Source: an uncultured Armatimonadota bacterium
GTDB lineage: Bacteria; Armatimonadota; Fimbriimonadia; Fimbriimonadales; Fimbriimonadaceae
DNA length: 64,000 bases
Direction of reading: 5' to 3'
Assembly (NCBI GenBank): GCA_903833215.1
Contig: CAILEM010000153.1
Location: forward strand, 62,001-126,000
Shown one piece after another: positions 1 through 64,000 of the stretch. The stretch's first letter is position 1, and every line of letters begins with the position of its first letter. The position numbers were made by a program, and so were the translations under genes. The notes under the pieces were generated by a model, which worked only from the letters and a program-made list of their open reading frames with translations, did not search any database and had not been told where the DNA came from.

Positions 1-2
1 TT

Positions 3-2624
3 CCCTATCGCGACCAAGAGGCAATGCAGCAGTTTGCTGACTCGGTTTCCGATCCTCATAGCCCAAATTACGGACAATTCATCACGCCTAAGGAGGTTGG
101 CAGTCGCTATGGGCTCGCGAATTCAGCAGTCACCAAAGTTGTCGACTATCTGAAGAGCTACGGAATGAAGATTCGGCTTGTCGGAGATAACCGGCTGGCC
201 ATTCTTGCCGATGCGACGGTGAACCAGGCTCAAGCCGCATTTCATACTTCGATCACCGAATTCTTGCCTTTGAACGGAGCGGATGATCTAACTGCAAAGC
301 GATTTGCCTACGCGACAGCGCCAAGTGTTCCGAACGCGATCAGCCCTTACGTCATCTACATCGGAGGGCTAGAGAATTTCACGCAACCGATCCACCACAC
401 TTCGATTACGGCAGCTCAACTCCGGACTTTGTATTCGTTTGCACCGACCTATGCAAAGGGTAATCGTGGGCAAGGTCGAACCATTGGAATTTCAAACTGG
501 GCTGGATACCGGCTCAATAACCTCGCCCTCGAATACTCCCATTTCGGGTTGCCAACACCTCCCGGAGGGGTTGGCAAAAACATCGTGATTCAGTCGATTA
601 ACAACATGGATGGACGCACGATTTCAGAAGACGCCGAGGGTGACCTGGACATTCAATGTCCACTCGCGATGGCCCCACTCGCGACCTTGATCATCTACGA
701 TGATGCGGGTGACAACGATATGGTTGGGGTGCTCACCCAAGAGGCCAACGACAACAAGGCGGACATCATTTCAGAGAGCTATGGCTGGAGCGGCGGAACG
801 ATGGAACTGTATGCTGCAGCAAACAACCAACACCTCTCAATGACCGCCCAAGGCATAACCTATATGTGTTCCTCCGGCGACACAGGCACATGGGGACTCA
901 TTCAAATGGCGTATCCAGACGATGATCCCGAAGTCCTGACAGTTGGGGGAACCACAGTGACGGTCGACATTTTGGGAAATCGAAAGAGCGAAGTCGGTTG
1001 GACGGGCAGCGGCGGGGGATATTCCATTCGCGCGGACACATTTGACCGATTGCCCGCCTACCAAAAGGGAAAGGGGGTGCCAACGAAGTACGACTACCGA
1101 CTCGTTCCCGACCTGGCGCTCGATGCAGACCCCTACACGGGCTACGAGATTTACTTTAAGGGTGCGCTCTCCATCATCGGAGGAACGAGTTGCTCAAGTC
1201 CAACCATGGCTGGTGCTCTCGCCGCTTGCGAGCAGCAAATTATCGCCGGTGGCGGTCTCAAGAAGAGTCCATCAGGCAAGCAGCGATTCGGGCGGATCCA
1301 AGACCTGCTGTACTCCTTCAACGGAGACCCGACAATCTTCAATGACATCACCTCCGGAACCAACGGTTCGCTTCCCGAAGGGGGCATCTCTGCAGCCGGT
1401 CCAGGTTGGGACACCGTCACTGGTTGGGGCACGATGATCTTCTCCGGGTTCGTTAACAAGATCCTAAAGGTCGCGACGATGTCGAAAGTGGCGCTCTCTG
1501 CCACATCAGTTTTGGGAGGAAATTCGGTCACCGGTACGGTAACTCTTAAGATTCCGTCCCCTTACGGCGGAACCGTGGTGAACCTCAAGACGAGTAACGC
1601 CAATGCGTCGGTCGCAGGTTCGGTCGTTATTCCGGCCGGCTCTTCAACCGCAACCTTCACGGTTCATACCACTCCCTTGGCAACCACCGGCACCACAGTG
1701 GTTACCGCTACAACGAACAACACATCGGCAACAGCATCCCTCACCATCAAGCCGATTGACGTCGCCACCGTCTCGATCACACCGTCCTCAGTGGTCGGAG
1801 GCGTGTTTGCGGTCGGCACCGTGCAATTGAATGGTCCTGCTCCAGTCGCCAATTTCTCCGTCAACCTGACGTCGAGTACCCCTAATGCCACTGTGCCACC
1901 CAAAGTTACGTTCTCCTTGGGGTCCAATGTGAGCGGATTCAAAGTGATCACCAAGGTTGTCGCAAGCACCATAACAGCGACGATCAGCGCCAAGCACGCA
2001 ACCTTGGTGGCCAAGCAGACACTGTCTATTCAGCCCGCAACACTCCAGAGCTTAACCATCTCGCCCAGTTCCGTAGTCGGGGGTGGAAATATATCCCCAA
2101 CAGGAACAGTGACACTCACCGGTCCGGCCCCGGCCGCGGGAGCGACCGTCATGCTGTCGAGTTCTGTAAAGACTGCAGCAACGGTTCCAACTTCCGTTCA
2201 AGTCGCAGGAGGAGCTACTACCGCGACGTTCCCCATCACAACGCTTGCGGTCGGGTCAGATGTTCAAGTGAATATCCAAGGTGTCCTTGGGGCAGTAGCA
2301 CAGCAAGGCTCGTTGACAGTTCGCGCCGTAAGTTTGGCAGCGCTGGATATCCGTCCATCGACCGTTCAAGGTAGTTCCAACACCGTCGTGACGGGAACGA
2401 TTACTCTCGATGGCCCCGCTCCCGCCGGTGGTCTTGTTATCGGCCTAACGAGTTCACAATCAACGGTCGTGACCGTACCATCGACGGTCACCATCCCCGC
2501 TGGGCAAACCTCAGGAACCTTCACCGTTGGTCACTACCCGATGACCGCCCAACTCACGGTCACCATCACAGCCAAGCAGGGAGCCGTGACAAGGACAGCA
2601 ACATTGACGGTGACCACGGGATAG
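3..2624 (+). CDS. Secreted S53 (sedolisin/kumamolisin) serine peptidase with Ig-like repeats, 5' end outside window
   Basis: Acid-type serine-carboxyl endopeptidase, probably exported. The reading frame is open to the window edge (residues PYRDQEA precede the first visible ATG at 24), so the signal peptide and the start of the propeptide are missing. Residues 1-110, counted from that ATG, match the pro-kumamolisin activation domain (SPNYGQF). The peptidase domain runs from about 130 to 480. It has the catalytic Glu205/Asp209 pair (AEGDLDIQ), the SSGDTG region that supplies the oxyanion Asp, the catalytic Ser389 in GGTSCSSP, and a C-terminal calcium-site stretch ending GWDTVTGWGT. From about 490 to the end there are four Ig-like/invasin-like repeats of about 90 residues with the pattern SVxGG..TGTVTL..PAP..VxLxSS. 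They are probably for adhesion or spacing. A hairpin follows the stop codon. The family call is secure; the substrate is unknown. Confidence 0.93.
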   Translation, partial: PYRDQEAMQQFADSVSDPHSPNYGQFITPKEVGSRYGLANSAVTKVVDYLKSYGMKIRLVGDNRLAILADATVNQAQAAFHTSITEFLPLNGADDLTAKRFAYATAPSVPNAISPYVIYIGGLENFTQPIHHTSITAAQLRTLYSFAPTYAKGNRGQGRTIGISNWAGYRLNNLALEYSHFGLPTPPGGVGKNIVIQSINNMDGRTISEDAEGDLDIQCPLAMAPLATLIIYDDAGDNDMVGVLTQEANDNKADIISESYGWSGGTMELYAAANNQHLSMTAQGITYMCSSGDTGTWGLIQMAYPDDDPEVLTVGGTTVTVDILGNRKSEVGWTGSGGGYSIRADTFDRLPAYQKGKGVPTKYDYRLVPDLALDADPYTGYEIYFKGALSIIGGTSCSSPTMAGALAACEQQIIAGGGLKKSPSGKQRFGRIQDLLYSFNGDPTIFNDITSGTNGSLPEGGISAAGPGWDTVTGWGTMIFSGFVNKILKVATMSKVALSATSVLGGNSVTGTVTLKIPSPYGGTVVNLKTSNANASVAGSVVIPAGSSTATFTVHTTPLATTGTTVVTATTNNTSATASLTIKPIDVATVSITPSSVVGGVFAVGTVQLNGPAPVANFSVNLTSSTPNATVPPKVTFSLGSNVSGFKVITKVVASTITATISAKHATLVAKQTLSIQPATLQSLTISPSSVVGGGNISPTGTVTLTGPAPAAGATVMLSSSVKTAATVPTSVQVAGGATTATFPITTLAVGSDVQVNIQGVLGAVAQQGSLTVRAVSLAALDIRPSTVQGSSNTVVTGTITLDGPAPAGGLVIGLTSSQSTVVTVPSTVTIPAGQTSGTFTVGHYPMTAQLTVTITAKQGAVTRTATLTVTTG

Positions 2625-2643
2625 CGGGTTCCAGACCACAATG

Positions 2644-2682
2644 ATGCCTCACGCCTGAGCGAATAGCGAAGCCGTGAGGCAT
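2644..2682 (+). terminator. Hairpin after the sedolisin gene
   Basis: A 10-bp perfect stem, ATGCCTCACG / CGTGAGGCAT, with a 19-nt loop begins 20 nt after the peptidase stop codon. The tail is only weakly T-rich (TTTC). It overlaps an early in-frame ATG at 2674 of the next frame, which argues for the later start at 2773. Confidence 0.55.
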
Positions 2683-2772
2683 TTCACCCAAGGCCTAGGT
2701 AGCGACCGGCTAGTGTCAAGGGGATTCGACGTGCGTGGTGTCGCAAGCCCATTGCGAAGTCATACTAGATTT

Positions 2773-3198
2773 ATGCGATGGCGCCAGATTTGGTGCGGGT
2801 TACTGATGCTGGTGGCAGCGGGTCTCTGCTACTTGGACTTGGTCGTGCTCAAGGTTCGGAACGAGAAGATGGTGCGCCTCACCAGTTCTGACCTTATTCG
2901 GTATCCCATTTTCGCGTTTGCTTTCGCCGTGTTGGTGTGTGCGGGGGTTGCTGGGTGGTCTTGGGATGGCATTCTCGGGGACAAGCGGCAGTCGCTCTTG
3001 AGGATGTTCCGATATCTCTTTGTCGGCGGGACATTCTTCATGCTGATCCCAATCTGTGCTGCAACGGTTCTTGGTGAATCGGAGAATTGGGTGTTTACAT
3101 GTCGCCTCATCCTCACGATGCTCACCACAGTTTTCGGCCTGTGGAAGAATTCGCAGCATCAAAAGTCTGGGGTTGACCCCCAGAATTATTCCCAGTGA
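2773..3198 (+). CDS. Hypothetical four-helix membrane protein
   Basis: A protein of 141 residues with no recognised family. Four hydrophobic stretches are visible: WCGLLMLVAAGLCYLDLVVL, the YPIFAFAFAVLVCAGVAGW region, YLFVGGTFFMLIPICAATVL, and ILTMLTTVFGLW. The tail is short and polar. The start at 2773 (MRWRQIW) is preferred over 2674 because 2674 lies inside the preceding terminator-like hairpin and the extra residues are not membrane-like. The opposite strand is also open here, but its product is not hydrophobic or family-like. It lies between the sedolisin gene and a convergent hypothetical gene. The function is unknown. Confidence 0.5.
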   Translation: MRWRQIWCGLLMLVAAGLCYLDLVVLKVRNEKMVRLTSSDLIRYPIFAFAFAVLVCAGVAGWSWDGILGDKRQSLLRMFRYLFVGGTFFMLIPICAATVLGESENWVFTCRLILTMLTTVFGLWKNSQHQKSGVDPQNYSQ

Positions 3199-3233
3199 AT
3201 TCTGGCTCCAAGTCTCGAGGAGGCAGAGGGCAC

Positions 3234-3731
3234 TTACCCTTTTGAATGGTCGGAAAACGGGTGTTCCATGAAAACCCCTCGCCGTCCGTATGCCTGCTCG
3301 AACAAACGTAGCTCTGGCGTGAAGGCTTCGGGCCTGATGTGCCAGAGTCCTTTCCGTCTCGATTTCGTGAGTCCCCTGGGCAAGGCGAGTAAGCCCATGC
3401 CGTGGTCGAGTTTGGTGTACAGGACCGATGGCACCGACAACTCCGCACTACAGTGCGTTCCCGCTTCTGGCATGTGGCTGGTCGTTAACATGAGACTTTC
3501 CGATGTGGCGTTCCCCACCCAAGTAATGAGTTGAACGTGAGTGCCTATGCACCGATGGTAGCAAATGTCCAATCCCGTAAGGCCGTCAGAAAAGGATGAT
3601 TTTGCCCAGGCAAGCTCATTGCCTCTCCACGCAAAGAGTAGGTAGCGAGTGGGTTGCACAAAGTCAACTTGCCCAGTGAGAGCAGTTCCCGAAGGGCGAA
3701 CACTAAACTCCAAATCGAACTCGACTCTCAC
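3234..3731 (-). CDS. Hypothetical protein
   Basis: A protein of 165 residues starting at GTG 3731 (MRVEFDLEFSVRPSG). It has no recognised family, signal peptide or membrane segment. The composition is protein-like, with mixed hydrophobic and charged residues and several Trp, Cys and His. The overlapping plus-strand frame is shorter and less convincing. Its neighbours are a membrane protein ending 35 nt away and the decayed nucleotidyltransferase pair. It may be a lineage-specific gene or a chance frame. Confidence 0.35.
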   Translation of the reverse strand: MRVEFDLEFSVRPSGTALTGQVDFVQPTRYLLFAWRGNELAWAKSSFSDGLTGLDICYHRCIGTHVQLITWVGNATSESLMLTTSHMPEAGTHCSAELSVPSVLYTKLDHGMGLLALPRGLTKSRRKGLWHIRPEAFTPELRLFEQAYGRRGVFMEHPFSDHSKG

Positions 3732-3801
3732 TCGTCGAGCCTACCTTCATTGAAAACACGGGGCTTGAATTCGCCAACCAAACCCGTTGGCGCAAGATCA
3801 A

Positions 3802-4259
3802 ATGGTGCAGCGAACGGATTTAATGGATACGAGTCGGGAGATGCATCGTCTGCGAATTAAGCTGCTTCGCGAGAAGGGTCCTGAATGGCGAATCCGTAAG
3901 ACCTTCGAACTTTGCGAGGAGCTTCGATTACTCAGGCTTGCCTCGAAGAACTGGAGTCCGCCAAAACCGTTAGCCTGTTGGAAACGGTTATTGAGGTGAC
4001 TGGCTTCCTAACCCAAGCCAAGGTCGAATTTTTGGTCGGTGGCTCCCTCGCCAGTTCACTTTGGGGTCAAGAGCGTACAACTCGCGATGCGGATATTGCA
4101 GCGCTGATCTCCGAGTCTCAACTCGACACCCTGGAGCAACTCGTGAAGTGGCCACATGTGATGGATGCGAGAGACATGCGAGGAAGCCTGACCTCTGGTC
4201 GTGACTTTGCTGCTGGACAGATCCTTCACGGTGAGACAATTATCGTGAGATTGGCTTAG
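3802..4259 (+). pseudogene. Decayed two-gene remnant: small helical protein plus truncated AbiEii-like nucleotidyltransferase
   Basis: The first frame, from ATG 3802, gives MVQRTDLMDTSREM..RIKLLREKGPEWRIRKTFELCEEL. This resembles the short helical protein that often precedes a small nucleotidyltransferase gene. The homologous part then seems to continue in another frame (ITQACLEELESAKTVSLLETV), and that frame runs into FLVGGSLASSLWGQERTTRDADIAAL. The latter is the nucleotidyltransferase signature GG-SxxxxxG-xRxTxDxD. The product stops after about 85 residues of the domain (HGETIIVRLA), well short of the roughly 150-200 residues usual for the family. A frameshift plus truncation is the simplest reading. 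Its stop overlaps the stop of the VOC gene on the other strand. Confidence 0.5.
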
Positions 4260-4636
4260 GCTGGCAAAGTGAGGAACCAACTGACTCCAAATCGATCGGT
4301 GACCATCGAGAACAGTCCACCAAAAGCAGGACCCAGGTCACAATGAACCGAGCCACCTTCCGCAAGAGCTTTATGATATCGGTCGATTTCATCTCTGTCT
4401 TCGCAGAGGATGTGTAAAGCGATTCGACCGAGATCTGTCGAGGGGCCGTCGGCGACCATCAATCGGAAATCCCCCCCATTTAGATCTGCGTGGAAAATCG
4501 CGTCCTTCGGCAGATCAATACCGTCTCGGTCCCCAACCAGAACGACTTCACTTTCGCCACCAAAAAGGGCCTGATAAAACGCCAGAGCTTCTCTTGCATT
4601 TCCGCCGAACGTGATATGAGGGTTCATGAATTTCAT
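4256..4636 (-). CDS. VOC superfamily (PhnB-like glyoxalase fold) protein
   Basis: A protein of 126 residues with the PhnB-type opening MNPHITFGGNAREALAFYQ, the FHADLNGGDFRLMVAD strand, and the end GGLFSMVTDRFGVSWFL. These are typical of the 3-demethylubiquinone-methyltransferase-like branch of the vicinal oxygen chelate fold. Such proteins usually bind a divalent metal or a small hydrophobic compound; the substrate cannot be told from sequence. It lies downstream of, and on the same strand as, the TetR gene, with about 105 nt between them. It could be co-expressed with that gene. Confidence 0.85.
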   Translation of the reverse strand: MKFMNPHITFGGNAREALAFYQALFGGESEVVLVGDRDGIDLPKDAIFHADLNGGDFRLMVADGPSTDLGRIALHILCEDRDEIDRYHKALAEGGSVHCDLGPAFGGLFSMVTDRFGVSWFLTLPA

Positions 4637-4741
4637 GTCGATGACTCACCATAACAGACATGCTTCTGAACATTGAAGGTCGCCTCTAGTCGATCTAGGA
4701 ATGCCAGAAAATGGAAGAGGATTGCCCTCCCCACCTCCAAA

Positions 4742-5359
4742 CTAGGTATCAAGAAGCACCTGAACGATAGCATCGCGCAACCATTCCTCGTAACGATCCG
4801 CTGTCCAGCCACCCACTTCCACCAAATTGATGTAAATGTCACGGGCGGTGAGTGTCCATAGGACCCGCCTTGCTTCTTCGACAGTGAGGCTTTGTCGGAG
4901 CAGATTTGACTCAGAGAGCGCCTCGATCCTTGCCTTCTGCAACTCGAATCTTTTGTCTTCAAACTCGGTTTCGAGCGAGCGCAGGGTTGCAGAGTAAATT
5001 CCCATTCCCCGGAGTGCCCCCAGCTGTCGCGACTCCGTTTCGTATATGGTCCGCGCGACCCTGGCGGTTTTCATGAGTTGTTGGAGCGGATCGATTTCTT
5101 TCTGGAGTTCGCGCACCAGAGACAGATAGTCATCACTAAAAATTGCCCGAATCATGAGCTCGCGTAGGATGCCGGTCTTTGACTTATACAGGGCATAAAT
5201 CGTTGATTCGGAAACTTCGGCCTTTTCCGCGATGCAAGCAATCGTGACGTCGTCAATCCCATTTTCTGCAAATAGAGTCCGAGCCGAATCCAATATCCGT
5301 AATTGGGCAGCTAATGCGTTCTCACGCCGCTTGCTGGTGTCGTAACTTCGCGTGCTCAT
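4742..5359 (-). CDS. TetR family transcriptional regulator
   Basis: A protein of 205 residues. The N-terminal helix-turn-helix domain spans about residues 15-62 and contains ILDSARTLFAENGIDDVTI and VSESTIYALYKSKTGIL. The C-terminal all-helical part is the ligand-binding and dimerisation domain. The ATG at 5359 (MSTRSYD) is chosen over the TTG two codons upstream. It is divergent from the DUF4287/DoxX pair across 57 bp, so it probably represses that pair, itself, or both. The ligand is unknown. Confidence 0.9.
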   Translation of the reverse strand: MSTRSYDTSKRRENALAAQLRILDSARTLFAENGIDDVTIACIAEKAEVSESTIYALYKSKTGILRELMIRAIFSDDYLSLVRELQKEIDPLQQLMKTARVARTIYETESRQLGALRGMGIYSATLRSLETEFEDKRFELQKARIEALSESNLLRQSLTVEEARRVLWTLTARDIYINLVEVGGWTADRYEEWLRDAIVQVLLDT

Positions 5360-5416
5360 ATTCAATATGGTAAACTATATCCAAATCTCATCCGGGACGG
5401 ATTGGAGGATTGTCGC
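5360..5416. promoter_or_regulatory. Divergent promoter region between TetR gene and DUF4287/DoxX pair
   Basis: These 57 bp must hold both promoters and probably the TetR operator. An imperfect inverted repeat is visible, CCAAATC ... GATTGG (about 5380-5405), along with an AT-rich stretch around ATATGGTAAACTATAT. GGAGG at 5404-5408 is the ribosome binding site for the gene starting at 5417. The operator assignment is inference. Confidence 0.4.
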
Positions 5417-5638
5417 ATGAGCTTTGAAGCATATCTGAATAACATCAAGCAAAAAACGGGGAAAACCCCGGAGGACTTTCGGGATGCCGCAGCCGCTGCT
5501 GGCCTCCTTCAACCAGGAACGACGGCAACCCAAATCATTGAGTGGCTCGCCAAAGATTACGATCTCGGACGAGGGCATGCGATGTGCATCTACACCGTGT
5601 TCAAGCATGAAAGCTGGATCGCAGCCAAGCCTAAATGA
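5417..5638 (+). CDS. DUF4287 domain protein
   Basis: A protein of 73 residues (MSFEAYLNNIKQKTGKTPEDF ... DYDLGRGHAMCIYTVFK). The pattern KTGKTPEDF followed by WL...YdLGRGHAMA(I) is the DUF4287 signature. The molecular function of this family is not established. The ATG at 5417 is preceded by GGAGG with good spacing. The last bases overlap the DoxX start (ATGA), so the two are translationally coupled. It is divergent from the TetR gene. Confidence 0.88.
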   Translation: MSFEAYLNNIKQKTGKTPEDFRDAAAAAGLLQPGTTATQIIEWLAKDYDLGRGHAMCIYTVFKHESWIAAKPK

Positions 5639-6033
5639 AAACTAGAGTCGTTTCGGGATGGTTTTTGACCGGGCTCGTATCGGTATTTTTGGCATTTGAT
5701 GCCTTCGGAAAAATCGCTAAGATCCCGCAAGTTCTGCGCGCAACGGAAGAATTGGGGTTTGCTCGGGAAGCAACCTTAACCCTTGGCGTCTTGCTACTTG
5801 TCGGATTGATCTTGCACCTCATCCCACGCACCGCTATGTTGGGGGCGATTTACTTGACCGGCTATCTGGGCGGAGCCGTTGCGATTCACCTTCGAGCGGG
5901 ATCGCCCCTCTTTTCGCATCTCCTCTTCCCCGTTTACATCGGCGCTATGATGTGGGGCGGCTTTCTGTTGCGAACCCCAACGGCCCCCACTGCCCTTTGG
6001 GGACTATCGCGCTCAACGGAATCCTCAGGCTAA
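5635..6033 (+). CDS. DoxX family membrane protein
   Basis: A protein of 132 residues with four membrane helices (WFLTGLVSVFLAFDAFGKI; TLTLGVLLLVGLILHLI; MLGAIYLTGYLGGAVAIHL; FPVYIGAMMWGGFLL). The K near the end of helix 1 and the GGAVAIHLRAG loop are typical of DoxX/DoxX-like proteins. The family has been linked to membrane redox and stress functions, but no reaction can be assigned here. Coupled by ATGA overlap to the DUF4287 gene and probably controlled by the divergent TetR regulator. Confidence 0.87.
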   Translation: MKTRVVSGWFLTGLVSVFLAFDAFGKIAKIPQVLRATEELGFAREATLTLGVLLLVGLILHLIPRTAMLGAIYLTGYLGGAVAIHLRAGSPLFSHLLFPVYIGAMMWGGFLLRTPTAPTALWGLSRSTESSG

Positions 6034-6059
6034 AGACATCCTTTCAATCCGAGTGGAAC

Positions 6060-6680
6060 TCAAAGCTTCTTGACCGGTTGCCGCAGAATCGTTCTTAACT
6101 TATCAGGGGCGACTTTGCGAAAGTCGCTCAAGTAGATCTCATGGTGTTCGCCAGTCATCGTGAACCCCGCGTCGGGGATTGTTCTTTCATGGATCTCTTT
6201 CAGAACCGGTCCCTCATCATCAAAGGAGCCGATGTGAAGCGTCTGGACGCACAACCCTTCGTCAAGCGAGGTAAACCGCACGTTCGCTGTGGTTTGCTTG
6301 CCGGTCTTTGATTCCACTTTGTGCAATGCCTTAGCGAAATGCTCGTCGGTCAACCAATAAGGCACCATCAGCAGAAGCGTCCAGGACCATTTGGACTTCT
6401 CTCGTCGAACGAATGCGTCCATATTCTCCGCTCGCCAGAGAGCTTCCAAAGGAGGAACCACGTAGTCTCTATCTAGCACGTCTTTGCTAAAGAATTTCAG
6501 GGCGTAGGCAATTGGATACAACTGCTCGATAGCTTGCGCGAATGCTGGAGACGTGTTCGGATCACCCGTTCCATCTACCATCAGGTAGCGCATTTTGGGG
6601 ATCGTCACGAATTCGAATTTGCGGTGCTTTGCGGCATAGCTAGGTAGGGTCTTCTTGAAATCAACCTTTGATTCGCCCAT
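6060..6680 (-). CDS. GyrI-like small-molecule-binding domain protein
   Basis: A protein of 206 residues. It shows the features of the stand-alone GyrI-like/SOUL-type family: an N-terminal KTLPSYAAKHRKFEFVTIPKMRYLMVDGTGDPN strand region, FVRREKSKWSWTLLLMVP, and a C-terminal HHEIYLSDFRKVAPDKLRTILRQPV. These proteins bind small hydrophobic or cationic ligands; some hydrolyse cyclopropanoid compounds, which cannot be judged here. No DNA-binding domain is present. It is transcribed alone, facing the DoxX gene. Confidence 0.87.
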   Translation of the reverse strand: MGESKVDFKKTLPSYAAKHRKFEFVTIPKMRYLMVDGTGDPNTSPAFAQAIEQLYPIAYALKFFSKDVLDRDYVVPPLEALWRAENMDAFVRREKSKWSWTLLLMVPYWLTDEHFAKALHKVESKTGKQTTANVRFTSLDEGLCVQTLHIGSFDDEGPVLKEIHERTIPDAGFTMTGEHHEIYLSDFRKVAPDKLRTILRQPVKKL

Positions 6681-6760
6681 GGATGAATTCTACCGAGCGT
6701 AATCCTGCATCGGTGGGCTTCCACCAGGCTTTGAGGCTGGGTTATGAGATCGCGATTCTT

Positions 6761-7627
6761 CTAGGTCTGACTGAGAAAGCTGAAGTTTGTTTTGCAGGTA
6801 CTCGTGTCCATCGCATCACCATTTGAGCAGACCAAGAGTTGCCCATTACGACAAAAGGTGAAGTCGGTGGAATCTGTCACCAATGCCCTGACCTTCTCTT
6901 CTCCTGTCGCAACGTCGAGCGCGCTGAAGTGGTAATCGCAAACGCCTTTAAGCCTACGCCAGATCGAAAGGACGGCTTGATCTGCCTCCGAATATCCAAG
7001 CTGCAGACAGTGGGAATCGGCCTCTTGCCGACGCCAAATTTCGGTTCCAGTCTCCACGTTCAAGCAACGGGTGGCTCCGCCAGCCTGTGAGAAGATCACG
7101 AACCCGGGGGCAAACGTCATACTTAGCACCGCGAACGTTTCGGTTGGGATCTTGATGACCTTCTCACTCCCGATGCGGACCAGTTCGCAGTGCTTTTTGT
7201 TTTCCTGCAAGCGAAGGGGTTGGTAGGGACTCACACAGATGTCGCGTACCCCGCGAAGACTGAGGATCGTTCGCCCATCCACACGGTCAAGATATTGCAT
7301 CGGGCCGTCGTCAAACGCGCACCAGATGCCTGTGTCATCGTCGGCGATCCTGACCACCTGACACTTTTTGAGATCGCGGCGATTCCAAATGAGACTCCCG
7401 TCGGCACGGTTGTACGCCGAGACACCGTACCGTTGGTAGGCAGCGCAATAAATGATCTGCCCGTCATTGGATTGAGCGACCCGCTCCCCGCCAAAGTCGA
7501 AGTTGGCAGCCATCGTGGCAGCACTACTCTGGGTGTTTAGGTCCCAGACATGAAGGATGTCTTGGAATTCGGCTGCCAGAACGAAGTCTGGCGACTTACT
7601 CGAAGCCATCGAACGAATTGGGTTCAT
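6761..7627 (-). CDS. PQQ/WD40-like beta-propeller protein
   Basis: A protein of 288 residues with repeated propeller-blade motifs (ADGSLIWNRR, VETGTEIWRRQ, LDVATGEEKVR) of the PQQ-like/quinoprotein type. No catalytic residues were identified and there is no signal peptide, so a cytoplasmic sensing or scaffold role is possible. The frame is open further upstream into the preceding halogenase gene. The ATG at 7627 is preferred because residues before it are not propeller-like. It lies 47 nt after the stop of halogenase-like gene 1 and is the last gene of the operon. Confidence 0.6.
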   Translation of the reverse strand: MNPIRSMASSKSPDFVLAAEFQDILHVWDLNTQSSAATMAANFDFGGERVAQSNDGQIIYCAAYQRYGVSAYNRADGSLIWNRRDLKKCQVVRIADDDTGIWCAFDDGPMQYLDRVDGRTILSLRGVRDICVSPYQPLRLQENKKHCELVRIGSEKVIKIPTETFAVLSMTFAPGFVIFSQAGGATRCLNVETGTEIWRRQEADSHCLQLGYSEADQAVLSIWRRLKGVCDYHFSALDVATGEEKVRALVTDSTDFTFCRNGQLLVCSNGDAMDTSTCKTNFSFLSQT

Positions 7628-7674
7628 AAACTTTGATGGATCGAATAAGCCGCCATGCCTAAGCCCTAACCGGT

Positions 7675-9366
7675 TCAAACAACTTTGACGAATGGACGGT
7701 CGGGGACAACCTCTCCCTTGATCCAACCTTCCAAATGCATCGTCTCGAATGCTTCCACTGCAAGCAGAGTCGCGTCCTGTATGTCGATATGATCCTGTTG
7801 GATCATACAGTTCACACATTCCTCGAGCACTTTGACACTGTCTGACTCATGCCGCAACACGTTGTACGCGTGCTTAAACGAATCGATGAGTGGGAGTACC
7901 TTCGGGCCACGGCGCAGACACGGAATCGGAAAAACGCGGCCGTTCAGGTAGCGAACAAACTTATCTTCTCTCGCGTCGTCGAGATCGAGGCTCCAGCTGT
8001 TTGTTTTTGCTAATTCCCATTCAGGCTCTGAAGCACCCAGGTGAACAGCTACGAGTTTGAGTCCCGAAACTCGGTAAGTCAGTGCCGCCGCAATGCCTGG
8101 CTCATCAAGAGTGAAACCACCGGTGGCAAGCCATCGGAAAGCAGTCTCGGGATCCAAGGTAAGGCCGGCTTTTTCGGCGATCTCTTGGCAGTAGTCCTTG
8201 AGGTCGGTGAACTGGCCGTTGGAGGAATACCAGAAGTCAGCGAACTGCATATGATGCCGAATCTGGGTGCGGTGCCCCTCTTCGTACTCGTGCTTCAACC
8301 ACTCTGCGTTACCCAAGCCACGATTCAATTCCAGAATCGTAAACGCAACCTTTCGTGCGCTTGTGTGGGCCAACGTCATTCCTGCCGAGAGAATTGGGTC
8401 GGCAAAGCCGCACGAATCTCCGGCAAGAAACCAGTTTTCGCCTACCAGCCTGTCGGATAGGAAGTTCCAGTCCTTGGTTGCAAACAGTTCTGGCTCGGGG
8501 GTCGCTGTCTCCAGAAGCTTTGAGATGAACGGCTCACTGGCCAATGCTTCGTTGTAAAGCTCTTCAACCGTTTTCCCGCTTGCTTTGTAGTAATCCGCAG
8601 GAAGAACCAAGCCGACCGAAGTACGCGTTGGAGTGATTGGAATGAACCAAAGCCATGCCCAGTCCAAGCTCATGATTTGGATTCGGGTACCGCCAATGCC
8701 GATGGAAATCGCCCACGTGGCATCTTGATAGTATTTGTAGAAGGCGATGTTTCTCAGAGCAGTCGGCGCGTCAACCGTGATGTCCAGGGCCCGTCGGAGA
8801 GTTCCGACGTCACCTGAGCAGTCGACGTACCATTTCGCGTCGATGAGTCCGTCATCGCCGATCTCCTCAATAACTTTTGGGTCGTCTGATGAAACTTGCA
8901 GGTGAACTACCCGGTCACCATCCCGTTCGATGTGGACGACTTTGGTTTGCTCATAGACACGAGTTCCCAGCTCTCTCGAATGGTCGAGCAGGATCTTGTC
9001 GTAAATGGATCGGTCTGTTTGAAAGGCAGTGCGCTTCCGTTGGCCGTCGAACTGGGCTGGTCTAGCTTGTTCGATAAATTGTTCAGACTGAAGAAAGTCA
9101 GTATCCCAGAGATCCTTCGTGCGCCCCCATTTGAACGTCGCACCGATCTTGATCGGAAACTCCGCTTCCTCAATCTTGTTCCAGACTCCCATCTCGTCGA
9201 GAATCGCCGAGATCGCAGGCGTGTGACTCTCGCCAATATGCTCACGAGGAAACTGGTCTCGCTCAATGATCGTGACATCGAGAGATGGATTGTATTTCCT
9301 TAACAGCGAGGCGACCGTTGAACCAGCGGGACCTCCTCCAATAATGGCGACATCAGTGTAAAGCAT
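7675..9366 (-). CDS. Flavin-dependent halogenase-like oxidoreductase 1
   Basis: FAD-dependent protein of 563 residues in the tryptophan/phenol halogenase superfamily. Visible features are the dinucleotide-binding GGGPAGS (residues 10-16), the conserved Lys73 within FPIKIGATFKWG (the position linked to hypohalous-acid handling in phenol/pyrrole-type enzymes), the halogenase hallmark WLWFIP (238-243), and GDSCGFADPILSAG (316-329), which holds the FxDPxxSxG motif. If active it would halogenate an aromatic or pyrrole substrate, probably carrier- or protein-bound, using reduced flavin, O2 and halide. A related non-halogenating monooxygenase is the main alternative. It is a close tandem paralogue of gene 2, three bases away and of identical length. 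The ATG at 9366 begins MLYTDVAIIGGG. Confidence 0.8.
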   Translation of the reverse strand: MLYTDVAIIGGGPAGSTVASLLRKYNPSLDVTIIERDQFPREHIGESHTPAISAILDEMGVWNKIEEAEFPIKIGATFKWGRTKDLWDTDFLQSEQFIEQARPAQFDGQRKRTAFQTDRSIYDKILLDHSRELGTRVYEQTKVVHIERDGDRVVHLQVSSDDPKVIEEIGDDGLIDAKWYVDCSGDVGTLRRALDITVDAPTALRNIAFYKYYQDATWAISIGIGGTRIQIMSLDWAWLWFIPITPTRTSVGLVLPADYYKASGKTVEELYNEALASEPFISKLLETATPEPELFATKDWNFLSDRLVGENWFLAGDSCGFADPILSAGMTLAHTSARKVAFTILELNRGLGNAEWLKHEYEEGHRTQIRHHMQFADFWYSSNGQFTDLKDYCQEIAEKAGLTLDPETAFRWLATGGFTLDEPGIAAALTYRVSGLKLVAVHLGASEPEWELAKTNSWSLDLDDAREDKFVRYLNGRVFPIPCLRRGPKVLPLIDSFKHAYNVLRHESDSVKVLEECVNCMIQQDHIDIQDATLLAVEAFETMHLEGWIKGEVVPDRPFVKVV

Positions 9367-9369
9367 AAA

Positions 9370-11061
9370 TTAGTTGACTTTGATAAAGGGGCGTGAAGGG
9401 ATCGCTTTGGCCCTGATCCAACCTTCAAGGAGCATGGATTCAAGCGCCTCAATGGTTAATAGAACCGCTTCTTGGGTCGGAATATTGTCCTCTCGAATCA
9501 TCGCGTTGACCGCAGATTCCAAGATCATAACGGCGTCAGCATTATCCTTGAAAGCGTTCACCACAAACTTGAAAACATCGATCAGGGGCAGAGTTTTGGA
9601 GCCCTTTTTGAGACATGGAATTGGCCTCACTTCCCCATCGATATAGCGAACAAATTTGCTTTCGACAGCCTCTTTGATGTCCAATCTCCAGAAGTTGGTT
9701 TTCTGAACCTCCCAATCAGGAGCGGAACCACCCAGTTGGACAGCAAGGAGTTTCAGTCCAGAAACGCGATAGGTCAGTGCTGCGGCAACCCCTGGCTCAT
9801 CAATGGTGAATCCACCTGTTGCAAGCCACTGAAATGCGGTTGCGGGGTCAAGATTGAGACCCGCCTCTTTGGCGATCTCTTGACAGTAATCTTTTAGGTC
9901 AGTGAACTGTCCGTTGGAGGAATACCAGAAGTCGGCAAACTGCATATGGTGCCGAATCTGACCACGGTGGCCCTCTTCATACTCATGCTTGAGCCATTGA
10001 GGATCTCGTTTCCCTCGGAAGAGTTCCAACAAAGTGAAAGCCACCTTGCGAGCACTTGTGTGAGCAAGTGTCATTCCAGCGGAAAGGATCGGATCGGCAA
10101 AGCCACAGGAATCTCCGGCAAGAAGCCAATTCTCCCCGACCAATCGCTTTGATATGAAGTTCCAATCTTTGGTCGCCGTAATTTCCGGTTCCGGCGTCGC
10201 GGTCTGCAATAGGCTGGAGATCAGCGGTTCGGCTTTGATTGCATCCTCGTAGATCTCGGAGACCGACTTACCGCTCTTCTTATAATAATCAGAAGGCAAG
10301 ACCAGTCCAACAGAAGTACGCGTGGGACTAATGGGTATGAACCACATCCAACCCCAATCCAAACTCATTATCTGGATTCGAGTGCCACCGTTACCAAGGG
10401 TAACAGCCCATTTGGCGTCTTGGAAATATTTGTAGATTGCGATGTTGCGAAGTGCGGTGGGAGATTCGATCTCAACATCCATCGCTCGTCGAAGCAAGCC
10501 ACCTTCTCCTGAGCAATCTACATAATAACGAGCTTCGATGCGACCGTCATCGCCGATTTGGGCTTGCGTCGCCGCCACATCGGACGTCACATCAAGGCCG
10601 ACAATCTTGTCTCCATCTCGGCTGATCTTTGTCACTTTGGTCTCTTCAAAGACCCGACAACCGAGGCTTGCCGCGTGATCAAGAAGCACCTTATCGTAAA
10701 CAGATCGGTCAACCTGGAAGGCAGTTCGAGTTCGCTGGTCTTCGAATCTCTGAGGCCGTGGTTCGTTCCTGAATTCTTGGTGATGGAGAAAGTCCGTATC
10801 CCAGAATTCCTTCTGGGCTCCCCACTTGAAGGTGGCGCCGATTTTTATCGGGAAGTTGGCCGCCTCTACCTTGTCCCAAACCCCCATCTCGTCAAGGATT
10901 GCCGAGATAGCCGGCAAATGGCTTTCTCCCACGTGGTCGCGAGGAAACTTCTCCCTCTCGATAATCGTGACATCCAAAAGCGGGTTGTATTTCTTGAGGA
11001 AGGTTCCGACCGTACTGCCAGCGGGCCCACCTCCGATAATAGCTACATCTGTCTTAAGCAT
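9370..11061 (-). CDS. Flavin-dependent halogenase-like oxidoreductase 2
   Basis: 563 residues, same architecture as gene 1. It has GGGPAGSTVG at the N-terminus, FPIKIGATFKWG with the key Lys, WMWFIP and GDSCGFADPILSAG. Long blocks are identical between the two (for example QIRHHMQFADFWYSSNG), so they arose by recent tandem duplication. Divergence is visible in the C-terminal third and around residues 80-110, which may reflect different substrates. The start is five bases after the sulfotransferase stop and the stop is three bases before gene 1, so the genes are almost certainly co-transcribed. The substrate is unknown. Confidence 0.8.
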   Translation of the reverse strand: MLKTDVAIIGGGPAGSTVGTFLKKYNPLLDVTIIEREKFPRDHVGESHLPAISAILDEMGVWDKVEAANFPIKIGATFKWGAQKEFWDTDFLHHQEFRNEPRPQRFEDQRTRTAFQVDRSVYDKVLLDHAASLGCRVFEETKVTKISRDGDKIVGLDVTSDVAATQAQIGDDGRIEARYYVDCSGEGGLLRRAMDVEIESPTALRNIAIYKYFQDAKWAVTLGNGGTRIQIMSLDWGWMWFIPISPTRTSVGLVLPSDYYKKSGKSVSEIYEDAIKAEPLISSLLQTATPEPEITATKDWNFISKRLVGENWLLAGDSCGFADPILSAGMTLAHTSARKVAFTLLELFRGKRDPQWLKHEYEEGHRGQIRHHMQFADFWYSSNGQFTDLKDYCQEIAKEAGLNLDPATAFQWLATGGFTIDEPGVAAALTYRVSGLKLLAVQLGGSAPDWEVQKTNFWRLDIKEAVESKFVRYIDGEVRPIPCLKKGSKTLPLIDVFKFVVNAFKDNADAVMILESAVNAMIREDNIPTQEAVLLTIEALESMLLEGWIRAKAIPSRPFIKVN

Positions 11062-11066
11062 AGGAA

Positions 11067-12923
11067 TTAACCAGGATCTGAGACAAGCTCCTTAAAGGCA
11101 CCGAGCCAAGGTTCAAACCGTTTCCAGCGCTCCATCGACGATCGATAGAGTGGTTGGCGTACTTGCCAAACGCTAGGGGTGACAACAGAGCGCTTGTTTT
11201 CGTACGGCTTGAGACAAGCTTCGTCCCAGGAAAGGCCACAAAACTCTAGAACTTGTCGAGTAACCGATTCGCTGTTGGAAATGAGATCCTCATATCCAAC
11301 TTCTAAGAAGCGGTCGGGCGGAAGCACGGCTCGCCAGTGCTTCATCACCTTAAGGTATTGGTTGTAAGCGTAGACAATATTGGACTTAACGTGGCCGTAC
11401 TCGTGAAGATTACGGTTCGGGGTCGCATAGATGGAAATGCAAGTATCCACCGGGTTACGTCGGGTGTGAATAATCCTCGCATTTGGGAATGCCGAATGGA
11501 TGATCCCCAGCCCAGCGTAATTGATAGGCATCTTATCCACGACTCGAGCTTTGCCGGGGGCAATTTCTGCCAGTAGCCGAAGATACCGTTCGCCTACTTC
11601 TTTGATACGATCAGAATCAATCTCACCCTTCTGCTCGTTCATTCCTGAGCGCCAGTTATCCAGCCAGAACGGCTGCTCCCCAGATGCACCCACTTCTGGA
11701 TGACTACTCAGAATCTGCTCAATCAGGGTGGTACCAGACCGCATCATCCCTACCACAAAGATTGGATTATCACTTTCGAGCCCTTTGCCTCGGTTTTTCT
11801 CCAGGAATGAAGCTGAGAACTGCCGAATCGTGCGATCAAATGGCTCGGAATACCTGCGTTTGTCGAACGGTTGGCTCCGGAACTTGAGTTCGTGTTCAAT
11901 TCGGTTGGCCTCATCGAACGCGGCCATCGATTTCTCGTACTCTCCCAAGTCTTCGTAGGCTTTTCCGAGGCCGTATTGCAGAAAACTCTGCTGCTTCGGA
12001 GGCAAATTGCGGTTAGGTCCCAATGCTTCCATCTGATGAACTAAGTCGATATCATCGCTGTCCATCTTCTTGGAGTTCGCTAAAGCGAAGTAGGCATATC
12101 CCTGCTCAGGCTGCAGCTCCAACGAAGTCCTAAACGCTCCGATTGCGTCTTGAATGTGCCCTAAACCTTGAGCCACGGTTCCATACATTGCCAGTGCTTG
12201 GGCATCCTCGGTTCCGTTTCGAACAATTTCAGCTAATAGGGGTTCAGCCTCAGAGCCGCGATTATCTTCCAACAAGACCCGTGCGAGTAGGATTTTGGCC
12301 ATTGCATGGGAAGGGTTGATCTCCAAGACTCGCTTGGCGACCTCAGCTGCGCTATGGGCATTGTTTTGGGTCAACAGGTGCTGGGCCAACTGCATGAGGC
12401 TGTTGGCGTTTTGAGGGGAGCCCATCAAAGTCTGACGCAAAACGCCTGCCGCATCCCTCCGCTTTCCCTGAAGATGTAAGCACTGGCTGAGGTTTAACTG
12501 AAGCGGAATAATGTTTGGCGCCAGAGACGCAGCCATTCTGAAGTTGGCCTCGGCCTCCGGCAACAGTCGGGCATCCATCTGACAGATCCCCAATTGCGTC
12601 ATCGCTTGAGGATCCTTTGGATTCAGTTCGAGGGCGCGGCGGGCAGCTTGAAGAGCTTCCGCCGTTCTTCCCATCTTCTTGTAAGCGTGAGACTGCCAGA
12701 ACACCGCATGAAACGAATCTGGCTCCATGCCTTGCACCAAATCGAGTGTTTGGACCGCTTTAAGTGGATCGCCAACCTTTGCCTCAATCACTCCGAAAAT
12801 GATGAGCGCTTGAACGTTGTGGGGCTCTTCAGAGAGAATCTGAGTACAAATGCTGGAAGCTTCCGCAAAGCGCCCAGCCCCGTGGGCAGCACTTGCTGCC
12901 CCAACCATTCGTGGAATATCCAA
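11067..12923 (-). CDS. TPR-repeat sulfotransferase (paralogue A)
   Basis: A protein of 618 residues. Residues 1 to about 340 are tetratricopeptide repeats (for example AEALQAARRALELNPKDPQA, DAIGAFRTSLELQPEQGYAY). The C-terminal domain is a PAPS-dependent sulfotransferase with the 5'-phosphosulfate loop PIFVVGMMRSGTTLIEQ (about 388-404) and the 3'-phosphate motif IIHTRRNPVDTCISIY (about 482-497). TPRs in this fusion family are thought to recruit a protein or carrier-bound substrate. It would transfer sulfate to a hydroxyl group such as a phenol, tyrosine or sugar. The ATG at 12923 comes one base after the halogenase-like gene 3 stop. It is paralogous to the protein at 34.8-36.7 kb; both end in TPSxWQVRQPL..PWLG.F.EL. 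Confidence 0.88.
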   Translation of the reverse strand: MDIPRMVGAASAAHGAGRFAEASSICTQILSEEPHNVQALIIFGVIEAKVGDPLKAVQTLDLVQGMEPDSFHAVFWQSHAYKKMGRTAEALQAARRALELNPKDPQAMTQLGICQMDARLLPEAEANFRMAASLAPNIIPLQLNLSQCLHLQGKRRDAAGVLRQTLMGSPQNANSLMQLAQHLLTQNNAHSAAEVAKRVLEINPSHAMAKILLARVLLEDNRGSEAEPLLAEIVRNGTEDAQALAMYGTVAQGLGHIQDAIGAFRTSLELQPEQGYAYFALANSKKMDSDDIDLVHQMEALGPNRNLPPKQQSFLQYGLGKAYEDLGEYEKSMAAFDEANRIEHELKFRSQPFDKRRYSEPFDRTIRQFSASFLEKNRGKGLESDNPIFVVGMMRSGTTLIEQILSSHPEVGASGEQPFWLDNWRSGMNEQKGEIDSDRIKEVGERYLRLLAEIAPGKARVVDKMPINYAGLGIIHSAFPNARIIHTRRNPVDTCISIYATPNRNLHEYGHVKSNIVYAYNQYLKVMKHWRAVLPPDRFLEVGYEDLISNSESVTRQVLEFCGLSWDEACLKPYENKRSVVTPSVWQVRQPLYRSSMERWKRFEPWLGAFKELVSDPG

Positions 12924-12924
12924 C

Positions 12925-14658
12925 CTAAGATCCTATCGAAGGCGCCAATCGGACCTTGGGGTCGTTCGTGTCTTTGTTCCAGTCGATATTTGGGGTTCGA
13001 GGGATATCCTCTGGTCTCAAAAGCGGCTTGGTGGGATCATAGATTCCTGAAATCCAACCGTCTTTTAGCATCACTTCAAGAGCTTCCAACGCGCTCAAAG
13101 CCACAATCGGACCCAGGTTTGCGACCACCTGCCGAAGCCTGTGAATAATCCCACTCAGCTCCGTTTCTTTTTGGAGGATTTCCAACATCGTCCTAAAGCC
13201 ACCGGACACTGGCAACTCAGTTTTGCCTTTTCTGAGAATACGTCCTGTGCGAATTCTTCCCCCGTCATACACCGGGGCTTTGTCTGATACGACGCCGTCA
13301 ATGTTCAGATCGAAGACATTGTATTTGGTAATGGCCCAATCCGATTCCTCGTTGAAAAGCATCCCCTGGATATTCTTAATCTGTTCGATGGTGTGGCCAG
13401 CCAAACCGGCACCGGCTGTTTCCAGTGATACAAAACCTCCAGTTCCCAGCCATTGCCACGCAGATTTGGCATCCATATTGAAACCTGCTTCTTTGGCGAT
13501 CTCACTCGTATACTCCACGAGGTCAGAGAAGTGGCCATTACCTGCATACCAGAAGTTGGCGAACCGAATGTGCTGCATGATTCGATTCACCTGACGGCTG
13601 GCAAACATCTCCTTCACCCAAGCCGCTTCCAGTTCACCATTGATCAGCTCGATGATGGTGTAGGCACATTCCTTGGCTCCGACCATCGTCATCGTGATAC
13701 CTGCGGAAAGAATTGGGTCAGCAAAGCCTGCCGACTCGCCCACTAGAAACCAGTTTTCTCCAACCATACGGTCCGAGGTGAAGGACCAGTCTTTGGTAGC
13801 CTTGACCACGCCATCCCGTTTGGCATTTGCGATCAGCGACGCAATCCGGGGCTCCGACATCACCGCTTCGATGTAGAGGTCCTCAGGGCGCTTGCCCGAT
13901 TTCTTGTAGTACTCGGCGGGGCAAACCAGACCAATGGATGTGCGTGTTTCGGAGATGGGAATAAACCAAATCCAACCATAGCCGAGGCTCATGATCTGAA
14001 TTCGCGTCCCGCCGACACCAATGCTCACCGCCCAGTCGGCATCATTCCAGTGGTCCCACATTGCGATATTACGCAGAGCGGGAGGCTCTTCCTTTTCAAT
14101 GCCAAGCGCTTTTCGAATGATTCCCGCGTTGCCAGAGGCATCAACGTAATACTTGGCGGTTACGATAGATCCGTCAGCAAGTTTTACGCCTGTAATTCGA
14201 TCGCCTTCGTAGAGAACCTCTTCGACTCCAGACTCTTCTTTGACGACACATCCCAAACTTCCTGAGTGATCCAGGAGGATCTTGTCGAACTTCGCGCGAT
14301 CGACTTGGAAGGTGCTGCGCATACGCCAGCCTTCAAATTTGCCTGGCCGCTCGTCGTCAACGTTTATCTCGGCGGTCTCCAAAAGGTTGAAGTCCCATAG
14401 ATCGTTGGTCGAACCCCACTTGTAGGTGGCTCCAATCTTGATTGGGAACCCAGCTGCTTCGATTTTCTCCCAAACGCCGATCTCGTTCATGACGCGACCA
14501 GTTGTGGGTAGAAGGCTTTCGCCAATATGTTCGCGGGGAAATTTTTCTCTTTCGAGGATTGCAACGCTTAATTGCGGAGCATAGGTCTTGAGTAAGGAAC
14601 CGACGGTGGAGCCTGCTGGCCCTCCGCCGACGACAACGATATCGTAGGATTCAGGCAT
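12925..14658 (-). CDS. Flavin-dependent halogenase-like oxidoreductase 3
   Basis: 577 residues, more distant from genes 1 and 2 than they are from each other. It has VVGGGPAGSTVGSLL at the N-terminus, FPIKIGATYKWG with the conserved Lys, GWIWFIPI (WxWxIP motif) and GESAGFADPILSAG (Ser replaces the Cys of genes 1/2 and Glu replaces the Asp). The C-terminal region carries a 14-residue extension rich in Pro, Asp and Asn. It probably shares the flavin/halide chemistry of the family but may act on a different position or substrate. It is the first halogenase-like gene in the operon, 51 nt after the lipoprotein gene with a strong hairpin in the gap, and one base before the sulfotransferase start. 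Confidence 0.8.
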   Translation of the reverse strand: MPESYDIVVVGGGPAGSTVGSLLKTYAPQLSVAILEREKFPREHIGESLLPTTGRVMNEIGVWEKIEAAGFPIKIGATYKWGSTNDLWDFNLLETAEINVDDERPGKFEGWRMRSTFQVDRAKFDKILLDHSGSLGCVVKEESGVEEVLYEGDRITGVKLADGSIVTAKYYVDASGNAGIIRKALGIEKEEPPALRNIAMWDHWNDADWAVSIGVGGTRIQIMSLGYGWIWFIPISETRTSIGLVCPAEYYKKSGKRPEDLYIEAVMSEPRIASLIANAKRDGVVKATKDWSFTSDRMVGENWFLVGESAGFADPILSAGITMTMVGAKECAYTIIELINGELEAAWVKEMFASRQVNRIMQHIRFANFWYAGNGHFSDLVEYTSEIAKEAGFNMDAKSAWQWLGTGGFVSLETAGAGLAGHTIEQIKNIQGMLFNEESDWAITKYNVFDLNIDGVVSDKAPVYDGGRIRTGRILRKGKTELPVSGGFRTMLEILQKETELSGIIHRLRQVVANLGPIVALSALEALEVMLKDGWISGIYDPTKPLLRPEDIPRTPNIDWNKDTNDPKVRLAPSIGS

Positions 14659-14677
14659 CGGTTTTCAGAATTGTACA

Positions 14678-14699
14678 GGGTCCGACCGTGGTCGGACCC
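14678..14699. promoter_or_regulatory. Intra-operon hairpin between lipoprotein and halogenase-like gene 3
   Basis: A near-perfect stem, GGGTCCGACC / GGTCGGACCC, lies 10 nt after the lipoprotein stop in the minus-strand transcript. That transcript has no U tract after it, so it is more likely a processing or stabilising hairpin, or a weak attenuator that lowers downstream gene dosage, than a full terminator. Confidence 0.5.
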
Positions 14700-14709
14700 A
14701 TTTGTTTTT

Positions 14710-14949
14710 TTAGTTGCTACCGGCTGCTGGTGCCCCAGCCGCCTGAGCAGCACCAGGATTCATTCCAGCTGCCTTCATTTTCTCGGATTGACGAGCTCCG
14801 CCAGGATGGTTTTTCGCCATCCCTTCCAAGCTTGGGGCGCCTCCCCCAAGTTGCTTGTGGAGCTTAGCCTCGTCTGGCTGACCTCCACCGGAGCTGCAGC
14901 CAACGATGGCAACCGAAGCTACTACGACCAAAAGAGCGAGCTTTCTCAT
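14710..14949 (-). CDS. Small Gly/Ala-rich lipoprotein (A)
   Basis: 79 residues from ATG 14949 (MRKLALLVVVASVAIVGC). The hydrophobic signal ends in a lipobox (AIVGC), so the mature protein would begin with lipid-anchored Cys followed by SSGGGQPDEAKLHKQLGGGAPSLEG and a Gly/Ala/Asn/Pro-rich tail. No known domain. The start overlaps the pseudopilin stop by four bases (ATGA), so the two are translationally coupled. The same coupled arrangement occurs at 37.36 kb. It could be a surface or pilus-associated partner of the pseudopilin; that is inference. Confidence 0.75.
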   Translation of the reverse strand: MRKLALLVVVASVAIVGCSSGGGQPDEAKLHKQLGGGAPSLEGMAKNHPGGARQSEKMKAAGMNPGAAQAAGAPAAGSN

Positions 14950-15875
14950 TGTCCAGCCGGCCAGAATGCCTTGATGGCCTTCTGAGTGCCACCATTTACA
15001 GGGATGGTTGTACCCATCAACTGTCTCCATGGTGTAGCCTTCACGTGGCCGTCAACTCCCGCCCAAACCGTCAAGCCTGTCGGCATCTGAGATGGGGTAG
15101 GTCCGCCATGCCACTGCCAAACGCCGGTTGACTTGTTATCCTGGTCTCGTTGTCGGGCGACAGGAGCAGTGGTAACCAAGCTACAGCCGTAAGTGTTGAA
15201 TCCGCATGAGCCCCAGTAGAGGTCAAACGTATCAGCATTGTCTTGCTGCCACATGAAGTCCCAAGTTCCAGACTGGGCAATCATGACCTGGTCTGCCGGG
15301 TTGGCAACTCCAGTTGTGGAAAGGGATGGCGTACCGCCAGCCTTATATCCGTATGCAGACCAGATAATTCCGTTGGAAGAGTTGGTTACACCGCCAATTC
15401 CATCGTAGACGTAGGTCTGGTTGCCTGTCATGGCCGCAGCTTGTGGCGAAGTACCGAACGTATAGTTGCTGAAGCTGCCGTCAGTTGCTGCTTGTCGAGG
15501 ACCCATACCCCAGAGACCATAAACAGCCAAAGCAGTACCGCCTGCCTCGTCGTTGCTGTTCTCTAGCGGATTTGGACCGGTTGGATCCAGCAGAACGCCC
15601 CATGACTTCATGTAAGGCTGCTGGAGGTAGCTGAATGGCATAACGTGCCAGTTGTTGTCGTACTCAACTGTTGGCGAGAAATAGTCGTCCGAGTCGTTAG
15701 CGTACATAAGCTGGCCGAGTGCCATCTGCTTAGCATCGCTGATTGCGACCGAACCCTTAGCTGCGCGCTTTGCCTGAGCAAAGACAGGGAATAGAATCGC
15801 TGCCAAAATTGCGATGATCGCAATTACGACGAGCAGTTCAATGAGGGTAAAGCCCCTTCGCTTTGATTGATTCAT
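14946..15875 (-). CDS. Type IV prepilin-like (pseudopilin) protein, DUF1559-like (A)
   Basis: 309 residues. The N-terminus is a class III signal: the basic leader MNQSKRRG, then the cleavage site G|F and the helix FTLIELLVVIAIIAILAAIL with Glu5, followed by FPVFAQAK, a style abundant in Fimbriimonadia. The C-terminal globular part is rich in Gly, Asn and Tyr and contains the VDGHVK stretch of the processing-associated H-X9-DG family. It would be processed by prepilin peptidase and inserted in the membrane or a pseudopilus. AGGAG sits 8 nt before the ATG. It follows the regulator gene by 11 nt and overlaps the lipoprotein gene by four bases. Confidence 0.9.
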   Translation of the reverse strand: MNQSKRRGFTLIELLVVIAIIAILAAILFPVFAQAKRAAKGSVAISDAKQMALGQLMYANDSDDYFSPTVEYDNNWHVMPFSYLQQPYMKSWGVLLDPTGPNPLENSNDEAGGTALAVYGLWGMGPRQAATDGSFSNYTFGTSPQAAAMTGNQTYVYDGIGGVTNSSNGIIWSAYGYKAGGTPSLSTTGVANPADQVMIAQSGTWDFMWQQDNADTFDLYWGSCGFNTYGCSLVTTAPVARQRDQDNKSTGVWQWHGGPTPSQMPTGLTVWAGVDGHVKATPWRQLMGTTIPVNGGTQKAIKAFWPAGQ

Positions 15876-15886
15876 TGAGGAGTCTC

Positions 15887-17032
15887 CTAGCGTTTTCGAG
15901 TGGATGAGTGAAATGAAGAATGAAAGTGTGTTGGCGGTGCTGTCGTACCGCGAACAAGTAGTGGCGCATCGAGAAGGATATGGCGGAACGCATCCACCGT
16001 GCCAAGGCCCATTCGTTGATAGACCAGTTCGGCGGCTAACCGTCCGATTCTCTCGAAATCCTGAAGTGAGGTCGTGAGGTGTCCGCCTCCGGGCACCCAG
16101 CGTAAAAGTCCGTCAAATCCTATGACAGACATCTGATTAGGAATGGCAATATTGCGCTCGCGAAGTGCGTCGCAAACCTGTAGGGCAATGTGATCGTTGA
16201 CCGCAAAGATTGCAGTGGGAGGAACGTCCATGGAAAGCAGCTGATCCAGCAATGAATCGACCCCTTCTGGACCATCTTCTTGATCCCGGATAATGTACTC
16301 CGGTCGGAAAGGAATTCCGGCTTCCCGCAAGGCACGGCTGTAACCGGATTCACGCTCCCGAACACTGGAAACCGGCTCAATATTGCTCAACAGAGCGATT
16401 TGCCGATGTCCCAATTCTATAAGATGCTGCACAGCTCGCTGAGCTGCACCTTCGTTATGAGTCCCAACAAAGTCAGCACAAAACTCTGTGGGTGGTTGGC
16501 GGTCAACAAAAACGATTGGAATGTGTGACTCGCGTACAGATCGCAATGCAGGAAGATTTCGCTCCCCACCCAGATACCAAATGATTAAACCAGCCACCTG
16601 AGGGTCTTGGTGCGACTCCATTAAGAACTTGGATTCAGACTCAAAGATCGAGTCCCAGTCTCCATCGCCAGCGTTCGCGACAACCAAATTGAAATCGTTG
16701 CCGATATCTGCGCTTTGAATCCCTTTGAGAATGGATGCCGCCGCGTAGTCTCCGGTATTTGGCCAAAGCCAAATCGCTATATTGGACTTACCGCTAACCA
16801 ACGACCTGGCTTGTCGTTTGCGTAACACGACAGTCGGTCGACATCGCGGCTTAACCTCAAGATAATCCTGTAATGCCAACTCACTGATGGCAGCGCGAAT
16901 CACGCCTCTACTTGCTCCAAATTCAATGGACAGCTCCCGCTCACTTGGAAGCGGCTGGCCGGGACGCAATCTGCCGTCCTGAATGCGTTCAACCAGTTGG
17001 GCAGCAATAGCTGTAGTAAGTGGTGACTTCAT
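15887..17032 (-). CDS. GntR-type DNA-binding domain fused to LacI-type sensor domain (A)
   Basis: A regulator of 381 residues. The N-terminal winged helix (about residues 1-70) is GntR-like: LRPGQPLPSERELSIEFGASRGVIRAAI. The rest is a periplasmic-binding-protein-like sensor (LPSERE linker, then IPIVFVDRQPP, HLIELGHRQIALLS, PPTAIFAVNDHIALQVCDAL, MSVIGFDG), as in AraR-type regulators, which usually sense sugars. The ATG at 17032 is chosen; upstream in-frame residues are hydrophobic and not part of the family. It is the first gene of the pseudopilin/halogenase operon, and an analogous regulator precedes the second pseudopilin at 38.2 kb. Confidence 0.9.
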   Translation of the reverse strand: MKSPLTTAIAAQLVERIQDGRLRPGQPLPSERELSIEFGASRGVIRAAISELALQDYLEVKPRCRPTVVLRKRQARSLVSGKSNIAIWLWPNTGDYAAASILKGIQSADIGNDFNLVVANAGDGDWDSIFESESKFLMESHQDPQVAGLIIWYLGGERNLPALRSVRESHIPIVFVDRQPPTEFCADFVGTHNEGAAQRAVQHLIELGHRQIALLSNIEPVSSVRERESGYSRALREAGIPFRPEYIIRDQEDGPEGVDSLLDQLLSMDVPPTAIFAVNDHIALQVCDALRERNIAIPNQMSVIGFDGLLRWVPGGGHLTTSLQDFERIGRLAAELVYQRMGLGTVDAFRHILLDAPLLVRGTTAPPTHFHSSFHSSTRKR

Positions 17033-17653
17033 GGAAGAACGAGGGGCTGTTGCCAAATAGAGACCACAAGAGACCAAGAAGGGCTTATGGAGATGACAAT
17101 ATAACAGAGAAAATCCGAAAATGTACTTTTTTTTTCTGATTCCGGCGAGAATTATTCTTCGGATTACCACTAACAAATCACGAGCGGACCAAAAGGAGCC
17201 AAACCATGCTAATGTCCCTGTATTTTCACTGGCTCCTGCCCCACTTGCCACTGAATATTTCTATACTTCCTAAATCTTTCCAATCAACTAAGGGATGAAA
17301 CGTCCTTGCATTCGTTTGTGTTGACCACCAAAATGAAAGCAATGGCCCGGTACAGCCAAACGCCACACCTCTCTGAGTTTCCCTTGCTGTTTCAAATCGT
17401 GTACGTAGGAGACCGTCTCAGACCACCTTCTGGACCAACGACATGGCAATCAGAACTCAGTGGAATACCCATTCAAGGGTTTTGATGCAGCGTATAGGGC
17501 CAAACTGATCCACAGCTTTGTCTTGGTAGCCGTAATGGCTAACTTTGGATACTTCTATTCACGGCCTTTGTGCTTACAGGGTGTGTCCGGCTTTTGGGAT
17601 CAAGGCGATATGCCTCGCAATGCCCCAATCTGTTGTGGCTTTGAGAGCCGGGA
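17033..17653. other. Intergenic region, 621 bp
   Basis: Lies between the regulator start and the CoA-transferase stop. It must contain the promoter of the halogenase operon; an AT-rich stretch with a run of T (17126-17135) lies about 95 nt upstream of the regulator ATG. A short near-palindrome, GGAGACCGTCTC, is at about 17409. Weak plus-strand frames exist (from 17460), but they run into the opposite-strand CoA-transferase and resemble nothing known. No gene is supported. Confidence 0.5.
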
Positions 17654-19006
17654 TTATTGCCACGAAGGCAACGAAGAGCCTAGGTTGCACGCAGGGAAAT
17701 CCCAGTACATCGGCGCCCCCTCGATTCGAACGGGTGGCTTCAGGCGTCGGGCTTTGCCCCACGTCGTTTCCTCGATAGTGGGCGACAAGTCTTCAGCATT
17801 CTCAGGATTGAGGGCAAGCACTTCCGCCTCACTCTGCCGGCTAATGAGTTCATTCGCCGTTCTCGCCAACGACAGGCGAGCATTCGTCCCGACTCCACGA
17901 ACGAGGCGAGCGGTAAGCGCTCGGATCGTGGTAGCCGCAAGCAGATATCCCGTCGAATGATCAAGTGCCTGGGCTGGAAGCGGAACCGGCTTTGCGGAAC
18001 CCTTCCACTTCATTCCCGCGTCGGCGATGCCGGTGCTCATTTGGACCAGGCTGTCGAACCCTCTTCGAGCAGCTAACGGGCCCGTCCATCCATAGGCGCA
18101 CAAGGTTACGTCAATGATGTTCGGAGCAATGTTGCGCCGCGTGTCAGCATCGTAGCCTAAGCCGTCGAGCGCACCCGGCCTGTAGCCGTGAAGGATGACA
18201 TCGGCTTGCGAAAGAACAACCTCAAAAGTGGTTCGATCTTCTAGCTTCCGAAGATCCAGCCGCGCACACTTCTTGCCCAACGTGACGTCCGGCACCACCC
18301 CTGGCTCATCCCAATCTGGAGGGTCGACTCGCAAGACTTCGGCACCGTAACCAGCAAGGAAACGGGTGGCAACGGGGCCGGCGAGCACGCGAGTCAGGTC
18401 GAGAACCTTGATTCCAGCAAGGGGGCGTTCTGCCTTTGGAATCCAGTTGCCTGCGGAACAGCGCCCGACCTCGCTGATGTCGACCAATTTCTCCATAGCC
18501 AATGCGATGCCTTGCGGATGTTGCTTCCACTCGTCAATCGTTCGCATCTCCGCGGCACAACCGCCCGCCGCGACCACGGCCATTTCCAAGTCTTGTTTTG
18601 TCCATCTTTCTACAGCTTCCGCGACAATTTCCTTCCCTCCATTGACTCCGAGAACCTTCTCAACTGCCTTGCGGTGATGAGGAGCGTTGGTGTGGAGGCG
18701 TATCCAACCATCAGAGGCTAAGTAGTCCCCAGCGATGGCATCCCATGGCGCAGGAACGGCCCAGTTCATCGGCCGAATCGAAGATTGGAACCAGAAGGAA
18801 GCCAACCGTCGGTCGACATTGATCTCGGGCGCAATACGAATTGTGTGTTCCAGGAGTTCGGAAATGGAAAGGGCGGCTACAGCAACCGATGATGCTGCCA
18901 AATCGGTGACCGGAAATGCGGACTCCAATGCTCCAGAGCCACTGATGGTCAGTTTGCCCAAGTCCGCGTCATCACCACCGAGGGCCAACCAAAGCTCTTT
19001 CAACAT
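17654..19006 (-). CDS. Family III (CaiB/BaiF-type) CoA-transferase
   Basis: 450 residues. It has the CaiB/BaiF fold features RPLAGIKVLDLTRVLAGPVATRFLAGYGAEVLRVDPP and LGKKCARLDLRKLEDR, a VLHGYRPGAL-like stretch, and YGWTGPLAARRGFDSLVQMSTGIA. It would move CoA between a CoA thioester and an acid without a covalent Glu-CoA of the family I type. The long N-terminal part (DYLASDGWIRLHTNAPHHR...AAGGCAAEMRT) is a second, rearranged CoA-transferase-like segment seen in a subset of the family. The start codon overlaps the end of a short open stretch upstream. Probably co-transcribed with the CrtA-like gene; pathway unknown. Confidence 0.88.
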   Translation of the reverse strand: MLKELWLALGGDDADLGKLTISGSGALESAFPVTDLAASSVAVAALSISELLEHTIRIAPEINVDRRLASFWFQSSIRPMNWAVPAPWDAIAGDYLASDGWIRLHTNAPHHRKAVEKVLGVNGGKEIVAEAVERWTKQDLEMAVVAAGGCAAEMRTIDEWKQHPQGIALAMEKLVDISEVGRCSAGNWIPKAERPLAGIKVLDLTRVLAGPVATRFLAGYGAEVLRVDPPDWDEPGVVPDVTLGKKCARLDLRKLEDRTTFEVVLSQADVILHGYRPGALDGLGYDADTRRNIAPNIIDVTLCAYGWTGPLAARRGFDSLVQMSTGIADAGMKWKGSAKPVPLPAQALDHSTGYLLAATTIRALTARLVRGVGTNARLSLARTANELISRQSEAEVLALNPENAEDLSPTIEETTWGKARRLKPPVRIEGAPMYWDFPACNLGSSLPSWQ

Positions 19007-19155
19007 ACTGGGAATTCTCCCCTATCCAATGAAATGCAAGTGCCGATCAGGCTGTTTGTTGGAATGATATAGACGAAGTAGCCGAACTCTTCCAAATTGG
19101 CTTGAATGTCCTTGAGCAACAACAGAGTATCGTCCGTGTCTTCGATGTCGCTCTG
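19000..19155 (-). pseudogene. Short coding-like stretch after the CrtA-like stop, no clear start
   Basis: In the same frame as the CrtA-like gene, directly after its TGA (19156-19158), about 50 sense codons follow. They read QSDIEDTDDTLLLLKDIQ, then ANLEEFGYFVYIIPTNSLIG, and end at a TGA that overlaps the CoA-transferase ATG. The composition and the tight overlap look like real coding sequence, but no ATG lies at its beginning. It may be the 3' remnant of a lost gene, a gene using a TTG start, or the tail of an interrupted longer gene. The protein is not recognised. Confidence 0.3.
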
Positions 19156-19860
19156 TCACCCAAACGGCTCGGAGCCGTGCCATAGGCCCTGACTTCGCTC
19201 GACCACGTAGCGGGTAAAGGACGTGCGGTCGGCGAATCCTCCTGCTTTCTGGCGTAAGAGGAGGTCCTTGTGGACGCCGGGACCATAGGCAAAATCACGT
19301 ACTGCGGAGAAGTCTCTCCAGAGAGTGACAGTGAAACCATCCGCATCGTCCTGGAGAAAACTCTGCTGGGAGTGTAACCCTGGCATGCCTGTCATGCTCG
19401 TGCGAACTGCGGTAACACCGGTGCCGAACTCGACTGCCCGCTCCATCCATTCGCCCTCCTTGATGAAGCCAGCCGTCGTGATAACGACAAGCGGCCCCGC
19501 CGGCACTGCTTCAGTGGGACAATCGAAGATCAAGCCTGGGTTTGCCCGGTTAAGGAAGTCGACATCGCCGACGTGGCGGACAGGTCGAAGCAGTGCACTC
19601 CATACTTCCCTGGCGTCTCCCAGCCAAGTCAGAATCTGCTCCCGATGCTCGTAGTAGGCCTCAGCAGACTCTTTGTCCTTGTGCAAGGCGATGGCGCAAA
19701 ACTTGTAGGCAGCCCTTGATTTGCCGGTGGTCCCCGCTGCCCGGGTATCTGAAGCGACAGCAGCAAACAGCGGGTTATGGCAGCCGTTTGTAAGCGGTCC
19801 AGCTTCCCGCAGACTATCGAACCGCGCCATGGCGAGAGTAATGTAGGCCGCCTTTTGCAA
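19156..19860 (-). CDS. CrtA-like (spheroidene monooxygenase-like) protein
   Basis: 234 residues. The C-terminal half resembles the CrtA/antibiotic-monooxygenase-like family: a central VWSALLRPVRHVGDVDFLN strand, VVITTAGF, then FTVTLWRDFSAVRDFAYG followed by GVHKDLLLRQKAGGFADRTS and FTRYVVERSQGLWHG. CrtA oxygenates carotenoid ends, but many distant homologues have no known substrate. No carotenoid genes lie nearby, so only the fold is claimed. It runs 150 nt upstream of the CoA-transferase on the same strand. The start is ATG 19860 or 19830. It lies just outside the left repeat of the integrated island. Confidence 0.55.
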   Translation of the reverse strand: MQKAAYITLAMARFDSLREAGPLTNGCHNPLFAAVASDTRAAGTTGKSRAAYKFCAIALHKDKESAEAYYEHREQILTWLGDAREVWSALLRPVRHVGDVDFLNRANPGLIFDCPTEAVPAGPLVVITTAGFIKEGEWMERAVEFGTGVTAVRTSMTGMPGLHSQQSFLQDDADGFTVTLWRDFSAVRDFAYGPGVHKDLLLRQKAGGFADRTSFTRYVVERSQGLWHGSEPFG

Positions 19861-19930
19861 AGTGCACGAAGTGTATCAGAACACCCAAAATTAGGGAGCA
19901 AAATTGGCTCGCTCATCAGACCATACCTTT

Positions 19931-19950
19931 CAAAACGGATCGGTCATGAA
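19931..19950 (+). repeat. att-like direct repeat, copy A (left outer)
   Basis: CAAAACGGATCGGTCATGAA. It differs at one base from the copy that forms the 3' end of the GNAT gene at 27932. It has the same orientation as copies B and C and lies in non-coding DNA. Confidence 0.65.
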
Positions 19951-20057
19951 GTTTGGAACCTCGACTCTTTGGTTCAAAGCTTCCTCACGTTGTCCCGCCT
20001 TGAAACCAGCTCGGCACCTCTTACGAATAGGTACGCAGAGAGGACTAGAATCTCTGA

Positions 20058-20092
20058 GTTATTAACGAATATCCAAGTTATCCGTTAATAAC
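20058..20092. promoter_or_regulatory. Inverted repeat downstream of fic
   Basis: GTTATTAACG (20058-20067) and CGTTAATAAC (20083-20092) form a perfect 10-bp inverted repeat with a 15-bp spacer. The same half-site and the same spacer occur upstream of fic at 21389-21420. This is a probable protein binding site (two half-sites about two and a half helical turns apart), or a module end. Confidence 0.6.
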
Positions 20093-20148
20093 GGCGGCAA
20101 TTGGACGAATCAACTAACGGCAGGTAGCTATTAAGACACGGGTCGATA

Positions 20149-21354
20149 CTACCGCCCCATCGTCTCTTCAACTAATTCCGGTGCGACGTCCGCTGCGTTG
20201 ACTTCAGAATCGTCAAACATTCGGAAATATCTTTCGTGAAGAAACACCCGATTCCGTGCTTTGCCAGATATTTCTTTGAGGATTTCAAGCCGGACCATTT
20301 GAGTCACCATACGGCTCGCTGCCGGAAATTCTTTATTTGCCATCTGTTGAACAAGGGCTATCGTTACGAACGGATGCTGAAACAACTGCTCATAGAGCTG
20401 TAGCGCTTCAGACGTAGTGCGGCCGAAGCTTATCCTGATCTGTTCCCTCTGTTCCTCCCTAAGCGCAACAATGCGTCGTGCTGTGGTTGCCGCTTCATCG
20501 GCAACAGCCGCAACTCCACGCAGGAAGAATTTCAGCCAACCCTCCCAGTCTCCTTTTTCCCGGACTGCCTGAAGCCGGTCGTAATATTCCAGGCGGTTCA
20601 GCTTGAAGTAGTGAGACAGATAAAGAAGAGGCCGAGCAAGAACTCTTTGTTCACAGAGAAAAAACGTGATCAAGAGGCGGCCAACTCGGCCGTTTCCGTC
20701 CAAAAATGGGTGAATCGTCTCAAATTGGGCATGCGCCAAACCAGCTTTGATCATGATTGGTGCCGGCCGATCATCATGGAGATACTGCTCCCACCCTGCC
20801 AACGCGTCCTTCATATCGGCAGGCGCGGGAGGTACAAATCGAGCCGTGGTCAGACTGCAGCCCTGGGGTCCAATCCAGTTTTGACTGCGTCGGAACTCAC
20901 CAGGATCCCTTTCTTGTCCTCTTGTCCCCTCCATGAGTCGGGCGTGGATCTCACACACCAACCTCAAAGACAAAGGCAGTGATTTGAGACGCTCGATTCC
21001 ATAGTTAAGTGCTTCGACGTAGTTCACGACCTCAGCAACGTCGGATGGCCTGCGAGGGTCAAGTACCTTCGCCTCAAGTTCCAAGACGTCAGCAAGCGAG
21101 GCTTGAGTTCCTTCGATCTGTGAACTAAGGACAGCCTCTTTGCGGACGTACATCATCACAAAAAGGTCTGGATTTGGAAGTGCTTCTGTTGAACCGTCAA
21201 GCCGTCCGAGAGCACGGTCCGCCCTCGAAAGTAGATCCAGCAACTCATCGTCAAAGGTAACGGGAGGAATCGGAGGCAGTGAGTTCGGCACAAAGGCGCT
21301 ATAGCCAGTGGGCTGCCGGATATACACTCCCGCTCGGTTCGAAGTCTGTCGCAT
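20149..21354 (-). CDS. Fic family protein (class II, self-inhibited AMP-transferase) with C-terminal winged helix
   Basis: 401 residues. The Fic core contains the active-site motif HPFLDGNGRVGR (215-226), which binds ATP and transfers AMP (or another phosphate-containing group) to a target hydroxyl. The N-terminal inhibitory helix motif SSQIEG (77-82; [ST]xxxE[GN]) marks a class II, self-inhibited enzyme. The C-terminal 90 residues (EALQLYEQLFQHPFVTIALV...SRMVTQMVRLEILKEISGKARN) look like a winged helix that could bind DNA. A matching pair of inverted repeats flanks the gene. It is not paired with a FicA-type antitoxin. It lies on the integrated island; the target is unknown. Confidence 0.93.
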   Translation of the reverse strand: MRQTSNRAGVYIRQPTGYSAFVPNSLPPIPPVTFDDELLDLLSRADRALGRLDGSTEALPNPDLFVMMYVRKEAVLSSQIEGTQASLADVLELEAKVLDPRRPSDVAEVVNYVEALNYGIERLKSLPLSLRLVCEIHARLMEGTRGQERDPGEFRRSQNWIGPQGCSLTTARFVPPAPADMKDALAGWEQYLHDDRPAPIMIKAGLAHAQFETIHPFLDGNGRVGRLLITFFLCEQRVLARPLLYLSHYFKLNRLEYYDRLQAVREKGDWEGWLKFFLRGVAAVADEAATTARRIVALREEQREQIRISFGRTTSEALQLYEQLFQHPFVTIALVQQMANKEFPAASRMVTQMVRLEILKEISGKARNRVFLHERYFRMFDDSEVNAADVAPELVEETMGR

Positions 21355-21359
21355 CCTGA

Positions 21360-21420
21360 CGTTAATTATGACGACAAGAAATCGTCACTATTAACGGAAA
21401 GGAGTCTTTCGCGTTAATAA
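21360..21420. promoter_or_regulatory. fic promoter/operator region
   Basis: TATTAACG (21389-21396) and CGTTAATA (21412-21419) form an inverted repeat with a 15-bp spacer, 35-66 nt upstream of the fic ATG. A further single half-site, CGTTAAT, lies at 21360-21366 just before the start codon. The identical architecture is found downstream of the gene at 20058. Autoregulation through the C-terminal winged helix is inference. Confidence 0.6.
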
Positions 21421-21450
21421 CTATTACAAATCCGACCAGAACTTTGCTAT

Positions 21451-21470
21451 CAGAACTGATCGGTCATGAA
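21451..21470 (+). repeat. att-like direct repeat, copy B (internal)
   Basis: CAGAACTGATCGGTCATGAA. Together with the preceding CTAT it matches copy C over 24 bp with one mismatch. It marks the junction between the fic module and the integrase-bearing element. Confidence 0.75.
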
Positions 21471-21657
21471 GTCTCAGGCTCAAAATGCCAGGTTCAAGGG
21501 CAAACGCCGGATTCAAACTTCCCCCACGGGCCCCCACAAAAGCCCGTCCGACCCTCCCCAATATCCCCGTTTTTTACCCCGTGCCGACAGCAGGATCGGT
21601 AGGCTCGGTGCAGCAGTCTATGACCGCTAAACTTTGTTCGAGTGGGAAGTCTCGCGA

Positions 21658-22131
21658 CTAAGTGGCCGCGACGGCAGGCATTAAATCGTTTTCCTCTTCG
21701 ATCCGTAGCATGCGGATGTCTTTTACCGACGGGGCAAACCAAGGAAAGGTGGTCCTCAAATCGATAGCTGCCATGACGCAAGTCACGGCGTTGACGGCGG
21801 GACCGCCAAAATACACGCTCCCCTGTTGCCAAGTGAAGCCGTGAACGTCAATAAGCCTTTTTCTGATGTCGCCGTACGCGTTGTTATAAGAAGGCGTCGG
21901 ATACAACGTTTGAAGAATTTGCGTATCGAGATCGAAAGCAATGGCGTACATGGTTCTTTTTCCAATTGAAGGGGGTCGCCGCATCTCGTCCAATTCAGGG
22001 GAGATCCGTACTCCAGATATTAGCCGGTCAAATTGATCCAGTGCTATAGCATCAGCCTCGATTTGGCAACTCTCAGCAATATTGCTGAGTGCCGCAGGCA
22101 CTTGGATTGATTTCGCCTTCGTTACCGCCAT
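21658..22131 (-). CDS. VapD-family endoribonuclease with N-terminal extension
   Basis: 157 residues. From Met61 on, the protein is a full VapD: MYAIAFDLDTQIL, SYNNAYGDIRKRL, HGFTWQQGSVYFGG, VNAVTCVMAAIDL, FPWFAPSVKDIRMLRIEEENDL. This Cas2-like ferredoxin fold is known in some members as an mRNA-cleaving toxin; Asp residues in AFDLD are expected at the active site. The 60 residues before it (MAVTKAKSIQVPAALSNIAE...SPELDEMRRPPSIGKRT) are not part of VapD. They may be a fused or read-through antitoxin-like segment. An alternative start at ATG 21951 would give the normal-length protein. It is carried by the integrative element. Confidence 0.88.
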   Translation of the reverse strand: MAVTKAKSIQVPAALSNIAESCQIEADAIALDQFDRLISGVRISPELDEMRRPPSIGKRTMYAIAFDLDTQILQTLYPTPSYNNAYGDIRKRLIDVHGFTWQQGSVYFGGPAVNAVTCVMAAIDLRTTFPWFAPSVKDIRMLRIEEENDLMPAVAAT

Positions 22132-22857
22132 TGCTCACCTCTCAAATCTTGCCTTGATTATTGGTAAGACGTCGTCTGGAAGGAATACGTTTCGCCGCTA
22201 CCTATTGGAAGCATTGAGGCCTCCGTTGATCTGGTCATGACGATAGGTTCGGCCAGCCAAGCTCGGCAATGGCGATGGAGACCCCACGCGAGCCGAACGG
22301 AGGCCATGGAAGGCCGAAGTGAGAGCGTCGCGAACGATACGAGCGCACCGAGTCCTCAGACTTTAGCCCTTCAGGGCGACCGTGAGCGAAGCGAACACCA
22401 TACCCGTCTCGGTAGGACAGGACGTCCGGCGCGAGAGAGTGAGCGGTGCCATGGATGGCACGGGGGAGGGTCCACCGGAGGTGGAGGGGGCGACTCATCT
22501 ACGGACCTCTCGAACAACGAGCGCGAAGCGCAAACTAAGCCCCCTTAGATACTGCGTGAGCACACGACGTGCGAACTCCTTTTAATAGTGTGCCTGTCGC
22601 CTACCGACTAACTCTCGGATTAGGTCGAGCACCCCAAACGGATGATGAATCCCGCCCGGAGGGTGGGTGAAGATTCCGCGTTTTTGCCTTCCAAAAGGTT
22701 CCCGCTTATGGATGTGGACCGTCGAGCGATAACCGCACTAACGGCATTTATAAAAGCCTTAAATGGGACTCGTGCCGTAAGATCTTGCTTAGGGTGGAGA
22801 CCATGACTCACGGATACTGCCCTGATCGGGAGACGCTCCCTCGGGCATATTTTAGCC
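22132..22857. other. Non-coding tract with GC-rich, strongly foldable segment (about 22240-22560)
   Basis: No convincing gene. A plus-strand frame of 103 codons covers the GC-rich part, but it is low-complexity (Gly, Arg, Ser, Glu). The segment holds nested stems: GTGCCAT/ATGGCAC (22446-22461), CCACC/GGTGG (22472-22484), GGGGGC (22486-22491) pairing with GCCCCC (22539-22544), and GCGC-GAA-GCGC (22521-22531). This may be a structured RNA. A second hairpin, GGGAG-ACG-CTCCC, precedes the gene at 22858. Confidence 0.35.
22743..22758. repeat. TTTATAAA-centred palindromic repeat (copy 1)
   Basis: GGCATTTATAAAAGCC. Identical over 16 bp to the copy at 24286. It lies 100 nt upstream of the gene at 22858. 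Related copies: 23643-23656, 23710, 24206-24219, 25958-25973, 26037. Confidence 0.65.
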
Positions 22858-23247
22858 ATGAAAGAACTCACCATAAAACAAATTCTTAGTAACCCATCGA
22901 TGGTGATGGTTTTCGATGCAGAAAACGAACGTACAGAGTTCGCTTTCTGTTGCCAGGTTTGCGAGAAGCCCATAACTGACCGCGATCTTGGAATGGTCGT
23001 GGCATACAGCCCTACTCAGGGCAGATCACCAATAGTAGAACATCAACCTGGCATCGTTGTCCACAAAGAGAACTGCAACCAAGGTGTCGAACTCGTCTTC
23101 GGACTATGGCAGACAGGGCCGTGGGTATCTCTAGATGGTTTTTGCTTTGAGGCTCTGTCTTACGCCGGAGTAAGTATGGAGATTCAGGGATCTCACCGAA
23201 TTGTCCACGCTCCGGCCTTTGAACTAGACGAAGACGGCCTTTGGTGA
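22858..23247 (+). CDS. Hypothetical protein of the integrative element
   Basis: 129 residues, beginning MKELTIKQILSNPSMVMVFD and ending APAFELDEDGLW. No known family. A CxxC (CCQVCEKPITDRDLG) followed later by His-x4-Cys (HKENCNQG) could form a single zinc site. Cytoplasmic, mildly acidic. No clear Shine-Dalgarno precedes the ATG. A palindromic repeat of the GACAGAA family lies 17 nt after its stop. Function unknown. Confidence 0.5.
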   Translation: MKELTIKQILSNPSMVMVFDAENERTEFAFCCQVCEKPITDRDLGMVVAYSPTQGRSPIVEHQPGIVVHKENCNQGVELVFGLWQTGPWVSLDGFCFEALSYAGVSMEIQGSHRIVHAPAFELDEDGLW

Positions 23248-23263
23248 GTCGCTAAACCATAGC

Positions 23264-23279
23264 GACAGAAAATCCTGTC
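23264..23279. repeat. GACAGAA palindromic repeat, copy 1
   Basis: GACAGAAAATCCTGTC, one base off the consensus arms GACAGAA/TTCTGTC. It begins 17 nt after the stop of the gene ending at 23247. Confidence 0.65.
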
Positions 23280-23400
23280 GGCATTCACGGGTGGTCACCA
23301 AGTACCACCCATGCCAGTTGGATACCGTAGCACCACGCAAAAGGTAGACCTAAATTTCACTATTGGAACTTACTCGTATATTTACCTGAGCATCTTGCCC

Positions 23401-23416
23401 GACAGAAAATTCTGTC
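23401..23416. repeat. GACAGAA palindromic repeat, copy 2
   Basis: GACAGAAAATTCTGTC, consensus copy with AA spacer, in non-coding DNA. Confidence 0.75.
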
Positions 23417-23709
23417 GCGGACATAAGGGTATTGGCAATGCACCCAACGGTGAGTATTCAATCAGGACCTACGACAATCGTATTGATCGTTAGGGCCGGT
23501 ATCAAGACATGTTCCTCCTCGAAGCAGATCCCTTACCCCTCGTCTTTACCGCGACTTACTGTGCGTTAGGACTCGGCAAACTGCTTCGAACGGTAGGCGC
23601 ATTGATGAACCAGCCTCACCAATGGAAGATGAGCCCGAAATTCTTTTATAAATGGCGATCTACTCCGTTCTGTGTCAGAAACCGCAAGACACAGCCGATA
23701 GCTTGCTAA

Positions 23710-23725
23710 GGCCATTATAAAAGCC
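23710..23725. repeat. TTTATAAA-centred palindromic repeat (copy 3)
   Basis: GGCCATTATAAAAGCC, 52 nt before a GACAGAA palindrome. A partial copy (TCTTTTATAAATGGC) lies at about 23643. Confidence 0.55.
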
Positions 23726-23776
23726 TTGAGGGGCAACTCTCGGGTGATCCGACCGGCTGAAAGCGGTGACTAACCC

Positions 23777-23792
23777 GACAGAATTTTCTGTC
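23777..23792. repeat. GACAGAA palindromic repeat, copy 3 (extended)
   Basis: GACAGAATTTTCTGTC with TT spacer. Here the arms extend five more bases on each side (AACCC / GGGTT), giving a 26-bp inverted repeat, the strongest of the set. Confidence 0.75.
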
Positions 23793-24004
23793 GGGTTCTG
23801 CTGGCCTAGTCCCGTCACGGGGTCGTGTGCCGCGTGCTCGTGAGCGCCTGTGCGTCCACGCGTGCGTAAGCCATCTACATATCGCAATTTAATAGCTATT
23901 ATTTATTAAACACTTTACTGAAGGAAGGAGAACCTATAAGGAGAGGTTGGAAGGTCCGGTATAAGGAATGTAGATACACTTTAATCACAATCAATATCTA
24001 TGTC

Positions 24005-24054
24005 GTCTCTTCTTTATTTTTTTCGTTCGCTTCGCTCACTCAAAAAGAAGAGAC
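24005..24054. repeat. 50-nt hairpin in non-coding tract
   Basis: GTCTCTTCTTT (24005-24015) and AAAGAAGAGAC (24044-24054) form a perfect 11-bp stem around a 28-nt loop. The loop contains GCTTCGC, the complement of the very stable GCGAAGC mini-hairpin, which also occurs twice at 22.3-22.5 kb. Confidence 0.6.
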
Positions 24055-24124
24055 TCCTTAATCCGGCCAATTCTCAATATCATTCCCAAGGACGAGAATT
24101 GCAAATCCAAGTGTCTCGATGGGT

Positions 24125-24140
24125 GACAGAAAATTCTGTC
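24125..24140. repeat. GACAGAA palindromic repeat, copy 4
   Basis: GACAGAAAATTCTGTC, consensus copy with AA spacer, in non-coding DNA. Confidence 0.75.
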
Positions 24141-24285
24141 CGGCAAAGCCTGAGCTGCTCTAAAGGTCAACCGTTCCATTGAGCCTCCTCGGCAATGGCC
24201 GTCCATTGCTTTTATAATTGACGGCTCGGCCTCTGGGTGTGTCGTTGCGTCGATGAATAGATGGAGCAGTAGACACAGACTCTCT

Positions 24286-24301
24286 GGCATTTATAAAAGC
24301 C
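24286..24301. repeat. TTTATAAA-centred palindromic repeat (copy 5)
   Basis: GGCATTTATAAAAGCC, identical to the copy at 22743, 1.5 kb away. Confidence 0.65.
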
Positions 24302-24358
24302 AACGTCATGTCAAGGTCCCTTCCCCGGAAAATTGAGGGTTCTCAGAGTTTAACTGCG

Positions 24359-24374
24359 GACAGAATTTTCTGTC
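24359..24374. repeat. GACAGAA palindromic repeat, copy 5
   Basis: GACAGAATTTTCTGTC with TT spacer, only three bases past the stop codon of the minus-strand gene ending at 24378. Confidence 0.75.
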
Positions 24375-24377
24375 GAT

Positions 24378-25232
24378 TCAGATGACTGCGTCAATCGAGC
24401 GCTTGCAATTTGAACACGTGGAAGGGTGGCCGATATTCTTTCGACCACACCGGCATGTCCAGATATGATCTTCTAAAGACCCTTTCTTGGTTGACTGGTT
24501 ATCTGGGACAGGGGGTGACATTTGAACACGCGGAATAACTTCAGATTTGCTTGGCATCGACTTAGGCTGATTCGCCATGATGGCTCGATGGCGAATTGCT
24601 TCAATTCTGGCCGCCCACGTTTCCGTGTCCTGAGTGGAATCCATGGAGAGAACAACTAACGGGTTAGCAGGATGGGAAACGACCAAAGAGAGATAACCCG
24701 CCGTAATCTTGGAGTTCACATCGGTCTTAAGCTTTGTTCCTCCTAGGCCAACGTTTCCAAAGTAGAGCATGTTGCTTGAACCGCTTGTGCTAACGCTTCT
24801 CTTAACGTCGAAATCCTTGGTTACCGACAAGATCTCTGTTGCGTCTAGAACGGTCTTGAAGAAGACCTTTCCGTTTGCAATCCGGACCAAATAGATTGCA
24901 TCGTAGTCGGAGTTCGTCGCTATGATGCACGTCGGGTCTCTGAGTTGAGACGCGTCCGATAATTGGAGTCCTTTGCTTACAAAGAGAGAACTTAGCTCCT
25001 TCTTCCAGCCGCCTGCAAGAAGATCCGCCGTAGCCGATTGAGCTGCAAGAGCCGCTCTTCCTTCCGGCGTTCGTTGTAGCTTTTTGATACTTGCGTATTT
25101 CGTTAGAAAATCTAGCGAATAGAGAAGGCCTACGATGAGGACGACGAGTAAGAGGATGCCACCTACAGTTGATGGATCGCTAATAGCCCATCCGAGAACT
25201 ACAACTACGATTACAGCAATGATGCAACCCAT
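24378..25232 (-). CDS. Membrane protein with C-terminal zinc ribbon
   Basis: 284 residues, unrecognised family. Two N-terminal membrane helices (MGCIIAVIVVVVLGWAI; VGGILLLVVLIVGLLYSL) are followed by a cytoplasmic region of about 190 residues with PH/GRAM-like alternation (LRDPTCIIATNSDYDAIYLV, YLSLVVSHPANPLVVLSMDS). It ends in a four-Cys zinc ribbon (WTCRCG...CSNCK, about 260-277). It lies 27 nt downstream of the small zinc-ribbon gene on the same strand, so the two are probably one operon divergent from the XRE regulator. The pairing suggests a membrane sensor or defence role, but this is not shown. Confidence 0.7.
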   Translation of the reverse strand: MGCIIAVIVVVVLGWAISDPSTVGGILLLVVLIVGLLYSLDFLTKYASIKKLQRTPEGRAALAAQSATADLLAGGWKKELSSLFVSKGLQLSDASQLRDPTCIIATNSDYDAIYLVRIANGKVFFKTVLDATEILSVTKDFDVKRSVSTSGSSNMLYFGNVGLGGTKLKTDVNSKITAGYLSLVVSHPANPLVVLSMDSTQDTETWAARIEAIRHRAIMANQPKSMPSKSEVIPRVQMSPPVPDNQSTKKGSLEDHIWTCRCGRKNIGHPSTCSNCKRSIDAVI

Positions 25233-25259
25233 AAAGAATGATCCGATAGCGTGACGGTG

Positions 25260-25448
25260 TTACCGGTGACTGGCTTGAGCAAAGAGTGAAATGAGCACCA
25301 TTAGGCCAAGGAATGCAAGCACGTACTTTGCTATTAGCATTGGATAATTTGCTTGGTCCATGGGGTGACCACACTTTGGGCAAGTGCTAGCCGATTTTGA
25401 GAGGCTATTTCCGCAGGCCGGACAGTCGATAAGTGCTTTCTGCTTCAT
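25260..25448 (-). CDS. Small zinc-ribbon, single-helix membrane protein
   Basis: 62 residues: an N-terminal zinc ribbon (CPACGNSLSKSASTCPKCG) followed by one membrane helix (KYVLAFLGLMVLISLFA). This is a typical compact zinc-ribbon/TM protein, with Cys pairs for one zinc. It is the first gene of a two-gene unit with the larger zinc-ribbon membrane protein. It is divergent from the XRE regulator across 134 bp. Confidence 0.75.
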   Translation of the reverse strand: MKQKALIDCPACGNSLSKSASTCPKCGHPMDQANYPMLIAKYVLAFLGLMVLISLFAQASHR

Positions 25449-25582
25449 GGTTCTAGGAATTCCAAACTTTCACCGCTAAAATCGAGCGAATTCTCGCCGA
25501 ATCAACCGAACGGGTCAGCTAACTGGCCGATCACCGGAGGATATCATAACTTACATGTCTTCATGCCGCCATGTTCGATTGA

Positions 25583-25849
25583 ATGGGCAAAAGGGTCGTG
25601 GCAAGTCTCAGGACGGAGGAGCATAGAACGTTAATAGCGTTGATTAGAGCCGCCCGAGTGGAGAGCGGTCTCTCACAAAATGAAGTTGGAAGACTTGCAA
25701 ATCTTTCTCAGCCCGTACTCAGCGCTATAGAGGCCGATGACCGGCGGTTGGACGTGGTCGAGTTCTTGGACCTTGCCGAAGCCATCGGTTTCGATGCTTT
25801 TGAGATGCTTCGGACAATCAACGACGCTCGCAAGAGTCAGAAACCCTGA
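25583..25849 (+). CDS. XRE-family helix-turn-helix regulator
   Basis: 88 residues. The Cro/C1-type HTH is clear: LIRAARVESGLSQNEVGRLANLSQPVLSAIEADDRRLDVVEFLDLAEAIG. A single domain with short tails, typical of small element-borne repressors. Divergent from the zinc-ribbon pair; a natural candidate for binding one of the two palindrome families on the element, although no copy lies in the 134-bp divergent gap itself. Confidence 0.9.
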   Translation: MGKRVVASLRTEEHRTLIALIRAARVESGLSQNEVGRLANLSQPVLSAIEADDRRLDVVEFLDLAEAIGFDAFEMLRTINDARKSQKP

Positions 25850-25898
25850 TGCTTGGAAGTGGTCGTCCGACTCCTGGGCGACTCCGGCGGCTGGACTT

Positions 25899-25914
25899 GA
25901 CAGAAAATTCTGTC
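25899..25914. repeat. GACAGAA palindromic repeat, copy 6
   Basis: GACAGAAAATTCTGTC, arms extended by T/A. It lies 50 nt after the XRE gene stop and 1.5 kb from copy 5. TTGACA, a possible -35 element, overlaps it. Confidence 0.75.
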
Positions 25915-26036
25915 AGACCAAAACTCGTGAACATGCTCTAGTCGAAGGCTTTCTCTCGCCTTTTATAATTGCTTCCTAGCGGCTCCAAAGCTGAAACGGG
26001 GTTTCGTGGGTGTGACGGTACGAAGAGTCGGCCCAC

Positions 26037-26051
26037 GGCTTTTATAAAGCC
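26037..26051. repeat. TTTATAAA-centred palindromic repeat (copy 7)
   Basis: GGCTTTTATAAAGCC; the arms GGCTTT and AAAGCC match perfectly. Confidence 0.6.
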
Positions 26052-26205
26052 GGGTTCATGCGGTGGCCTAGCCAAGTCTTCGGAGCATTGTTGCGGACGC
26101 ACCGTCAATTTGCTCGAAACTGCTCAACGATACTTGACAGCTATCGGTCCCCAACAAGCTTCATGTACATCGTAATCCGCTGACCCACGGGCAGAGAAAA
26201 ACAAC

Positions 26206-26451
26206 ATGAATGAACAAACCGTAACGTTTAACGCGTCGGACCTCATTCCACGACCGGTATCGCATTATGCGGAGCTTGGGGATAAAGCTGAATCGATCTT
26301 GAACCGCTCGTGCGCTCAAGATTCAGTCTCTGGAGCTTTCAAGCGCGAAAAGGAGTGGGGAGGCTCCCCGCTCCTCTCGATCTACCGCTACTGTTTGCGT
26401 CAACGCCCCTATCGTCAGCAATTCGGGGGTGTCTATGTCTGCTTCTGCTGA
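26206..26451 (+). CDS. Possible leader or small protein upstream of excisionase
   Basis: 81 codons from ATG 26206 (MNEQTVTFNASDLIPRPVSHYAELGDKAE). The first 35 residues look like protein. The rest, including a run through a strong hairpin (26351-26375), does not. It overlaps the start of the excisionase-like gene. It may be a leader peptide or a truncated gene; no family is recognised. Confidence 0.3.
   Translation: MNEQTVTFNASDLIPRPVSHYAELGDKAESILNRSCAQDSVSGAFKREKEWGGSPLLSIYRYCLRQRPYRQQFGGVYVCFC
26351..26375 (+). promoter_or_regulatory. Strong hairpin upstream of excisionase-like gene
   Basis: AGGAGTGGGG / CCCCGCTCCT forms a 10-bp stem (one G.T pair) with a 5-nt loop, 60 nt before the excisionase start. 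There is no T tract after it. An attenuation or mRNA-stability role is possible. Confidence 0.45.
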
Positions 26452-26731
26452 GACACCTACATTTGAACCGGTGGGTCGTGCCTATGACGCCTTGGCGGTT
26501 AAGCTTCTCTATACGGTCGATGACGTCGCGGCTTTGTTGGCGGTCGGAAGATCGACCGTAGAAAAACTGATCCATGACGGTTACTTGGCAAGCGGGATAG
26601 TTCAGGGAACGGAGCGTTCCCGTCGAATCAGTCGAAGACAAGTTGAAGCCTTCATAGAGCAGTTCGACGGCGCGTTCCCATCTTCCGGCAAGCCAAAGTT
26701 CATCCGCAAGCCACGGAAGCGAATCGGTTAG
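26435..26731 (+). CDS. Excisionase-like helix-turn-helix protein
   Basis: 98 residues. It contains a MerR/excisionase-type HTH of the DNA-binding domain found in Xis-like proteins: KLLYTVDDVAALLAVGRSTVEKLIHDGYL...RSRRISRRQVEAFIEQ. It ends in a basic tail (KPKFIRKPRKRIG). The ATG at 26435 (or GTG 26429) follows GGGGG. The stop overlaps the integrase stop on the other strand by two bases. It probably directs excision of the element with the adjacent integrase. Confidence 0.85.
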   Translation: MSASAETPTFEPVGRAYDALAVKLLYTVDDVAALLAVGRSTVEKLIHDGYLASGIVQGTERSRRISRRQVEAFIEQFDGAFPSSGKPKFIRKPRKRIG

Positions 26732-27900
26732 CCCAACTCCATTGCTGATCGGATGTCGTCGTCGGTCGCCCTGACGTAATACTGCATCGTAGTCTGTAGC
26801 TTGGAGTGCCCCGCAATCTTCATGAGGACGTGAGGCTTAACGCCCCTTCCGTCGTTGGAGTCGTTCGCCAAGAACGTGAGAAAGCTAGACCGGAAATCGT
26901 GATGAGTCGGAATAGGCTTGCCGTCGCTCCCATCGAATCCAGCGGCTAGGACAAAATCCTTTATGAGCACTGAACCGTTTTGCGCACTATACGAGTCTCC
27001 GTTTCGAAGGCAAAGACGCGCATTCTTCCCTGATCTGACGACCGGCAGGGAATCCCGAAAATAGCCAATCAAGTCTTCAGAAATTGGAAGGTCTCTTTTC
27101 CCGGCCAACGACTTGGGGGGAACGACCATCAGCCCCTTCCCGACGACGCTTTGCAGTTGTTGGCGTACCCGAATGACTCGCTTCTCCAGGTCTACGTGCT
27201 TCCATTCAAGACCAAGACATTCCCCAAAGCGTAAGCCAAACCGAATGCCAAGAATGACGGGCCAAAACATCGGCGTTTCTTTGGCCGCGTCAACCAAGCG
27301 ATCCATTTCGTCAGTGGTCAAGATCCTCTTCGCCAGCTCAAGTTCGTCTTCAATGACGACCATGTCTTTGATCTTCGCGGCCCGGCAAGGGTTGACCGGT
27401 ATCAAACCCTGATTCATCGCCCTCGTTAACGAGGACGCAACGGCGGTCTTGACTCTCACCGCTACATGAATTCCATCCGACTTTTTCAGGTCGTTGAAGA
27501 AGATTTGAAGCGCCGGTGCCGTAATGTCGTCAATTCGAACCCCACCAAGTTTCTTGAATACTCTCGTCGTCAGCCAGTGGCGATAGTTGTCAACGCTCGT
27601 GGGAGCAAGTTCGTTAGGCCAAATTTCGGAGAGGCAATGTTCGCTCCACGTCTGGATTGTCCAGCCTCGTTGGTTGGCACCCTCATTCCGGTTGTACTCG
27701 TCAAACGCAGCGTCTCGTGAAACGATGGCGTCCTTTTCGGAAGCTCGGCTACCGTGCTTTCGAAACTGCGTCCCGTCACGGCGGGTGATCGAAACTTCCC
27801 ATTGCCACTTGCCGTGGCGGTCTTGCCAGACGTTCCCGCCCTTCTTATCCCTCGGTGCCCGGTGCGCTTTTGCCATGTTGCGGGGAAGATTACCCCGCAA
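26728..27900 (-). CDS. Tyrosine recombinase (phage-type integrase)
   Basis: 390 residues. An N-terminal AP2-like/arm-binding region (WQDRHGKWQWEVSITRRDGTQ) is followed by a SAM-like core-binding domain (about 80-175) and a catalytic domain with Arg224 (GLRFGECLGL), HDFR (334-337), GHS (His365) and the nucleophile Tyr374 in TTMQYY. All residues needed for strand exchange are present. The gene starts 31 bp from the right att-like repeat, so it most likely catalyses insertion at the 3' end of the GNAT gene. ATG 27900 or 27876 could be the start. Confidence 0.95.
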   Translation of the reverse strand: MRGNLPRNMAKAHRAPRDKKGGNVWQDRHGKWQWEVSITRRDGTQFRKHGSRASEKDAIVSRDAAFDEYNRNEGANQRGWTIQTWSEHCLSEIWPNELAPTSVDNYRHWLTTRVFKKLGGVRIDDITAPALQIFFNDLKKSDGIHVAVRVKTAVASSLTRAMNQGLIPVNPCRAAKIKDMVVIEDELELAKRILTTDEMDRLVDAAKETPMFWPVILGIRFGLRFGECLGLEWKHVDLEKRVIRVRQQLQSVVGKGLMVVPPKSLAGKRDLPISEDLIGYFRDSLPVVRSGKNARLCLRNGDSYSAQNGSVLIKDFVLAAGFDGSDGKPIPTHHDFRSSFLTFLANDSNDGRGVKPHVLMKIAGHSKLQTTMQYYVRATDDDIRSAMELG

Positions 27901-27930
27901 TTAACCCCGTTTCGCTTTGATTTGAACCTA

Positions 27931-28704
27931 TCAAAACTGATCGGTCATGAACATTTGCGGGAGGCCGGGGATGTTGTGGCCCATTAGGTAGAGGTCGACT
28001 TCGGGATTTGTGATGGGGATTTCGAATTGGTCGGCCATGAAGGTGGTGCCGAACCACTCGGTGCCAGGAGGGAGAGGCATCGCGTCAACCGGGGTCTCGA
28101 AGATGTGCTCGCGCAGCACGTTCGGTTCGAAGCAGACGTAGCCGGATTGGAAAGGCGTGCAGATTCGGTAGTGCCACTTCCAATAGCTCCAACGCTTCTC
28201 GTCACGCCGAAGCCGATCGGGATGCGCTTCGCTCCAAGCGTTGTATTTGGCCTCCACTGTGTCGAAGTCGAAGCAATCGGGAAGGTCGTCTTCCATCGAA
28301 GTCGTCAACGGACCACGCACGACACGATCAAGCGGTTCGAATCCGTTGCGCTCGTAAAACCTCAAGTCACGCGCGAAAAGCAGGGCACCTGGCTCTCCTC
28401 TCAGCTCGGATTCCTTGATGACCTTTTGGAGCAACCGAGAAGCATGGCCTTCGCTCATGCGGTCTGCTTTGGTTGCGACGCCAGCAATCCCAAATGCACG
28501 TCCCCAACCAAACTCAAGGGGGCTCGTGGTGAGGATTGAGACCATCTCTCTGCCCTCAAACAACGCCCACTTGCGATTGAGATCGTACATCGGCTCGGTG
28601 AAGAACACATCGTAAGCGCGATTGAAGTCGAGGCCGAAGGCATCGCACATCACATGAAGGAAATCTTCTCCTTCCTCTTCTCGTATCGTGCGAATCTCGG
28701 TCAT
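27931..28704 (-). CDS. GNAT N-acetyltransferase (Eis-like), host of the integration site
   Basis: 257 residues. The N-terminal GNAT domain has the acetyl-CoA loop region VATKADRMSEGHASRLLQKVIKES, and FYERNGFEPLDR. The C-terminal part (WYKWH-type core, then TTFMADQFEIPITNPEVDLYLMGHNI) resembles Eis-type enzymes. The substrate is unknown. Start overlaps the CdaR stop by four bases, which links it to the c-di-AMP operon. The last six codons and part of the stop are supplied by att-like copy C, so the gene end has been rebuilt by the integrated element. Confidence 0.88.
   Translation of the reverse strand: MTEIRTIREEEGEDFLHVMCDAFGLDFNRAYDVFFTEPMYDLNRKWALFEGREMVSILTTSPLEFGWGRAFGIAGVATKADRMSEGHASRLLQKVIKESELRGEPGALLFARDLRFYERNGFEPLDRVVRGPLTTSMEDDLPDCFDFDTVEAKYNAWSEAHPDRLRRDEKRWSYWKWHYRICTPFQSGYVCFEPNVLREHIFETPVDAMPLPPGTEWFGTTFMADQFEIPITNPEVDLYLMGHNIPGLPQMFMTDQF
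27932..27951 (+). repeat. att-like direct repeat, copy C (right end)
   Basis: CAAAACTGATCGGTCATGAA. On the minus strand it encodes the GNAT C-terminus FMTDQF and most of the stop codon. The integrase gene begins 31 bp to its left. Confidence 0.78.
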
Positions 28705-29723
28705 CTGCCGGCGCCTAAGGTACCAGACTTCGGCACTATGGGCGTCGTGGCCGGATTCAGGCCCTTGAGTCGCTGTTGACCAACCACAACCGTTACCTGT
28801 ACTGTGCTCGGGCTGAACTTGAGGTCGGCTGGAATCGACTTGGGACCCACTGGCCTCAAGCCAACTGTGAAGGTCTGCGTCTGAGTTAGCCCGGTGATAT
28901 CGATCATCGTCGTTGTCACTTTTCCGATGCGGGCTAAGGACTGGCTCGAACCGCTGACGGTCACGTGGGTTGGCTCGACCGAGTAGCTCTTAACTTCATA
29001 GCCATCAGGAACCTTGCCAGGGCCGAACGTCACGTCAACAAACTCCTGTTTCTGTTGGGGAGCCAATGAGAACTGAGGTGTAACCATCACCTGCGACGGC
29101 CTGATATCGACATTCTCGACGACATGATCGTCTTTGTCGACAGCTTCGAGAGGTACTGATATTTGTTGTGGTCCCGTGCCTTGGAGCATATCGAGCCGCA
29201 GGGTTGCCCTAACACCGGTGACCCTCGCGATATCAACGGCGGGGCCCTCGATCGAGACTTTCTTCGTGTCAGCAACCATGTTGTCGACAAATTCAGTGGG
29301 ATCACTAAACTTGCCGCTGCTCGTCACAAAGACGCGTACATCCTTTCGAACCGATGCCTCCAGCGTAAACGCGGCCTGGATGTTTTGGTTCTCAACATAT
29401 TTCCGAAGTTGTGGTGGTTCTAGGCTGACTGGATAAGACTTCTCACCCGGTTCAGCAGATGTAAGGTTGGCAACCGCCTTGCCCGTCTGAAGGAAATTCT
29501 CGTACTCACTGTCGGAAAGCGTTGCCTTGATCGTGATCGAAGTCGGCTGCTTGTCGATATAAAAATGAGCTGGCAGCGTATCTCGTTCGTAAGTGAGAGG
29601 GATCTTGATTGGGCGGGAACGCCGCGACATCCAGGTCGGGATGATGACCATGAATAGAACAATCGACAGCACCAGTGAAATGAACGCTATCGTAACGTCG
29701 ACGGGACCGCGAGTTGGCTTCAC
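28701..29723 (-). CDS. cdaR: CdaR/YbbR-domain regulator of diadenylate cyclase
   Basis: 340 residues. A single N-terminal membrane helix (VTIAFISLVLSIVLFMVII) is followed by three to four extracellular YbbR repeats (VSIEGPAVDIARVTGVRATLRL, VTVSGSSQSLARIGKVTTTMIDI). CdaR binds and modulates the membrane cyclase CdaA. It overlaps the CdaA gene and the GNAT gene by four bases each, so all three are coupled. The phosphoglucosamine mutase gene glmM, which often follows cdaR, is not here; the GNAT gene takes its place. Confidence 0.88.
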   Translation of the reverse strand: MKPTRGPVDVTIAFISLVLSIVLFMVIIPTWMSRRSRPIKIPLTYERDTLPAHFYIDKQPTSITIKATLSDSEYENFLQTGKAVANLTSAEPGEKSYPVSLEPPQLRKYVENQNIQAAFTLEASVRKDVRVFVTSSGKFSDPTEFVDNMVADTKKVSIEGPAVDIARVTGVRATLRLDMLQGTGPQQISVPLEAVDKDDHVVENVDIRPSQVMVTPQFSLAPQQKQEFVDVTFGPGKVPDGYEVKSYSVEPTHVTVSGSSQSLARIGKVTTTMIDITGLTQTQTFTVGLRPVGPKSIPADLKFSPSTVQVTVVVGQQRLKGLNPATTPIVPKSGTLGAGR

Positions 29724-30586
29724 TCTGCTGGCCTCGCGCGCTTGCGTCGTATATGAGGAAGGCGCTCGGGCTGCGCACCTTCTTCGATGTTCCTGAGTTC
29801 GCGATTCAAGATGGTGCGAAGTTCATTGTGTGATGACAGGCGGGTGAGAACCCCTTCGCTCGCGATGCTGATCGTTCCTCGCTCTTCACTGACGATGATC
29901 GAGAGACTGTCGTAAACTTCCGAGATACCTACCGCCGCTCGGTGACGCATGTGAACGTGGGTATCCAGAGTACGCGAATCACTCAAGGGCAAACGGCAAG
30001 CGGCTGACAGAATCAAATCCCCACGAATGATAACTGCCCCGTCATGTAGCGGGTTGTTTTCGAAGAAAATGGACTGAAGAAGCGCGGCACTCACCCGGGC
30101 ATTGAGAAGCACACCGTTCCCGGCGTATTCATCCAAGACCGCGAGCTTTTCGATGACAATAAGGGCTCCCACACGGTCACCAGCAAGCTCTGCCACCGCA
30201 GCAACAATTGCCTCCACCGTACGAGCCTCAGCTCGCTCCTCGACCTTCGAAACCACGAGTCGCTGAAGAAAGGATGTGTGGGGGACAAAGCCCTCGATTG
30301 CCGCGCGCAACTCAGGAAAGAACAAAATGACCAAGGCCGTCGGCCCGAGATACACACCTTTGTCGAGAACCCAATGGAGGGTGTACATCCCCAGATATCC
30401 GCTCAACCAGTAAACGAACAGGAACGTACTGACACCCAGGATAATCTTGAGGAACTGCGTGCCGCGAACCAGCATCAACATGCGATAGATCAAGTAGGCG
30501 ACAAGAAGTATGTCAACGACGTTGACCAAGATCTTGTCAGGCGTTTGAGCACTGAGATTCCGGAACTGGGTGAAGAAATCTTCCAA
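29720..30586 (-). CDS. cdaA: Diadenylate cyclase CdaA
   Basis: 288 residues. It makes cyclic di-AMP from two ATP. Three membrane helices lie in residues 20-92, then the DAC domain with the metal/ATP motifs HDGA (181-184) and RHR (214-216), both intact. The C-terminus is basic. It is the first gene of a cdaA-cdaR-GNAT operon with four-base overlaps. c-di-AMP commonly controls potassium transport and cell-wall homeostasis; no target gene or ydaO riboswitch is visible in the window. Confidence 0.96.
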   Translation of the reverse strand: MEDFFTQFRNLSAQTPDKILVNVVDILLVAYLIYRMLMLVRGTQFLKIILGVSTFLFVYWLSGYLGMYTLHWVLDKGVYLGPTALVILFFPELRAAIEGFVPHTSFLQRLVVSKVEERAEARTVEAIVAAVAELAGDRVGALIVIEKLAVLDEYAGNGVLLNARVSAALLQSIFFENNPLHDGAVIIRGDLILSAACRLPLSDSRTLDTHVHMRHRAAVGISEVYDSLSIIVSEERGTISIASEGVLTRLSSHNELRTILNRELRNIEEGAQPERLPHIRRKRARPAE

Positions 30587-30748
30587 TTTGGATCGTGTTG
30601 ACTATTCTATCCTTCGCAAAACCACCATCTATCGACCAAACCAAACGAAAGGTCTGTTCGCCGCTATCGCGAAGCCTTCATAATAATGCCCTGAATCCCG
30701 AGCTCGAAACACAATGAAGTGATCGTTTCCGAGATTGTAGGCAATCTT

Positions 30749-31843
30749 ATGGCCGAAGGTACCCATCGAACCCTCCAAGATATCCGTCAAGACATCGACG
30801 CGATAGACGAACAACTCGTTGCGATATTAAGCAGACGAGTCGAATTAGCCCAGGAAGTGGGTGCGGTGAAGGGCAAAGATAATCGCCCGTACTTCACGCC
30901 AGAGCGCGAAAGGCAGATCTACGCCAAGCTCGAACAGATCAACCCGGGTCCGCTTCAGCATCGGCAATTGTCCGCGATTTTCCGTGAGATCATCAGTGCA
31001 GCCCGTGCTGCCGAGAAGCCACTCGTCGCCGCCTACTGGGGACCTGCAGGGACCTACACTAACCTTGCCGCGATTCAAACTTTTGGTGCCAGTAGTTCCT
31101 TCCAACCCGAAGACAGCATCCAGGACGTGTTCCGAGCGGTTGAGCATGGCAAAGCCGATTACGGCGTCGTTCCCGTTGAGAATTCAGTCGCAGGCGTCGT
31201 CCCCGAAACGCTGGATATGTTCCCACAGACCAACGTCAAGATTTGCGCCGAAGTTTACATTCCGATTCACCACCACCTGCTCTCGATTGCCGAATCGCTT
31301 GCCGACATCGATCGCGTCTATGCTGGCCCCCAACCTGCCCAGCAGTGCAAACGGTGGCTTCGAGCCAACTTGCCTAACGCCCAAATCATCGAAGTCGTCC
31401 CCACTGCCAAAGCTGCCGAAAAGGCACTTGAAGACTCCCGAAGCGCCGCCATCGCCAACAAACTTGGCGCTGAGACCGTTGGCATCCCCGTACTCGTTGA
31501 GCACATCAACGACAATCCTAGCAACCGGACCCGCTTTATCATTCTCGGCTACAACGAGCCAGCGAAAACTGGCAGTGACAAGACGAGCGTGATGTTCAAT
31601 CTGCGCAACCGTCCCGGTGAACTGGTAAATGCTCTGCGCGCGTTCGAAGCCCACGGCGTCAACCTCATGATGATTGAGAGTCGACCTGCCCAACGGGCAA
31701 CGTTTGAGTACATTTTCTACTGCGACTGTGCGGGCCATCGAACCGACGAGCCATTGAAGGCAGCCATCGAAACGCTGCGAGGATATGCCCTTGAAACGAC
31801 GATCTTGGGAAGTTATCCGTACCGAGATCCACTTGATGTCTAG
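30749..31843 (+). CDS. pheA: Bifunctional chorismate mutase / prephenate dehydratase
   Basis: 364 residues from ATG 30749 (an in-frame GTG lies at 30719). Residues 5-90 are an AroQ-type chorismate mutase (LQDIRQDIDAIDEQLVAILSRRVELAQEVG). Residues 92-275 are prephenate dehydratase with GPAGTYTNLAA, VPVENSVAGVV and the NRTRFIIL motif that carries the catalytic Thr. The end is an ACT domain with the Phe-binding ESRP signature. It converts chorismate to phenylpyruvate and would be feedback-inhibited by phenylalanine. Divergent from cdaA across 160 bp. Confidence 0.96.
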   Translation: MAEGTHRTLQDIRQDIDAIDEQLVAILSRRVELAQEVGAVKGKDNRPYFTPERERQIYAKLEQINPGPLQHRQLSAIFREIISAARAAEKPLVAAYWGPAGTYTNLAAIQTFGASSSFQPEDSIQDVFRAVEHGKADYGVVPVENSVAGVVPETLDMFPQTNVKICAEVYIPIHHHLLSIAESLADIDRVYAGPQPAQQCKRWLRANLPNAQIIEVVPTAKAAEKALEDSRSAAIANKLGAETVGIPVLVEHINDNPSNRTRFIILGYNEPAKTGSDKTSVMFNLRNRPGELVNALRAFEAHGVNLMMIESRPAQRATFEYIFYCDCAGHRTDEPLKAAIETLRGYALETTILGSYPYRDPLDV

Positions 31844-31918
31844 TGGATTGATGCCTTCACGCGCAACAGGAGACAAAACAGCAACCTGTTTGCGTCGGAG
31901 GGGCGTAACATCATTGTG

Positions 31919-32374
31919 ATGAAAGGTCTCAGTCGCACCGATTTTGGGCTTTTGTTCTTGAGAATTGGCCTTGGGTTAACCTTGGTCTTCTTCGGTGCTC
32001 AAAAAATGCTCGGCGTATTCGGTGGTGCCGGCTACATGAACACAGTGACCTTCATGCACGGAAAGCTTGGCGTGCCAACACCTTTGGCCCACATTGCGAT
32101 CTTCGCTGAGTTCTTTGGCGGCTTGGGCGTCCTGTGCGGGCTGATCACCTCTGTCGCCAGTCTTGGAATCGCTTGTACGATGGCCGTCGCGGTTTACGTC
32201 AACATGAGGTCCCCTGGAGTTCTTTTGGGTATCTTCGAGGGCGACCAGGGAGCCGATCCCTCGAAGCTGTTCTTCCCAGGAAGTTTGTGCCTTACCGCCC
32301 TCACCCTCCTCATCACAGGACCAGGAAGAATCGCTCTCGACGCAAAACTATTCAAGCGAACCACCAAAAAATGA
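31919..32374 (+). CDS. DoxX family membrane protein
   Basis: 151 residues with four membrane helices (GLLFLRIGLGLTLVFFGAQKML; IAIFAEFFGGLGVLCGLIT; ASLGIACTMAVAVYVNM; LCLTALTLLITGPGRIALD). The motifs GxQKL near helix 1, EFFGG and the closing GPGRxALD are the classic DoxX signature. It is likely part of membrane redox homeostasis; no reaction is assigned. Stop overlaps the start of the next GNAT gene by four bases. Confidence 0.9.
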   Translation: MKGLSRTDFGLLFLRIGLGLTLVFFGAQKMLGVFGGAGYMNTVTFMHGKLGVPTPLAHIAIFAEFFGGLGVLCGLITSVASLGIACTMAVAVYVNMRSPGVLLGIFEGDQGADPSKLFFPGSLCLTALTLLITGPGRIALDAKLFKRTTKK

Positions 32375-32811
32375 TCCGACAAGCCGAACGTAGCGACATC
32401 CCCCGAATCTGGGACCTTATCAACGAACTGGCCGACTACGAAAGGTTGAGCCACGCCGTGACCGGCAACGTTGAGCTGCTCGAAAAGCATGTGATCGACG
32501 AAAAGCGTTGTATCGTTTTCGTATACGAGGTCGATGGGGTTGTGTTGGGTTACACTCTCAGCTTTCCGATCTACTCGACTTTTCGCACCGGCCCGGGAAT
32601 TTGGCTGGAGGACTTATATGTCACGCCTGATGCCCGTGGCAAGGGGTACGGCAAAGCCCTTCTCACTTACTTGATGGACCACTGCAAAGAAAACGGATAC
32701 TGTCGTCTCGATTGGTCGGTGCTCAGCTGGAATGAGCCTTCGATCGGCTTCTATCAAGCGATGGGTGCCGAAGTCATGCCGGATTGGCGCATCTGCAGGA
32801 TGAGTTTCTAG
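32371..32811 (+). CDS. GNAT N-acetyltransferase (diamine acetyltransferase-like)
   Basis: 146 residues from ATG 32371 (MIRQAERSDIPRIWDLINELADYERL). The acetyl-CoA loop is intact (LYVTPDARGKGYGKALLTYL) and the end WSVLSWNEPSIGFYQAMGAEVMPDWRICRM matches the spermidine/spermine acetyltransferase-like group. The exact substrate (polyamine, amino acid or other amine) is not decidable. The start overlaps the DoxX stop (ATGA). Confidence 0.92.
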   Translation: MIRQAERSDIPRIWDLINELADYERLSHAVTGNVELLEKHVIDEKRCIVFVYEVDGVVLGYTLSFPIYSTFRTGPGIWLEDLYVTPDARGKGYGKALLTYLMDHCKENGYCRLDWSVLSWNEPSIGFYQAMGAEVMPDWRICRMSF

Positions 32812-32867
32812 TTCTTCGTTAAGCTTCTCAAGCGAAACCAAAGGGCGTATGAGGTGTAATCCTACGC

Positions 32868-34691
32868 ATGGACTCTAAGCTTGTTCTCGAACCACCGAAG
32901 GTTCGTTGGGATCTCTCCGCACTCTTTTCCAGCATCGACGACCCCAAGATCGAACAAACGTGGCAAGAAGCCACGGAGCGCGCCGAGGCGTTTGCCCAAA
33001 CATACCGCGGCAAGATCAACTGTTCCGACCTCACCGCTTCCACCCTGGCGTCGGCAATCTCTGATATCGAAGCGCTGTACAACGAAGTCGCCAAGCCTCT
33101 GGGATATGCCAGCTTGCTGTTTGCAACGGACAGCGCCGACCCAAAGATCGGTGCCTTTATGCAGAAGCAACGTGAGCGCGGTACTGGTCTCAGCGTCAAA
33201 ACGATGTTCTTTGAGTTGGAACTTCAGGCCGCCTCTCAGGAAGTTATCGAAGGCATCCTGTCCGACAGCGCTCTCTCAAATTACACGCACTACATTCAGG
33301 CGACAAGAATGTACAGCGCTCACCGGCTGAGTGAGCCGGAAGAGATCATTCTCGAAGAGATGGCGAATACCGGATCCCGAGCGTGGGTCCGACTTTTCGA
33401 AGAAGTTACAACCAATCAGGTCTTCAAACTTTCCAAACCAGGTGCTGAGGCACCCGTCGATGCGACGCAGCAAGAAGTTCTTACCTTGTTGCGAGATCCA
33501 GACCGTGCAACCCGACAAGCGGCAGCGGACAGCCTTTCGGCTGGATTGAAAGAACTCGAGCGTGTGCTCGTGTTCAACTATAACAATCTGCTTCAGGAGC
33601 AATCAGTCGAAGATCGACTGCGGAAGTTTGAGTTCCCGGAGCAATCAAGGCACCTGGCCAATGAACTCGAAAAGCCAACAGTCGACCGGGTGGTTAGCCT
33701 TTGTAAGCAGAACTATGGGTTAGTCAAGCGATTTTATGACGTCAAGCGTGAAATTCTCGGTCTCCCTGAGCTGACGCATATCGACCGATATGCCCCTCTC
33801 TTCGAGACAGAGGAGCGCGTCGGATGGGACGAAGGAAAGGAAATAGTTCTGACCGCATTTGGCTCGTTCAGCGAAACGCTGGAGGCCAAGGCACGCGAGT
33901 TCTTCGACAAGAACTGGATTGATGCCGAACCTCGTAAAGGCAAACAGGGCGGTGCCTTCTGCTCTTACAATACGCCGGATACTCACCCTGTTGTCTTCCA
34001 AACCTATCAGAACAAGATGGACGACGTGATGACGTTGGCTCATGAACTTGGTCACGGAGTCCACGCTTCACTTAGCCGTGCCCAGACCTATCTCAACTTC
34101 CACGGCACACTTCCGTTGGCAGAACTGGCGTCGACCTTTGGCGAGATGCTGGTGTTTGAGAAGCTGGTAAGCAATGCAAACCTACAGGATAGGCTCGCGC
34201 TGTATGCCGATAAGGTAGAAGGAATTTTTGCGACGGTATTCCGCCAGGCAGCGATGTTCTCCTTTGAGCAACGGTGTCATTTGGCTCGACGTGCACAAGG
34301 CGAGTTGACGCCGGAGCAGTTCGGTGCAATGTGGCAGGAAGAGCAGCAGGCAATGTTCGGCTCATCGGTGACGCTGGGCGAGCAGCACAGCATGTGGTGG
34401 ACCTACATCGGCCATTTCATCTTCGCCCCGTTCTACGTGTATGCCTATTCGTTCGGAGAGCTCTTGGTCTTGTCGCTGTATCAAATGGCAAAGGCAGAGG
34501 GTACGAGTTTTGGGGGCAAGTACATCGACTTGCTCACATTGGGTGGCTCAAGAACACCGCACGAGTTGATGCAGACGGTTGGAGTCGACCTTGACTCCGA
34601 AGCCTTCTGGCTGGGTGGCTTCGCAGCGATGGAAAAACTCGTGTCCGACTTTGAAGGGCTTTGGGCCGAATACAAGGCACAGTTGGCTTAA
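32868..34691 (+). CDS. pepF: Oligoendopeptidase F (M3 family metallopeptidase)
   Basis: 607 residues, the usual size for the family. It has the M3 zinc motif HELGH (392-396) preceded by VMTLA, the third-ligand region LAELASTFGEMLVFEKL, and the C-terminal YxxY-rich substrate region (FAPFYVYAYSFGELL). The N-terminal half is the helical oligopeptidase F domain. A cytoplasmic zinc peptidase that degrades short peptides. The ATG at 32868 is chosen. Downstream is the TPR-sulfotransferase gene after 75 nt. Confidence 0.96.
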   Translation: MDSKLVLEPPKVRWDLSALFSSIDDPKIEQTWQEATERAEAFAQTYRGKINCSDLTASTLASAISDIEALYNEVAKPLGYASLLFATDSADPKIGAFMQKQRERGTGLSVKTMFFELELQAASQEVIEGILSDSALSNYTHYIQATRMYSAHRLSEPEEIILEEMANTGSRAWVRLFEEVTTNQVFKLSKPGAEAPVDATQQEVLTLLRDPDRATRQAAADSLSAGLKELERVLVFNYNNLLQEQSVEDRLRKFEFPEQSRHLANELEKPTVDRVVSLCKQNYGLVKRFYDVKREILGLPELTHIDRYAPLFETEERVGWDEGKEIVLTAFGSFSETLEAKAREFFDKNWIDAEPRKGKQGGAFCSYNTPDTHPVVFQTYQNKMDDVMTLAHELGHGVHASLSRAQTYLNFHGTLPLAELASTFGEMLVFEKLVSNANLQDRLALYADKVEGIFATVFRQAAMFSFEQRCHLARRAQGELTPEQFGAMWQEEQQAMFGSSVTLGEQHSMWWTYIGHFIFAPFYVYAYSFGELLVLSLYQMAKAEGTSFGGKYIDLLTLGGSRTPHELMQTVGVDLDSEAFWLGGFAAMEKLVSDFEGLWAEYKAQLA

Positions 34692-34766
34692 TTAATCACG
34701 TCAAACTCGCGTCCGTGAAGGGGAGAGGCCTGCCTCTCTTCTTGCAATTGGGGTGACAAAGGAGAT

Positions 34767-36722
34767 TTGAGTCAGCCGGGCGGCACCCTGCCCCTCGGCT
34801 TTCACGCCGGTATAATTGTTCTCGGCGGGATCTCTCTTCTAGTGAAAAAACCTCAAGGTCGCAATCCAAATCACCTTCAGGCCCGAGGCCTTATTGAGGA
34901 AGCACGCCGACAGTTCTTGTTGGGCAAAGTGGAGCAGTCCGAGGCGCTCCTCCAGCAAGTGTTGTCGATAAATCCACGGGAAACACAGGCGCTGGTTGCG
35001 CTTGGAATCGTCGCAGCTGAAACAGGAAGACTTGATATTGCCCTCAGCAGAATGGCTCAAGCGATCGAAGCAGATCGAACCTGTACACCCGCGATTTGCT
35101 GGATGAGTTACCTGCTTCTACACGATAACCGCCTCGACGAGGCTAGACAGTTTGCAGAACAAGCGATTGCGATGGATCCTCGCAACCCGGCTGCCCAAGC
35201 GGCTCTGGCAAGAGCGCTTGCCCGGAAGGGATTTGCAGCCGAGGCAATCACGGCCTTTCGGAGGGCGCTAGATCTTCAGCCAAACGATCCCGTCGTTCTC
35301 TACGAGCTAGCAGACCTTCTTCTGTCACAAAGGGTGTGGTTAGATGCAACGGAAGTTCTCACGAAAGCTGTTCGCCTTTCCCCAGACCCGCAGGGCTTAC
35401 TTCGACTTGCTTACCTTGAGCTTCGGCTTGGTCGCATTGATTTCGCGGAGAAATACTGTGCAAGGGCGCTTGCTAAAGAACCCAATGCGGCCGAAATTCA
35501 TGTACTGATGGCACGTATCTTCACCGAGCAAATGAAGCTTGAGCAGGCTGCGTATCACTGGAATCGAGGATTCGAGCTAGACGCTAAACCTGGATTTATC
35601 CATCTTGAACGGGCGCTCTCGCTAAGCACAATGGGGCAATTTGATGATGCGATCAACGAACTGAAGCAGTCGATTATCCTCAATCCGGTTCAGGGAGACG
35701 CTTATCAGGCCCTCGTCTTTGCCAAGAAGATCGGCCATGACGACCAGCCACTCATCCAACAGATGGAGGATCTGCTCCTCGATGGCGGGCTTAAAGAAAG
35801 CGAGCGCGTGAGTTTGCACTATTCACTGGGTAAATCCTACGACAATCTCGGCGACTATCGACTCGCGATGGAGCATTTCGATCAAGCGAACGCCCTCAAC
35901 CTTCAGGCGGTGGGCAATAAGGTGTTCGATCGGCGAGCTCTGGCGGATCTCATCGACACGAATATCGAGATGTTCACTCCTGAGTTCTTTGCAAAGTACA
36001 GGAATGCCGGTATCACCTCAGATCTCCCGATTTTTGTCGTGGGGATGATGCGATCGGGCACAACGCTGGCGGAGCAGTTACTCACGTGCCATCCACTGTT
36101 GGGCGGTGCGGGCGAGCAGACATTCTGGGGGTCGAGTGAAGACCAGGTAATCGACTTTGCGCGGATGACGGTGAGAGCGTCCAAGCTCAGTCTTGTTGCG
36201 AATCAGTATTTGGATTTGCTCAGGACCATTTGCCCTGGGTTTCCTCACGTGATCGACAAGAATCCCGCAAATCTTCAAATGGTTGGCTCGATACACATAG
36301 GCCTTCCCAACGCTCGAATCATCCACACCCGACGTAGCGCTGTCGATACGGCTCTTTCGATATGGATGACCCCGGTAAACACGAGCGCCGAATTCATCTG
36401 CGACAAAGGCAATATCGTGTTTGCTTACCAAGAGTACATGCGGCTCATGGATCACTGGAAAGCAATGCTTCCAAAGGACCGATTCCTCGAAGTGAGATAC
36501 GAAGACATCGTATCGCAACCGGACATCACGGTACGCCAGATGGTCGAGTTCTGCGGCGTGGAGTGGAATGAGGCTTGCCTTCATCCCGAGAGGAACGAAA
36601 GACGCGTTCGTACTCCGAGCCTCTGGCAAGTACGGCAACCCCTTTTCAAGACTTCCACTGAAAAGTGGACAAAATATGATCCTTGGCTTGGATCCTTCAG
36701 CGAACTTAAGGGCTTAAGCTAA
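34767..36722 (+). CDS. TPR-repeat sulfotransferase (paralogue B)
   Basis: 651 residues if the TTG at 34767 is used. A GTG at 34842 preceded by GGCGGGA gives 626 residues and may be the real start, because TATAAT (34811-34816) lies before it. TPR repeats fill residues about 45-360 (RALDLQPNDPVVLYELADLL, ELKQSIILNPVQGDAYQALV). The sulfotransferase domain has PIFVVGMMRSGTTLAEQLL (about 421-440) and IIHTRRSAVDTALSIW (about 515-530), so both PAPS sites are intact. It shares domain order and C-terminal WQVRQPL..PWLGSF with paralogue A at 11-13 kb. It converges on the lipoprotein/pseudopilin genes. The acceptor is unknown. Confidence 0.87.
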   Translation: MSQPGGTLPLGFHAGIIVLGGISLLVKKPQGRNPNHLQARGLIEEARRQFLLGKVEQSEALLQQVLSINPRETQALVALGIVAAETGRLDIALSRMAQAIEADRTCTPAICWMSYLLLHDNRLDEARQFAEQAIAMDPRNPAAQAALARALARKGFAAEAITAFRRALDLQPNDPVVLYELADLLLSQRVWLDATEVLTKAVRLSPDPQGLLRLAYLELRLGRIDFAEKYCARALAKEPNAAEIHVLMARIFTEQMKLEQAAYHWNRGFELDAKPGFIHLERALSLSTMGQFDDAINELKQSIILNPVQGDAYQALVFAKKIGHDDQPLIQQMEDLLLDGGLKESERVSLHYSLGKSYDNLGDYRLAMEHFDQANALNLQAVGNKVFDRRALADLIDTNIEMFTPEFFAKYRNAGITSDLPIFVVGMMRSGTTLAEQLLTCHPLLGGAGEQTFWGSSEDQVIDFARMTVRASKLSLVANQYLDLLRTICPGFPHVIDKNPANLQMVGSIHIGLPNARIIHTRRSAVDTALSIWMTPVNTSAEFICDKGNIVFAYQEYMRLMDHWKAMLPKDRFLEVRYEDIVSQPDITVRQMVEFCGVEWNEACLHPERNERRVRTPSLWQVRQPLFKTSTEKWTKYDPWLGSFSELKGLS

Positions 36723-36755
36723 GACCGGCCCTTGGGGATTGCTCCAGCGCCGGTC
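36723..36755. terminator. Bidirectional terminator between sulfotransferase B and lipoprotein B1
   Basis: GACCGGC (36723-36729) and GCCGGTC (36749-36755) form a perfect 7-bp stem between two convergent genes, followed on the plus side by AATAGTTTATTTCTT. Confidence 0.6.
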
Positions 36756-36761
36756 AATAGT

Positions 36762-37028
36762 TTATTTCTTGGTGTCAGCGGGAGGCGGCGTGAGGGCACC
36801 AGGAGGTGGACCACCGGCGGTAGGTGCACCAGCTCCCTGCGGGCCACCCTTAAACCCAGCGGGCACACCATGGATGTGCGATGGGTCTCGGTCGCGGAAT
36901 GTTTTTTCTTCTTCTTTGGTCGCATGCGAATCTGACGAGCCACAACCACCAAGTACGGCGCTAAACGCCACCAATACGATTGGTACACAGCGCAGCCATG
37001 TGCGTGAGTGTCCTAAATTTCGTTTCAT
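36762..37028 (-). CDS. Small Gly/Pro-rich lipoprotein (B1)
   Basis: 88 residues. Signal peptide with lipobox (VLGGC, Cys about 29), then GSSDSHATKEEEKTFRDRD, PSHIHGVPAGFKGGP and a Pro/Gly-rich tail. The core KxEExTFxDR(D/N)PxxI.G.PAGF is shared with lipoprotein B2, so the two are paralogues. No known domain. Likely a lipid-anchored surface protein associated with the pseudopilin locus. Confidence 0.75.
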   Translation of the reverse strand: MKRNLGHSRTWLRCVPIVLVAFSAVLGGCGSSDSHATKEEEKTFRDRDPSHIHGVPAGFKGGPQGAGAPTAGGPPPGALTPPPADTKK

Positions 37029-37090
37029 TCATTTCTCCGAAATCGAATGACTTTGTCACTTCTCTGAGCGACTCATTTATGAATTTGATG

Positions 37091-37136
37091 GACCCCGGCC
37101 TTTTGAGCCGGGGGTCATTTTAGGTGCATGCACCTA
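37091..37136 (-). terminator. Terminator and palindrome after lipoprotein B2
   Basis: A perfect 16-bp palindrome, TAGGTGCATGCACCTA (37121-37136), is followed in minus-strand sense by a GC-rich stem, GACCCCGGC / GCCGGGGGTC, with one bulged G (37091-37116). It separates lipoprotein B2 from B1. Confidence 0.6.
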
Positions 37137-37153
37137 GATGTTTCTGCCGAACA

Positions 37154-37357
37154 CTACTTGGTCGCACCAGGAGGTGGACCTGCCGCGCCGGGAGGCGGGC
37201 CTTTCGGCGCGAAACCCGCAGGAGGCCCTTTGATATCTGCCGGATTACGATCTTTGAACGTCGCTTCATCTTTCTTTGAAGCGGTGGATTCACTACTACC
37301 GCAGGCTGACATCATGACAGCCGACAGGATCAAGGCTCCTACGATAAGGATTCTCAT
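37154..37357 (-). CDS. Small Gly/Pro-rich lipoprotein (B2)
   Basis: 67 residues from ATG 37357 (MRILIVGALILSAVMMSAC), where Cys19 is the lipobox cysteine. The mature part GSSESTASKKDEATFKDRNP leads into IKGPPAGFAPKGPPPGAAG. Its start overlaps the pseudopilin stop by four bases (ATGA), exactly as at lipoprotein A (14949). Paralogue of B1. No known domain; probably anchored at the outer face of a membrane. Confidence 0.8.
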   Translation of the reverse strand: MRILIVGALILSAVMMSACGSSESTASKKDEATFKDRNPADIKGPPAGFAPKGPPPGAAGPPPGATK

Positions 37358-38226
37358 CTGTAAGCGTCCCACATGTTCTTAGGATCGTGGCCGTTCGGAC
37401 ATTTTGCGTAGTCAGGACCATCGATGTAAGTATTTGTTGGGTTTGGATTGGTCTGAGCTGGGATCATGGTCTTAGCATGTCCGTCAGCGAAGGAGAATGG
37501 AGACTGACCAGCATAAGGCGCATAGACAGCACCGTTCTGCTTGTTCGCGTTAATCAGAAGGGTCACGTTATAAGGTTTTGCGCTGTAGGAGTTAGTGGCA
37601 CTCTCTGCGCCATTTGGAATCAGGCCCGCACCGCCGCTACTATTGTTATCCCACCAGGTGACGCCAGAAATAACGTCGCCCATGCCCCATAGGTTCTGGC
37701 CGTCAGCGCGAGTTGCCAGCATGATGGTCTCGGCTGGCTTGGTAACCTGGGTGCCGTTGGTGTAAGTATTCTTCATCCAGCTGCCCTGTGCAACGCCCAT
37801 CACACCATACATGTATGTTGGATAGCCGTTAGCGGAGTCCTGCCAGAGGAAACCGTTAGAGGCATACGAAATCGCAACGCCGGGGTTATTGGGAGGAAGC
37901 ATCCATGTGAAGAACCCGGACGTGCTCAGCTGATCGGTTGGATCGCGGAGAAGTGCAAGGCTCTTGATGTATGGCTGAGTACTCCATGCCCAACCGCCGT
38001 CGCGTGGGTAAAACCAGTTGGAACCGCAACCGGCAGGGAAGAGATCGTCGACGTCATTGTTGTACATCAGAATTCCAAGGCTGGTTTGTTTGACGTTGGA
38101 CAATGACGAGATCTTCTTTGCAGCGAGCTTCGCCTGAGCGAAAACTGGGAAGAGGATGGCGGCCAAAATCGCGATGATCGCGATAACGACTAGAAGTTCA
38201 ATTAACGTAAATGCTTTTTTATACAT
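37354..38226 (-). CDS. Type IV prepilin-like (pseudopilin) protein, DUF1559-like (B)
   Basis: 290 residues from ATG 38226: a very short leader, MYKKA, then FTLIELLVVIAIIAILAAIL with Glu5 and FPVFAQAKLAAKK. The residue before the F is Ala, not the usual Gly, at the prepilin cleavage site. The C-terminal globular domain is rich in Asn, Tyr, Trp and Gly and includes FSFADGHAKT (processing-associated DG-H motif). GAGG lies 5 nt before the ATG. It is two bases after the GntR gene and coupled to lipoprotein B2. Confidence 0.9.
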   Translation of the reverse strand: MYKKAFTLIELLVVIAIIAILAAILFPVFAQAKLAAKKISSLSNVKQTSLGILMYNNDVDDLFPAGCGSNWFYPRDGGWAWSTQPYIKSLALLRDPTDQLSTSGFFTWMLPPNNPGVAISYASNGFLWQDSANGYPTYMYGVMGVAQGSWMKNTYTNGTQVTKPAETIMLATRADGQNLWGMGDVISGVTWWDNNSSGGAGLIPNGAESATNSYSAKPYNVTLLINANKQNGAVYAPYAGQSPFSFADGHAKTMIPAQTNPNPTNTYIDGPDYAKCPNGHDPKNMWDAYR

Positions 38227-38228
38227 AT

Positions 38229-39458
38229 CTACCTCGATGTAGCTGAATGATATGAGGGCTGAGAAGTCCCGTCGCTTGGACGGTACGGACGAACACGCAT
38301 CCTGCTCCCAGCGGAGAAGGATGAAGGACCTGACGCACCCACGGTAAGGTGAGGTGCGGAGGAAACTTGGTGGGGAGGAGAGTCTGACCACTGATCTCGG
38401 GGGGCTCCACAGCTCCCGCGAACCATCAGTTCGGCAGGTACGAGAACCTTTACGGCACGTGCCGTAGGGTCTGCCAGCCGACAGCAGATTCGATCAAAGA
38501 GGAAATCGGCCATTTTTGCCCAGTCAAATGCCACCGTTGTCACGCCCGTTTGAATGAGCACACCAAATGGGTCATCGGACCCCATGGTAACGACGGCAAG
38601 CGCTTCTGGAATAGAAACGTTGACGTTGGAAGCAGCCGTCATCATGTCCTCCATGACGTGGTCTTGCATGACGAAAATCGCGTCAGGAGCATCAGTTTCC
38701 AATAGCCTTCTTTCGAGGGCAGTGGTGTCTCCGATGCCAATACCGCTTGTACGCGTGAATAAAAAGTTTCTGGGTTCGGGTTGAAGTCCAACCTCAAACA
38801 TTCCTTCGAGGTAACCCGCGAACCGCTCTTGGGTTGTGTCAAGGCTATCAAGCATCCCTGTGATGCCGATTCGCTTGCGCCCCAAAGAAGCTAAGTGTCG
38901 TACAGCCGACTTTGCCCCTTCGAAAACGTCGCATGCGACGAGGTCCGTCTCCGTGCCTCTCAAAGAGTGGTCGACAGCGACGACAGGCATTGACCTTAGT
39001 ACATTCGCTACCCGAGATTTATCAGGATTGATCGTCTTGGACCAAACGACTGCTCCAGCCAGGTGGTTATCCCCACAATACTCCAGGGCACCCTCCGTTC
39101 CGATGAGTTGTGAATCGACGTGGGTGAGAATCAAACCCTGACTTTGCAGGCGAGCATTCAATGAGAAGAAGAGTTCGGGCACCACACCGGCATCATCGAT
39201 ATAAGCGATCACCTGACGCCGTGTCGGGCTTTGCCCCATCCGCGCCGAAACACCACGGTTAGGGATGCTCTCTGCCCAACCCGAGTTAACGAGTTGCTGC
39301 AGTGCCCGGCGAACCGTTGTTCGGCTTACCCCGAAGCTGTCTACGAGCTGTCGCTCTGTAGGTAGCAACGACCCCAGAACAATCGCGCCAGCGCGAATTT
39401 GTTCTTGAAGTGTCTCCGCAACTTCGCGGTAACCACTCACGTGGTGGTTATTCTCCAC
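38229..39458 (-). CDS. GntR-type DNA-binding domain fused to LacI-type sensor domain (B)
   Basis: 409 residues. Winged helix at 1-75 (LGSLLPTERQLVDSFGVSRTTVRRALQQLVNSGWAESIPNRG), then a LacI-like periplasmic-binding sensor (VIAYIDDAGVV, MPVVAVDHSLRG, KRIGITGMLDSL, PDAIFVMQDHV). The C-terminal 65 residues are Pro/Ser/Arg-rich and unlike the family. They overlap nothing and may be a lineage extension. It immediately precedes the pseudopilin B gene and corresponds to the regulator at 15.9 kb. The ligand is probably a sugar or related small molecule, by family. Confidence 0.88.
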   Translation of the reverse strand: MENNHHVSGYREVAETLQEQIRAGAIVLGSLLPTERQLVDSFGVSRTTVRRALQQLVNSGWAESIPNRGVSARMGQSPTRRQVIAYIDDAGVVPELFFSLNARLQSQGLILTHVDSQLIGTEGALEYCGDNHLAGAVVWSKTINPDKSRVANVLRSMPVVAVDHSLRGTETDLVACDVFEGAKSAVRHLASLGRKRIGITGMLDSLDTTQERFAGYLEGMFEVGLQPEPRNFLFTRTSGIGIGDTTALERRLLETDAPDAIFVMQDHVMEDMMTAASNVNVSIPEALAVVTMGSDDPFGVLIQTGVTTVAFDWAKMADFLFDRICCRLADPTARAVKVLVPAELMVRGSCGAPRDQWSDSPPHQVSSAPHLTVGASGPSSFSAGSRMRVRPYRPSDGTSQPSYHSATSR

Positions 39459-39607
39459 ACTTGTAGGTTATCACATTTCATGTCGAATCCAATATGAATT
39501 GTGTACATCCGGTGTGCAAATGGTTTAGACAACAGCACACATATGCTCACCCTAGCTCACCTTCTCCATTTTCAGAAGTCCTCTAAACTCCAAACACGCC
39601 ATTTTGC

Positions 39608-40630
39608 TTACCTAAACCGGGGGGCCGCAGTGGACTCCCTAACGTCAAACCCACATGGGTATAGAAAAGCACGCGAAGCAGATTGATCTGCGTCTATATT
39701 TGAAATCAAAATATTAGTGGCATCAAAAGCCATTTGCTCAATCGGCTGACTGATTGCCGTCAATCGGGGCCGAGTCGTTTCGCAGTACGTCGTCGAATCA
39801 AACCCAACGACAGAAATGTCCTCCGGTACTCTAATCCCGAGGGCTTCAGATTGGCGGAGAATCGAGACGGCAAGCCGTTCGCTGTAAGTGATGGCCGCGG
39901 TAGGCTTAGCTTTTGAGGACATTAGCTGAGCGAAATCTTCCGTAGGATTTGTCCAGTAGCGCACCGATTCATCCGTCAAGGTGACTCCTCGCGCAATCAT
40001 CGCCGTCTCGAAACCAGAAATCCTCTCCTGACCTTCTGAAGTCGATTGATTCGCCGCATCCATCACAAATACGATTTGTTGGTGACCGAGTTCCACTAAG
40101 TGTTCGACCGCGAGACGCAGACCTAGAGGATTGTCGCAACAGAATCGCGGGACCTTTGGCCCCTCTGCGTCGGGAGCGTGCATCATGACGATCGGGATCT
40201 CAGAGCGCTCAATCGCCTGAGCGCTTAGATCTGAATAGTCTGGCTTACACCAAAGTATCCCGTCAAATCGGCCATCATTGATGACTCCATTCACGGAGGA
40301 TTTTACAAGATTCGGGCAGATGGTGAGCCCATATTCCGACTGCAAGGTCGCACTTAAGACGCCGTTTAGAAATGCGGTGAAGTACCCATCAAGCTCTCCA
40401 ATGCGGCCAAATTGGGAAAAGACAACGCCGATTGTTTGAGTCTTCTGCTGCCTAAAACTTCGAGCTAAGCGGTTCGGATGATATTGAAGTTCTTGCGCAA
40501 CCCTTCGTATTGTCTCTGCCGTCTCAACCCCCACGCGAACGTTATCACCCTTGCCATGCAAGACCTTCGATACCGCCATTGCCGAGACCCCGGCCGCTTC
40601 CGCTACGTCGCGAATTGTGGTTGCCATCAA
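39608..40630 (-). CDS. LacI-family transcriptional regulator
   Basis: 340 residues. Classical LacI: N-terminal HTH with hinge (TTIRDVAEAAGVSAMAVSKVLHGKG, HPNRLARSFRQQKTQTIGVVF) and a periplasmic-binding-like sensor (HLVELGHQQIVFVMD, AAITYSERLAVSIL, EDISVVGFDS). It lies 149 bp upstream of the GntR/LacI regulator on the same strand, with its own 115-bp intergenic region behind it. It may control its neighbour. Ligand unknown. Confidence 0.93.
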   Translation of the reverse strand: MMATTIRDVAEAAGVSAMAVSKVLHGKGDNVRVGVETAETIRRVAQELQYHPNRLARSFRQQKTQTIGVVFSQFGRIGELDGYFTAFLNGVLSATLQSEYGLTICPNLVKSSVNGVINDGRFDGILWCKPDYSDLSAQAIERSEIPIVMMHAPDAEGPKVPRFCCDNPLGLRLAVEHLVELGHQQIVFVMDAANQSTSEGQERISGFETAMIARGVTLTDESVRYWTNPTEDFAQLMSSKAKPTAAITYSERLAVSILRQSEALGIRVPEDISVVGFDSTTYCETTRPRLTAISQPIEQMAFDATNILISNIDADQSASRAFLYPCGFDVRESTAAPRFR

Positions 40631-40745
40631 ATCCTTAATACATCGACTTCGATATACAGGTAAATCATAACCTTTTTGAGATCAAAATTTATTATTTTCT
40701 TAAAAAAATATCCTCCACACCGCATTAAGCCGGGCTTAAAGGCCC

Positions 40746-42125
40746 CTATTGCTGCTTCTTGCCCTGATCGAGGTGAACCATTGTGCCCATGAGTGTCTTT
40801 TCGGCCTGTGACTTGTCACCACTTTGTATCGCTCGAAGTGCCATTGTGACCTCTTGTGCTTCAATCGTGCGCCCTTCTTGAACCAGAAGCATCTGCGTCT
40901 TCTGCAGTTCTTGTATCGCACCCATTTGGGTCAGCATTCCCGTCTTCATTCCCAAGATCGTCTTCTCGACCGCCTTCGAAGCAAGTGCAACTTGGGCCGC
41001 GCCCTGAACGCGAGGGTTTTGAGCAACCGTATATCGGGCTGCATCTGCTGTGAATTCGATAATGAAATCGAGGTCGATCATTTCAGTCTTGCTGCTGACG
41101 AGATCATCGTAGGTCAATTTGCCGTAGGCAATGCGGTAGTGACCCAACGGATGGTTTGTGAAATCAAAGTCAAAGACCTGTTGGATACTTGCGCCTCTCT
41201 CCAAATCCGCGAGCGGCAATGTCACTTCCCCGGTTGGCGATGCTTGTGGTGAACGCAGACTGACCCACCGGGCGATCTTGAGTTCCATCTTCAGATTGCG
41301 GGCGACGCTTGTCATCAGCTTGTCAAGCTCGGTGCGAAACACTTCTGGAATAAGTTCAGGGCGAGGAATGTAGTAGTAGTTTCCACCTGCCCGCTTTGCC
41401 ATCGAGGCTAGAAGCTCTTCGTTATAGTCGGGACCAAATCCCAGGAACGTGCAAGTAATTCCTCGCTGTTTGATGTCACCTGCATGGGCAACCAACGCTG
41501 AGAAGTCCTTGATACCGGCGGTCGGGTCACCGTCAGTCAGGACGACTAATCGGGTGGCTCGACCCGGATCGGTAATCCCCATGACCTGTTGTGCGCCTAG
41601 AGCCAAACCGTCGTACAAATTCGTCGTATTGCCAGGCATTAGGCGTTGAATGCCATCTTTGATTGCCTGCTTCGTCGTCACTCGCTGCGGCGGCATGAGC
41701 ACATCAACGGTTTCTTCGAAAGTCACGATGCTCAGAATATCGTTCGGGCCAAGCATATCGACGACAAAGCTACAGGCCTGCTTGACGTACTCAAGTGGAG
41801 CCCCTTCCATAGACCCGGAGCGGTCGATGACGAGACAGAGATTCAGAGGCGTACGGGCACTTCCCCCCATACCGGCCATGATGGGCGTGCCTGCCCCTGT
41901 AAATTCGACGACGAACTGCTCTCGTGCAGGCCCATTTGCCATGGTCGCTTCGCGACCGGGAATGACTTCAGCCATGAGGCCTTTGCCGTTGCCCACCATC
42001 GGAGCCATCGCGGTGGTCTTCAGTGGATCGAACGCACCCATCGCTTGAGTCTTGAGCGGGTCGTTTAACATCGGTGCTCCGGTGAGCATCGTTCGATTCG
42101 GGTCGATTCGCTGAGTCTGATCCAT
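40746..42125 (-). CDS. VWA-domain protein (MIDAS intact)
   Basis: 459 residues. A von Willebrand factor A domain spans about 93-275 with the metal-ion-dependent adhesion site DRSGSM (Asp101, Ser103, Ser105), plus TNLYDGL and LTDGDPT. N-terminal 70 residues are low-complexity, with two LNDPLKTQAMGAF/FDPLKTTAMAP repeats whose Thr residues could be FHA targets. There is no signal peptide or membrane helix. It is the last gene of a minus-strand group behind two FHA proteins, so a role in phospho-threonine signalling or assembly at the membrane is plausible but inferred. Confidence 0.85.
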   Translation of the reverse strand: MDQTQRIDPNRTMLTGAPMLNDPLKTQAMGAFDPLKTTAMAPMVGNGKGLMAEVIPGREATMANGPAREQFVVEFTGAGTPIMAGMGGSARTPLNLCLVIDRSGSMEGAPLEYVKQACSFVVDMLGPNDILSIVTFEETVDVLMPPQRVTTKQAIKDGIQRLMPGNTTNLYDGLALGAQQVMGITDPGRATRLVVLTDGDPTAGIKDFSALVAHAGDIKQRGITCTFLGFGPDYNEELLASMAKRAGGNYYYIPRPELIPEVFRTELDKLMTSVARNLKMELKIARWVSLRSPQASPTGEVTLPLADLERGASIQQVFDFDFTNHPLGHYRIAYGKLTYDDLVSSKTEMIDLDFIIEFTADAARYTVAQNPRVQGAAQVALASKAVEKTILGMKTGMLTQMGAIQELQKTQMLLVQEGRTIEAQEVTMALRAIQSGDKSQAEKTLMGTMVHLDQGKKQQ

Positions 42126-42151
42126 GTGTGAGTTAAGCTCCGAAATCCATT

Positions 42152-43654
42152 CTAGGCGGTTTCCACTCTGAAAGTGGTTGAACCGAGTTTCAACATGTCG
42201 CCTGGCGCGGCAGTCGCTTGGGAGACGCGTTGACCATTCAATAACGTTCCATTGGTGCTACCAAGATCGGTAACTGAGATGCCATTGAACGATGGGTTCA
42301 AGGTTGCATGACGCCTGGATGCCCCTGCATCGAAAGACATGGGGATACTTGGACATTCACGTCCAACATCCATCGGTCCACTGACGGAAAATCTCTGCCC
42401 CAACAACGGTCCATCCATCGCAACGAGCAAAAATCCAGCAGCCTGCTGTGTCATCTGGCCAGGAAACGCCACTGTAGGCGACGAGACGGGAGTGGGAGAT
42501 GCAAATACCTGCGTCGGCTGCCCCACAGGCATACCTGGCTGGGCGAAAGGCATCGACTGATTCGGCATCATCTGGGTCGGCTGTCCGTAGGGCATCTGCT
42601 GCGGCATTGGCGCCTGCATCGGCTGAGGCTGTGGCATCTGCTGCTGCGGATACGGCATTCCTTGAGGCATCTGTCCACCAATCGGGAATGCTTGTCCCGC
42701 ATACGCCTCGGGGCCTCTCTGCGGTGCGGCATGCCCTTTTAGTAAGAATTGCAGCACAAAGCTTCCGATTTGAATCTGGGCACCACTGAACAGCACTGCC
42801 TGAGCGATTCGTTGGCCGTTGATGTAGGTCCCCATCGGTGAGCCGTTGTCCGTAAGGATGAAATTCGGACCCTGACGAACGATCGATGCATGTACCGGGG
42901 CGACATTTGCATCGCCAAAAAGCGGAACCTGAACTGACTCGCTTCGACCAATGAAGGTCTGAGCCCCGTCAATAGACCACTCCTTCCCTTCGTTACGTCC
43001 GAGTGATAGGCGCAACCACGCACTTCTTGAGAAGCGCTCTACCAAGCCTATGAACAGCGCGATCATCGAACCTAGGAGAACAGCGGTTAAGGCGCGTCCG
43101 ACGATACCAATCTCGCCTTCCTGCTGACCACGGGCACTGAGAATCGCATTGCCCAGGACACTGCTGACGGGATCGAAACAGATTCCGCTGATGACACCGG
43201 CCAGAGCTCCGCCTATCAAACCCTGAATCGCCCTTTTTGGAGTGAGCGAACTCATGCCAATCGCGGCGCCGAGCATCATACCAATCGGGATGAACGCAAT
43301 GATTCTCGCGGGAATGCGCTCAACGATCGGTACAGACGCTGACCAAAACACATCGGGACGGAAGCAACTTGATACCAGCGCAGATCCAATTCCTGAACCG
43401 AGGGTTGAACCTACGGCACCAAAGATCATTCCTAACACAAGTCCGCGGATGGTGTGAACTTTGCCTCCGCGTGTGTATCCTTCAAGTCCGCCCACGGCAA
43501 GACCGATAATCGCGCCGAGTGCCAAGACGAACTTGCCTGACCAAATAGCGAACCCGGCAGAATTGATCGTCTGAGGCGCACTTGGCTCAAGAAGCATCCA
43601 CACTAACAGGCCAGCGATACCACCGGTTAGGAACTTGAAAATAACGCTGCCCAT
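42152..43654 (-). CDS. Multi-pass membrane protein with two FHA domains
   Basis: 500 residues. About seven Gly-rich membrane helices in residues 1-215 (for example IIGLAVGGLEGYTRG, GLVLGMIFGAVGSTLGSGIG, FIPIGMMLGAAIGMS). FHA domain 1 (about 225-305: FIGRSESVQVPLF, VHASIVR, NGSPMGTYING), a Pro/Gln/Met-rich linker (about 310-400) and FHA domain 2 (about 405-500: VGRECPSIPM, SRRHATL, GSTNGTLLNGQ). FHA domain 2 keeps the phospho-Thr binding residues (R, SRRH, N); FHA domain 1 has a VHAS/GSPMGTYIN variant. It binds phosphothreonine peptides, by family. Three bases separate it from the upstream FHA gene. Confidence 0.88.
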   Translation of the reverse strand: MGSVIFKFLTGGIAGLLVWMLLEPSAPQTINSAGFAIWSGKFVLALGAIIGLAVGGLEGYTRGGKVHTIRGLVLGMIFGAVGSTLGSGIGSALVSSCFRPDVFWSASVPIVERIPARIIAFIPIGMMLGAAIGMSSLTPKRAIQGLIGGALAGVISGICFDPVSSVLGNAILSARGQQEGEIGIVGRALTAVLLGSMIALFIGLVERFSRSAWLRLSLGRNEGKEWSIDGAQTFIGRSESVQVPLFGDANVAPVHASIVRQGPNFILTDNGSPMGTYINGQRIAQAVLFSGAQIQIGSFVLQFLLKGHAAPQRGPEAYAGQAFPIGGQMPQGMPYPQQQMPQPQPMQAPMPQQMPYGQPTQMMPNQSMPFAQPGMPVGQPTQVFASPTPVSSPTVAFPGQMTQQAAGFLLVAMDGPLLGQRFSVSGPMDVGRECPSIPMSFDAGASRRHATLNPSFNGISVTDLGSTNGTLLNGQRVSQATAAPGDMLKLGSTTFRVETA

Positions 43655-43657
43655 AAA

Positions 43658-44923
43658 CTAGCCTTCGAATCGGAAACGGACCGAACCGAACTGCACTTGA
43701 TCGCCAACCTGCAACTGCCTTTCACCCTGGACCTGCATTCCATTCACGAACGTGCCGTTGGTGCTTCCAAAGTCCATCAGAACCACGGAGCTGCCCGTTC
43801 GGGTGATTTGCGCGTGCTTTCTGGAAACCGTGCTCTCTCCTACTAAACTGAGTCCCATTCCGACTTCCCTTCCCACAACGGTTTCGCCTTCCGGAAGAGA
43901 AAGAGCATCGCCGTTTTGTGACACGAGCCGAGGATCGGATATCACGGTAGACGCGGCGACAGGGGCAAATAGGTCGGGCGCCGAGTCATCAAGAATGATT
44001 TTCTGCACAGGAGCTGGTGCTTTTGGCATTGGCATCGGCGCAGGATCGGTGAGAGGGTCATCTCCAGGCTTTGGAATTTGGGCACCAAGCATTTCCAATT
44101 TGGAGCCAACCGTGTCCGGATTCTTCTTCATGTACATGACCGCGTAGTACACAAGGGCGCTCATTCCCCCCAAAGCGATCACAAAAATAAGTAGCGATCC
44201 AAGGAAATTCCCACCCTTCTCTTTGGAGTCGCCTTTGGTAGACCCATCTTTGCCCTCTGACGCCCCAGAGCTTCCATCTTTCGTAGCCTGGGAGTCAGAT
44301 TTGGCACCGGGAGGCGTCGCTGCGCCAACGGTATCCACCGCATCGGCAAGGGAGATTGTCGCGGTCGGAATCGCCTCTGTCCGAACTAGCGGAGCATCTA
44401 TCAATTGGGTGACGGGCTTGCCGTCTTTTCCACTGGCTTTGAAATGAACTGTAACTTTTAGTGATCCTGGCTTAATTCCGAAAAACGTCACGGCACCGTT
44501 GTTTGAGGGAACGAGGAGTTGCGTCGATTTGTGGCGGCCATCATCCAAATCCACAGAGGCTGCCGCGACCGGTTTGCCCGAGTGTTCGACATGGACTGAA
44601 ACCTGAGCAATGTCTTGGAAATCGCCTGGCTTAACGACCCAAGTGGTTGTCGATGCGTCTTTGACTGACTTGGAAGCAAGGTTGCCCGATTTGCGATCCC
44701 AGATGTAAACCATGGCTGTTGGCTTCTGGCTGCCGATCGGCAAAGTCGCATCGGACTTAAGTGTCCGAACTCCTTCCGAATCGCTAGGAACCTCGGTGGG
44801 AGAGGTCGGTGAGATCCAGACTTGGCGGTCGCCGTCATCTGGAAATCCTAAGTTGATGTTCTGTGCAGACGCCATGCAACTGGCGACACAGACGAGGGCG
44901 GAAAATACTAGTTTCGGTGACAC
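43658..44923 (-). CDS. Secreted-anchored protein with C-terminal FHA domain
   Basis: 421 residues. N-terminal signal peptide (LVFSALVCVASCMASAQN), about 190 residues of extracytoplasmic domain with a fibronectin-like pattern, a charged KDGSSGASEGKDGSTKGDSK stretch, one membrane helix (FLGSLLIFVIALGGMSALVYYAVMYM, about 236-260) and a C-terminal FHA domain with VGREVGMGLSL, VSRKHAQI and GSTNGTFVNG (phospho-binding residues intact). Topology: outside domain, inside FHA. It starts 16 bases inside the upstream NAD(P)HX gene and lies three bases before the membrane FHA protein. Confidence 0.87.
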   Translation of the reverse strand: MSPKLVFSALVCVASCMASAQNINLGFPDDGDRQVWISPTSPTEVPSDSEGVRTLKSDATLPIGSQKPTAMVYIWDRKSGNLASKSVKDASTTTWVVKPGDFQDIAQVSVHVEHSGKPVAAASVDLDDGRHKSTQLLVPSNNGAVTFFGIKPGSLKVTVHFKASGKDGKPVTQLIDAPLVRTEAIPTATISLADAVDTVGAATPPGAKSDSQATKDGSSGASEGKDGSTKGDSKEKGGNFLGSLLIFVIALGGMSALVYYAVMYMKKNPDTVGSKLEMLGAQIPKPGDDPLTDPAPMPMPKAPAPVQKIILDDSAPDLFAPVAASTVISDPRLVSQNGDALSLPEGETVVGREVGMGLSLVGESTVSRKHAQITRTGSSVVLMDFGSTNGTFVNGMQVQGERQLQVGDQVQFGSVRFRFEG

Positions 44924-46449
44924 GCTGACACAATTCTACAGCGAGCTTTGGCAAGTGCGTCTGCAACATCACCGGCGGAGTAGCCGATCGGCCCAATTTC
45001 TGTTGCACAGTAGTCTCCAGCGATGCCGTGCCAATAGACACCGCAACTTGCTGCACAGTAGGAAGGCAGATCTTGAGCGAGCAATGTCGCGATGACTCCA
45101 CCCAAAACATCACCCATTCCTGCGGTCGCCATCCCTGGGTTACCGGTGCAGTTCACCATCATAGGTTGGCCCGGTTCGCCGATGATCGTGTAGGGGCCCT
45201 TGAGCAAAACACACTGACCAAATTGGTCGACTGCTTGCGTAACAGTCCGGAACCGATCCGACTGAATCTCGGCGATGCTTGTGTGGAGAAGCCGACTCAT
45301 TTCACCCGGATGGGGAGTCAGGACACACTCAGCGTTTGGCAACGCAACGCCTTGGCTTACCGCCGTCAAGGCGTCTGCATCGATGACGCAAGGGCGATCC
45401 CACTCAAGCCACACCCTCGTCAGGAATTCCTGAACCGGTTTCTCGGTAGATAGCCCAGGGCCAAACAGGGCGCTTTGGTACCGGGAGCGGTGCTGGAGCA
45501 CGATGTCAGCCGCGTCCGGGCTTACAACGCCATCAACCTCGGGGAGCGGCAGGAGTGTCGCTTCAGGAACCGCTGCCGAAACGGCCGCGCAGACGTCGGA
45601 AATACCAGCGACGGTAACGAGGCCGGCTCCACTTCGAATCGCGGATCTGGCGGCAAGACACGCAGCACCACGCATCGAACGACTGCCCGCCACGATGAGC
45701 ACACTACCGTTGTCGCCCTTGTGACTCGCACGAAGGCGTTCGGGGAGGAGATTTGCGACCCAGTCGCCGTCCATTAGCTTTGCAGACGTGGGCTCATTTA
45801 GCAAAACGTGCGGTATGCCAATTTCGGACACGGTCCAATAGCCTGAGTGCTCAAGCCCTAGTCCTTCGAAGAGAAAGCGTTTTGGAAGCCCAAATGTGAC
45901 GGTTCGAAGTGCCCATACGCTCTCACCGAGTTCCTCACCCGTATTGCTGCAGATTCCGCTGGGTACGTCGACAGCAATCACCGGCACGCCACTTCGGTTG
46001 ATGAGTTCTATCGCCTCTTTGATCGCGCCTTTCACTTCGCACCGAGCACCGGTACCTAGCAGGGCGTCAACGATCAAGTCTCGGCAGCCAAGGCATTCTG
46101 CCTTGCGTCGCCATCGTGCGTCAGAGAAGAAGATTGGCTGGATTCCTTGGGAACGAGCAATTCGCATTTGCTCGAGTGCATCTGGTGTGAGGTCTGATTC
46201 TTCCGCAGCAACCAGACAATCAACGGCAAATTGGTGATCTAGCGCTACCCTCGCAACGACAAATCCGTCGCCTCCGTTATTGCCCTTTCCGCAGAACACC
46301 GTGATCCGTCCTCCCGTGGGTAGAAGCTCTCGGACGGCATCAAAGACGGCAAGGCCAGCCCGCTCCATGAGAACCTTTGCCGGAACACCGAACTCTTCGG
46401 TGGCCCTGCGGTCGATGTGTCTACTATGTTCGGAGGTTGCTATCCACAT
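44908..46449 (-). CDS. nnr: Bifunctional NAD(P)H-hydrate epimerase / ADP-dependent NAD(P)H-hydrate dehydratase
   Basis: 513 residues from ATG 46449 (MWIATSEHSRHIDRRA; an in-frame ATG 24 nt upstream adds MSGLLLRL). The N-terminal epimerase has VLMERAG and the GKGNNGGDGFVVAR motif. The C-terminal dehydratase has the LTPHPGEMSRLL stretch, and GNPGMATAGMGDVLGGVIA with the catalytic Asp. Together they repair damaged, hydrated NADH and NADPH. It sits between the SprT gene (48 nt upstream) and the FHA gene with a short overlap. Confidence 0.93.
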   Translation of the reverse strand: MWIATSEHSRHIDRRATEEFGVPAKVLMERAGLAVFDAVRELLPTGGRITVFCGKGNNGGDGFVVARVALDHQFAVDCLVAAEESDLTPDALEQMRIARSQGIQPIFFSDARWRRKAECLGCRDLIVDALLGTGARCEVKGAIKEAIELINRSGVPVIAVDVPSGICSNTGEELGESVWALRTVTFGLPKRFLFEGLGLEHSGYWTVSEIGIPHVLLNEPTSAKLMDGDWVANLLPERLRASHKGDNGSVLIVAGSRSMRGAACLAARSAIRSGAGLVTVAGISDVCAAVSAAVPEATLLPLPEVDGVVSPDAADIVLQHRSRYQSALFGPGLSTEKPVQEFLTRVWLEWDRPCVIDADALTAVSQGVALPNAECVLTPHPGEMSRLLHTSIAEIQSDRFRTVTQAVDQFGQCVLLKGPYTIIGEPGQPMMVNCTGNPGMATAGMGDVLGGVIATLLAQDLPSYCAASCGVYWHGIAGDYCATEIGPIGYSAGDVADALAKARCRIVSACHRN

Positions 46450-46497
46450 GAGTCTGAGTAATAGGCCCGACACCCATCGGCTTGACCGTTGTCTAGT

Positions 46498-46971
46498 CTA
46501 CGCATCCGAGGCGACAACTGTTATCCTTTCCACCTTGGCCAAGCGCAAGTCGCCACCGCACTGTGCATGAACGTACTTGCGCCGACGAGGCAGACGCCTC
46601 GCACGGACAACATGCTTTCCGCATCTTAGGCAGAGATAGGTGACGCTTTGGCGTGCGACATTGCGTTCGACCTCGTAGTTGTGACGAACTTTGGGTTCTT
46701 GCCCCAGGTCGCGCATTGCTCGTTGCCAAGCAGCGCCATGACCCGCAGCACGAACTCCATGGCGAGCCACCGCCAATAGGTGGGCATATTCGTGAACAAG
46801 CGTCTCGATGACGGCTTTTTCATCCTTTAAGACCCGAGTGGATAGGCCAATCACCCCTACTCGGTAGTAAGCTAGGCCAGCCGTCACACGATAGCCACGC
46901 CACACAACCTTGGGGGTGTAGCCAAGCGGAAAGGCCTCACACATCTCCGCTAAACGCTTCTCAGCGGCCAT
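46498..46971 (-). CDS. SprT-like zinc metallopeptidase-domain protein
   Basis: 157 residues from ATG 46971. The HExxH motif (HEYAHLLAVARHG) is followed by GHGAAWQRAM, as in SprT-like proteins, and a zinc-ribbon-like end (YLCLRCGKHVVRARRLPRR...HAQCGGDL). It resembles the bacterial SprT/SprTN fold related to DNA-protein crosslink proteases; its substrate is unproven. The frame is open upstream and would overlap the next gene, but no domain extends there. Confidence 0.8.
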   Translation of the reverse strand: MAAEKRLAEMCEAFPLGYTPKVVWRGYRVTAGLAYYRVGVIGLSTRVLKDEKAVIETLVHEYAHLLAVARHGVRAAGHGAAWQRAMRDLGQEPKVRHNYEVERNVARQSVTYLCLRCGKHVVRARRLPRRRKYVHAQCGGDLRLAKVERITVVASDA

Positions 46972-47008
46972 ACGGAACTCAACGGAAGCGGAATCGGTAA
47001 CCAAAGGC

Positions 47009-47971
47009 TTAGAATCCAGACCCGAAGATTGGGCTTGACTTGATGTCGCTGGCGATATTGAACCAGCGACGCTTGTGATACTTGTCGCAGATCTCTCCGA
47101 CGAGTCGATCTGTCTTCGTTCCAGCCGAGTCGATCCCTTGAGCACTCTTGCCTTCCATCTTTAGAAGCTTCTCCACATCTCCGGCCGCAATATGGTCCGC
47201 GATATCGCCCATTTGGGCAGCTTCTTCGTTGAGGGCTTGATCGTAGGCGTCTCGTATGGGGATGCACTCTTTGGGAGGCGGTACGGAGTCAAAAAACGCC
47301 AGCACTTGCCTTACTTGATCGTGCATGTCCTTGAGGAGAACGGCAAGCTTTTCGGTTGGTGGATGCATCTCTGATGTGCCGTCATCAATGCCGTTCAAAA
47401 GGTCTTTAAGCGCGTCAACGCCACCCGCCACTTGAGACTTCTCCTTTTCAGTGTAGGCAGACGTCAGCTGAGACATCGTGATGGCATTCCGCTTTTCTTC
47501 ACTAATGCGAAGATGCTCAAGCCACTTGTAGATATCATCGGGCATTTCTGGCGGCTTTTCCGCGACTGCTTCAAGTGGCGCTGCTGGAGCCTTACCAAGT
47601 GCGACGAAGGGGTCTCCTGGCAACTTACCGTGGGCAATGAGGGCCTGCTCTTCGGGAGATTTGCCACTTGCGCCCAACAGTCCCATCGATTTCAGGGCCA
47701 ATCCACCCGCAAGAAGGATCGCCAAACAGCCGAGCACGATCGAGATCACCAAATTGCGCTTCTTCTGTTGCTCAAATTGGTTTGAAATATTGGTGCCTGA
47801 AACTGCCGTCGGCATGCCCATCGGCATCACAGTGGGCTGAGCAGGTGCAAACGGCTTGGGACGTGGCACCACTGGAGCCTGTTTGGGCTGGGCAGGCGCG
47901 ATTGGAGAGCCACAGTGCATGCAAAATGCTGCCCCTGCGGGTAATGGTTTGCCACATTTTGGACAGCTCAT
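47009..47971 (-). CDS. Zinc-ribbon membrane protein
   Basis: 320 residues. An N-terminal double-Cys zinc ribbon (CPKCGKPLPAGAAFCMHCG) is followed by a Pro-rich linker, one membrane helix (LVISIVLGCLAILLAGGLALKSM, about 73-95) and about 220 residues of helical, charged sequence with no family recognised. It is the first gene of the minus-strand group leading to SprT, NAD(P)HX repair, and the FHA/VWA proteins. A sensor or assembly role is possible. Confidence 0.75.
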   Translation of the reverse strand: MSCPKCGKPLPAGAAFCMHCGSPIAPAQPKQAPVVPRPKPFAPAQPTVMPMGMPTAVSGTNISNQFEQQKKRNLVISIVLGCLAILLAGGLALKSMGLLGASGKSPEEQALIAHGKLPGDPFVALGKAPAAPLEAVAEKPPEMPDDIYKWLEHLRISEEKRNAITMSQLTSAYTEKEKSQVAGGVDALKDLLNGIDDGTSEMHPPTEKLAVLLKDMHDQVRQVLAFFDSVPPPKECIPIRDAYDQALNEEAAQMGDIADHIAAGDVEKLLKMEGKSAQGIDSAGTKTDRLVGEICDKYHKRRWFNIASDIKSSPIFGSGF

Positions 47972-48189
47972 AGTTTGTATGACGCTAAAAAAGTCGAGAA
48001 CTACTGCCTAAGCTTTTTCATTATGCCGCCGATATACCTATAAAGGAAGAACAATATCACTTTCCTCGGCGTCGAGAAAGCTATCAGTTTCTGGACAAAA
48101 ATCGATGAGAGATATATAGTGGACGCACTGTCGGCCAACGATGGCACGTCTAACAGGGCACAGCCGCCCGGAACTGTAGGTTGACAGAC
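47972..48189. promoter_or_regulatory. Divergent intergenic region, 218 bp
   Basis: Lies between the zinc-ribbon gene and the gene at 48190 on the other strand. It must hold both promoters. No binding site or repeat stands out. Confidence 0.35.
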
Positions 48190-48741
48190 ATGAAACGCGA
48201 TATCAGCAGTAACCACCCCCTAAGGCATTACTTTGTCGAAGCGTTGCACGATACCTTTAGCGGCGAGCCCAACATTGATTCGTCCGACGACATCGAGGCC
48301 TATCTGAGCGAGATGCTCGTTAATTTCCTCGACGTAGAAAATCTCTACGGAATCCGCGACCCATTCGGTCAGACGGTGGAATCCGTTACCGAAATGATGC
48401 TGGAAGGCGATATCCGCTACAACGCGAACTCGTTTGAGCGAGAACGCGAAGTGCACCGACACATTGGTGACTTTCTATTGTTTTGGTCGGGGCTGTTCCC
48501 CGAATTCTTGATCCAGATGAAAGCGCCAGGCAGCAAAGATGTCTTGCTTGATCCTGTTCGCCAAGGACAGTTTAGCTATCACGTAGTCAGCACATTTGAG
48601 CATGGAGCGTATGCTCACGAAGCTCCGATCTTCAAGAAACTCAGCGATGAATTCGAAAACTATCGCTACGGACTTAACTTGGTTAGGGCATCGTTTGAAG
48701 GATTTGCCCGACAGGGTTGGACTGACGGCTTCCAAGCCTGA
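48190..48741 (+). CDS. Conserved-looking hypothetical protein
   Basis: 183 residues from ATG 48190 (MKRDISSNHPLRHYFVEALHDTF). All soluble, acidic and aromatic-rich, with no known family. It has a long helical middle (IEAYLSEMLVNFLDVENLYGIRD). It is probably real, with clean codon use and a single long frame. No neighbour suggests a function; PurN follows after 101 nt. Confidence 0.6.
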   Translation: MKRDISSNHPLRHYFVEALHDTFSGEPNIDSSDDIEAYLSEMLVNFLDVENLYGIRDPFGQTVESVTEMMLEGDIRYNANSFEREREVHRHIGDFLLFWSGLFPEFLIQMKAPGSKDVLLDPVRQGQFSYHVVSTFEHGAYAHEAPIFKKLSDEFENYRYGLNLVRASFEGFARQGWTDGFQA

Positions 48742-48842
48742 CCCTGTTCAGGATGTTCTCGAAGATCTCAGAGCTGGGCTGAGGTTTTTCAGACCGTATT
48801 GTGGAGCGATCTTTGCGGCTGGTAGGTCATAACTACTGAACC

Positions 48843-49433
48843 GTGGAAACACAGCACAAAGATCGAGTAGGCATCATGGTTGGCCCGCGTGGAAGGGGCT
48901 CCAATATGGCCGCAATCGCTTCAGCCTGTCTTCGAGGCGAAATCCCCGCATCGGTCTCTATGGTGATCGCATCTGCTGCGGGCAGCGGAGCCCTTGACGT
49001 CGCCCAGCAACTAGGAATTTCCACGAAAGTCGTTGTTCCAGGGGAGCAATACGGCCCTCGGTTGCTTGAAGCACTTGAAGGATGCGACTGGCTCTGCCTT
49101 GCCGGGTTTCTGAGGATCCTTCCGACAGAAGTTCTTGATCACTTTCCAAACCGAGTCCTGAACATCCATCCCAGCTTATTGCCGAAATTTGGAGGCAAAG
49201 GAATGTACGGCCACCACGTTCATGAAGCAGTCCTTGCGGCTGGTGAAAGCGAATCTGGCTGCACAGTACACCTCGTCAATGAACGGTATGACGACGGGAT
49301 GATCATTCTGCAGAAAAAGTGTGCTGTTCTGCCGGATGACTCACCGGATGTTCTTGCGGCTCGGGTGCTGGTGCTAGAGCATTTGGCATATCCCGAAGCG
49401 CTGACCAAGGTGATCCGTGATCGATCTCGCTGA
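48843..49433 (+). CDS. purN: Phosphoribosylglycinamide formyltransferase
   Basis: 196 residues from GTG 48843. Formyl-transferase fold with GRGSNMAAIASA (phosphate loop), AGFLRIL, the NIHPSLLPKFGGKGMYG segment carrying the catalytic Asn and His, and YDDGMIILQKK with the catalytic Asp. It transfers a formyl group from 10-formyl-tetrahydrofolate to GAR in purine synthesis. The last 17 bases overlap the start of the acyltransferase gene. Confidence 0.94.
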   Translation: METQHKDRVGIMVGPRGRGSNMAAIASACLRGEIPASVSMVIASAAGSGALDVAQQLGISTKVVVPGEQYGPRLLEALEGCDWLCLAGFLRILPTEVLDHFPNRVLNIHPSLLPKFGGKGMYGHHVHEAVLAAGESESGCTVHLVNERYDDGMIILQKKCAVLPDDSPDVLAARVLVLEHLAYPEALTKVIRDRSR

Positions 49434-50046
49434 ATCCGCTCGCCACACCAAAACGCAACTCAAACTGTGGCTCCCCCTCGCCAGGGTCTTCTGTCTGGGA
49501 ATGCTATTCCTACTTGGGCCCCTTCGTTGCCGAAACCGTTCACGCGTCCCCAAATCGGGTGGGGTTCTCGTATTGGCAAACCACCTTGCCGACATCGACC
49601 CCGTAGTTCTCCAAACGTGTTGTCCAAGGCCGCTTCACTTCATGGCCAAAAGTGAGCTTTTTGACATGCCGTTTGTCGGGCGGATGCAGCGCGCATTTGG
49701 CTCATTCCCCGTGAATCGCGGTGCACCTGATCGAGCTGCGCTAAAGCTATCCGCAACCCTCCTGAGCGCAGGCGATGCAGTTGCCATCTATCCTGAAGGA
49801 CAACTCAGTGAGACAGGCGAACTTCAAGAAATCAAGCCGGGCGTGTCTCTCATCATCCGTATGGCGGCGGGTGTCCCTGTGATCTGCTGTCGGCTCAGGA
49901 ATACTCAGAGGATCATTCCCTACGGTCAAATCATTCCGAGGCCCGCATTCCGGACGGTTACTGTAGATTGGGGCCAGCCGAGGGTGTTTGATAAATCAAG
50001 TTCGACTGAGGATATCCTGGAGTGGATTCGGAAGGAACTGCTGTAG
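49417..50046 (+). CDS. plsC: 1-acyl-sn-glycerol-3-phosphate acyltransferase (PlsC-like)
   Basis: 209 residues. One N-terminal membrane segment (ARVFCLGMLFLLGPL), then the acyltransferase motifs: NHLADID (HX4D, catalytic His), FGSFPVNRGAPDR (block II) and YPEGQLSETGEL (block III). It makes phosphatidic acid from lysophosphatidic acid, or a related transfer. ATG 49417 overlaps purN; the operon is small. Confidence 0.9.
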   Translation: MIDLAESARHTKTQLKLWLPLARVFCLGMLFLLGPLRCRNRSRVPKSGGVLVLANHLADIDPVVLQTCCPRPLHFMAKSELFDMPFVGRMQRAFGSFPVNRGAPDRAALKLSATLLSAGDAVAIYPEGQLSETGELQEIKPGVSLIIRMAAGVPVICCRLRNTQRIIPYGQIIPRPAFRTVTVDWGQPRVFDKSSSTEDILEWIRKELL

Positions 50047-50515
50047 GTTTAGCCGTTCACGCATCCCGCTAGAGCCGGGTTTCCTTTTGCTAGCAAGTGG
50101 GTCCTCGGTGGCGCAATGCTCCCGCTAAATCGAGTGTTTTCGGGCTCTCTTTGGGGTTCGTTGCCTGCTATCGGCACGGTGGCTTTTCGACTCTACGGGA
50201 GCTGGATGGCACTGATGCCCTCGCTCGCATCCGTGCGGGAGAGGGTCGGGCGAGGGGAAATCCGGTTCAAAAAATGCGTCCCGACCCGTCGGGATTCCAT
50301 ATCTCTGGAAACTCTCGCGGTTACCGGAATTTGGCGTCTCAACTTGGTTTCGAGGCGCTTTACGGACCGGATTTCCCCCACCAAAGCCTTCCCCGCTTGG
50401 ACGCGGGAGAGGCCATCATTGGCGGGTGGCTCCTGTTTAATCGAGTGTCCGCATTCTTGGACTACCCAATACCTTCACAGTAATGGTGTTCAATCTAACA
50501 CCATTGCCTGAGTGA
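50047..50515. other. Intergenic region between convergent genes, 469 bp
   Basis: The plus-strand acyltransferase and the minus-strand cytochrome oxidase operon end into this region. Short Arg/Ser-rich plus-strand frames exist, but none looks like a protein. The hairpin at 50482-50505 is the only clear structure; the motif AATCGAGTG occurs twice (near 50128 and 50440). Confidence 0.45.
50482..50505. terminator. Hairpin at the end of the respiratory operon
   Basis: AATGGTGTT (50482-50490) and AACACCATT (50497-50505), a perfect 9-bp stem with a 6-nt loop, begin about ten bases past the stop codon of the last oxidase gene. There is no T tract. Confidence 0.5.
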
Positions 50516-50950
50516 TTAATCTCGAATCTTGACGTTCAAGTCATTTGTGCGAGGCATCTTCGGCTCGTCTGGGGCTACGCGAGGCAGCGCTGAATCGGAC
50601 TGCGAATCCCAACTTGGAGCCATTTCGTACTTGCGCGTTGTGTAGTCGCCCAAGATACCGAAGATCAGCAGAACCCAAATGAATCCCAAGATTGCCCAAA
50701 GCTTGATAAGCTTGGTGCCGAACTTGACGCCCATAAAGATGGTAACGACGAGAAACGCTTTGACGAGTGCAATCGCCAAAGCAACGACCTGATTGGCTAC
50801 AGTTCCGGAGATAGGTCCAATCGCGGGGATCTGAACATAGGACACCGCAACGGTTAGGATCATCAAGGCGATTAGCGCCACAAGTGTCTTGACGTAGGTG
50901 AACGTCGGGACAATGTGGTGCTCGTGTGTGTGTGCTGCAGAGTTAGCCAT
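50516..50950 (-). CDS. Cytochrome c oxidase subunit IV family protein
   Basis: 144 residues with three membrane helices (VKTLVALIALMILTVAVSYVQI; QVVALAIALVKAFLVVTIFMGVKF; LWAILGFIWVLLIFGILGDY). A small accessory subunit of the haem-copper oxidase (CtaF/CoxD type), with short His-rich N-terminus (HTHEHH) and an extended polar tail. It is the last gene of the ACIII/caa3 operon, four bases after subunit III. Confidence 0.88.
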   Translation of the reverse strand: MANSAAHTHEHHIVPTFTYVKTLVALIALMILTVAVSYVQIPAIGPISGTVANQVVALAIALVKAFLVVTIFMGVKFGTKLIKLWAILGFIWVLLIFGILGDYTTRKYEMAPSWDSQSDSALPRVAPDEPKMPRTNDLNVKIRD

Positions 50951-50954
50951 GTTT

Positions 50955-51686
50955 TTAGCGAGGGAGAGGCATCAGGTAGAAAAGTGGGAACAGGAAGATC
51001 CACACGAGGTCGACGAAGTGCCAATACAATCCCACCATTTCAGTTGGCACGTAATCGTGAATGACCGTATTCGCTCTGTTGAACCAAAGCCGAATCAGCG
51101 AGATGATCACTCCGATACCAACGATGATATGCAAGGCATGTAGTCCGGTCATGCCGAAGTACAACCCATAGAACAACTGAGCGTGGTTCATGTTGACGGC
51201 AACATGCCCGTTCTCTAATGCGTGGTTTCCGAATGCTTTTACCGCGTCGTCGGCAAAGCCGGCGCCAGGATAAAGGTGATCCGCAAATTTCGATTTGTAC
51301 TCGAAGTATTTGATCACAAGGAACGTACACGCGCAAAGAACTGTCACGGCAAGATAGCCCATGACTTTGAGGCGGTTCTTCAACTGCGCCGACTGAACCG
51401 CCATCACCATCGTAAAGGAGCTGAACAGCAGGACTGTCGTGTTGATTGCACCGAGCTTAACGTCCAAGTGCTCATGAGCGATGTAGAAATCGAGTTGGTA
51501 GTTCCACCGATACAGTGTGTAGATGAGGAACAAAGCACCGAAGAACATCACCTCTGATACGAGGAAGGTCCACATACCGACGATGTACGTCTCGCTCTGC
51601 TGCGCCATATCCTCATACTGGTGGTGCAGACCTGGCTCGTGACCGTGATCGTGTCCGTGATCCATGGGGTTGGATATTGCCGACAT
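50955..51686 (-). CDS. ctaE: Cytochrome c oxidase subunit III
   Basis: 243 residues. Typical CtaE: seven-helix-type core reduced to about five visible helices, including the conserved [17 protein letters not shown] and [13 protein letters not shown], and the closing [21 protein letters not shown]. The N-terminus is His-rich ([15 protein letters not shown]), possibly metal-binding. Between subunit I and IV in the operon, with gaps of two to four bases. Confidence 0.95.
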
Positions 51687-51688
51687 GG

Positions 51689-53410
51689 TTAGTGGTGATC
51701 CTCCGTGGGGAAACTCTGGTGGTCAGTCGTGGACTCCCACTTATCGAGATCCTTCATATCTTGCTCATGCTCGCTGACTGGGTCGAAATCGTAAACCTCG
51801 TCCAAAACAATCGGAGTCTCCAAGAAGTTACTTGTCGGAGGTGGTGAAGCTGTTTCCCACTCCAAGCCGTGTGCTCCCCATGGGTTAGGACCGGACTTCT
51901 TGCCATTGATCAACGACATCGTCAGATAGAACGCAGGGAGGATCAAGCCGAAGCCCAACACGCTCGAGCCGAGGGTCGACATGATGTGATAGGCCTGGAA
52001 CTCAGGAGCAAAGTAGTAATAGTGATACCGGCGTGGCATTCCCATCCAACCCAAAATGAACTGCGGGAAGAATGTCAAGTTAAAGCCGATGAAGACGATG
52101 ACGGCATTGACCTTGGCGATGCCATCGTTGTACAACCGTCCCGTCATCTTTGGCCACCAGTAATGAAGGCCGCCAAGGAATCCGAGGAGCGTTCCACCGA
52201 CCATGACGTAGTGGAAGTGCGCCACAACGAAGTACGTCGCAGTAAGGTGAACGTCGGTTCCCGTTCCACCAAGGAACAGTCCAGTCAAACCGCCAACCGT
52301 GAAGATCCCAAGAAAGCCGATTGCGTAGATCATCGGCGATTGAAGGCGAATGTTGCCTTTGTACATCGTCGTGGTCCAGTTGAAGATCTTGATGGCAGAG
52401 GGAACTGCAACCAAGAAGCTGATGAGCGAGAACACGATGCTCTCGTACATCGACTGGCTGGAGATGAACATGTGGTGGCCCCACACGAGGAATCCTAGTC
52501 CAGCAATCGCAATGGATGAGAAGGCAACGAAGTGGTAGCCGAAGATTCGCTTTCTCGAGAAGTTGGCGATCAATTCGGAGATGATTCCGAATGCCGGCAA
52601 GATCATGATGTAAACGGCGGGGTGGCTGTAGAACCAGAACAAGTGCTGGAACAGAACCGGGTCGCCGCCCAGCTCAGGGCTGAAAATCGGAAGCTTGAAG
52701 AGCCTCTCGAATACGACCAGGAGAAGCGTTATAGCAACAACCGGTGTGCCGAGGATCATCAGCAAGCTGGTCGAATACATCGCCCATACAAACAGCGGCA
52801 ATCGGAACCAGGTCATTCCCGGTGCTCGCATCTTGTGGATGGTAGCGACGAAGTTGATACCTGTCGTGATTGAGCTAAATCCGGAGATGAAGATACCGAC
52901 GAGCACGAGGGTGACCTGCGTGTTCGAGTACATGCTGGAGTACGGGGTGTAGAACGTCCAACCTGTGTCGACACCGCCACCGATCATTCCTATGAGGATG
53001 AGTGCGCCGCCAACCATGAACATATACCAACTGGCAAGGTTCAATCGAGGGAACGCAAGGTCTCGCGCCCCAATCATCAGCGGTAACAAGAAGTTGCCCA
53101 GTATCGCCGGAATGGCGGGTACGAGGAACTGGAAGATCATGATGATGCCGTGGGCGGAGAAGATCTTGTTATATGTCTCCGATTCCAACACCACGCCTGC
53201 CGGGCTCGTCAGCTCAAAACGGATGAGACCCGCGGCAATACTTCCCAGGAAGAAGAAGAACGATGCGGACACCAGGTAGAGCATCGCGATTCGCTTGTGG
53301 TCGCCTGTGAGCAACCACGACGATATCGTGTGTTCAACGTTGAGGTAGTTGACTTCCTCGTTCTGCGGCTGGTTCTTCAGCTCGCCTTTTGTAATAGCGG
53401 GGGAACTCAT
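51689..53410 (-). CDS. ctaD: Cytochrome c oxidase subunit I
   Basis: 573 residues with twelve helices. Haem a/a3 and CuB ligands are present: SAHGIIMIF (low-spin haem His), [15 protein letters not shown] (His-Tyr crosslink region), GHHMFISS (CuB His pair) and [11 protein letters not shown] (haem a3 and haem a His). The D-channel signature differs from the textbook form and was not fully checked; HPAVYIM shows the K-channel-side Tyr of A-type oxidases. It reduces O2 to water and pumps protons. It starts four bases inside the subunit II gene. Confidence 0.96.
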
Positions 53411-54537
53411 CTGTTTCTTCCTTCTGCGGCTACAGCCCCAACCGCGGGGGAGCCAGCTCGTCGCGTTGGCGAAGCGTCTGGATCATCCGTATTGGCCTGA
53501 ACGGCATTGGTGGCCAGCGAAGTTGCGTCGTTTGTACCCAACGCAGTGGCTGATGCCGATTTTCGATTCACGTTGCTCGTGGGAGACGGTGCCGTTGGTG
53601 TTCCCAAAACCTTGATGTAAGCCACCAGGTTCAAAACGTCCTCTTCCGTTACCTGACCTTCATAGATAGGCATCGTCTGTCCGTAACCGGAAGTGATGTG
53701 ATCATAAGGTCGAAGGATTGAACTACGCATGTACTCTTCGTCAGCAATAAGCGATGTGCCGTCGGCAAACGTGCGCCTCTTGTTGTAGATGCCGTAGAGC
53801 GAGGGGGCTCGAAGTGTGTCTTCGGCGCCGTGGCAGTTGTTGCAGCCAACCTTGTTGTAAATCTTCGCACCGGCCTGTTCCATCGACAACGGAGCGCTTG
53901 ATTGACCACCTTCGGAAAGCCACGATGCAAATTCCTTCTGGCTCATAACGACGACCTTTCCACCCATTTCTGAGTGTTGGGTGCCGCAGTACATGTTGCA
54001 GAACAAGTGGTACTCGCCAATTTCGGTTGGCGTGAACCAAAGCTGGGTGTACCTACCTGGCACAACATGCTCTTGGACACGGAAAGCTGGAATATAGAAT
54101 GCGTGCAGAACATCCTGTGAGATCATCGTGAGCTTGATCGGGACGCCAACAGGAACGTGCAGCGTGTTATTCTCGCGCACACCATTGCCATGCTGAACAT
54201 GCCACATCCACTGCTTGCCGATGACGAACACTTCAGTAGCATTCTTCGGCGGGGTTCGCATCTTCACGTAAAGAGACGTGCCGAAGTAGAACATCACCAA
54301 GCCGATGACCAACGGAACGATCGTCCAGGTCAACTCAAGGAATAGGTTCTCATACATCGGACGCGATCGATCGGCCCTAGTACCCTTCTTATAGCGAATA
54401 GCAAAGAAGATGACAGCGACACCGACCACGAGGGTGAAGAACGCGGTCAAGCCTACGAGCGCGTAAAAGATCGCGTCGTATTCTTGAGCAAAGTTCGAGG
54501 CTCTTGGCGGCGATAGCGGAAAGTTATTGAATTGCAT
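53407..54537 (-). CDS. ctaC: Cytochrome c oxidase subunit II with fused cytochrome c domain (caa3 type)
   Basis: 376 residues. Two membrane helices (about 22-50, 72-95), the cupredoxin domain with the CuA site ([18 protein letters not shown] supplying two Cys, His and Met), then a monohaem cytochrome c domain (GCNNCH, about 250-335, with Met in GQTMPIYEG). A C-terminal tail of 45 Ala/Thr/Asp-rich residues follows ([20 protein letters not shown]), low-complexity and probably unstructured. The fused haem c allows electron transfer straight from ACIII. Confidence 0.96.
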
Positions 54538-54552
54538 GGAACATTTGCCGAG

Positions 54553-55479
54553 CTAGCGGACGCTCAGACCACCTCCGCTAACAGAATTCTCACGATTGTT
54601 CTTGATGAACATGGACACGATGGAGGCAGCGAGTACCAATAGAGTTAGCACTCCACCTAGCTTCCAAACATTTTCGATGACGAGCCGGTTTTGGCCCGTT
54701 GCCGGATCAACCATGATGCATCCAAACATCAAGGACTGATCGGCGTGCTTGCCAATTTTTCCGTTCTTGGCAAGAAGCTGATTGGCCTCAACTTCCTTGG
54801 TCTGGAAGCCGGTGCCAATGGTGTAGCCGGAGATCCTGCCCTCAGGCGTCAGGAATACCGTGCAAGTTGCATGGTTGATCAGATTGAGCTTCGTTTTCTG
54901 ATCAAGATCCGGGACAGTTCGATAGTTGTATTTGAACCCGATCGCGTTTGATAGGCCTAGGATCGATTCCTTAGAACCTGTCAAAAGGTGCCAACCACTC
55001 TCTGCAGTTGCCCGCCAGCCGGCTATCTTGTCTTTCGAGGAAAGCTTCGGCGTCAGAAGTCCGAAGATCTCAGCTTTCTTTACATGAGCCAGCTCGGAAT
55101 CCTCTACGGGGTCAATGCTGTACATCAAGACGTCAAAATCTCGACCTGGCATCAACACGTCTTTCGACGCCGCTTTTGCTAAAGTCTTAACGATGCTGTC
55201 TGTGAGGATGGCGCAGCCGGTCTTGCAGCTATAGAAAATCGGAACGACGAGGACGGGCTTGCCGTGAAGCATCTCACCCAGTCGGACATCCTTCCCGGTT
55301 TCATCCTTGAACATCAGGTCCTTGGGGATCGTGTCTCCCAGGTGCTGTGTGATGCCCATCGAGCGAGTTAATGGCGACTGACCCACGCCAGCAGAGAAAG
55401 CCAGCACAAGAAACAGGAGTGGCCACAGGGCCATCCACATGTTCTTGTTCTTCTTGACTTCGGGTCGTTCAGTCTTCAT
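54553..55479 (-). CDS. SCO1/SenC/PrrC-type copper chaperone
   Basis: 308 residues. An N-terminal membrane helix (MWMALWPLLFLVLAFSAGV), then the thioredoxin-like SCO domain with the copper CxxxC motif (SCKTGCAIL) and the downstream His (LINHATCTVF), and a second membrane helix near the C-terminus (VLTLLVLAASIVSMFI). It delivers copper to the CuA site of subunit II. It lies between subunit II (15 nt) and the small Pro-rich gene (10 nt). Confidence 0.93.
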   Translation of the reverse strand: MKTERPEVKKNKNMWMALWPLLFLVLAFSAGVGQSPLTRSMGITQHLGDTIPKDLMFKDETGKDVRLGEMLHGKPVLVVPIFYSCKTGCAILTDSIVKTLAKAASKDVLMPGRDFDVLMYSIDPVEDSELAHVKKAEIFGLLTPKLSSKDKIAGWRATAESGWHLLTGSKESILGLSNAIGFKYNYRTVPDLDQKTKLNLINHATCTVFLTPEGRISGYTIGTGFQTKEVEANQLLAKNGKIGKHADQSLMFGCIMVDPATGQNRLVIENVWKLGGVLTLLVLAASIVSMFIKNNRENSVSGGGLSVR

Positions 55480-55489
55480 TTAGAATCAC

Positions 55490-56092
55490 TTACTTCTTCT
55501 TGGGCGAGGCTGGTGTCGACGCCTTTGCTGGAGGCAGATCAATTTTGATTCCGCCACCGATTGGCGTAGGGTCCTTTAGAGTCTCTGAACCGGCAGGCGA
55601 CGTGCCACCACGTACAGTGCTTGGATCCAATTTAATGGGAGCCGTCGACGGTTTCTCTCCAATCGCAGGATCAGGAGTGTGTCCCTTCGAAACGGCAGGA
55701 ACTTCAGCACCAGTGGCGGGAACTCCCTTTGTCGCGATGATCTCCATCGCTTGATCGATTGGAATGCGCAGGTGCGTCTTCGCAGGATCAGCCCAACTTG
55801 GAGGTCCTGTCAAAACTGCCGTCTCGTGCTGTCGAACATCCATGATGTCCGTCTTGGCCGCGATGTTGCTCTGAACCAGTGGATTCGGAGCACCAGGAAC
55901 GACTCGATGAGATAGAGGCTTCGGCTCAAAAACGGTTGGGTTCATGATCCGATAGACTCCAAACCCAAGGACGGCAGACAGGATGGCGAATACGAAGAAG
56001 CCGATCGTGGCATTTCGTATCGCAACGGTGTTCAGGTCACGAACTTCGTAACCAAGCTCAACCAGTGGATCTTCGCGCTTCTCAGTGTGCAT
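55490..56092 (-). CDS. Small membrane-anchored Pro-rich protein of ACIII/caa3 operon
   Basis: 200 residues. One membrane helix (ATIGFFVFAILSAVLGFGVYRI, about 27-48) follows a short cytoplasmic part. The outer part contains the conserved-looking RIPIDQAMEIIATKGVP segment (about 108-124), similar to small proteins seen next to SCO genes in other phyla. Its tail of about 75 Pro/Ala/Thr/Lys residues ends in SPKKK. It overlaps the ActF gene by 11 bases. It may help assemble the oxidase or hold the complexes together; no known domain. Confidence 0.6.
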   Translation of the reverse strand: MHTEKREDPLVELGYEVRDLNTVAIRNATIGFFVFAILSAVLGFGVYRIMNPTVFEPKPLSHRVVPGAPNPLVQSNIAAKTDIMDVRQHETAVLTGPPSWADPAKTHLRIPIDQAMEIIATKGVPATGAEVPAVSKGHTPDPAIGEKPSTAPIKLDPSTVRGGTSPAGSETLKDPTPIGGGIKIDLPPAKASTPASPKKK

Positions 56093-57338
56093 TCTGTGCT
56101 GCCTCCTGTAGTCGAGTGTCGTACGTTGGGAGGAGAGGAGCTTTCTTCACCATCGTGCCGAAGACGAACAACCAAACTGCGCCAATCGCAACCCATGCAA
56201 GCGCGTCTGTAACGAGCGCCGGTGTGACGGGACCTGCGAGGCCTCTACCACCAGGCAATGCTGGGATGACGTAGAGATAGACGTCCGCGATGTGGACAAC
56301 GAATACCCAACCAGCGACCTTCGCGAGGTTCATCGCAGTCTTCTTGGTCCTTGGCGTGATAAGCGCGAAGAACGGAATGAAGAACTGACCCACAATTCCT
56401 ATCAGCCCAACCGCACCCCAGGTGAAGTTACTTGTCATCGGCTCGACGTTGCTTCCGCGAGCGTGGTAGTAGCTCGCTGTTTCAGGAAGGTTTCCGTTCC
56501 AAATGATCAAGAACTGGGAGAGCGATGTGTAGCCCCAGAGCATCGTCAAAACGAACAGCATGTTGCCGAGGTCTTTCGTAAGATCTGGCCTCATGATCGA
56601 CTTGAACGGGACCTTGTCGGCGTTGACGCAGAAGATGAGAGTCGCAAGAGCGAGTGCACCAAGCGTCGAACTTACGATGGTCCAAGTGCCATACATCGTG
56701 GAGTACCAGTGTGGCTCGAGCGACATCACCCAGTCGGTGAATGCAAACGTGCAGGTCAAGAAGAACATGACCAACCCAGGAGCAGCCCAGCTACTTCGTC
56801 CGGATTCCAGCTTGAAGTCTTTGGAAGCTTCTTGTCGCATTGCTGAATTGCGGAGGAACCAAGCGAGTCCTGCCCAGAGCAAAATGTAGATCGCAAGACG
56901 TGCAATGAAGAACGATGGGTTCAAGTATGCCGACTTGTAAATCAGGACCGGATCGGCTTTCACCTTCTCAGGATCGGCCCAAGCGTACATGCTCTTCAAA
57001 TTCGCCACGATGGGAAGGAAGAGGACAAACATCACGATAAACGTGAGGTAGCTGCCACCCGCTTCCAATATCCGGATGATCGAAACCGACCAGTTGCCTC
57101 TTACTGTGTTGTGGAGGAGTGTCAGTCCGAAGAATCCGAGGGAGATTCCAATCCAGAAGATGAATCCAAACATGTAGGATCCCATCATCTGGGTTTTCAT
57201 CGTGTCGTTGCCCGTGAACATAAGCACAAGGCAGACGACAAGTCCGATCAACCCGATGACCGACGAGGCCGGGGCTAGGCGCCCAAGATTTAGCGTCTTG
57301 GAATCCTGTTGTATGGTGTCGTGAGTCGTAGTGGTCAT
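56082..57338 (-). CDS. actF: ActF: NrfD-like membrane subunit of alternative complex III
   Basis: 418 residues with about ten helices (for example IGLIGLVVCLVLMFTGND, FGFIFWIGISLGFFGLTLLH, LAIYILLWAGLAWFL, TCTFAFTDWVMSLEPHW). The last motif, with FTDWVMSLEPHWYSTMYG, is typical of ActF/HCO-like quinol:cytochrome c oxidoreductase membrane subunits. It lies in the membrane plane beside ActC. It overlaps the ActE gene by four bases and the next gene by 11. Confidence 0.92.
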   Translation of the reverse strand: MTTTTHDTIQQDSKTLNLGRLAPASSVIGLIGLVVCLVLMFTGNDTMKTQMMGSYMFGFIFWIGISLGFFGLTLLHNTVRGNWSVSIIRILEAGGSYLTFIVMFVLFLPIVANLKSMYAWADPEKVKADPVLIYKSAYLNPSFFIARLAIYILLWAGLAWFLRNSAMRQEASKDFKLESGRSSWAAPGLVMFFLTCTFAFTDWVMSLEPHWYSTMYGTWTIVSSTLGALALATLIFCVNADKVPFKSIMRPDLTKDLGNMLFVLTMLWGYTSLSQFLIIWNGNLPETASYYHARGSNVEPMTSNFTWGAVGLIGIVGQFFIPFFALITPRTKKTAMNLAKVAGWVFVVHIADVYLYVIPALPGGRGLAGPVTPALVTDALAWVAIGAVWLFVFGTMVKKAPLLPTYDTRLQEAAQNAH

Positions 57339-57991
57339 TTCTGAGCTAGCCTGGTTTTGGAATCGTTAGTCATGCCGGTCATGGTTGCCGAACCGCCCGC
57401 TGGTTTTGCATCAAGCGCTTTTTGTACATCTTCGGGAGTCACATCGGCTGGGTTTGCGTACTGGCTGAGTTGGAGAGCGCGGATGTACGCAACAATCGCC
57501 CATCGATCTTGAGGCTCGACGCGGGCAGCATAGGAGAACATCGCTCCATAGCCGTTCGTGATGACATCGTAAAAATGTCCAACCGGCATCTTTCGAAGTC
57601 GATCGGTGTGATAGTTACCAACCGGCCGTTTCAAGGTGAAGCCGCGCTGGGCGATCATGCCGTTCCCGTCTCCGAGTCGACCATGGCAAGGCGAACAGTA
57701 GATGTTAAATCTTTCCTGACCACGTAAAACGAGATCACGGTTCACTTTGATACCTGCGGGGAATCCATCGAGCCACTTTCCGTTGGCTGCACCTACAAAG
57801 TAGGCATCGTCTTCTCGGAGATGTCCGCGAGCGATGGTTCCGGGAACGAGTGGCCGGTTAGCCGCGCCATCAGCATAGAACTGGCTCTCATCGAGGGGCT
57901 CTTGCTTGGGTTGTCGCCACATGTCGGTGTTGCATCCGCCAAGAGCGAGAACGCCAAATCCGAGGATCGCGAGCTTGTTTTGTTTGGTCAT
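57335..57991 (-). CDS. actE: ActE: monohaem cytochrome c lipoprotein of alternative complex III
   Basis: 218 residues. Signal peptide with lipobox (LALGGC), then a c-type haem motif (CSPCH, about 97-101) with the axial Met in a KMPVGHFY/GAMFSY region. It accepts electrons from the pentahaem ActA and passes them to the oxidase. ATG overlap with ActD by one base and with ActF by four. Confidence 0.9.
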   Translation of the reverse strand: MTKQNKLAILGFGVLALGGCNTDMWRQPKQEPLDESQFYADGAANRPLVPGTIARGHLREDDAYFVGAANGKWLDGFPAGIKVNRDLVLRGQERFNIYCSPCHGRLGDGNGMIAQRGFTLKRPVGNYHTDRLRKMPVGHFYDVITNGYGAMFSYAARVEPQDRWAIVAYIRALQLSQYANPADVTPEDVQKALDAKPAGGSATMTGMTNDSKTRLAQK

Positions 57992-58542
57992 CAGTTCTCC
58001 ACCTCAGAAACGGCAATCGCGCCAAGTCCTTCTAGGAACTTGCGTGTTGCCTCGGAGTCGTACATCGGATCCGACTTTTCAATCGCGAAGAAGAATCGAT
58101 CGACGGTCGCTCGCTGGAACCCAGGCGTATTAAAGACTGGATGGTAAGGCTTGGGCAGGCCGTTCAAGGCGAACGTGCAAATGAATGCCGTCAGAGCTGC
58201 GAACAGAATCGTGCATTCGAAGGTCACCGGGAAGAACGACGGCAAGGAGTTGAATGGCTTACCACCAACACTCAATGGGTAGTCAATCGTGGCCGTGTAC
58301 CACTGGAGGGTAAATCCGGTGAAGGCTCCAACAAGTCCGCCCGTAAAGATCAGCCATGGCATTCGGATGTCATGGAACCGCATCGCATCCGACAGTCCGT
58401 GAACGGGGAACGGCGTGTAGGCATCGGTTTCCCGATATCCAGCCGAACCAGCCTGCTCGGCTGCTTCCAAGAGCGCCTCAGCGCTTGAAAATTCAGCCAC
58501 GAGACCAAACGTGCCCCTTTTCTTAGGTGCTCCGTGACTCAT
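57991..58542 (-). CDS. actD: ActD: DUF3341 subunit of alternative complex III
   Basis: 183 residues. DUF3341 pattern: GLVAEFSSAEALLEAAEQAGSAGY, YTPFPVHGLSDAM, two membrane helices (PWLIFTGGLVGAFTGFTLQW; FECTILFAALTAFICTF) and the closing FFFAIEKSDP. It is the small membrane subunit of ACIII. Start and stop overlap the ActC stop and ActE start by one base each. Confidence 0.93.
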   Translation of the reverse strand: MSHGAPKKRGTFGLVAEFSSAEALLEAAEQAGSAGYRETDAYTPFPVHGLSDAMRFHDIRMPWLIFTGGLVGAFTGFTLQWYTATIDYPLSVGGKPFNSLPSFFPVTFECTILFAALTAFICTFALNGLPKPYHPVFNTPGFQRATVDRFFFAIEKSDPMYDSEATRKFLEGLGAIAVSEVEN

Positions 58543-59960
58543 TAGTGCGCACCTCCGACTGTTTCGACTTCAACCGGCTTCAGCGCAATCTGTGAGTCGC
58601 GGTGTCCGAGAAGCTTGTAAAGAAGATCCTTGACTTCAAAGATATTGATAACTGGCATGAACCTAATGAAGAGGAACATCAGCGCGATGAAGAACCCAAT
58701 CGTTCCTGCGAACATGCCGAAGTCCCAGAACGTGGGATAGTACATCCTGTTCGCGCTTGGCAGATAGTTCGCCGTGAGCGACATTGGAATGATTACGAAG
58801 CGCTCGAGCCACATTCCCACGCTAACGAACTGACACACGATCATAACGACCGTGAGATTTCTTCGAAGTGATGGGAACCAGAAAGCCTGCGGGGCGACGA
58901 TGTTGCAGATGATCAACGCGGCGTAAGCCCAAGCGTAAGGACCGGAAAGACGTCTCAGCAACGTCATATCCCATTCGTTGGGGTTTCCGGAGTACCAAGC
59001 ATAGAAGAGTTCAAGCGTGTATCCGTAGGCAACGATCAAACCGGTGGCAAGGGTGATCTTGGCCATCCAGTCGATATGCCGCATCGTGATCAGATCTTCC
59101 AGCTTGTACAGCTTTCGAATCGGAATCGCAAAGGTAAGCACCATCGCAAAGCCGGCGAAAACGGCACCAGCAACGAAGTACGGCGGGAAGACGGTGACGT
59201 TCCAACCAGGAACCACCGAGCTCGCAAAGTCAAAGCTAACGATTGAGTGAACTGAGAGAACCAGCGGCGTCGAAAGGCCAGCCAGAATCAGGTACGCCTG
59301 CTCATATCGATGCCAGTGGCGCTGACTGCCTCTCCAACCCAAGCAAGCAATCGCGAGTAAGACTCGGGCGAATTTGTTCTTGGATTGATCTCGGAGAGTC
59401 GCGAAGTCAGGCACCAAGCCGATGAACCAGAACATCAGCGATACCGAGAAGTAGGTTGAAACAGCGAAGACGTCCCACATCAGTGGCGAACGGAACTGCG
59501 GCCACAGTCCCATGATATTGGGATAGGGGAACAGCCAGTAGATCGCGACCCATGGTCGACCGGTGTGCAGCAGCGGAAACATACCGGCGCACATAACGGC
59601 GAAGATCGTCATCGCTTCCGAGAAGCGGTTGATCGAGTTACGCCAGGGTTGCCGGAGCAGCAGCAGAATCGCCGAAATGAGCGTTCCTGCGTGGCCGATA
59701 CCGATCCACCAGACGAAGTTGACAATGTCAAACGCCCATGCGGTCGGAATATTGTTGCCCCAAATTCCTACGCCCTGGTACAGCAACCAAGTGATCGCTG
59801 CGCCAAGCAATCCAGTGCCCATGACACCGAAAGTGAACATGATGAACCAGGGGCGGGTATGCCGCTTCTGGTCGATGATCATCGAGCTAATACTATTGTC
59901 TATCGACGCATAGTCTTGCGACCCGGTGATCATGCTGTCGTTGAGAGGAGTTAACGCCAT
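58542..59960 (-). CDS. actC: ActC: NrfD-type quinol-binding membrane subunit of alternative complex III
   Basis: 472 residues with about ten helices. NrfD/PsrC-type features are IGIGHAGTLISAIL, RPWRNSINR, PLVLSVHSIVSFDFA and GYTLELFYAWYSGN. The conserved His in HAGT and the Asp of SFDFA are near the predicted quinol site. It oxidises quinol and passes electrons to the ActB iron-sulfur clusters. Two bases separate it from ActB. Confidence 0.95.
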   Translation of the reverse strand: MALTPLNDSMITGSQDYASIDNSISSMIIDQKRHTRPWFIMFTFGVMGTGLLGAAITWLLYQGVGIWGNNIPTAWAFDIVNFVWWIGIGHAGTLISAILLLLRQPWRNSINRFSEAMTIFAVMCAGMFPLLHTGRPWVAIYWLFPYPNIMGLWPQFRSPLMWDVFAVSTYFSVSLMFWFIGLVPDFATLRDQSKNKFARVLLAIACLGWRGSQRHWHRYEQAYLILAGLSTPLVLSVHSIVSFDFASSVVPGWNVTVFPPYFVAGAVFAGFAMVLTFAIPIRKLYKLEDLITMRHIDWMAKITLATGLIVAYGYTLELFYAWYSGNPNEWDMTLLRRLSGPYAWAYAALIICNIVAPQAFWFPSLRRNLTVVMIVCQFVSVGMWLERFVIIPMSLTANYLPSANRMYYPTFWDFGMFAGTIGFFIALMFLFIRFMPVINIFEVKDLLYKLLGHRDSQIALKPVEVETVGGAH

Positions 59961-59962
59961 GT

Positions 59963-62900
59963 CTAACTAGTGGTCTCCGTCTTGGTCACAGGTGCGATTT
60001 CAGGATTCGGGTTTCGAACCTTCGCGAGGTGCGAAGTACGTGGTCTTGTCTGCAAGTTCTCTAGCAGCAAGTAAGCCCGCGGATCTTCACGCCACTGAGC
60101 GACCCCGCTTTGGGGATCGTTCATATTTCCGAACACGATTGTTTGAGTCGGACAAGCGCTCTGGCAGGCGGTGATAATCTCGCCTTCCTGAATTTCTCGT
60201 CCCGCCTTCTTGGCTTCGATGCGCGCTTCATTGATTCGCTGCACGCAGTACGTGCACTTCTCCATGATTCCGCGACCTCGAATCGAAACATCTGGGTTGT
60301 TCAGCATTCGCAAGAGAGGGATTCTCTGCTTGTCGTCGACACGAACGTCGAACTGTCGCTGATTGTCGGTGTAGTTCAAGTAGTTGAACCGGCGAACCTT
60401 GTAAGGGCAGTTGTTTGAACAGTAGCGGGTTCCAACGCAGCGGTTATAAACCATCTGATTGAGTCCCTCGTGACTGTGAACGGTAGCTGCAACCGGACAT
60501 ACCGGCTCGCACGGCGCTTTCTCACAGTGGACACAAGCAACCGGCTGCCAAGTGAGCTGCGGGTTCTCGGTATCACCACTGTAGTAGCGGTCAATTCGAA
60601 TCCAGTGCATTTCGCGGTGGCGTGCGACTTGGACCTTTCCTACAACCGGAATATTGTTTTCTGCCTGGCAAGCGGTGACGCACGCATTGCACCCGATACA
60701 GGTGTTCATGTCGATCGTCATCGCCCACTGTGGACTTTCGGAACTGAAGATCTTGTCGGGATACAAGTTCTGGTCCCGAATTTCAGTTGACTTCTCTTTG
60801 TTCTCTTTAACGTACTTGGCTGCGTTCTTATTGAAGTCGGCCAAATCGTATTCCACGACGACGGTTCTGGTGTCGCCTTCGAACTGCTTCACGTGGTCGC
60901 CATCGATTGGGGCGTGGCCCTGAGTCGTCGCGACTGTCGTGACTCCACCAACCGCCTTGAGTTCACCGGTCGTGAAGTGAGGTGCGGTTGATGTGCGGAA
61001 CAGGTAGCCATTGAAGCCACCACCGTCGAAGTTGGAGATCGAGTTAAAGAAGCCACCTGGCGATCTTGGATCTCCCGCAGCAAGGTGTCCGTCTCCGTTT
61101 GGAAGTGAGCAGACGACTCCACCACGAGTTCGACCATATCCCAGGTAGACGCTAACCGCTTCCTCTGGGTGGCCTGGCTGAACGAAGGCCGCTGTGCGAA
61201 CGGTGACTCCGTTAACGGTGAGGTCCACGACGCCTTCATCGACGATCCCGAGCGATGTGGCCGTCTTGGGGCTAATCATCGCGACGTTATCCCAAGTCAG
61301 CTTCGAAAGGGGCTTAGGCAGCTCTTGCAGCCAACCGTTGTTGGAGAACTTACCATCGTAGATGCATGGGTCCGCGAGCAAGATGACTTCAAGGCCTGAG
61401 GTCTTCTTAGGGCCCACCAGCGTCGAAGCCGAAAGTGTAGAGGCAACAGTAACAGGCTTCGAACCAGAGTTTTTCAGCAAGCCATCGTGGATGATCTTGC
61501 GCCACTCTTTCTCAAAGTCTCCAGCGACCAATCCACTCTTGCGCCATGTTGCCTTCACGAGGTCGTAACCACTGTGAGGCTTGCCAGAGAGAATGCTCAG
61601 GATTTCAATAACCGACCGGCCCTCATAGAGAGGAGCGATGATCGGCTGCATCACCGAATAGGTGCCGTCGAATGCGCGCGCATCTCCCCACTCTTCGAGA
61701 CTGTGCGTGATCGGAACGAACCAATTGCATGCCTGGCCGGTCTCGTCGTCGTAAAGACCAAGCTTGATCTTGTGCTTAGCCTTAGCAATTGCTTCGGCAA
61801 ACTTCAGATCAGCTGGAGCATCGTAGACAGGGTTGGAGTTAACGATGATGATCGTCTCAACCTGGCCCGCCTTAAGGTCCGCAATGAGCGACCTGAGATC
61901 GCCTACGGTCTCGCTCGTTGTTGCATCGACTGGCTCAATGTGGTTAACCGTTTTGCCGAACGATCCAAGCTTCTCGTTGATGAGCTGCACAAGGGCGTGA
62001 ACTTCAGGAGCTTGATTATCTCCTGTCACCACAAGTGCCCCACCAGGAACCGACTGCAGATCTTTGACGATTGCATCGATGGCTTTCTGATAAGGTGTAG
62101 TCGCCGCTGCTGCACCAGCAACACCTAGTGCAGCGGCGAGTGCTGATGCAACACCAAATACTTCCGACGGCTTAACTGCCCAACGGTGATCAGCAACGCC
62201 GCCGACCAACCCCGGCGTGCTCTCGAAGGAGTAAAGCCGGTTCATCGTTCCGGTCAATCCCTTCACTCGCCGACCGTTCGCAAACTCGCGAGCGTACTTC
62301 AGACTGCCTGGGTTCGCGGTCGGGCTAAGGAAGTCTCCATCGAGCGATACGACAACCTTCGCATTGGTGAAGTCATAGGTCGTGTCGAGCGGTTTGCCGA
62401 ACGCCAACTTGGCTCCCTCGTGAACGTTCGATCGACCGATTGGCTCGTAGGCATGCCACTTGGAGCCGGGATAAGCGGCCAAGAATGTCGTCATCGTCGA
62501 AACGAACGTTGGCGAAGTCGTCGATCCGGTGAGGATTCTTAGCCCAGCACCATTCTTCAATGCAGCTGGTTTGACCGTCTTGCCAAAGAATTCGTCGAAT
62601 AGCTCCCACGAACTTGGGTTACCCGTATCGAATGTGCCTGGGTTCACCTGTTCGACTACCGTTGCACCCCGATCGGGATCGTAGAAATTTAGAAGCTCTG
62701 CCTGCGATAGGACGTCAAGCGCTCCCATCGAAGCAGGATGATCTGGATTACCTTCGATCAATACAGGTCGACCTTCGATCTGCTCCACCAAAACACCGGT
62801 GGCATATCCGCCCAAGGTCACTGCCGTCGCGTAAAACAGCGGCTTACCCGTTACGAGCTCTTCAGGAGCCTTTACGTAAGGAACAACTTTGTCCTGCGGA

Positions 62901-63199
62901 AGGAATACGCCTCGGCAGCCTGCAAGTCCTGCAAGCGCCATCGAAGCTCCCATGTACTTCAATAGGTCACGTCGGTTCAGCTCTAGGAGTGTCGAACGAT
63001 TGGGGAATTCGTCCTCCATCCACGCCTGAAACTGCGGCGTATCGGCTAGCTCATCGAGACTTCGCCAATAGCTCTTGCCGCTTTGACCGGATAGGCGTCC
63101 TTTAACGGACTCCAAACCCTCGCCAATCGGCTCTTGGTGCTTCTGCTTTTCTTCCATGCTCTCGTCTTTCAATCCCAAATCCTCGTTTAGTGGTGGCAC
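59963..63199 (-). CDS. actB: ActB: molybdopterin-oxidoreductase-like / iron-sulfur subunit of alternative complex III
   Basis: 1078 residues. A Tat-like signal with lipobox (NRRDLLKYMG, then AGLAGC, about 77-96) precedes a large domain like molybdopterin oxidoreductases (ActB1 half) that has no molybdenum-binding Cys visible. The C-terminal third is ferredoxin-like with four cluster motifs: CIGCNACVTACQ, CVHCEKAPCEPVCP, CVGTRYCSNNCP and CTYCVQR...CQSACP. This is the electron entry unit on the outer side of the membrane. Overlaps the ActA gene by 13 bases. Confidence 0.95.
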   Translation of the reverse strand: MPPLNEDLGLKDESMEEKQKHQEPIGEGLESVKGRLSGQSGKSYWRSLDELADTPQFQAWMEDEFPNRSTLLELNRRDLLKYMGASMALAGLAGCRGVFLPQDKVVPYVKAPEELVTGKPLFYATAVTLGGYATGVLVEQIEGRPVLIEGNPDHPASMGALDVLSQAELLNFYDPDRGATVVEQVNPGTFDTGNPSSWELFDEFFGKTVKPAALKNGAGLRILTGSTTSPTFVSTMTTFLAAYPGSKWHAYEPIGRSNVHEGAKLAFGKPLDTTYDFTNAKVVVSLDGDFLSPTANPGSLKYAREFANGRRVKGLTGTMNRLYSFESTPGLVGGVADHRWAVKPSEVFGVASALAAALGVAGAAAATTPYQKAIDAIVKDLQSVPGGALVVTGDNQAPEVHALVQLINEKLGSFGKTVNHIEPVDATTSETVGDLRSLIADLKAGQVETIIIVNSNPVYDAPADLKFAEAIAKAKHKIKLGLYDDETGQACNWFVPITHSLEEWGDARAFDGTYSVMQPIIAPLYEGRSVIEILSILSGKPHSGYDLVKATWRKSGLVAGDFEKEWRKIIHDGLLKNSGSKPVTVASTLSASTLVGPKKTSGLEVILLADPCIYDGKFSNNGWLQELPKPLSKLTWDNVAMISPKTATSLGIVDEGVVDLTVNGVTVRTAAFVQPGHPEEAVSVYLGYGRTRGGVVCSLPNGDGHLAAGDPRSPGGFFNSISNFDGGGFNGYLFRTSTAPHFTTGELKAVGGVTTVATTQGHAPIDGDHVKQFEGDTRTVVVEYDLADFNKNAAKYVKENKEKSTEIRDQNLYPDKIFSSESPQWAMTIDMNTCIGCNACVTACQAENNIPVVGKVQVARHREMHWIRIDRYYSGDTENPQLTWQPVACVHCEKAPCEPVCPVAATVHSHEGLNQMVYNRCVGTRYCSNNCPYKVRRFNYLNYTDNQRQFDVRVDDKQRIPLLRMLNNPDVSIRGRGIMEKCTYCVQRINEARIEAKKAGREIQEGEIITACQSACPTQTIVFGNMNDPQSGVAQWREDPRAYLLLENLQTRPRTSHLAKVRNPNPEIAPVTKTETTS

Positions 63200-63942
63200 A
63201 CCGAACAGTCGGCGAGTTGCTGGACGTGAATCCCGTATTTCTTGATCAACTCTTTTCCTGCTTCTAGATCAGCAGCTTCGTCGGAACCCTCGAATTTGCC
63301 GGTTGCGAGGACCTTCTCATCTTCAGGAAGACCCTTGATTCCATGCTCTTGAAGTTCCCAGTACAAATTGAAAACCTGCTGACGCGGGGTTTGCGTGTTT
63401 GCAGTCTTGTTCTCGTGGAGGTACCGCTCCGGTGCTCGGTGGCACTGGAGGCACCATGCCATCTGGAAGGAGTTTCCTTTCCAGGTGATCTGCATCTCGT
63501 TTACCGGGCCATGGCAAATATTGCAGTTAAGGCCGCGTGCGATGTGAATGCTGTGGTTAAAGAAAACGAACTGCGGGACCTTGTTGACCAAGTTCCACTT
63601 AATCGGAGTGTTCGTTTCATAGCTCTGCCGAACAGGCTCGAGCATGGGACTATTCGTCCAAATCTGCGAGTGACAGGACATGCACGTCTCCGTGGACGGC
63701 AAGCCAGCGAAAGCAGATTTCTCAACCGTGGTGTGGCAATAGCGGCAATCAATTCCCAATTCCCACGTGTGATGCTGGTGGCTAAAGGGAACAGGCTGGT
63801 TTAGCGGTACGTCTACTTTAGTGTTGGCAGGCGAACGCGAAAGTCCAGCGATAGCTAGCCAGACGGTTGGGACTCCGATAACAAAGCTAAGAAGACTTAG
63901 CTTCGCTACAGAGTTGGCGCTTGGTCTAAAAATCTGGGCCAT
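63187..63942 (-). CDS. actA: ActA: pentahaem cytochrome c subunit of alternative complex III
   Basis: 251 residues. An N-terminal membrane helix (LSLLSFVIGVPTVWLAIAGL) is followed by five CxxCH motifs (CRYCH, CMSCH, CNICH, CLQCH and the C-terminal CSVCHH), so five c-type haems. It forms the electron wire from ActB to ActE or the oxidase. First gene of the operon; the ATG at 63942 is followed upstream by only 58 bases before the window ends. Confidence 0.94.
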   Translation of the reverse strand: MAQIFRPSANSVAKLSLLSFVIGVPTVWLAIAGLSRSPANTKVDVPLNQPVPFSHQHHTWELGIDCRYCHTTVEKSAFAGLPSTETCMSCHSQIWTNSPMLEPVRQSYETNTPIKWNLVNKVPQFVFFNHSIHIARGLNCNICHGPVNEMQITWKGNSFQMAWCLQCHRAPERYLHENKTANTQTPRQQVFNLYWELQEHGIKGLPEDEKVLATGKFEGSDEAADLEAGKELIKKYGIHVQQLADCSVCHH

Positions 63943-64000
63943 TAACAGTTTTGCTCCGATACGTTGAGGGTAAACATCCCTACGACCGCGCTCCCCTCGT
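63943..64000 (-). promoter_or_regulatory. Upstream end of ACIII operon (truncated by window)
   Basis: 58 bases upstream of the actA ATG. No clear promoter is visible; the operon may begin here or further upstream outside the window. Confidence 0.25.

Follow-up and report, generated by a model that had tools for sequence, protein, structure and literature searches.

Tandem island at the 3' end of a GNAT acetyltransferase gene, with an IME-like element next to a minimal module carrying a predicted SoFic-type gene

Tandem accretion of ICEs or IMEs and CIMEs is a known mechanism that has been reviewed for the ICESt1/CIME type (PMC5704250). There, an element at a gene end lies beside an att-flanked module that has neither recombinase nor transfer genes, and insertion proceeds stepwise at an att site that carries the end of the target gene (PMC5704250). 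In the ssrA islands of Dehalococcoides, a 20-bp repeat of a gene 3' end delimits several tandem islands, many of them have no integration module, their cargo is strain-specific and a conserved motif is found upstream of each repeat (PMC3146451). PAISt at the bacA gene of Streptomyces turgidiscabies comprises two modules, one of them with a tyrosine recombinase, and the protein-coding 3' end is present three times (PMC4057263). Integrons combine a single tyrosine recombinase with an adjacent array of modules that have repeated recombination sites. All of these traits recur in the island described here, which lies in a 64,000-nucleotide stretch of DNA (the window) from an uncultured Armatimonadota bacterium. 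There are distinct differences, too. Unlike in the ICESt1/CIME type, insertion is at a GNAT gene, the outer module, 1.5 kb in size, holds just one SoFic-type gene, and its arm points to a different integrase lineage from that of the resident element. Dehalococcoides uses a serine recombinase and a tmRNA target (PMC3146451), whereas here a tyrosine recombinase is found at a protein-coding target. PAISt is 674 kb in size, resides in an unrelated host and has an 8-bp palindromic core; its modular excision has been demonstrated (PMC4057263). Integrons have attC hairpins instead of the arm-plus-core sites seen here, and the window integrase does not reach IntI level. The accretion mechanism is already known, with the Dehalococcoides ssrA islands, PAISt at bacA and the ICE/IME-CIME systems as close precedents. 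New here are the target, the architecture of the site, a change of target among close homologues, and the minimal defense module.

The island contains three direct repeats, termed A, B and C. The earlier note had described a 20-mer that is exact at 27932-27951 and occurs with one mismatch each at 19931-19950 and 21451-21470, and we can confirm all three. By chance, 0.01 copies with up to three mismatches would be expected in the 64-kb window, and the whole 6.2 Mb genome holds no copies beyond these three at that threshold. The proposed length of 20 bp describes a real core, but the full site is longer: one further base is common to all copies, so that the core comprises 21 bp (on the GNAT strand TTCATGACCGATC[A/C]GTT[T/C]TGA), and left arms of around 60 bp adjoin A and B. 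All copies lie on the minus strand. In GNAT sense, copy A at the outer island end (19930..19950) reads TTCATGACCGATCCGTTTTGA and copy B (21450..21470) reads TTCATGACCGATCAGTTCTGA, each 21 bp, while copy C (27931..27951) makes up the final six codons and the stop of the target gene. This gene (27931..28704, minus strand) encodes an intact GNAT acetyltransferase of 257 aa (Pfam Acetyltransf_9), and a homologue is present in 61 of 61 genomes searched. Any of the three copies would terminate the GNAT frame as FMTD(Q/P)F-stop. Thus, direct repeats are found at both element ends, and one of them, C, restores the end of the gene.

It is hardly credible that the repeats arose without a recombinase, through tandem duplication of the GNAT end by slippage or by homologous recombination. 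A duplication of this kind exists in the genome G009 (L075 8560-10970), where about 114 bp from the 3' end of GNAT are duplicated almost perfectly on the two sides of a 2.3-kb insert in which no integrase homologue was detected; it is an independent event at the GNAT end. However, the copies in the window share only 21 bp with GNAT, and the arms are conserved across species. Since A and B are flanked by arms and not by GNAT sequence, we have rejected a slippage origin.

Comparison with related genomes identifies a recurrent integration site in a poorly studied bacterial genus. Seven genomes that belong to other species of the genus (G017, G016, G018, G007, G014, G013 and G001) carry a single core copy beside GNAT and no island genes. 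These seven congeners agree with the prediction of the earlier note that island-free relatives should have one intact copy. The contrary outcome that it had named, integrase-free genomes with the same repeats and intervening genes, is not seen in them. In a further genome, G004, repeats occur in the absence of a detected integrase, yet they enclose different genes. Besides the window's own, integrases directly adjoin the GNAT end in G019 (60% identical), G012 (40%) and G020 (39%). G019 has four core copies (contig positions 17450, 12061, 10189 and 5528), G012 has two further copies on a separate, unlinked contig of 6.6 kb, and the array of G004 is split across three contigs, over which its copies are spread. 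Two of the G004 contigs (L073 3007, L074 1) break at the same point within AraC genes, and C31 and C47 begin with a common stretch of 141 bp; this array therefore probably comprises more modules than were counted. The cargo varies between genomes. Modules of G004 and G019 encode AraC regulators and proteins of about 610 aa with RHS-like cores and variable C-termini, and those of G004 also hold oxidoreductase-like proteins; both names were given by eye from the sequences, and Pfam gave no RHS match. The G012 modules encode a NUDIX protein and an Mrr-type restriction domain. Taken with the att arms shared across species, the empty sites and the independent arrays of congeners bear out the view of a tandem site-specific island at a protein-coding 3' end.

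Two further observations concern these relatives. After its integrase, the G012 element (L065 11497-14052) encodes a protein resembling the Rep of G019, an Xre-like regulator and an IrrE/ImmA-type peptidase. The genome of the window (G000) encodes two relatives of the AraC-linked RHS-like protein found in the G004 array, at G000:C155:1732-3147 and G000:C153:158435-159853, with identities of 86% and 73%; both lie away from the three core copies.

The segment B-C is 6.5 kb long. Next to copy C it encodes a tyrosine integrase (26728..27876, minus strand; Pfam Phage_integrase, PHROG 1) of 382 aa from an ATG, or 390 aa from a TTG at 27900. The earlier statement that the integrase starts 31 bp from copy C is true only for the TTG. 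The ATG at 27876, 55 bp away, is the likelier start because all five homologues align from its methionine. The catalytic residues R224, H334, R337, H365 and Y375 (390-aa numbering) are invariant in six homologues. Further genes encode an excisionase-like HTH_17 protein of 100 aa (26429..26731, plus strand; TIGR01764 44.4 bits, over the cut-off), an HTH_3 (Xre-type) regulator of 88 aa (25583..25849, plus strand; Pfam) and a small protein of 62 aa with paired CxxC motifs (25260..25448, minus strand; PHROG matches of unknown function). A VapD-like protein of 157 aa, from the Cas2-like fold family (21658..22131, minus strand), is matched by PADLOC as Cas2 and by NCBIfam VapD with 42.5 bits, which falls short of the cut-off of 100. 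Two orphan reading frames have no family match in Pfam, NCBIfam and PHROG scans, one of 284 aa with a hydrophobic N-terminus and C-terminal CxxC motifs (24378..25232, minus strand) and one of 129 aa (22858..23247, plus strand). In trinucleotide composition B-C differs from its flanks, with 0 of 300 flank segments equally far, while A-B departs from them marginally (4.7%). Among the scanned B-C proteins there was no family match to relaxase, Rep or conjugation genes (Pfam, NCBIfam, PHROG), and tblastn of the rolling-circle Reps of relatives against the island gave no match; such Rep families are present in the elements of G019 and G032. Because neither a relaxase nor a rolling-circle Rep was found, we call B-C only IME-like.

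These data bear on the question of whether the island is a fossil, with real parts of which none is still mobile. There is no transfer or replication gene among the B-C matches, and the cores A and B are each one base off C. However, the frames of the integrase and the excisionase-like protein are intact and the catalytic residues of the integrase are conserved. We consider a fossil island possible, though unlikely. A search of genome contigs with the integrase returned only two distant matches. A second, distant tyrosine recombinase, 26% identical, is encoded on a short contig of the window's own genome (G000:C113:1694-2800). An Rfam search of the island gave nothing. A structured RNA between TATA-like motifs was considered and dropped, as folding was not clearly better than that of shuffled sequences (z +0.1 to -1.7).

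The attachment sites consist of the core plus arm boxes. Left arms of up to about 60 bp are common to the distal copies and are element-derived; copy C has none. Their consensus boxes, TTGAAYC, lie near -46 and -27. The left arm of B (21471..21530, minus strand), termed type I, has TTGAATC at -46 and TTGAACC at -27, and shares 78-83% identity with four arms in G019 and G004, compared with an average of 25% for random 60-mers. The left arm of A (19951..20010, minus strand), termed type II, has a TTGAACC box at -27 and resembles the arms of G012: in the 25 bp adjoining the core 19-20 positions match G012 and 11 match B. On the integrase side of C an inverted box, TAGGTTCAAA, is found, and the inner right arm beside C, TAGGTTCAAATCAAAGC (27914..27930, minus strand), is conserved in G028 and G032 as well, where it lies at tRNA-Sec. 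These boxes may be arm-type integrase sites. With two or fewer mismatches, the arm-plus-core site occurs in only 4 of 85 genomes of the family, precisely those with arrays: the window's own genome (two), G019 (two), G004 (three) and G012 (one, with a second copy at three mismatches). Matches in other genomes have three mismatches and resemble noise or GNAT ends.

The outer segment A-B was described in the earlier note as a fic module of 1.5 kb without its own recombinase, and this holds. Its sole gene (20149..21354, minus strand) encodes a Fic protein of 401 aa that matches Pfam Fic_N and Fic, and an att-type site lies on each side, with neither recombinase nor transfer genes in between, as in a CIME. 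The PADLOC SoFic profile gives 418 bits and NCBIfam SoFic 181 bits, the latter under its own cut-off of 550; the translation has the active-site motif HPFLDGNGR. By profile and motif, this is a predicted SoFic-type defense gene. Sofic reportedly protects bacteria from phage through abortive infection that is based on AMPylation (PMC12249575), and here we find a candidate defense gene that would travel as a minimal module of 1.5 kb. No remnants of integrase or Xis were found in the integrase-less modules, that of Fic included. The Fic module has a left arm, but the integrase remnant of a decayed CIME is absent, and to regard it as a decayed element is an interpretation. Since the arm of A is like that of G012 and not like that of B, the module probably came with an element of another integrase lineage, and this source element has probably lost its integrase since. 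The difference in lineage makes mobilization of the module in cis by the resident element, which had been suggested earlier, less straightforward. Relatives of the Fic protein, 74-75% identical, are encoded at other locations in G012 and G004, with no core copies within about 1.5 kb.

Beyond A lies a CrtA-like gene (19156..19860, minus strand) that adjoins a core copy in G019. In the island-free genome G017 this gene and GNAT share a strand and are separated by 11 kb, and the interval holds no further core copies and no recognizable integrase. Because of this linkage, A probably faces the chromosomal side; as synteny was searched for past the CrtA-like gene and none was found, that assignment relies on this one gene. 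Past this gene G019 has its fourth core copy, and older insertions may therefore have reached further out than A. The flank and the arms also speak to the idea that the whole of A-C arrived as a single composite element with copy B already inside it. Recombination of A with C would take out both modules jointly, and CIME-ICE tandems have been reported to transfer together (PMC5704250). However, the arms of A and B are of different types, the G019 copy next to the CrtA-like gene bears a type I arm in the absence of any Fic gene, and the modules vary separately. Joint entry seems quite unlikely to us.

We instead consider it very probable that B-C is an IME-like element integrated beside an older, CIME-like module A-B, by tandem accretion at the GNAT end. 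First, an element with a G012-type arm would have entered the GNAT end, leaving copy A and the Fic module, which lost its own recombinase or never had one. B-C would then have inserted between GNAT and this module, through site-specific recombination by a tyrosine recombinase at the final 21 bp of GNAT, duplicating the core and restoring the C-terminus of the protein. We infer this order of the two insertions. Excision by recombination of B with C, A with C or A with B, and transfer, would be expected from the arrangement of the sites.

An integron-like cassette system has to be weighed against stepwise accretion. The resident integrase would then move small integrase-less modules at the GNAT end, and the array would be a working store and not a decayed pile. 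One integrase lies beside the target and several integrase-less modules with the same site occur in four species, the modules have no integrase remnants, and related AraC/RHS-like modules occupy different array positions in G004 and G019. However, the integrase is far from IntI (TIGR02249 26.1 bits, cut-off 265), the sites are arm-plus-core and not attC-like, the lineage of the A arm differs from that of the resident element and fits separate arrivals, and there is no evidence of shuffling within one species. We regard such a system as a long shot. A broader form, in which one integrase family builds GNAT-anchored arrays of integrase-less defense and toxin-like modules in an integron-like accretion and the same subfamily switched between tRNA-Sec and the protein-coding target, appears improbable.

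After the GNAT-associated integrases, the next closest are those of G028 and G032, about 48% identical, which are found at the 3' end of tRNA-Sec. In both genomes a closely similar inverted box is kept directly beyond the tRNA. The integrase tree supports three pairs, the window with G019 (98/97), G012 with G020 (100/100) and G028 with G032 (92/91), and does not support the branching order among them. Since two close homologues sit at tRNA-Sec, the target has changed within the family between tRNA-Sec and GNAT; the change could have gone either way. Together, the four integrases at GNAT and the two at tRNA-Sec, all six closely related, make up a small natural set in which a change between a tRNA and a protein-coding target can be studied. 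At the two tRNA-Sec integrase loci (L068 10356-10449 and L071 3359-3452) no second copy of the tRNA-Sec end was found in the stretches examined, and the G032 element encodes a Rep_trans protein.

Finally, B-C contains a 16-bp palindrome, GACAGAAWWTTCTGTC, in six copies between 23264 and 25914 (starts 23264, 23401, 23777, 24125, 24359 and 25899), one of them with a mismatch. Between some of these, CTTTTATAAWTG motifs face each other. Operator and origin are among the candidate functions of the palindromes. The exact palindrome occurs in 3 of 41 genomes: in the window's own genome all copies are in the island, in G019 they lie in its island, and in G004 the palindrome is found about 56 bp from a core copy. 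In G012, a near-match pair surrounds a CTTTTATAATTG motif directly after the Rep-like gene.

Follow-up and report, generated by a model that had tools for sequence, protein, structure and literature searches.

A two-motif array of GACAGAA palindromes and AT-rich sites in a small Armatimonadota integrative element: putative protein-binding sites of a possible origin or mobilisation region

The window, as we call the whole 64-kb stretch of DNA that was analysed, comes from a genome of 6.22 Mb that is 99.97% complete. It carries a 6.5-kb integrative element (21447..27951) inserted at the 3' end of a GNAT gene (27931-28704, - strand) and bounded at each end by a 24-bp direct repeat of family D5, att left (CTATCAGAACTGATCGGTCATGAA, 21447..21470, + strand) and att right (CTATCAAAACTGATCGGTCATGAA, 27928..27951, + strand). 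These ends had escaped the first-pass annotation. A tyrosine integrase of 390 aa adjoins the right end (26728..27900, - strand). The element also encodes an excisionase-like HTH_17 protein of 100 aa (26429..26731, + strand), an XRE/HTH_3 regulator of 88 aa (25583..25849, + strand) and a zinc-ribbon protein. A VapD-like cargo protein (21658-22131) matches NCBIfam VapD at 6.6e-11, which is under the cut-off. The structure predicted for a 129-aa ORF was uninformative (pLDDT 35). With at most 1 mismatch, the att sequence is present in 16 of the 20 genomes of the genus, and those with a single att copy likely represent the empty insertion site. Direct repeats, an integrase and an att common to relatives, as expected of an integrative element at the GNAT gene, are all found.

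Tandem accretion is seen at this gene (window 19934-27951), with att copies at 19934 (1 mismatch), 21454 and 27935; the element is preceded by a 1.5-kb piece that contains a Fic gene (20149-21354) and lacks an integrase. The non-coding left end of the element (21454-21581, 128 bp) is 87% conserved in genome G022 and 80-87% conserved in two elements of genome G020 with unrelated cargo, and probably serves as a recombination arm. WTWHCCCCG pairs, spaced by exactly 12 bp, occur at both element ends (starts at 21561, 21573, 27889 and 27901) and make up 4 of the 10 occurrences in the window. They are likely the arm-type sites of the integrase and a better candidate for that role than the palindromes described below, which were rejected as such.

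Six copies of the palindrome GACAGAA-WW-TTCTGTC lie in the element, at the positions given in the first-pass annotation. Copy 1 (23264..23279, AA centre) has 1 mismatch, while copies 2 (23401..23416, AA), 3 (23777..23792, TT), 4 (24125..24140, AA), 5 (24359..24374, TT) and 6 (25899..25914, AA) are exact. Copy 3 is indeed part of a 26-bp inverted repeat (23772-23797), copies 1, 5 and 6 follow stop codons at distances of 16, 3 and 49 nt, respectively, and the gene model applied here places all copies outside coding sequence. The centre is always AA or TT, in the window and in relatives, and never AT or TA. With up to 3 mismatches allowed, the window contains exactly these six sites, and 100 dinucleotide-preserving shuffles gave a mean of 0.88 sites and never reached six. 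Genome-wide, at most 2 mismatches being allowed, there is a single additional site (2 mismatches, contig C12), and a reversed-pattern control also yields 1. Abundance of the 16-mer elsewhere in the genome, which had been named as the observation that would make it a general repeat, is not seen: outside the element there is no site with fewer than 2 mismatches.

Two further features had been overlooked: a second motif, GGCTTTTATAAWTGCC, present in seven copies in this element, and the regular alternation of the two motif families. The copies of the second motif are an isolated one, GGCTTTTATAAATGCC (22743..22758, -), followed by 23641..23656 (+), 23710..23725 (-), 24207..24222 (+), 24286..24301 (-), 25958..25973 (+) and 26037..26052 (-), the last being the weakest and almost symmetrical. 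In the rest of the genome, sites resembling the second motif show no excess over chance. With G for the palindrome and T for the second motif, the 13 sites run T, G, G-T-T-G, G-T-T-G, G-T-T; the paired T sites face each other, with T-T spacings of 69, 79 and 79 bp in the three units. A sequence near 26136 (GACAGCTATCGGTC) was considered as a third right-hand palindrome, but it is a half-site at best and was left uncounted. Non-coding DNA makes up 44% of the element and contains all 13 sites; in random placement trials, all six palindromes fell in non-coding DNA in 0.6% of cases and all seven second-motif sites in 0.3%. Nine of the 13 are found in a non-coding region of 1.13 kb (23248..24377) between two convergent genes, which also contains an AT-rich stretch (about 23875-24100; 32-38% GC against 53% for the window). 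One arm of a 15-bp perfect inverted repeat, GTTCGCTTCGCTCAC (24025-24039 and 22382-22396), sits in this stretch, within a larger hairpin, GTCTCTTCTT...AAGAAGAGAC.

The sequences flanking the palindromes do not align to one another, so these are conserved sites rather than copies of a longer repeat. A dispersed repeat or MITE was discarded on the same ground and for want of copies with fewer than 2 mismatches elsewhere in the genome; a site for a host global regulator was rejected because the 16-mer is absent from the rest of the genome. G018, a genome from a different species of the genus, has an element inserted at the same GNAT site, with an integrase that is 39-40% identical. Two palindromes, GACAGAATTTTCTATC and GACAGAAAATTCTATC, lie in this element at a distance of 260 bp and enclose one second-motif site. 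Scored with a matrix derived from the copies in the window, the enclosed site reaches 22.8, compared with a best score of 16.9 in 1.9 Mb of unrelated loci. Both G018 palindromes end in TTCTATC, that is, the site has drifted in concert. Exact 16-mers, unrelated flanks, this concerted drift and the restriction to one element family indicate that the palindromes are under selection as protein-binding sites, which is the most secure part of our interpretation. They agree with the earlier suggestion that the binding protein recognises a specific sequence and is probably a dimer. Rather than being a general repeat of the genome, the array is probably a landing pad that belongs to the element and serves a replication or control protein.

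The XRE regulator, proposed in the first-pass annotation as the binding partner, is unlikely to fill this role. No site and no inverted repeat with 5-bp arms is found in its promoter (25440-25600), and the palindrome-bearing elements of G018, G020 and G022 lack a close XRE homologue. An XRE operator would be expected in the regulator's own promoter and would travel with the regulator, and neither is seen here; similar sites are not clearly enriched in 14 loci around XRE relatives. In HipB/XRE multi-operator promoters, one dimeric HTH protein has several palindromic operators, and these lie in the promoter of its own gene; the XRE promoter of the window contains none. In a broader alternative, the sites form an operator array for an element-encoded regulator (the XRE protein, the HTH_17 excisionase or an unrecognised protein) that silences or organises transcription, the CTTTTATAAWTG motifs being promoter -10 elements. 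Such an array is possible, if somewhat unlikely. A/T-centred palindromes are typical operators, XRE and HTH_17 proteins are both encoded in the element, and the second motif contains TATAAT or TATAAA; indeed, the best sigma-70-like match of the region takes the copy at 24207 as its -10. However, most copies of the second motif have no good -35 in front of them, and the motif was not retained as a promoter, this being the only reasonable match. Moreover, five of the palindromes lie between convergent genes, where a promoter is not needed, the XRE promoter has no site, and the XRE protein is not common to the elements that carry sites.

The position of three palindrome copies after stop codons raises a different alternative, namely that the units are transcribed and the palindromes form hairpins that end or stabilise transcripts. 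Folding is more stable than in shuffles for one unit of the window (24120-24380, z -4.2) and for that of G018 (z -5.6), but not significantly so for the unit at 25890-26160 (z -1.1), and the stability is mostly due to the palindromes themselves. The exact copies lack a T-tract; none of the five has the form of a Rho-independent terminator, and only copy 1 approaches it, on the minus strand and with a weak tail. It is also the sequence that is kept rather than the pairing, which is broken in copy 1 and in the second-motif pairs, and Rfam gave no match. A structured RNA or terminator function is improbable.

When 291 genomes of the phylum were scanned for exact matches, with TTCTATC allowed, the palindrome was found at GNAT-site element loci in four genomes of one genus. 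Outside those loci the scan detected only two isolated single copies, so that clusters are confined to these elements. As a control, a second site (at most 2 mismatches) was present in 2 of the 212 unrelated loci that hold one site, which is about chance. Single-copy matches in viral contigs fit chance too, and no relatives of the integrase or of Rep were found there; a viral origin was therefore rejected. No plasmid relatives were found.

In G018, the unit begins about 8 nt past the stop codon of a 274-aa ORF bearing the HUH motif NPHIHLLLD. This ORF is homologous to one in G020 that matches the Pfam rolling-circle Rep family REP_ORF2-G2P (4e-9). A comparable layout is seen in G054, where the Rep homologue precedes an AA-centred palindrome of other sequence, ACGATTAAAATCG, present in three copies and directly succeeded by a GNAT-type att. 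The G054 palindrome has one more copy elsewhere in its genome, and the second motif is absent from its vicinity; the integrase of this element sits on a separate contig, to which the join is inferred. Overall, repeated palindromes accompany Rep in two of the four close Rep-bearing loci, the Rep element of G020 being without any. Three other elements, with integrases 37-49% identical, have neither Rep nor repeated palindromes. The divergent HUH Rep family has matches in 9 of the 291 genomes and is found on Armatimonadota integrative elements (L333 141-1166; L053 14477-15361; L101 3997-4821; L334 5196-6275).

G020 and G022 have single copies of the palindrome in att-flanked elements without an integrase. 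The flanks of these copies are related to those of window copy 1, and about 60 bp separate the palindrome from the att in G022. This relationship (the 47 nt starting at copy 1 match the G022 element end at 81%), together with the frequency of tandem elements at the GNAT site, could mean that every palindrome marks the end of a once separate att-flanked element and was kept by accretion. Such an origin is very improbable. The flanks of copies 2-6 resemble neither the G022 end nor one another, and decay would not have left the 16-mers between them exact. CIMEs and tandem accretion (PMC5704250) are similar in that integrase-less att-flanked neighbours are stacked at one site, as in G000, G020 and G022, but they account for the surroundings and not for the palindrome array.

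The first-pass annotation had alternatively proposed a replication or partition site cluster. Such a cluster is compatible with the data, and it is the replication part that is favoured, by the adjacency of Rep in two related elements. The partition part, a centromere-like site of the excised circle, is hardly to be expected: palindromes are repeated over several kilobases, but neither ParA nor ParB appears in the Pfam results for the element's proteins, and at 6.5 kb active partition is unlikely. Rep adjacency in two elements, the location of the main array between convergent genes and the AT-rich stretch lead us to favour an origin-like role. Our preferred, though tentative, reading is that the array is specific to the element and bound by a protein, and that it most likely acts after excision as an iteron-like origin or as a mobilisation region, the Rep gene being missing from the window copy. 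Of the features of an iteron-type origin, multiple near-identical non-coding repeats and an adjacent AT-rich stretch are present, whereas a cognate Rep gene in the same replicon is lacking from the window element. A search for HUH motifs in the element gave no convincing ORF, and no Rep homologue was found in it or in the whole genome. Since no Rep homologue is found in this genome, and the link of Rep with palindromes holds in just two of the four close Rep loci, the origin reading is kept tentative and weight is left to the operator array. Retention of the palindrome near the att in the integrase-less G022 elements speaks for an origin; against it, three or four array units per element exceed the need of a single origin.

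According to this origin model, an element-specific dimeric protein would bind the palindromes, which form half of a two-motif array (a GACAGAA site, two CTTTTATAAWTG sites, a GACAGAA site, repeated). The array would act in cis as an origin or mobilisation region upon excision of the element. The binding protein may be a Rep-like initiator, and a second protein may act, or the DNA may open, at the AT-rich second motif. Because the window element has no Rep gene, its array would depend on a different factor, or its partner would have been lost recently. A bolder version, speculative and rather unlikely, is that palindrome, inverted TATA-like pair and palindrome make up a novel two-protein cis-region, at which replication or mobilisation starts in a new family of small Armatimonadota elements parasitised by Rep-less array-keepers.

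By analogy, the nearest precedent is SGI1, an integrative mobilizable element with a proven iteron oriV directly downstream of rep (PMC7433901). In SGI1, which has int and xis, the repeats are non-coding, follow rep immediately and border AT-rich DNA, a layout that G018 matches. However, the iterons of SGI1 are direct repeats and its theta initiator is of the Rep_3 type (PMC5704250), whereas here there are palindromes and a second motif, the Rep of the relatives is of the HUH type, and the window element has none. Small integrative elements that carry rolling-circle-type proteins are frequent (PMC5704250). ICEs and IMEs with a rolling-circle-type Rep or relaxase, such as ICEBs1 and Tn916 (PMC5704250, PMC4595007), resemble the present family in small size, an integrase with an excisionase, an HUH protein (here in the relatives) and structured non-coding DNA. 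They differ in that no nick site or single-strand origin motif was identified here and no conjugation genes were seen. Repeated binding sites in mobile elements are already known, while the two-motif arrangement and the element family are new; a limited literature search returned no papers on mobile elements of Armatimonadota. An origin kept by Rep-less elements would offer a compact case of satellite-like elements that borrow replication in trans, and an operator array would amount to ordinary regulation of a mobile element. The array also supplies a putative binding-site sequence that could be used to fish out its protein.

Some further features of the related loci may be mentioned. In G020, copies of the att lie at 5512, 10173 (diverged), 12045 and 17434. 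In its locus L053, a 53-bp module upstream of the palindrome (6044-6096) is repeated 3 kb away without a palindrome (9122-9174), and the module is present at the G022 element end too. Two loci of G022, L051 on contig C31 and L052 on contig C47, are identical over their first 141 bp, from the palindrome to the att, after which another element or the GNAT gene follows. The shared 141 bp could be either a repeated element end or the mark of a population mixed for the insertion.
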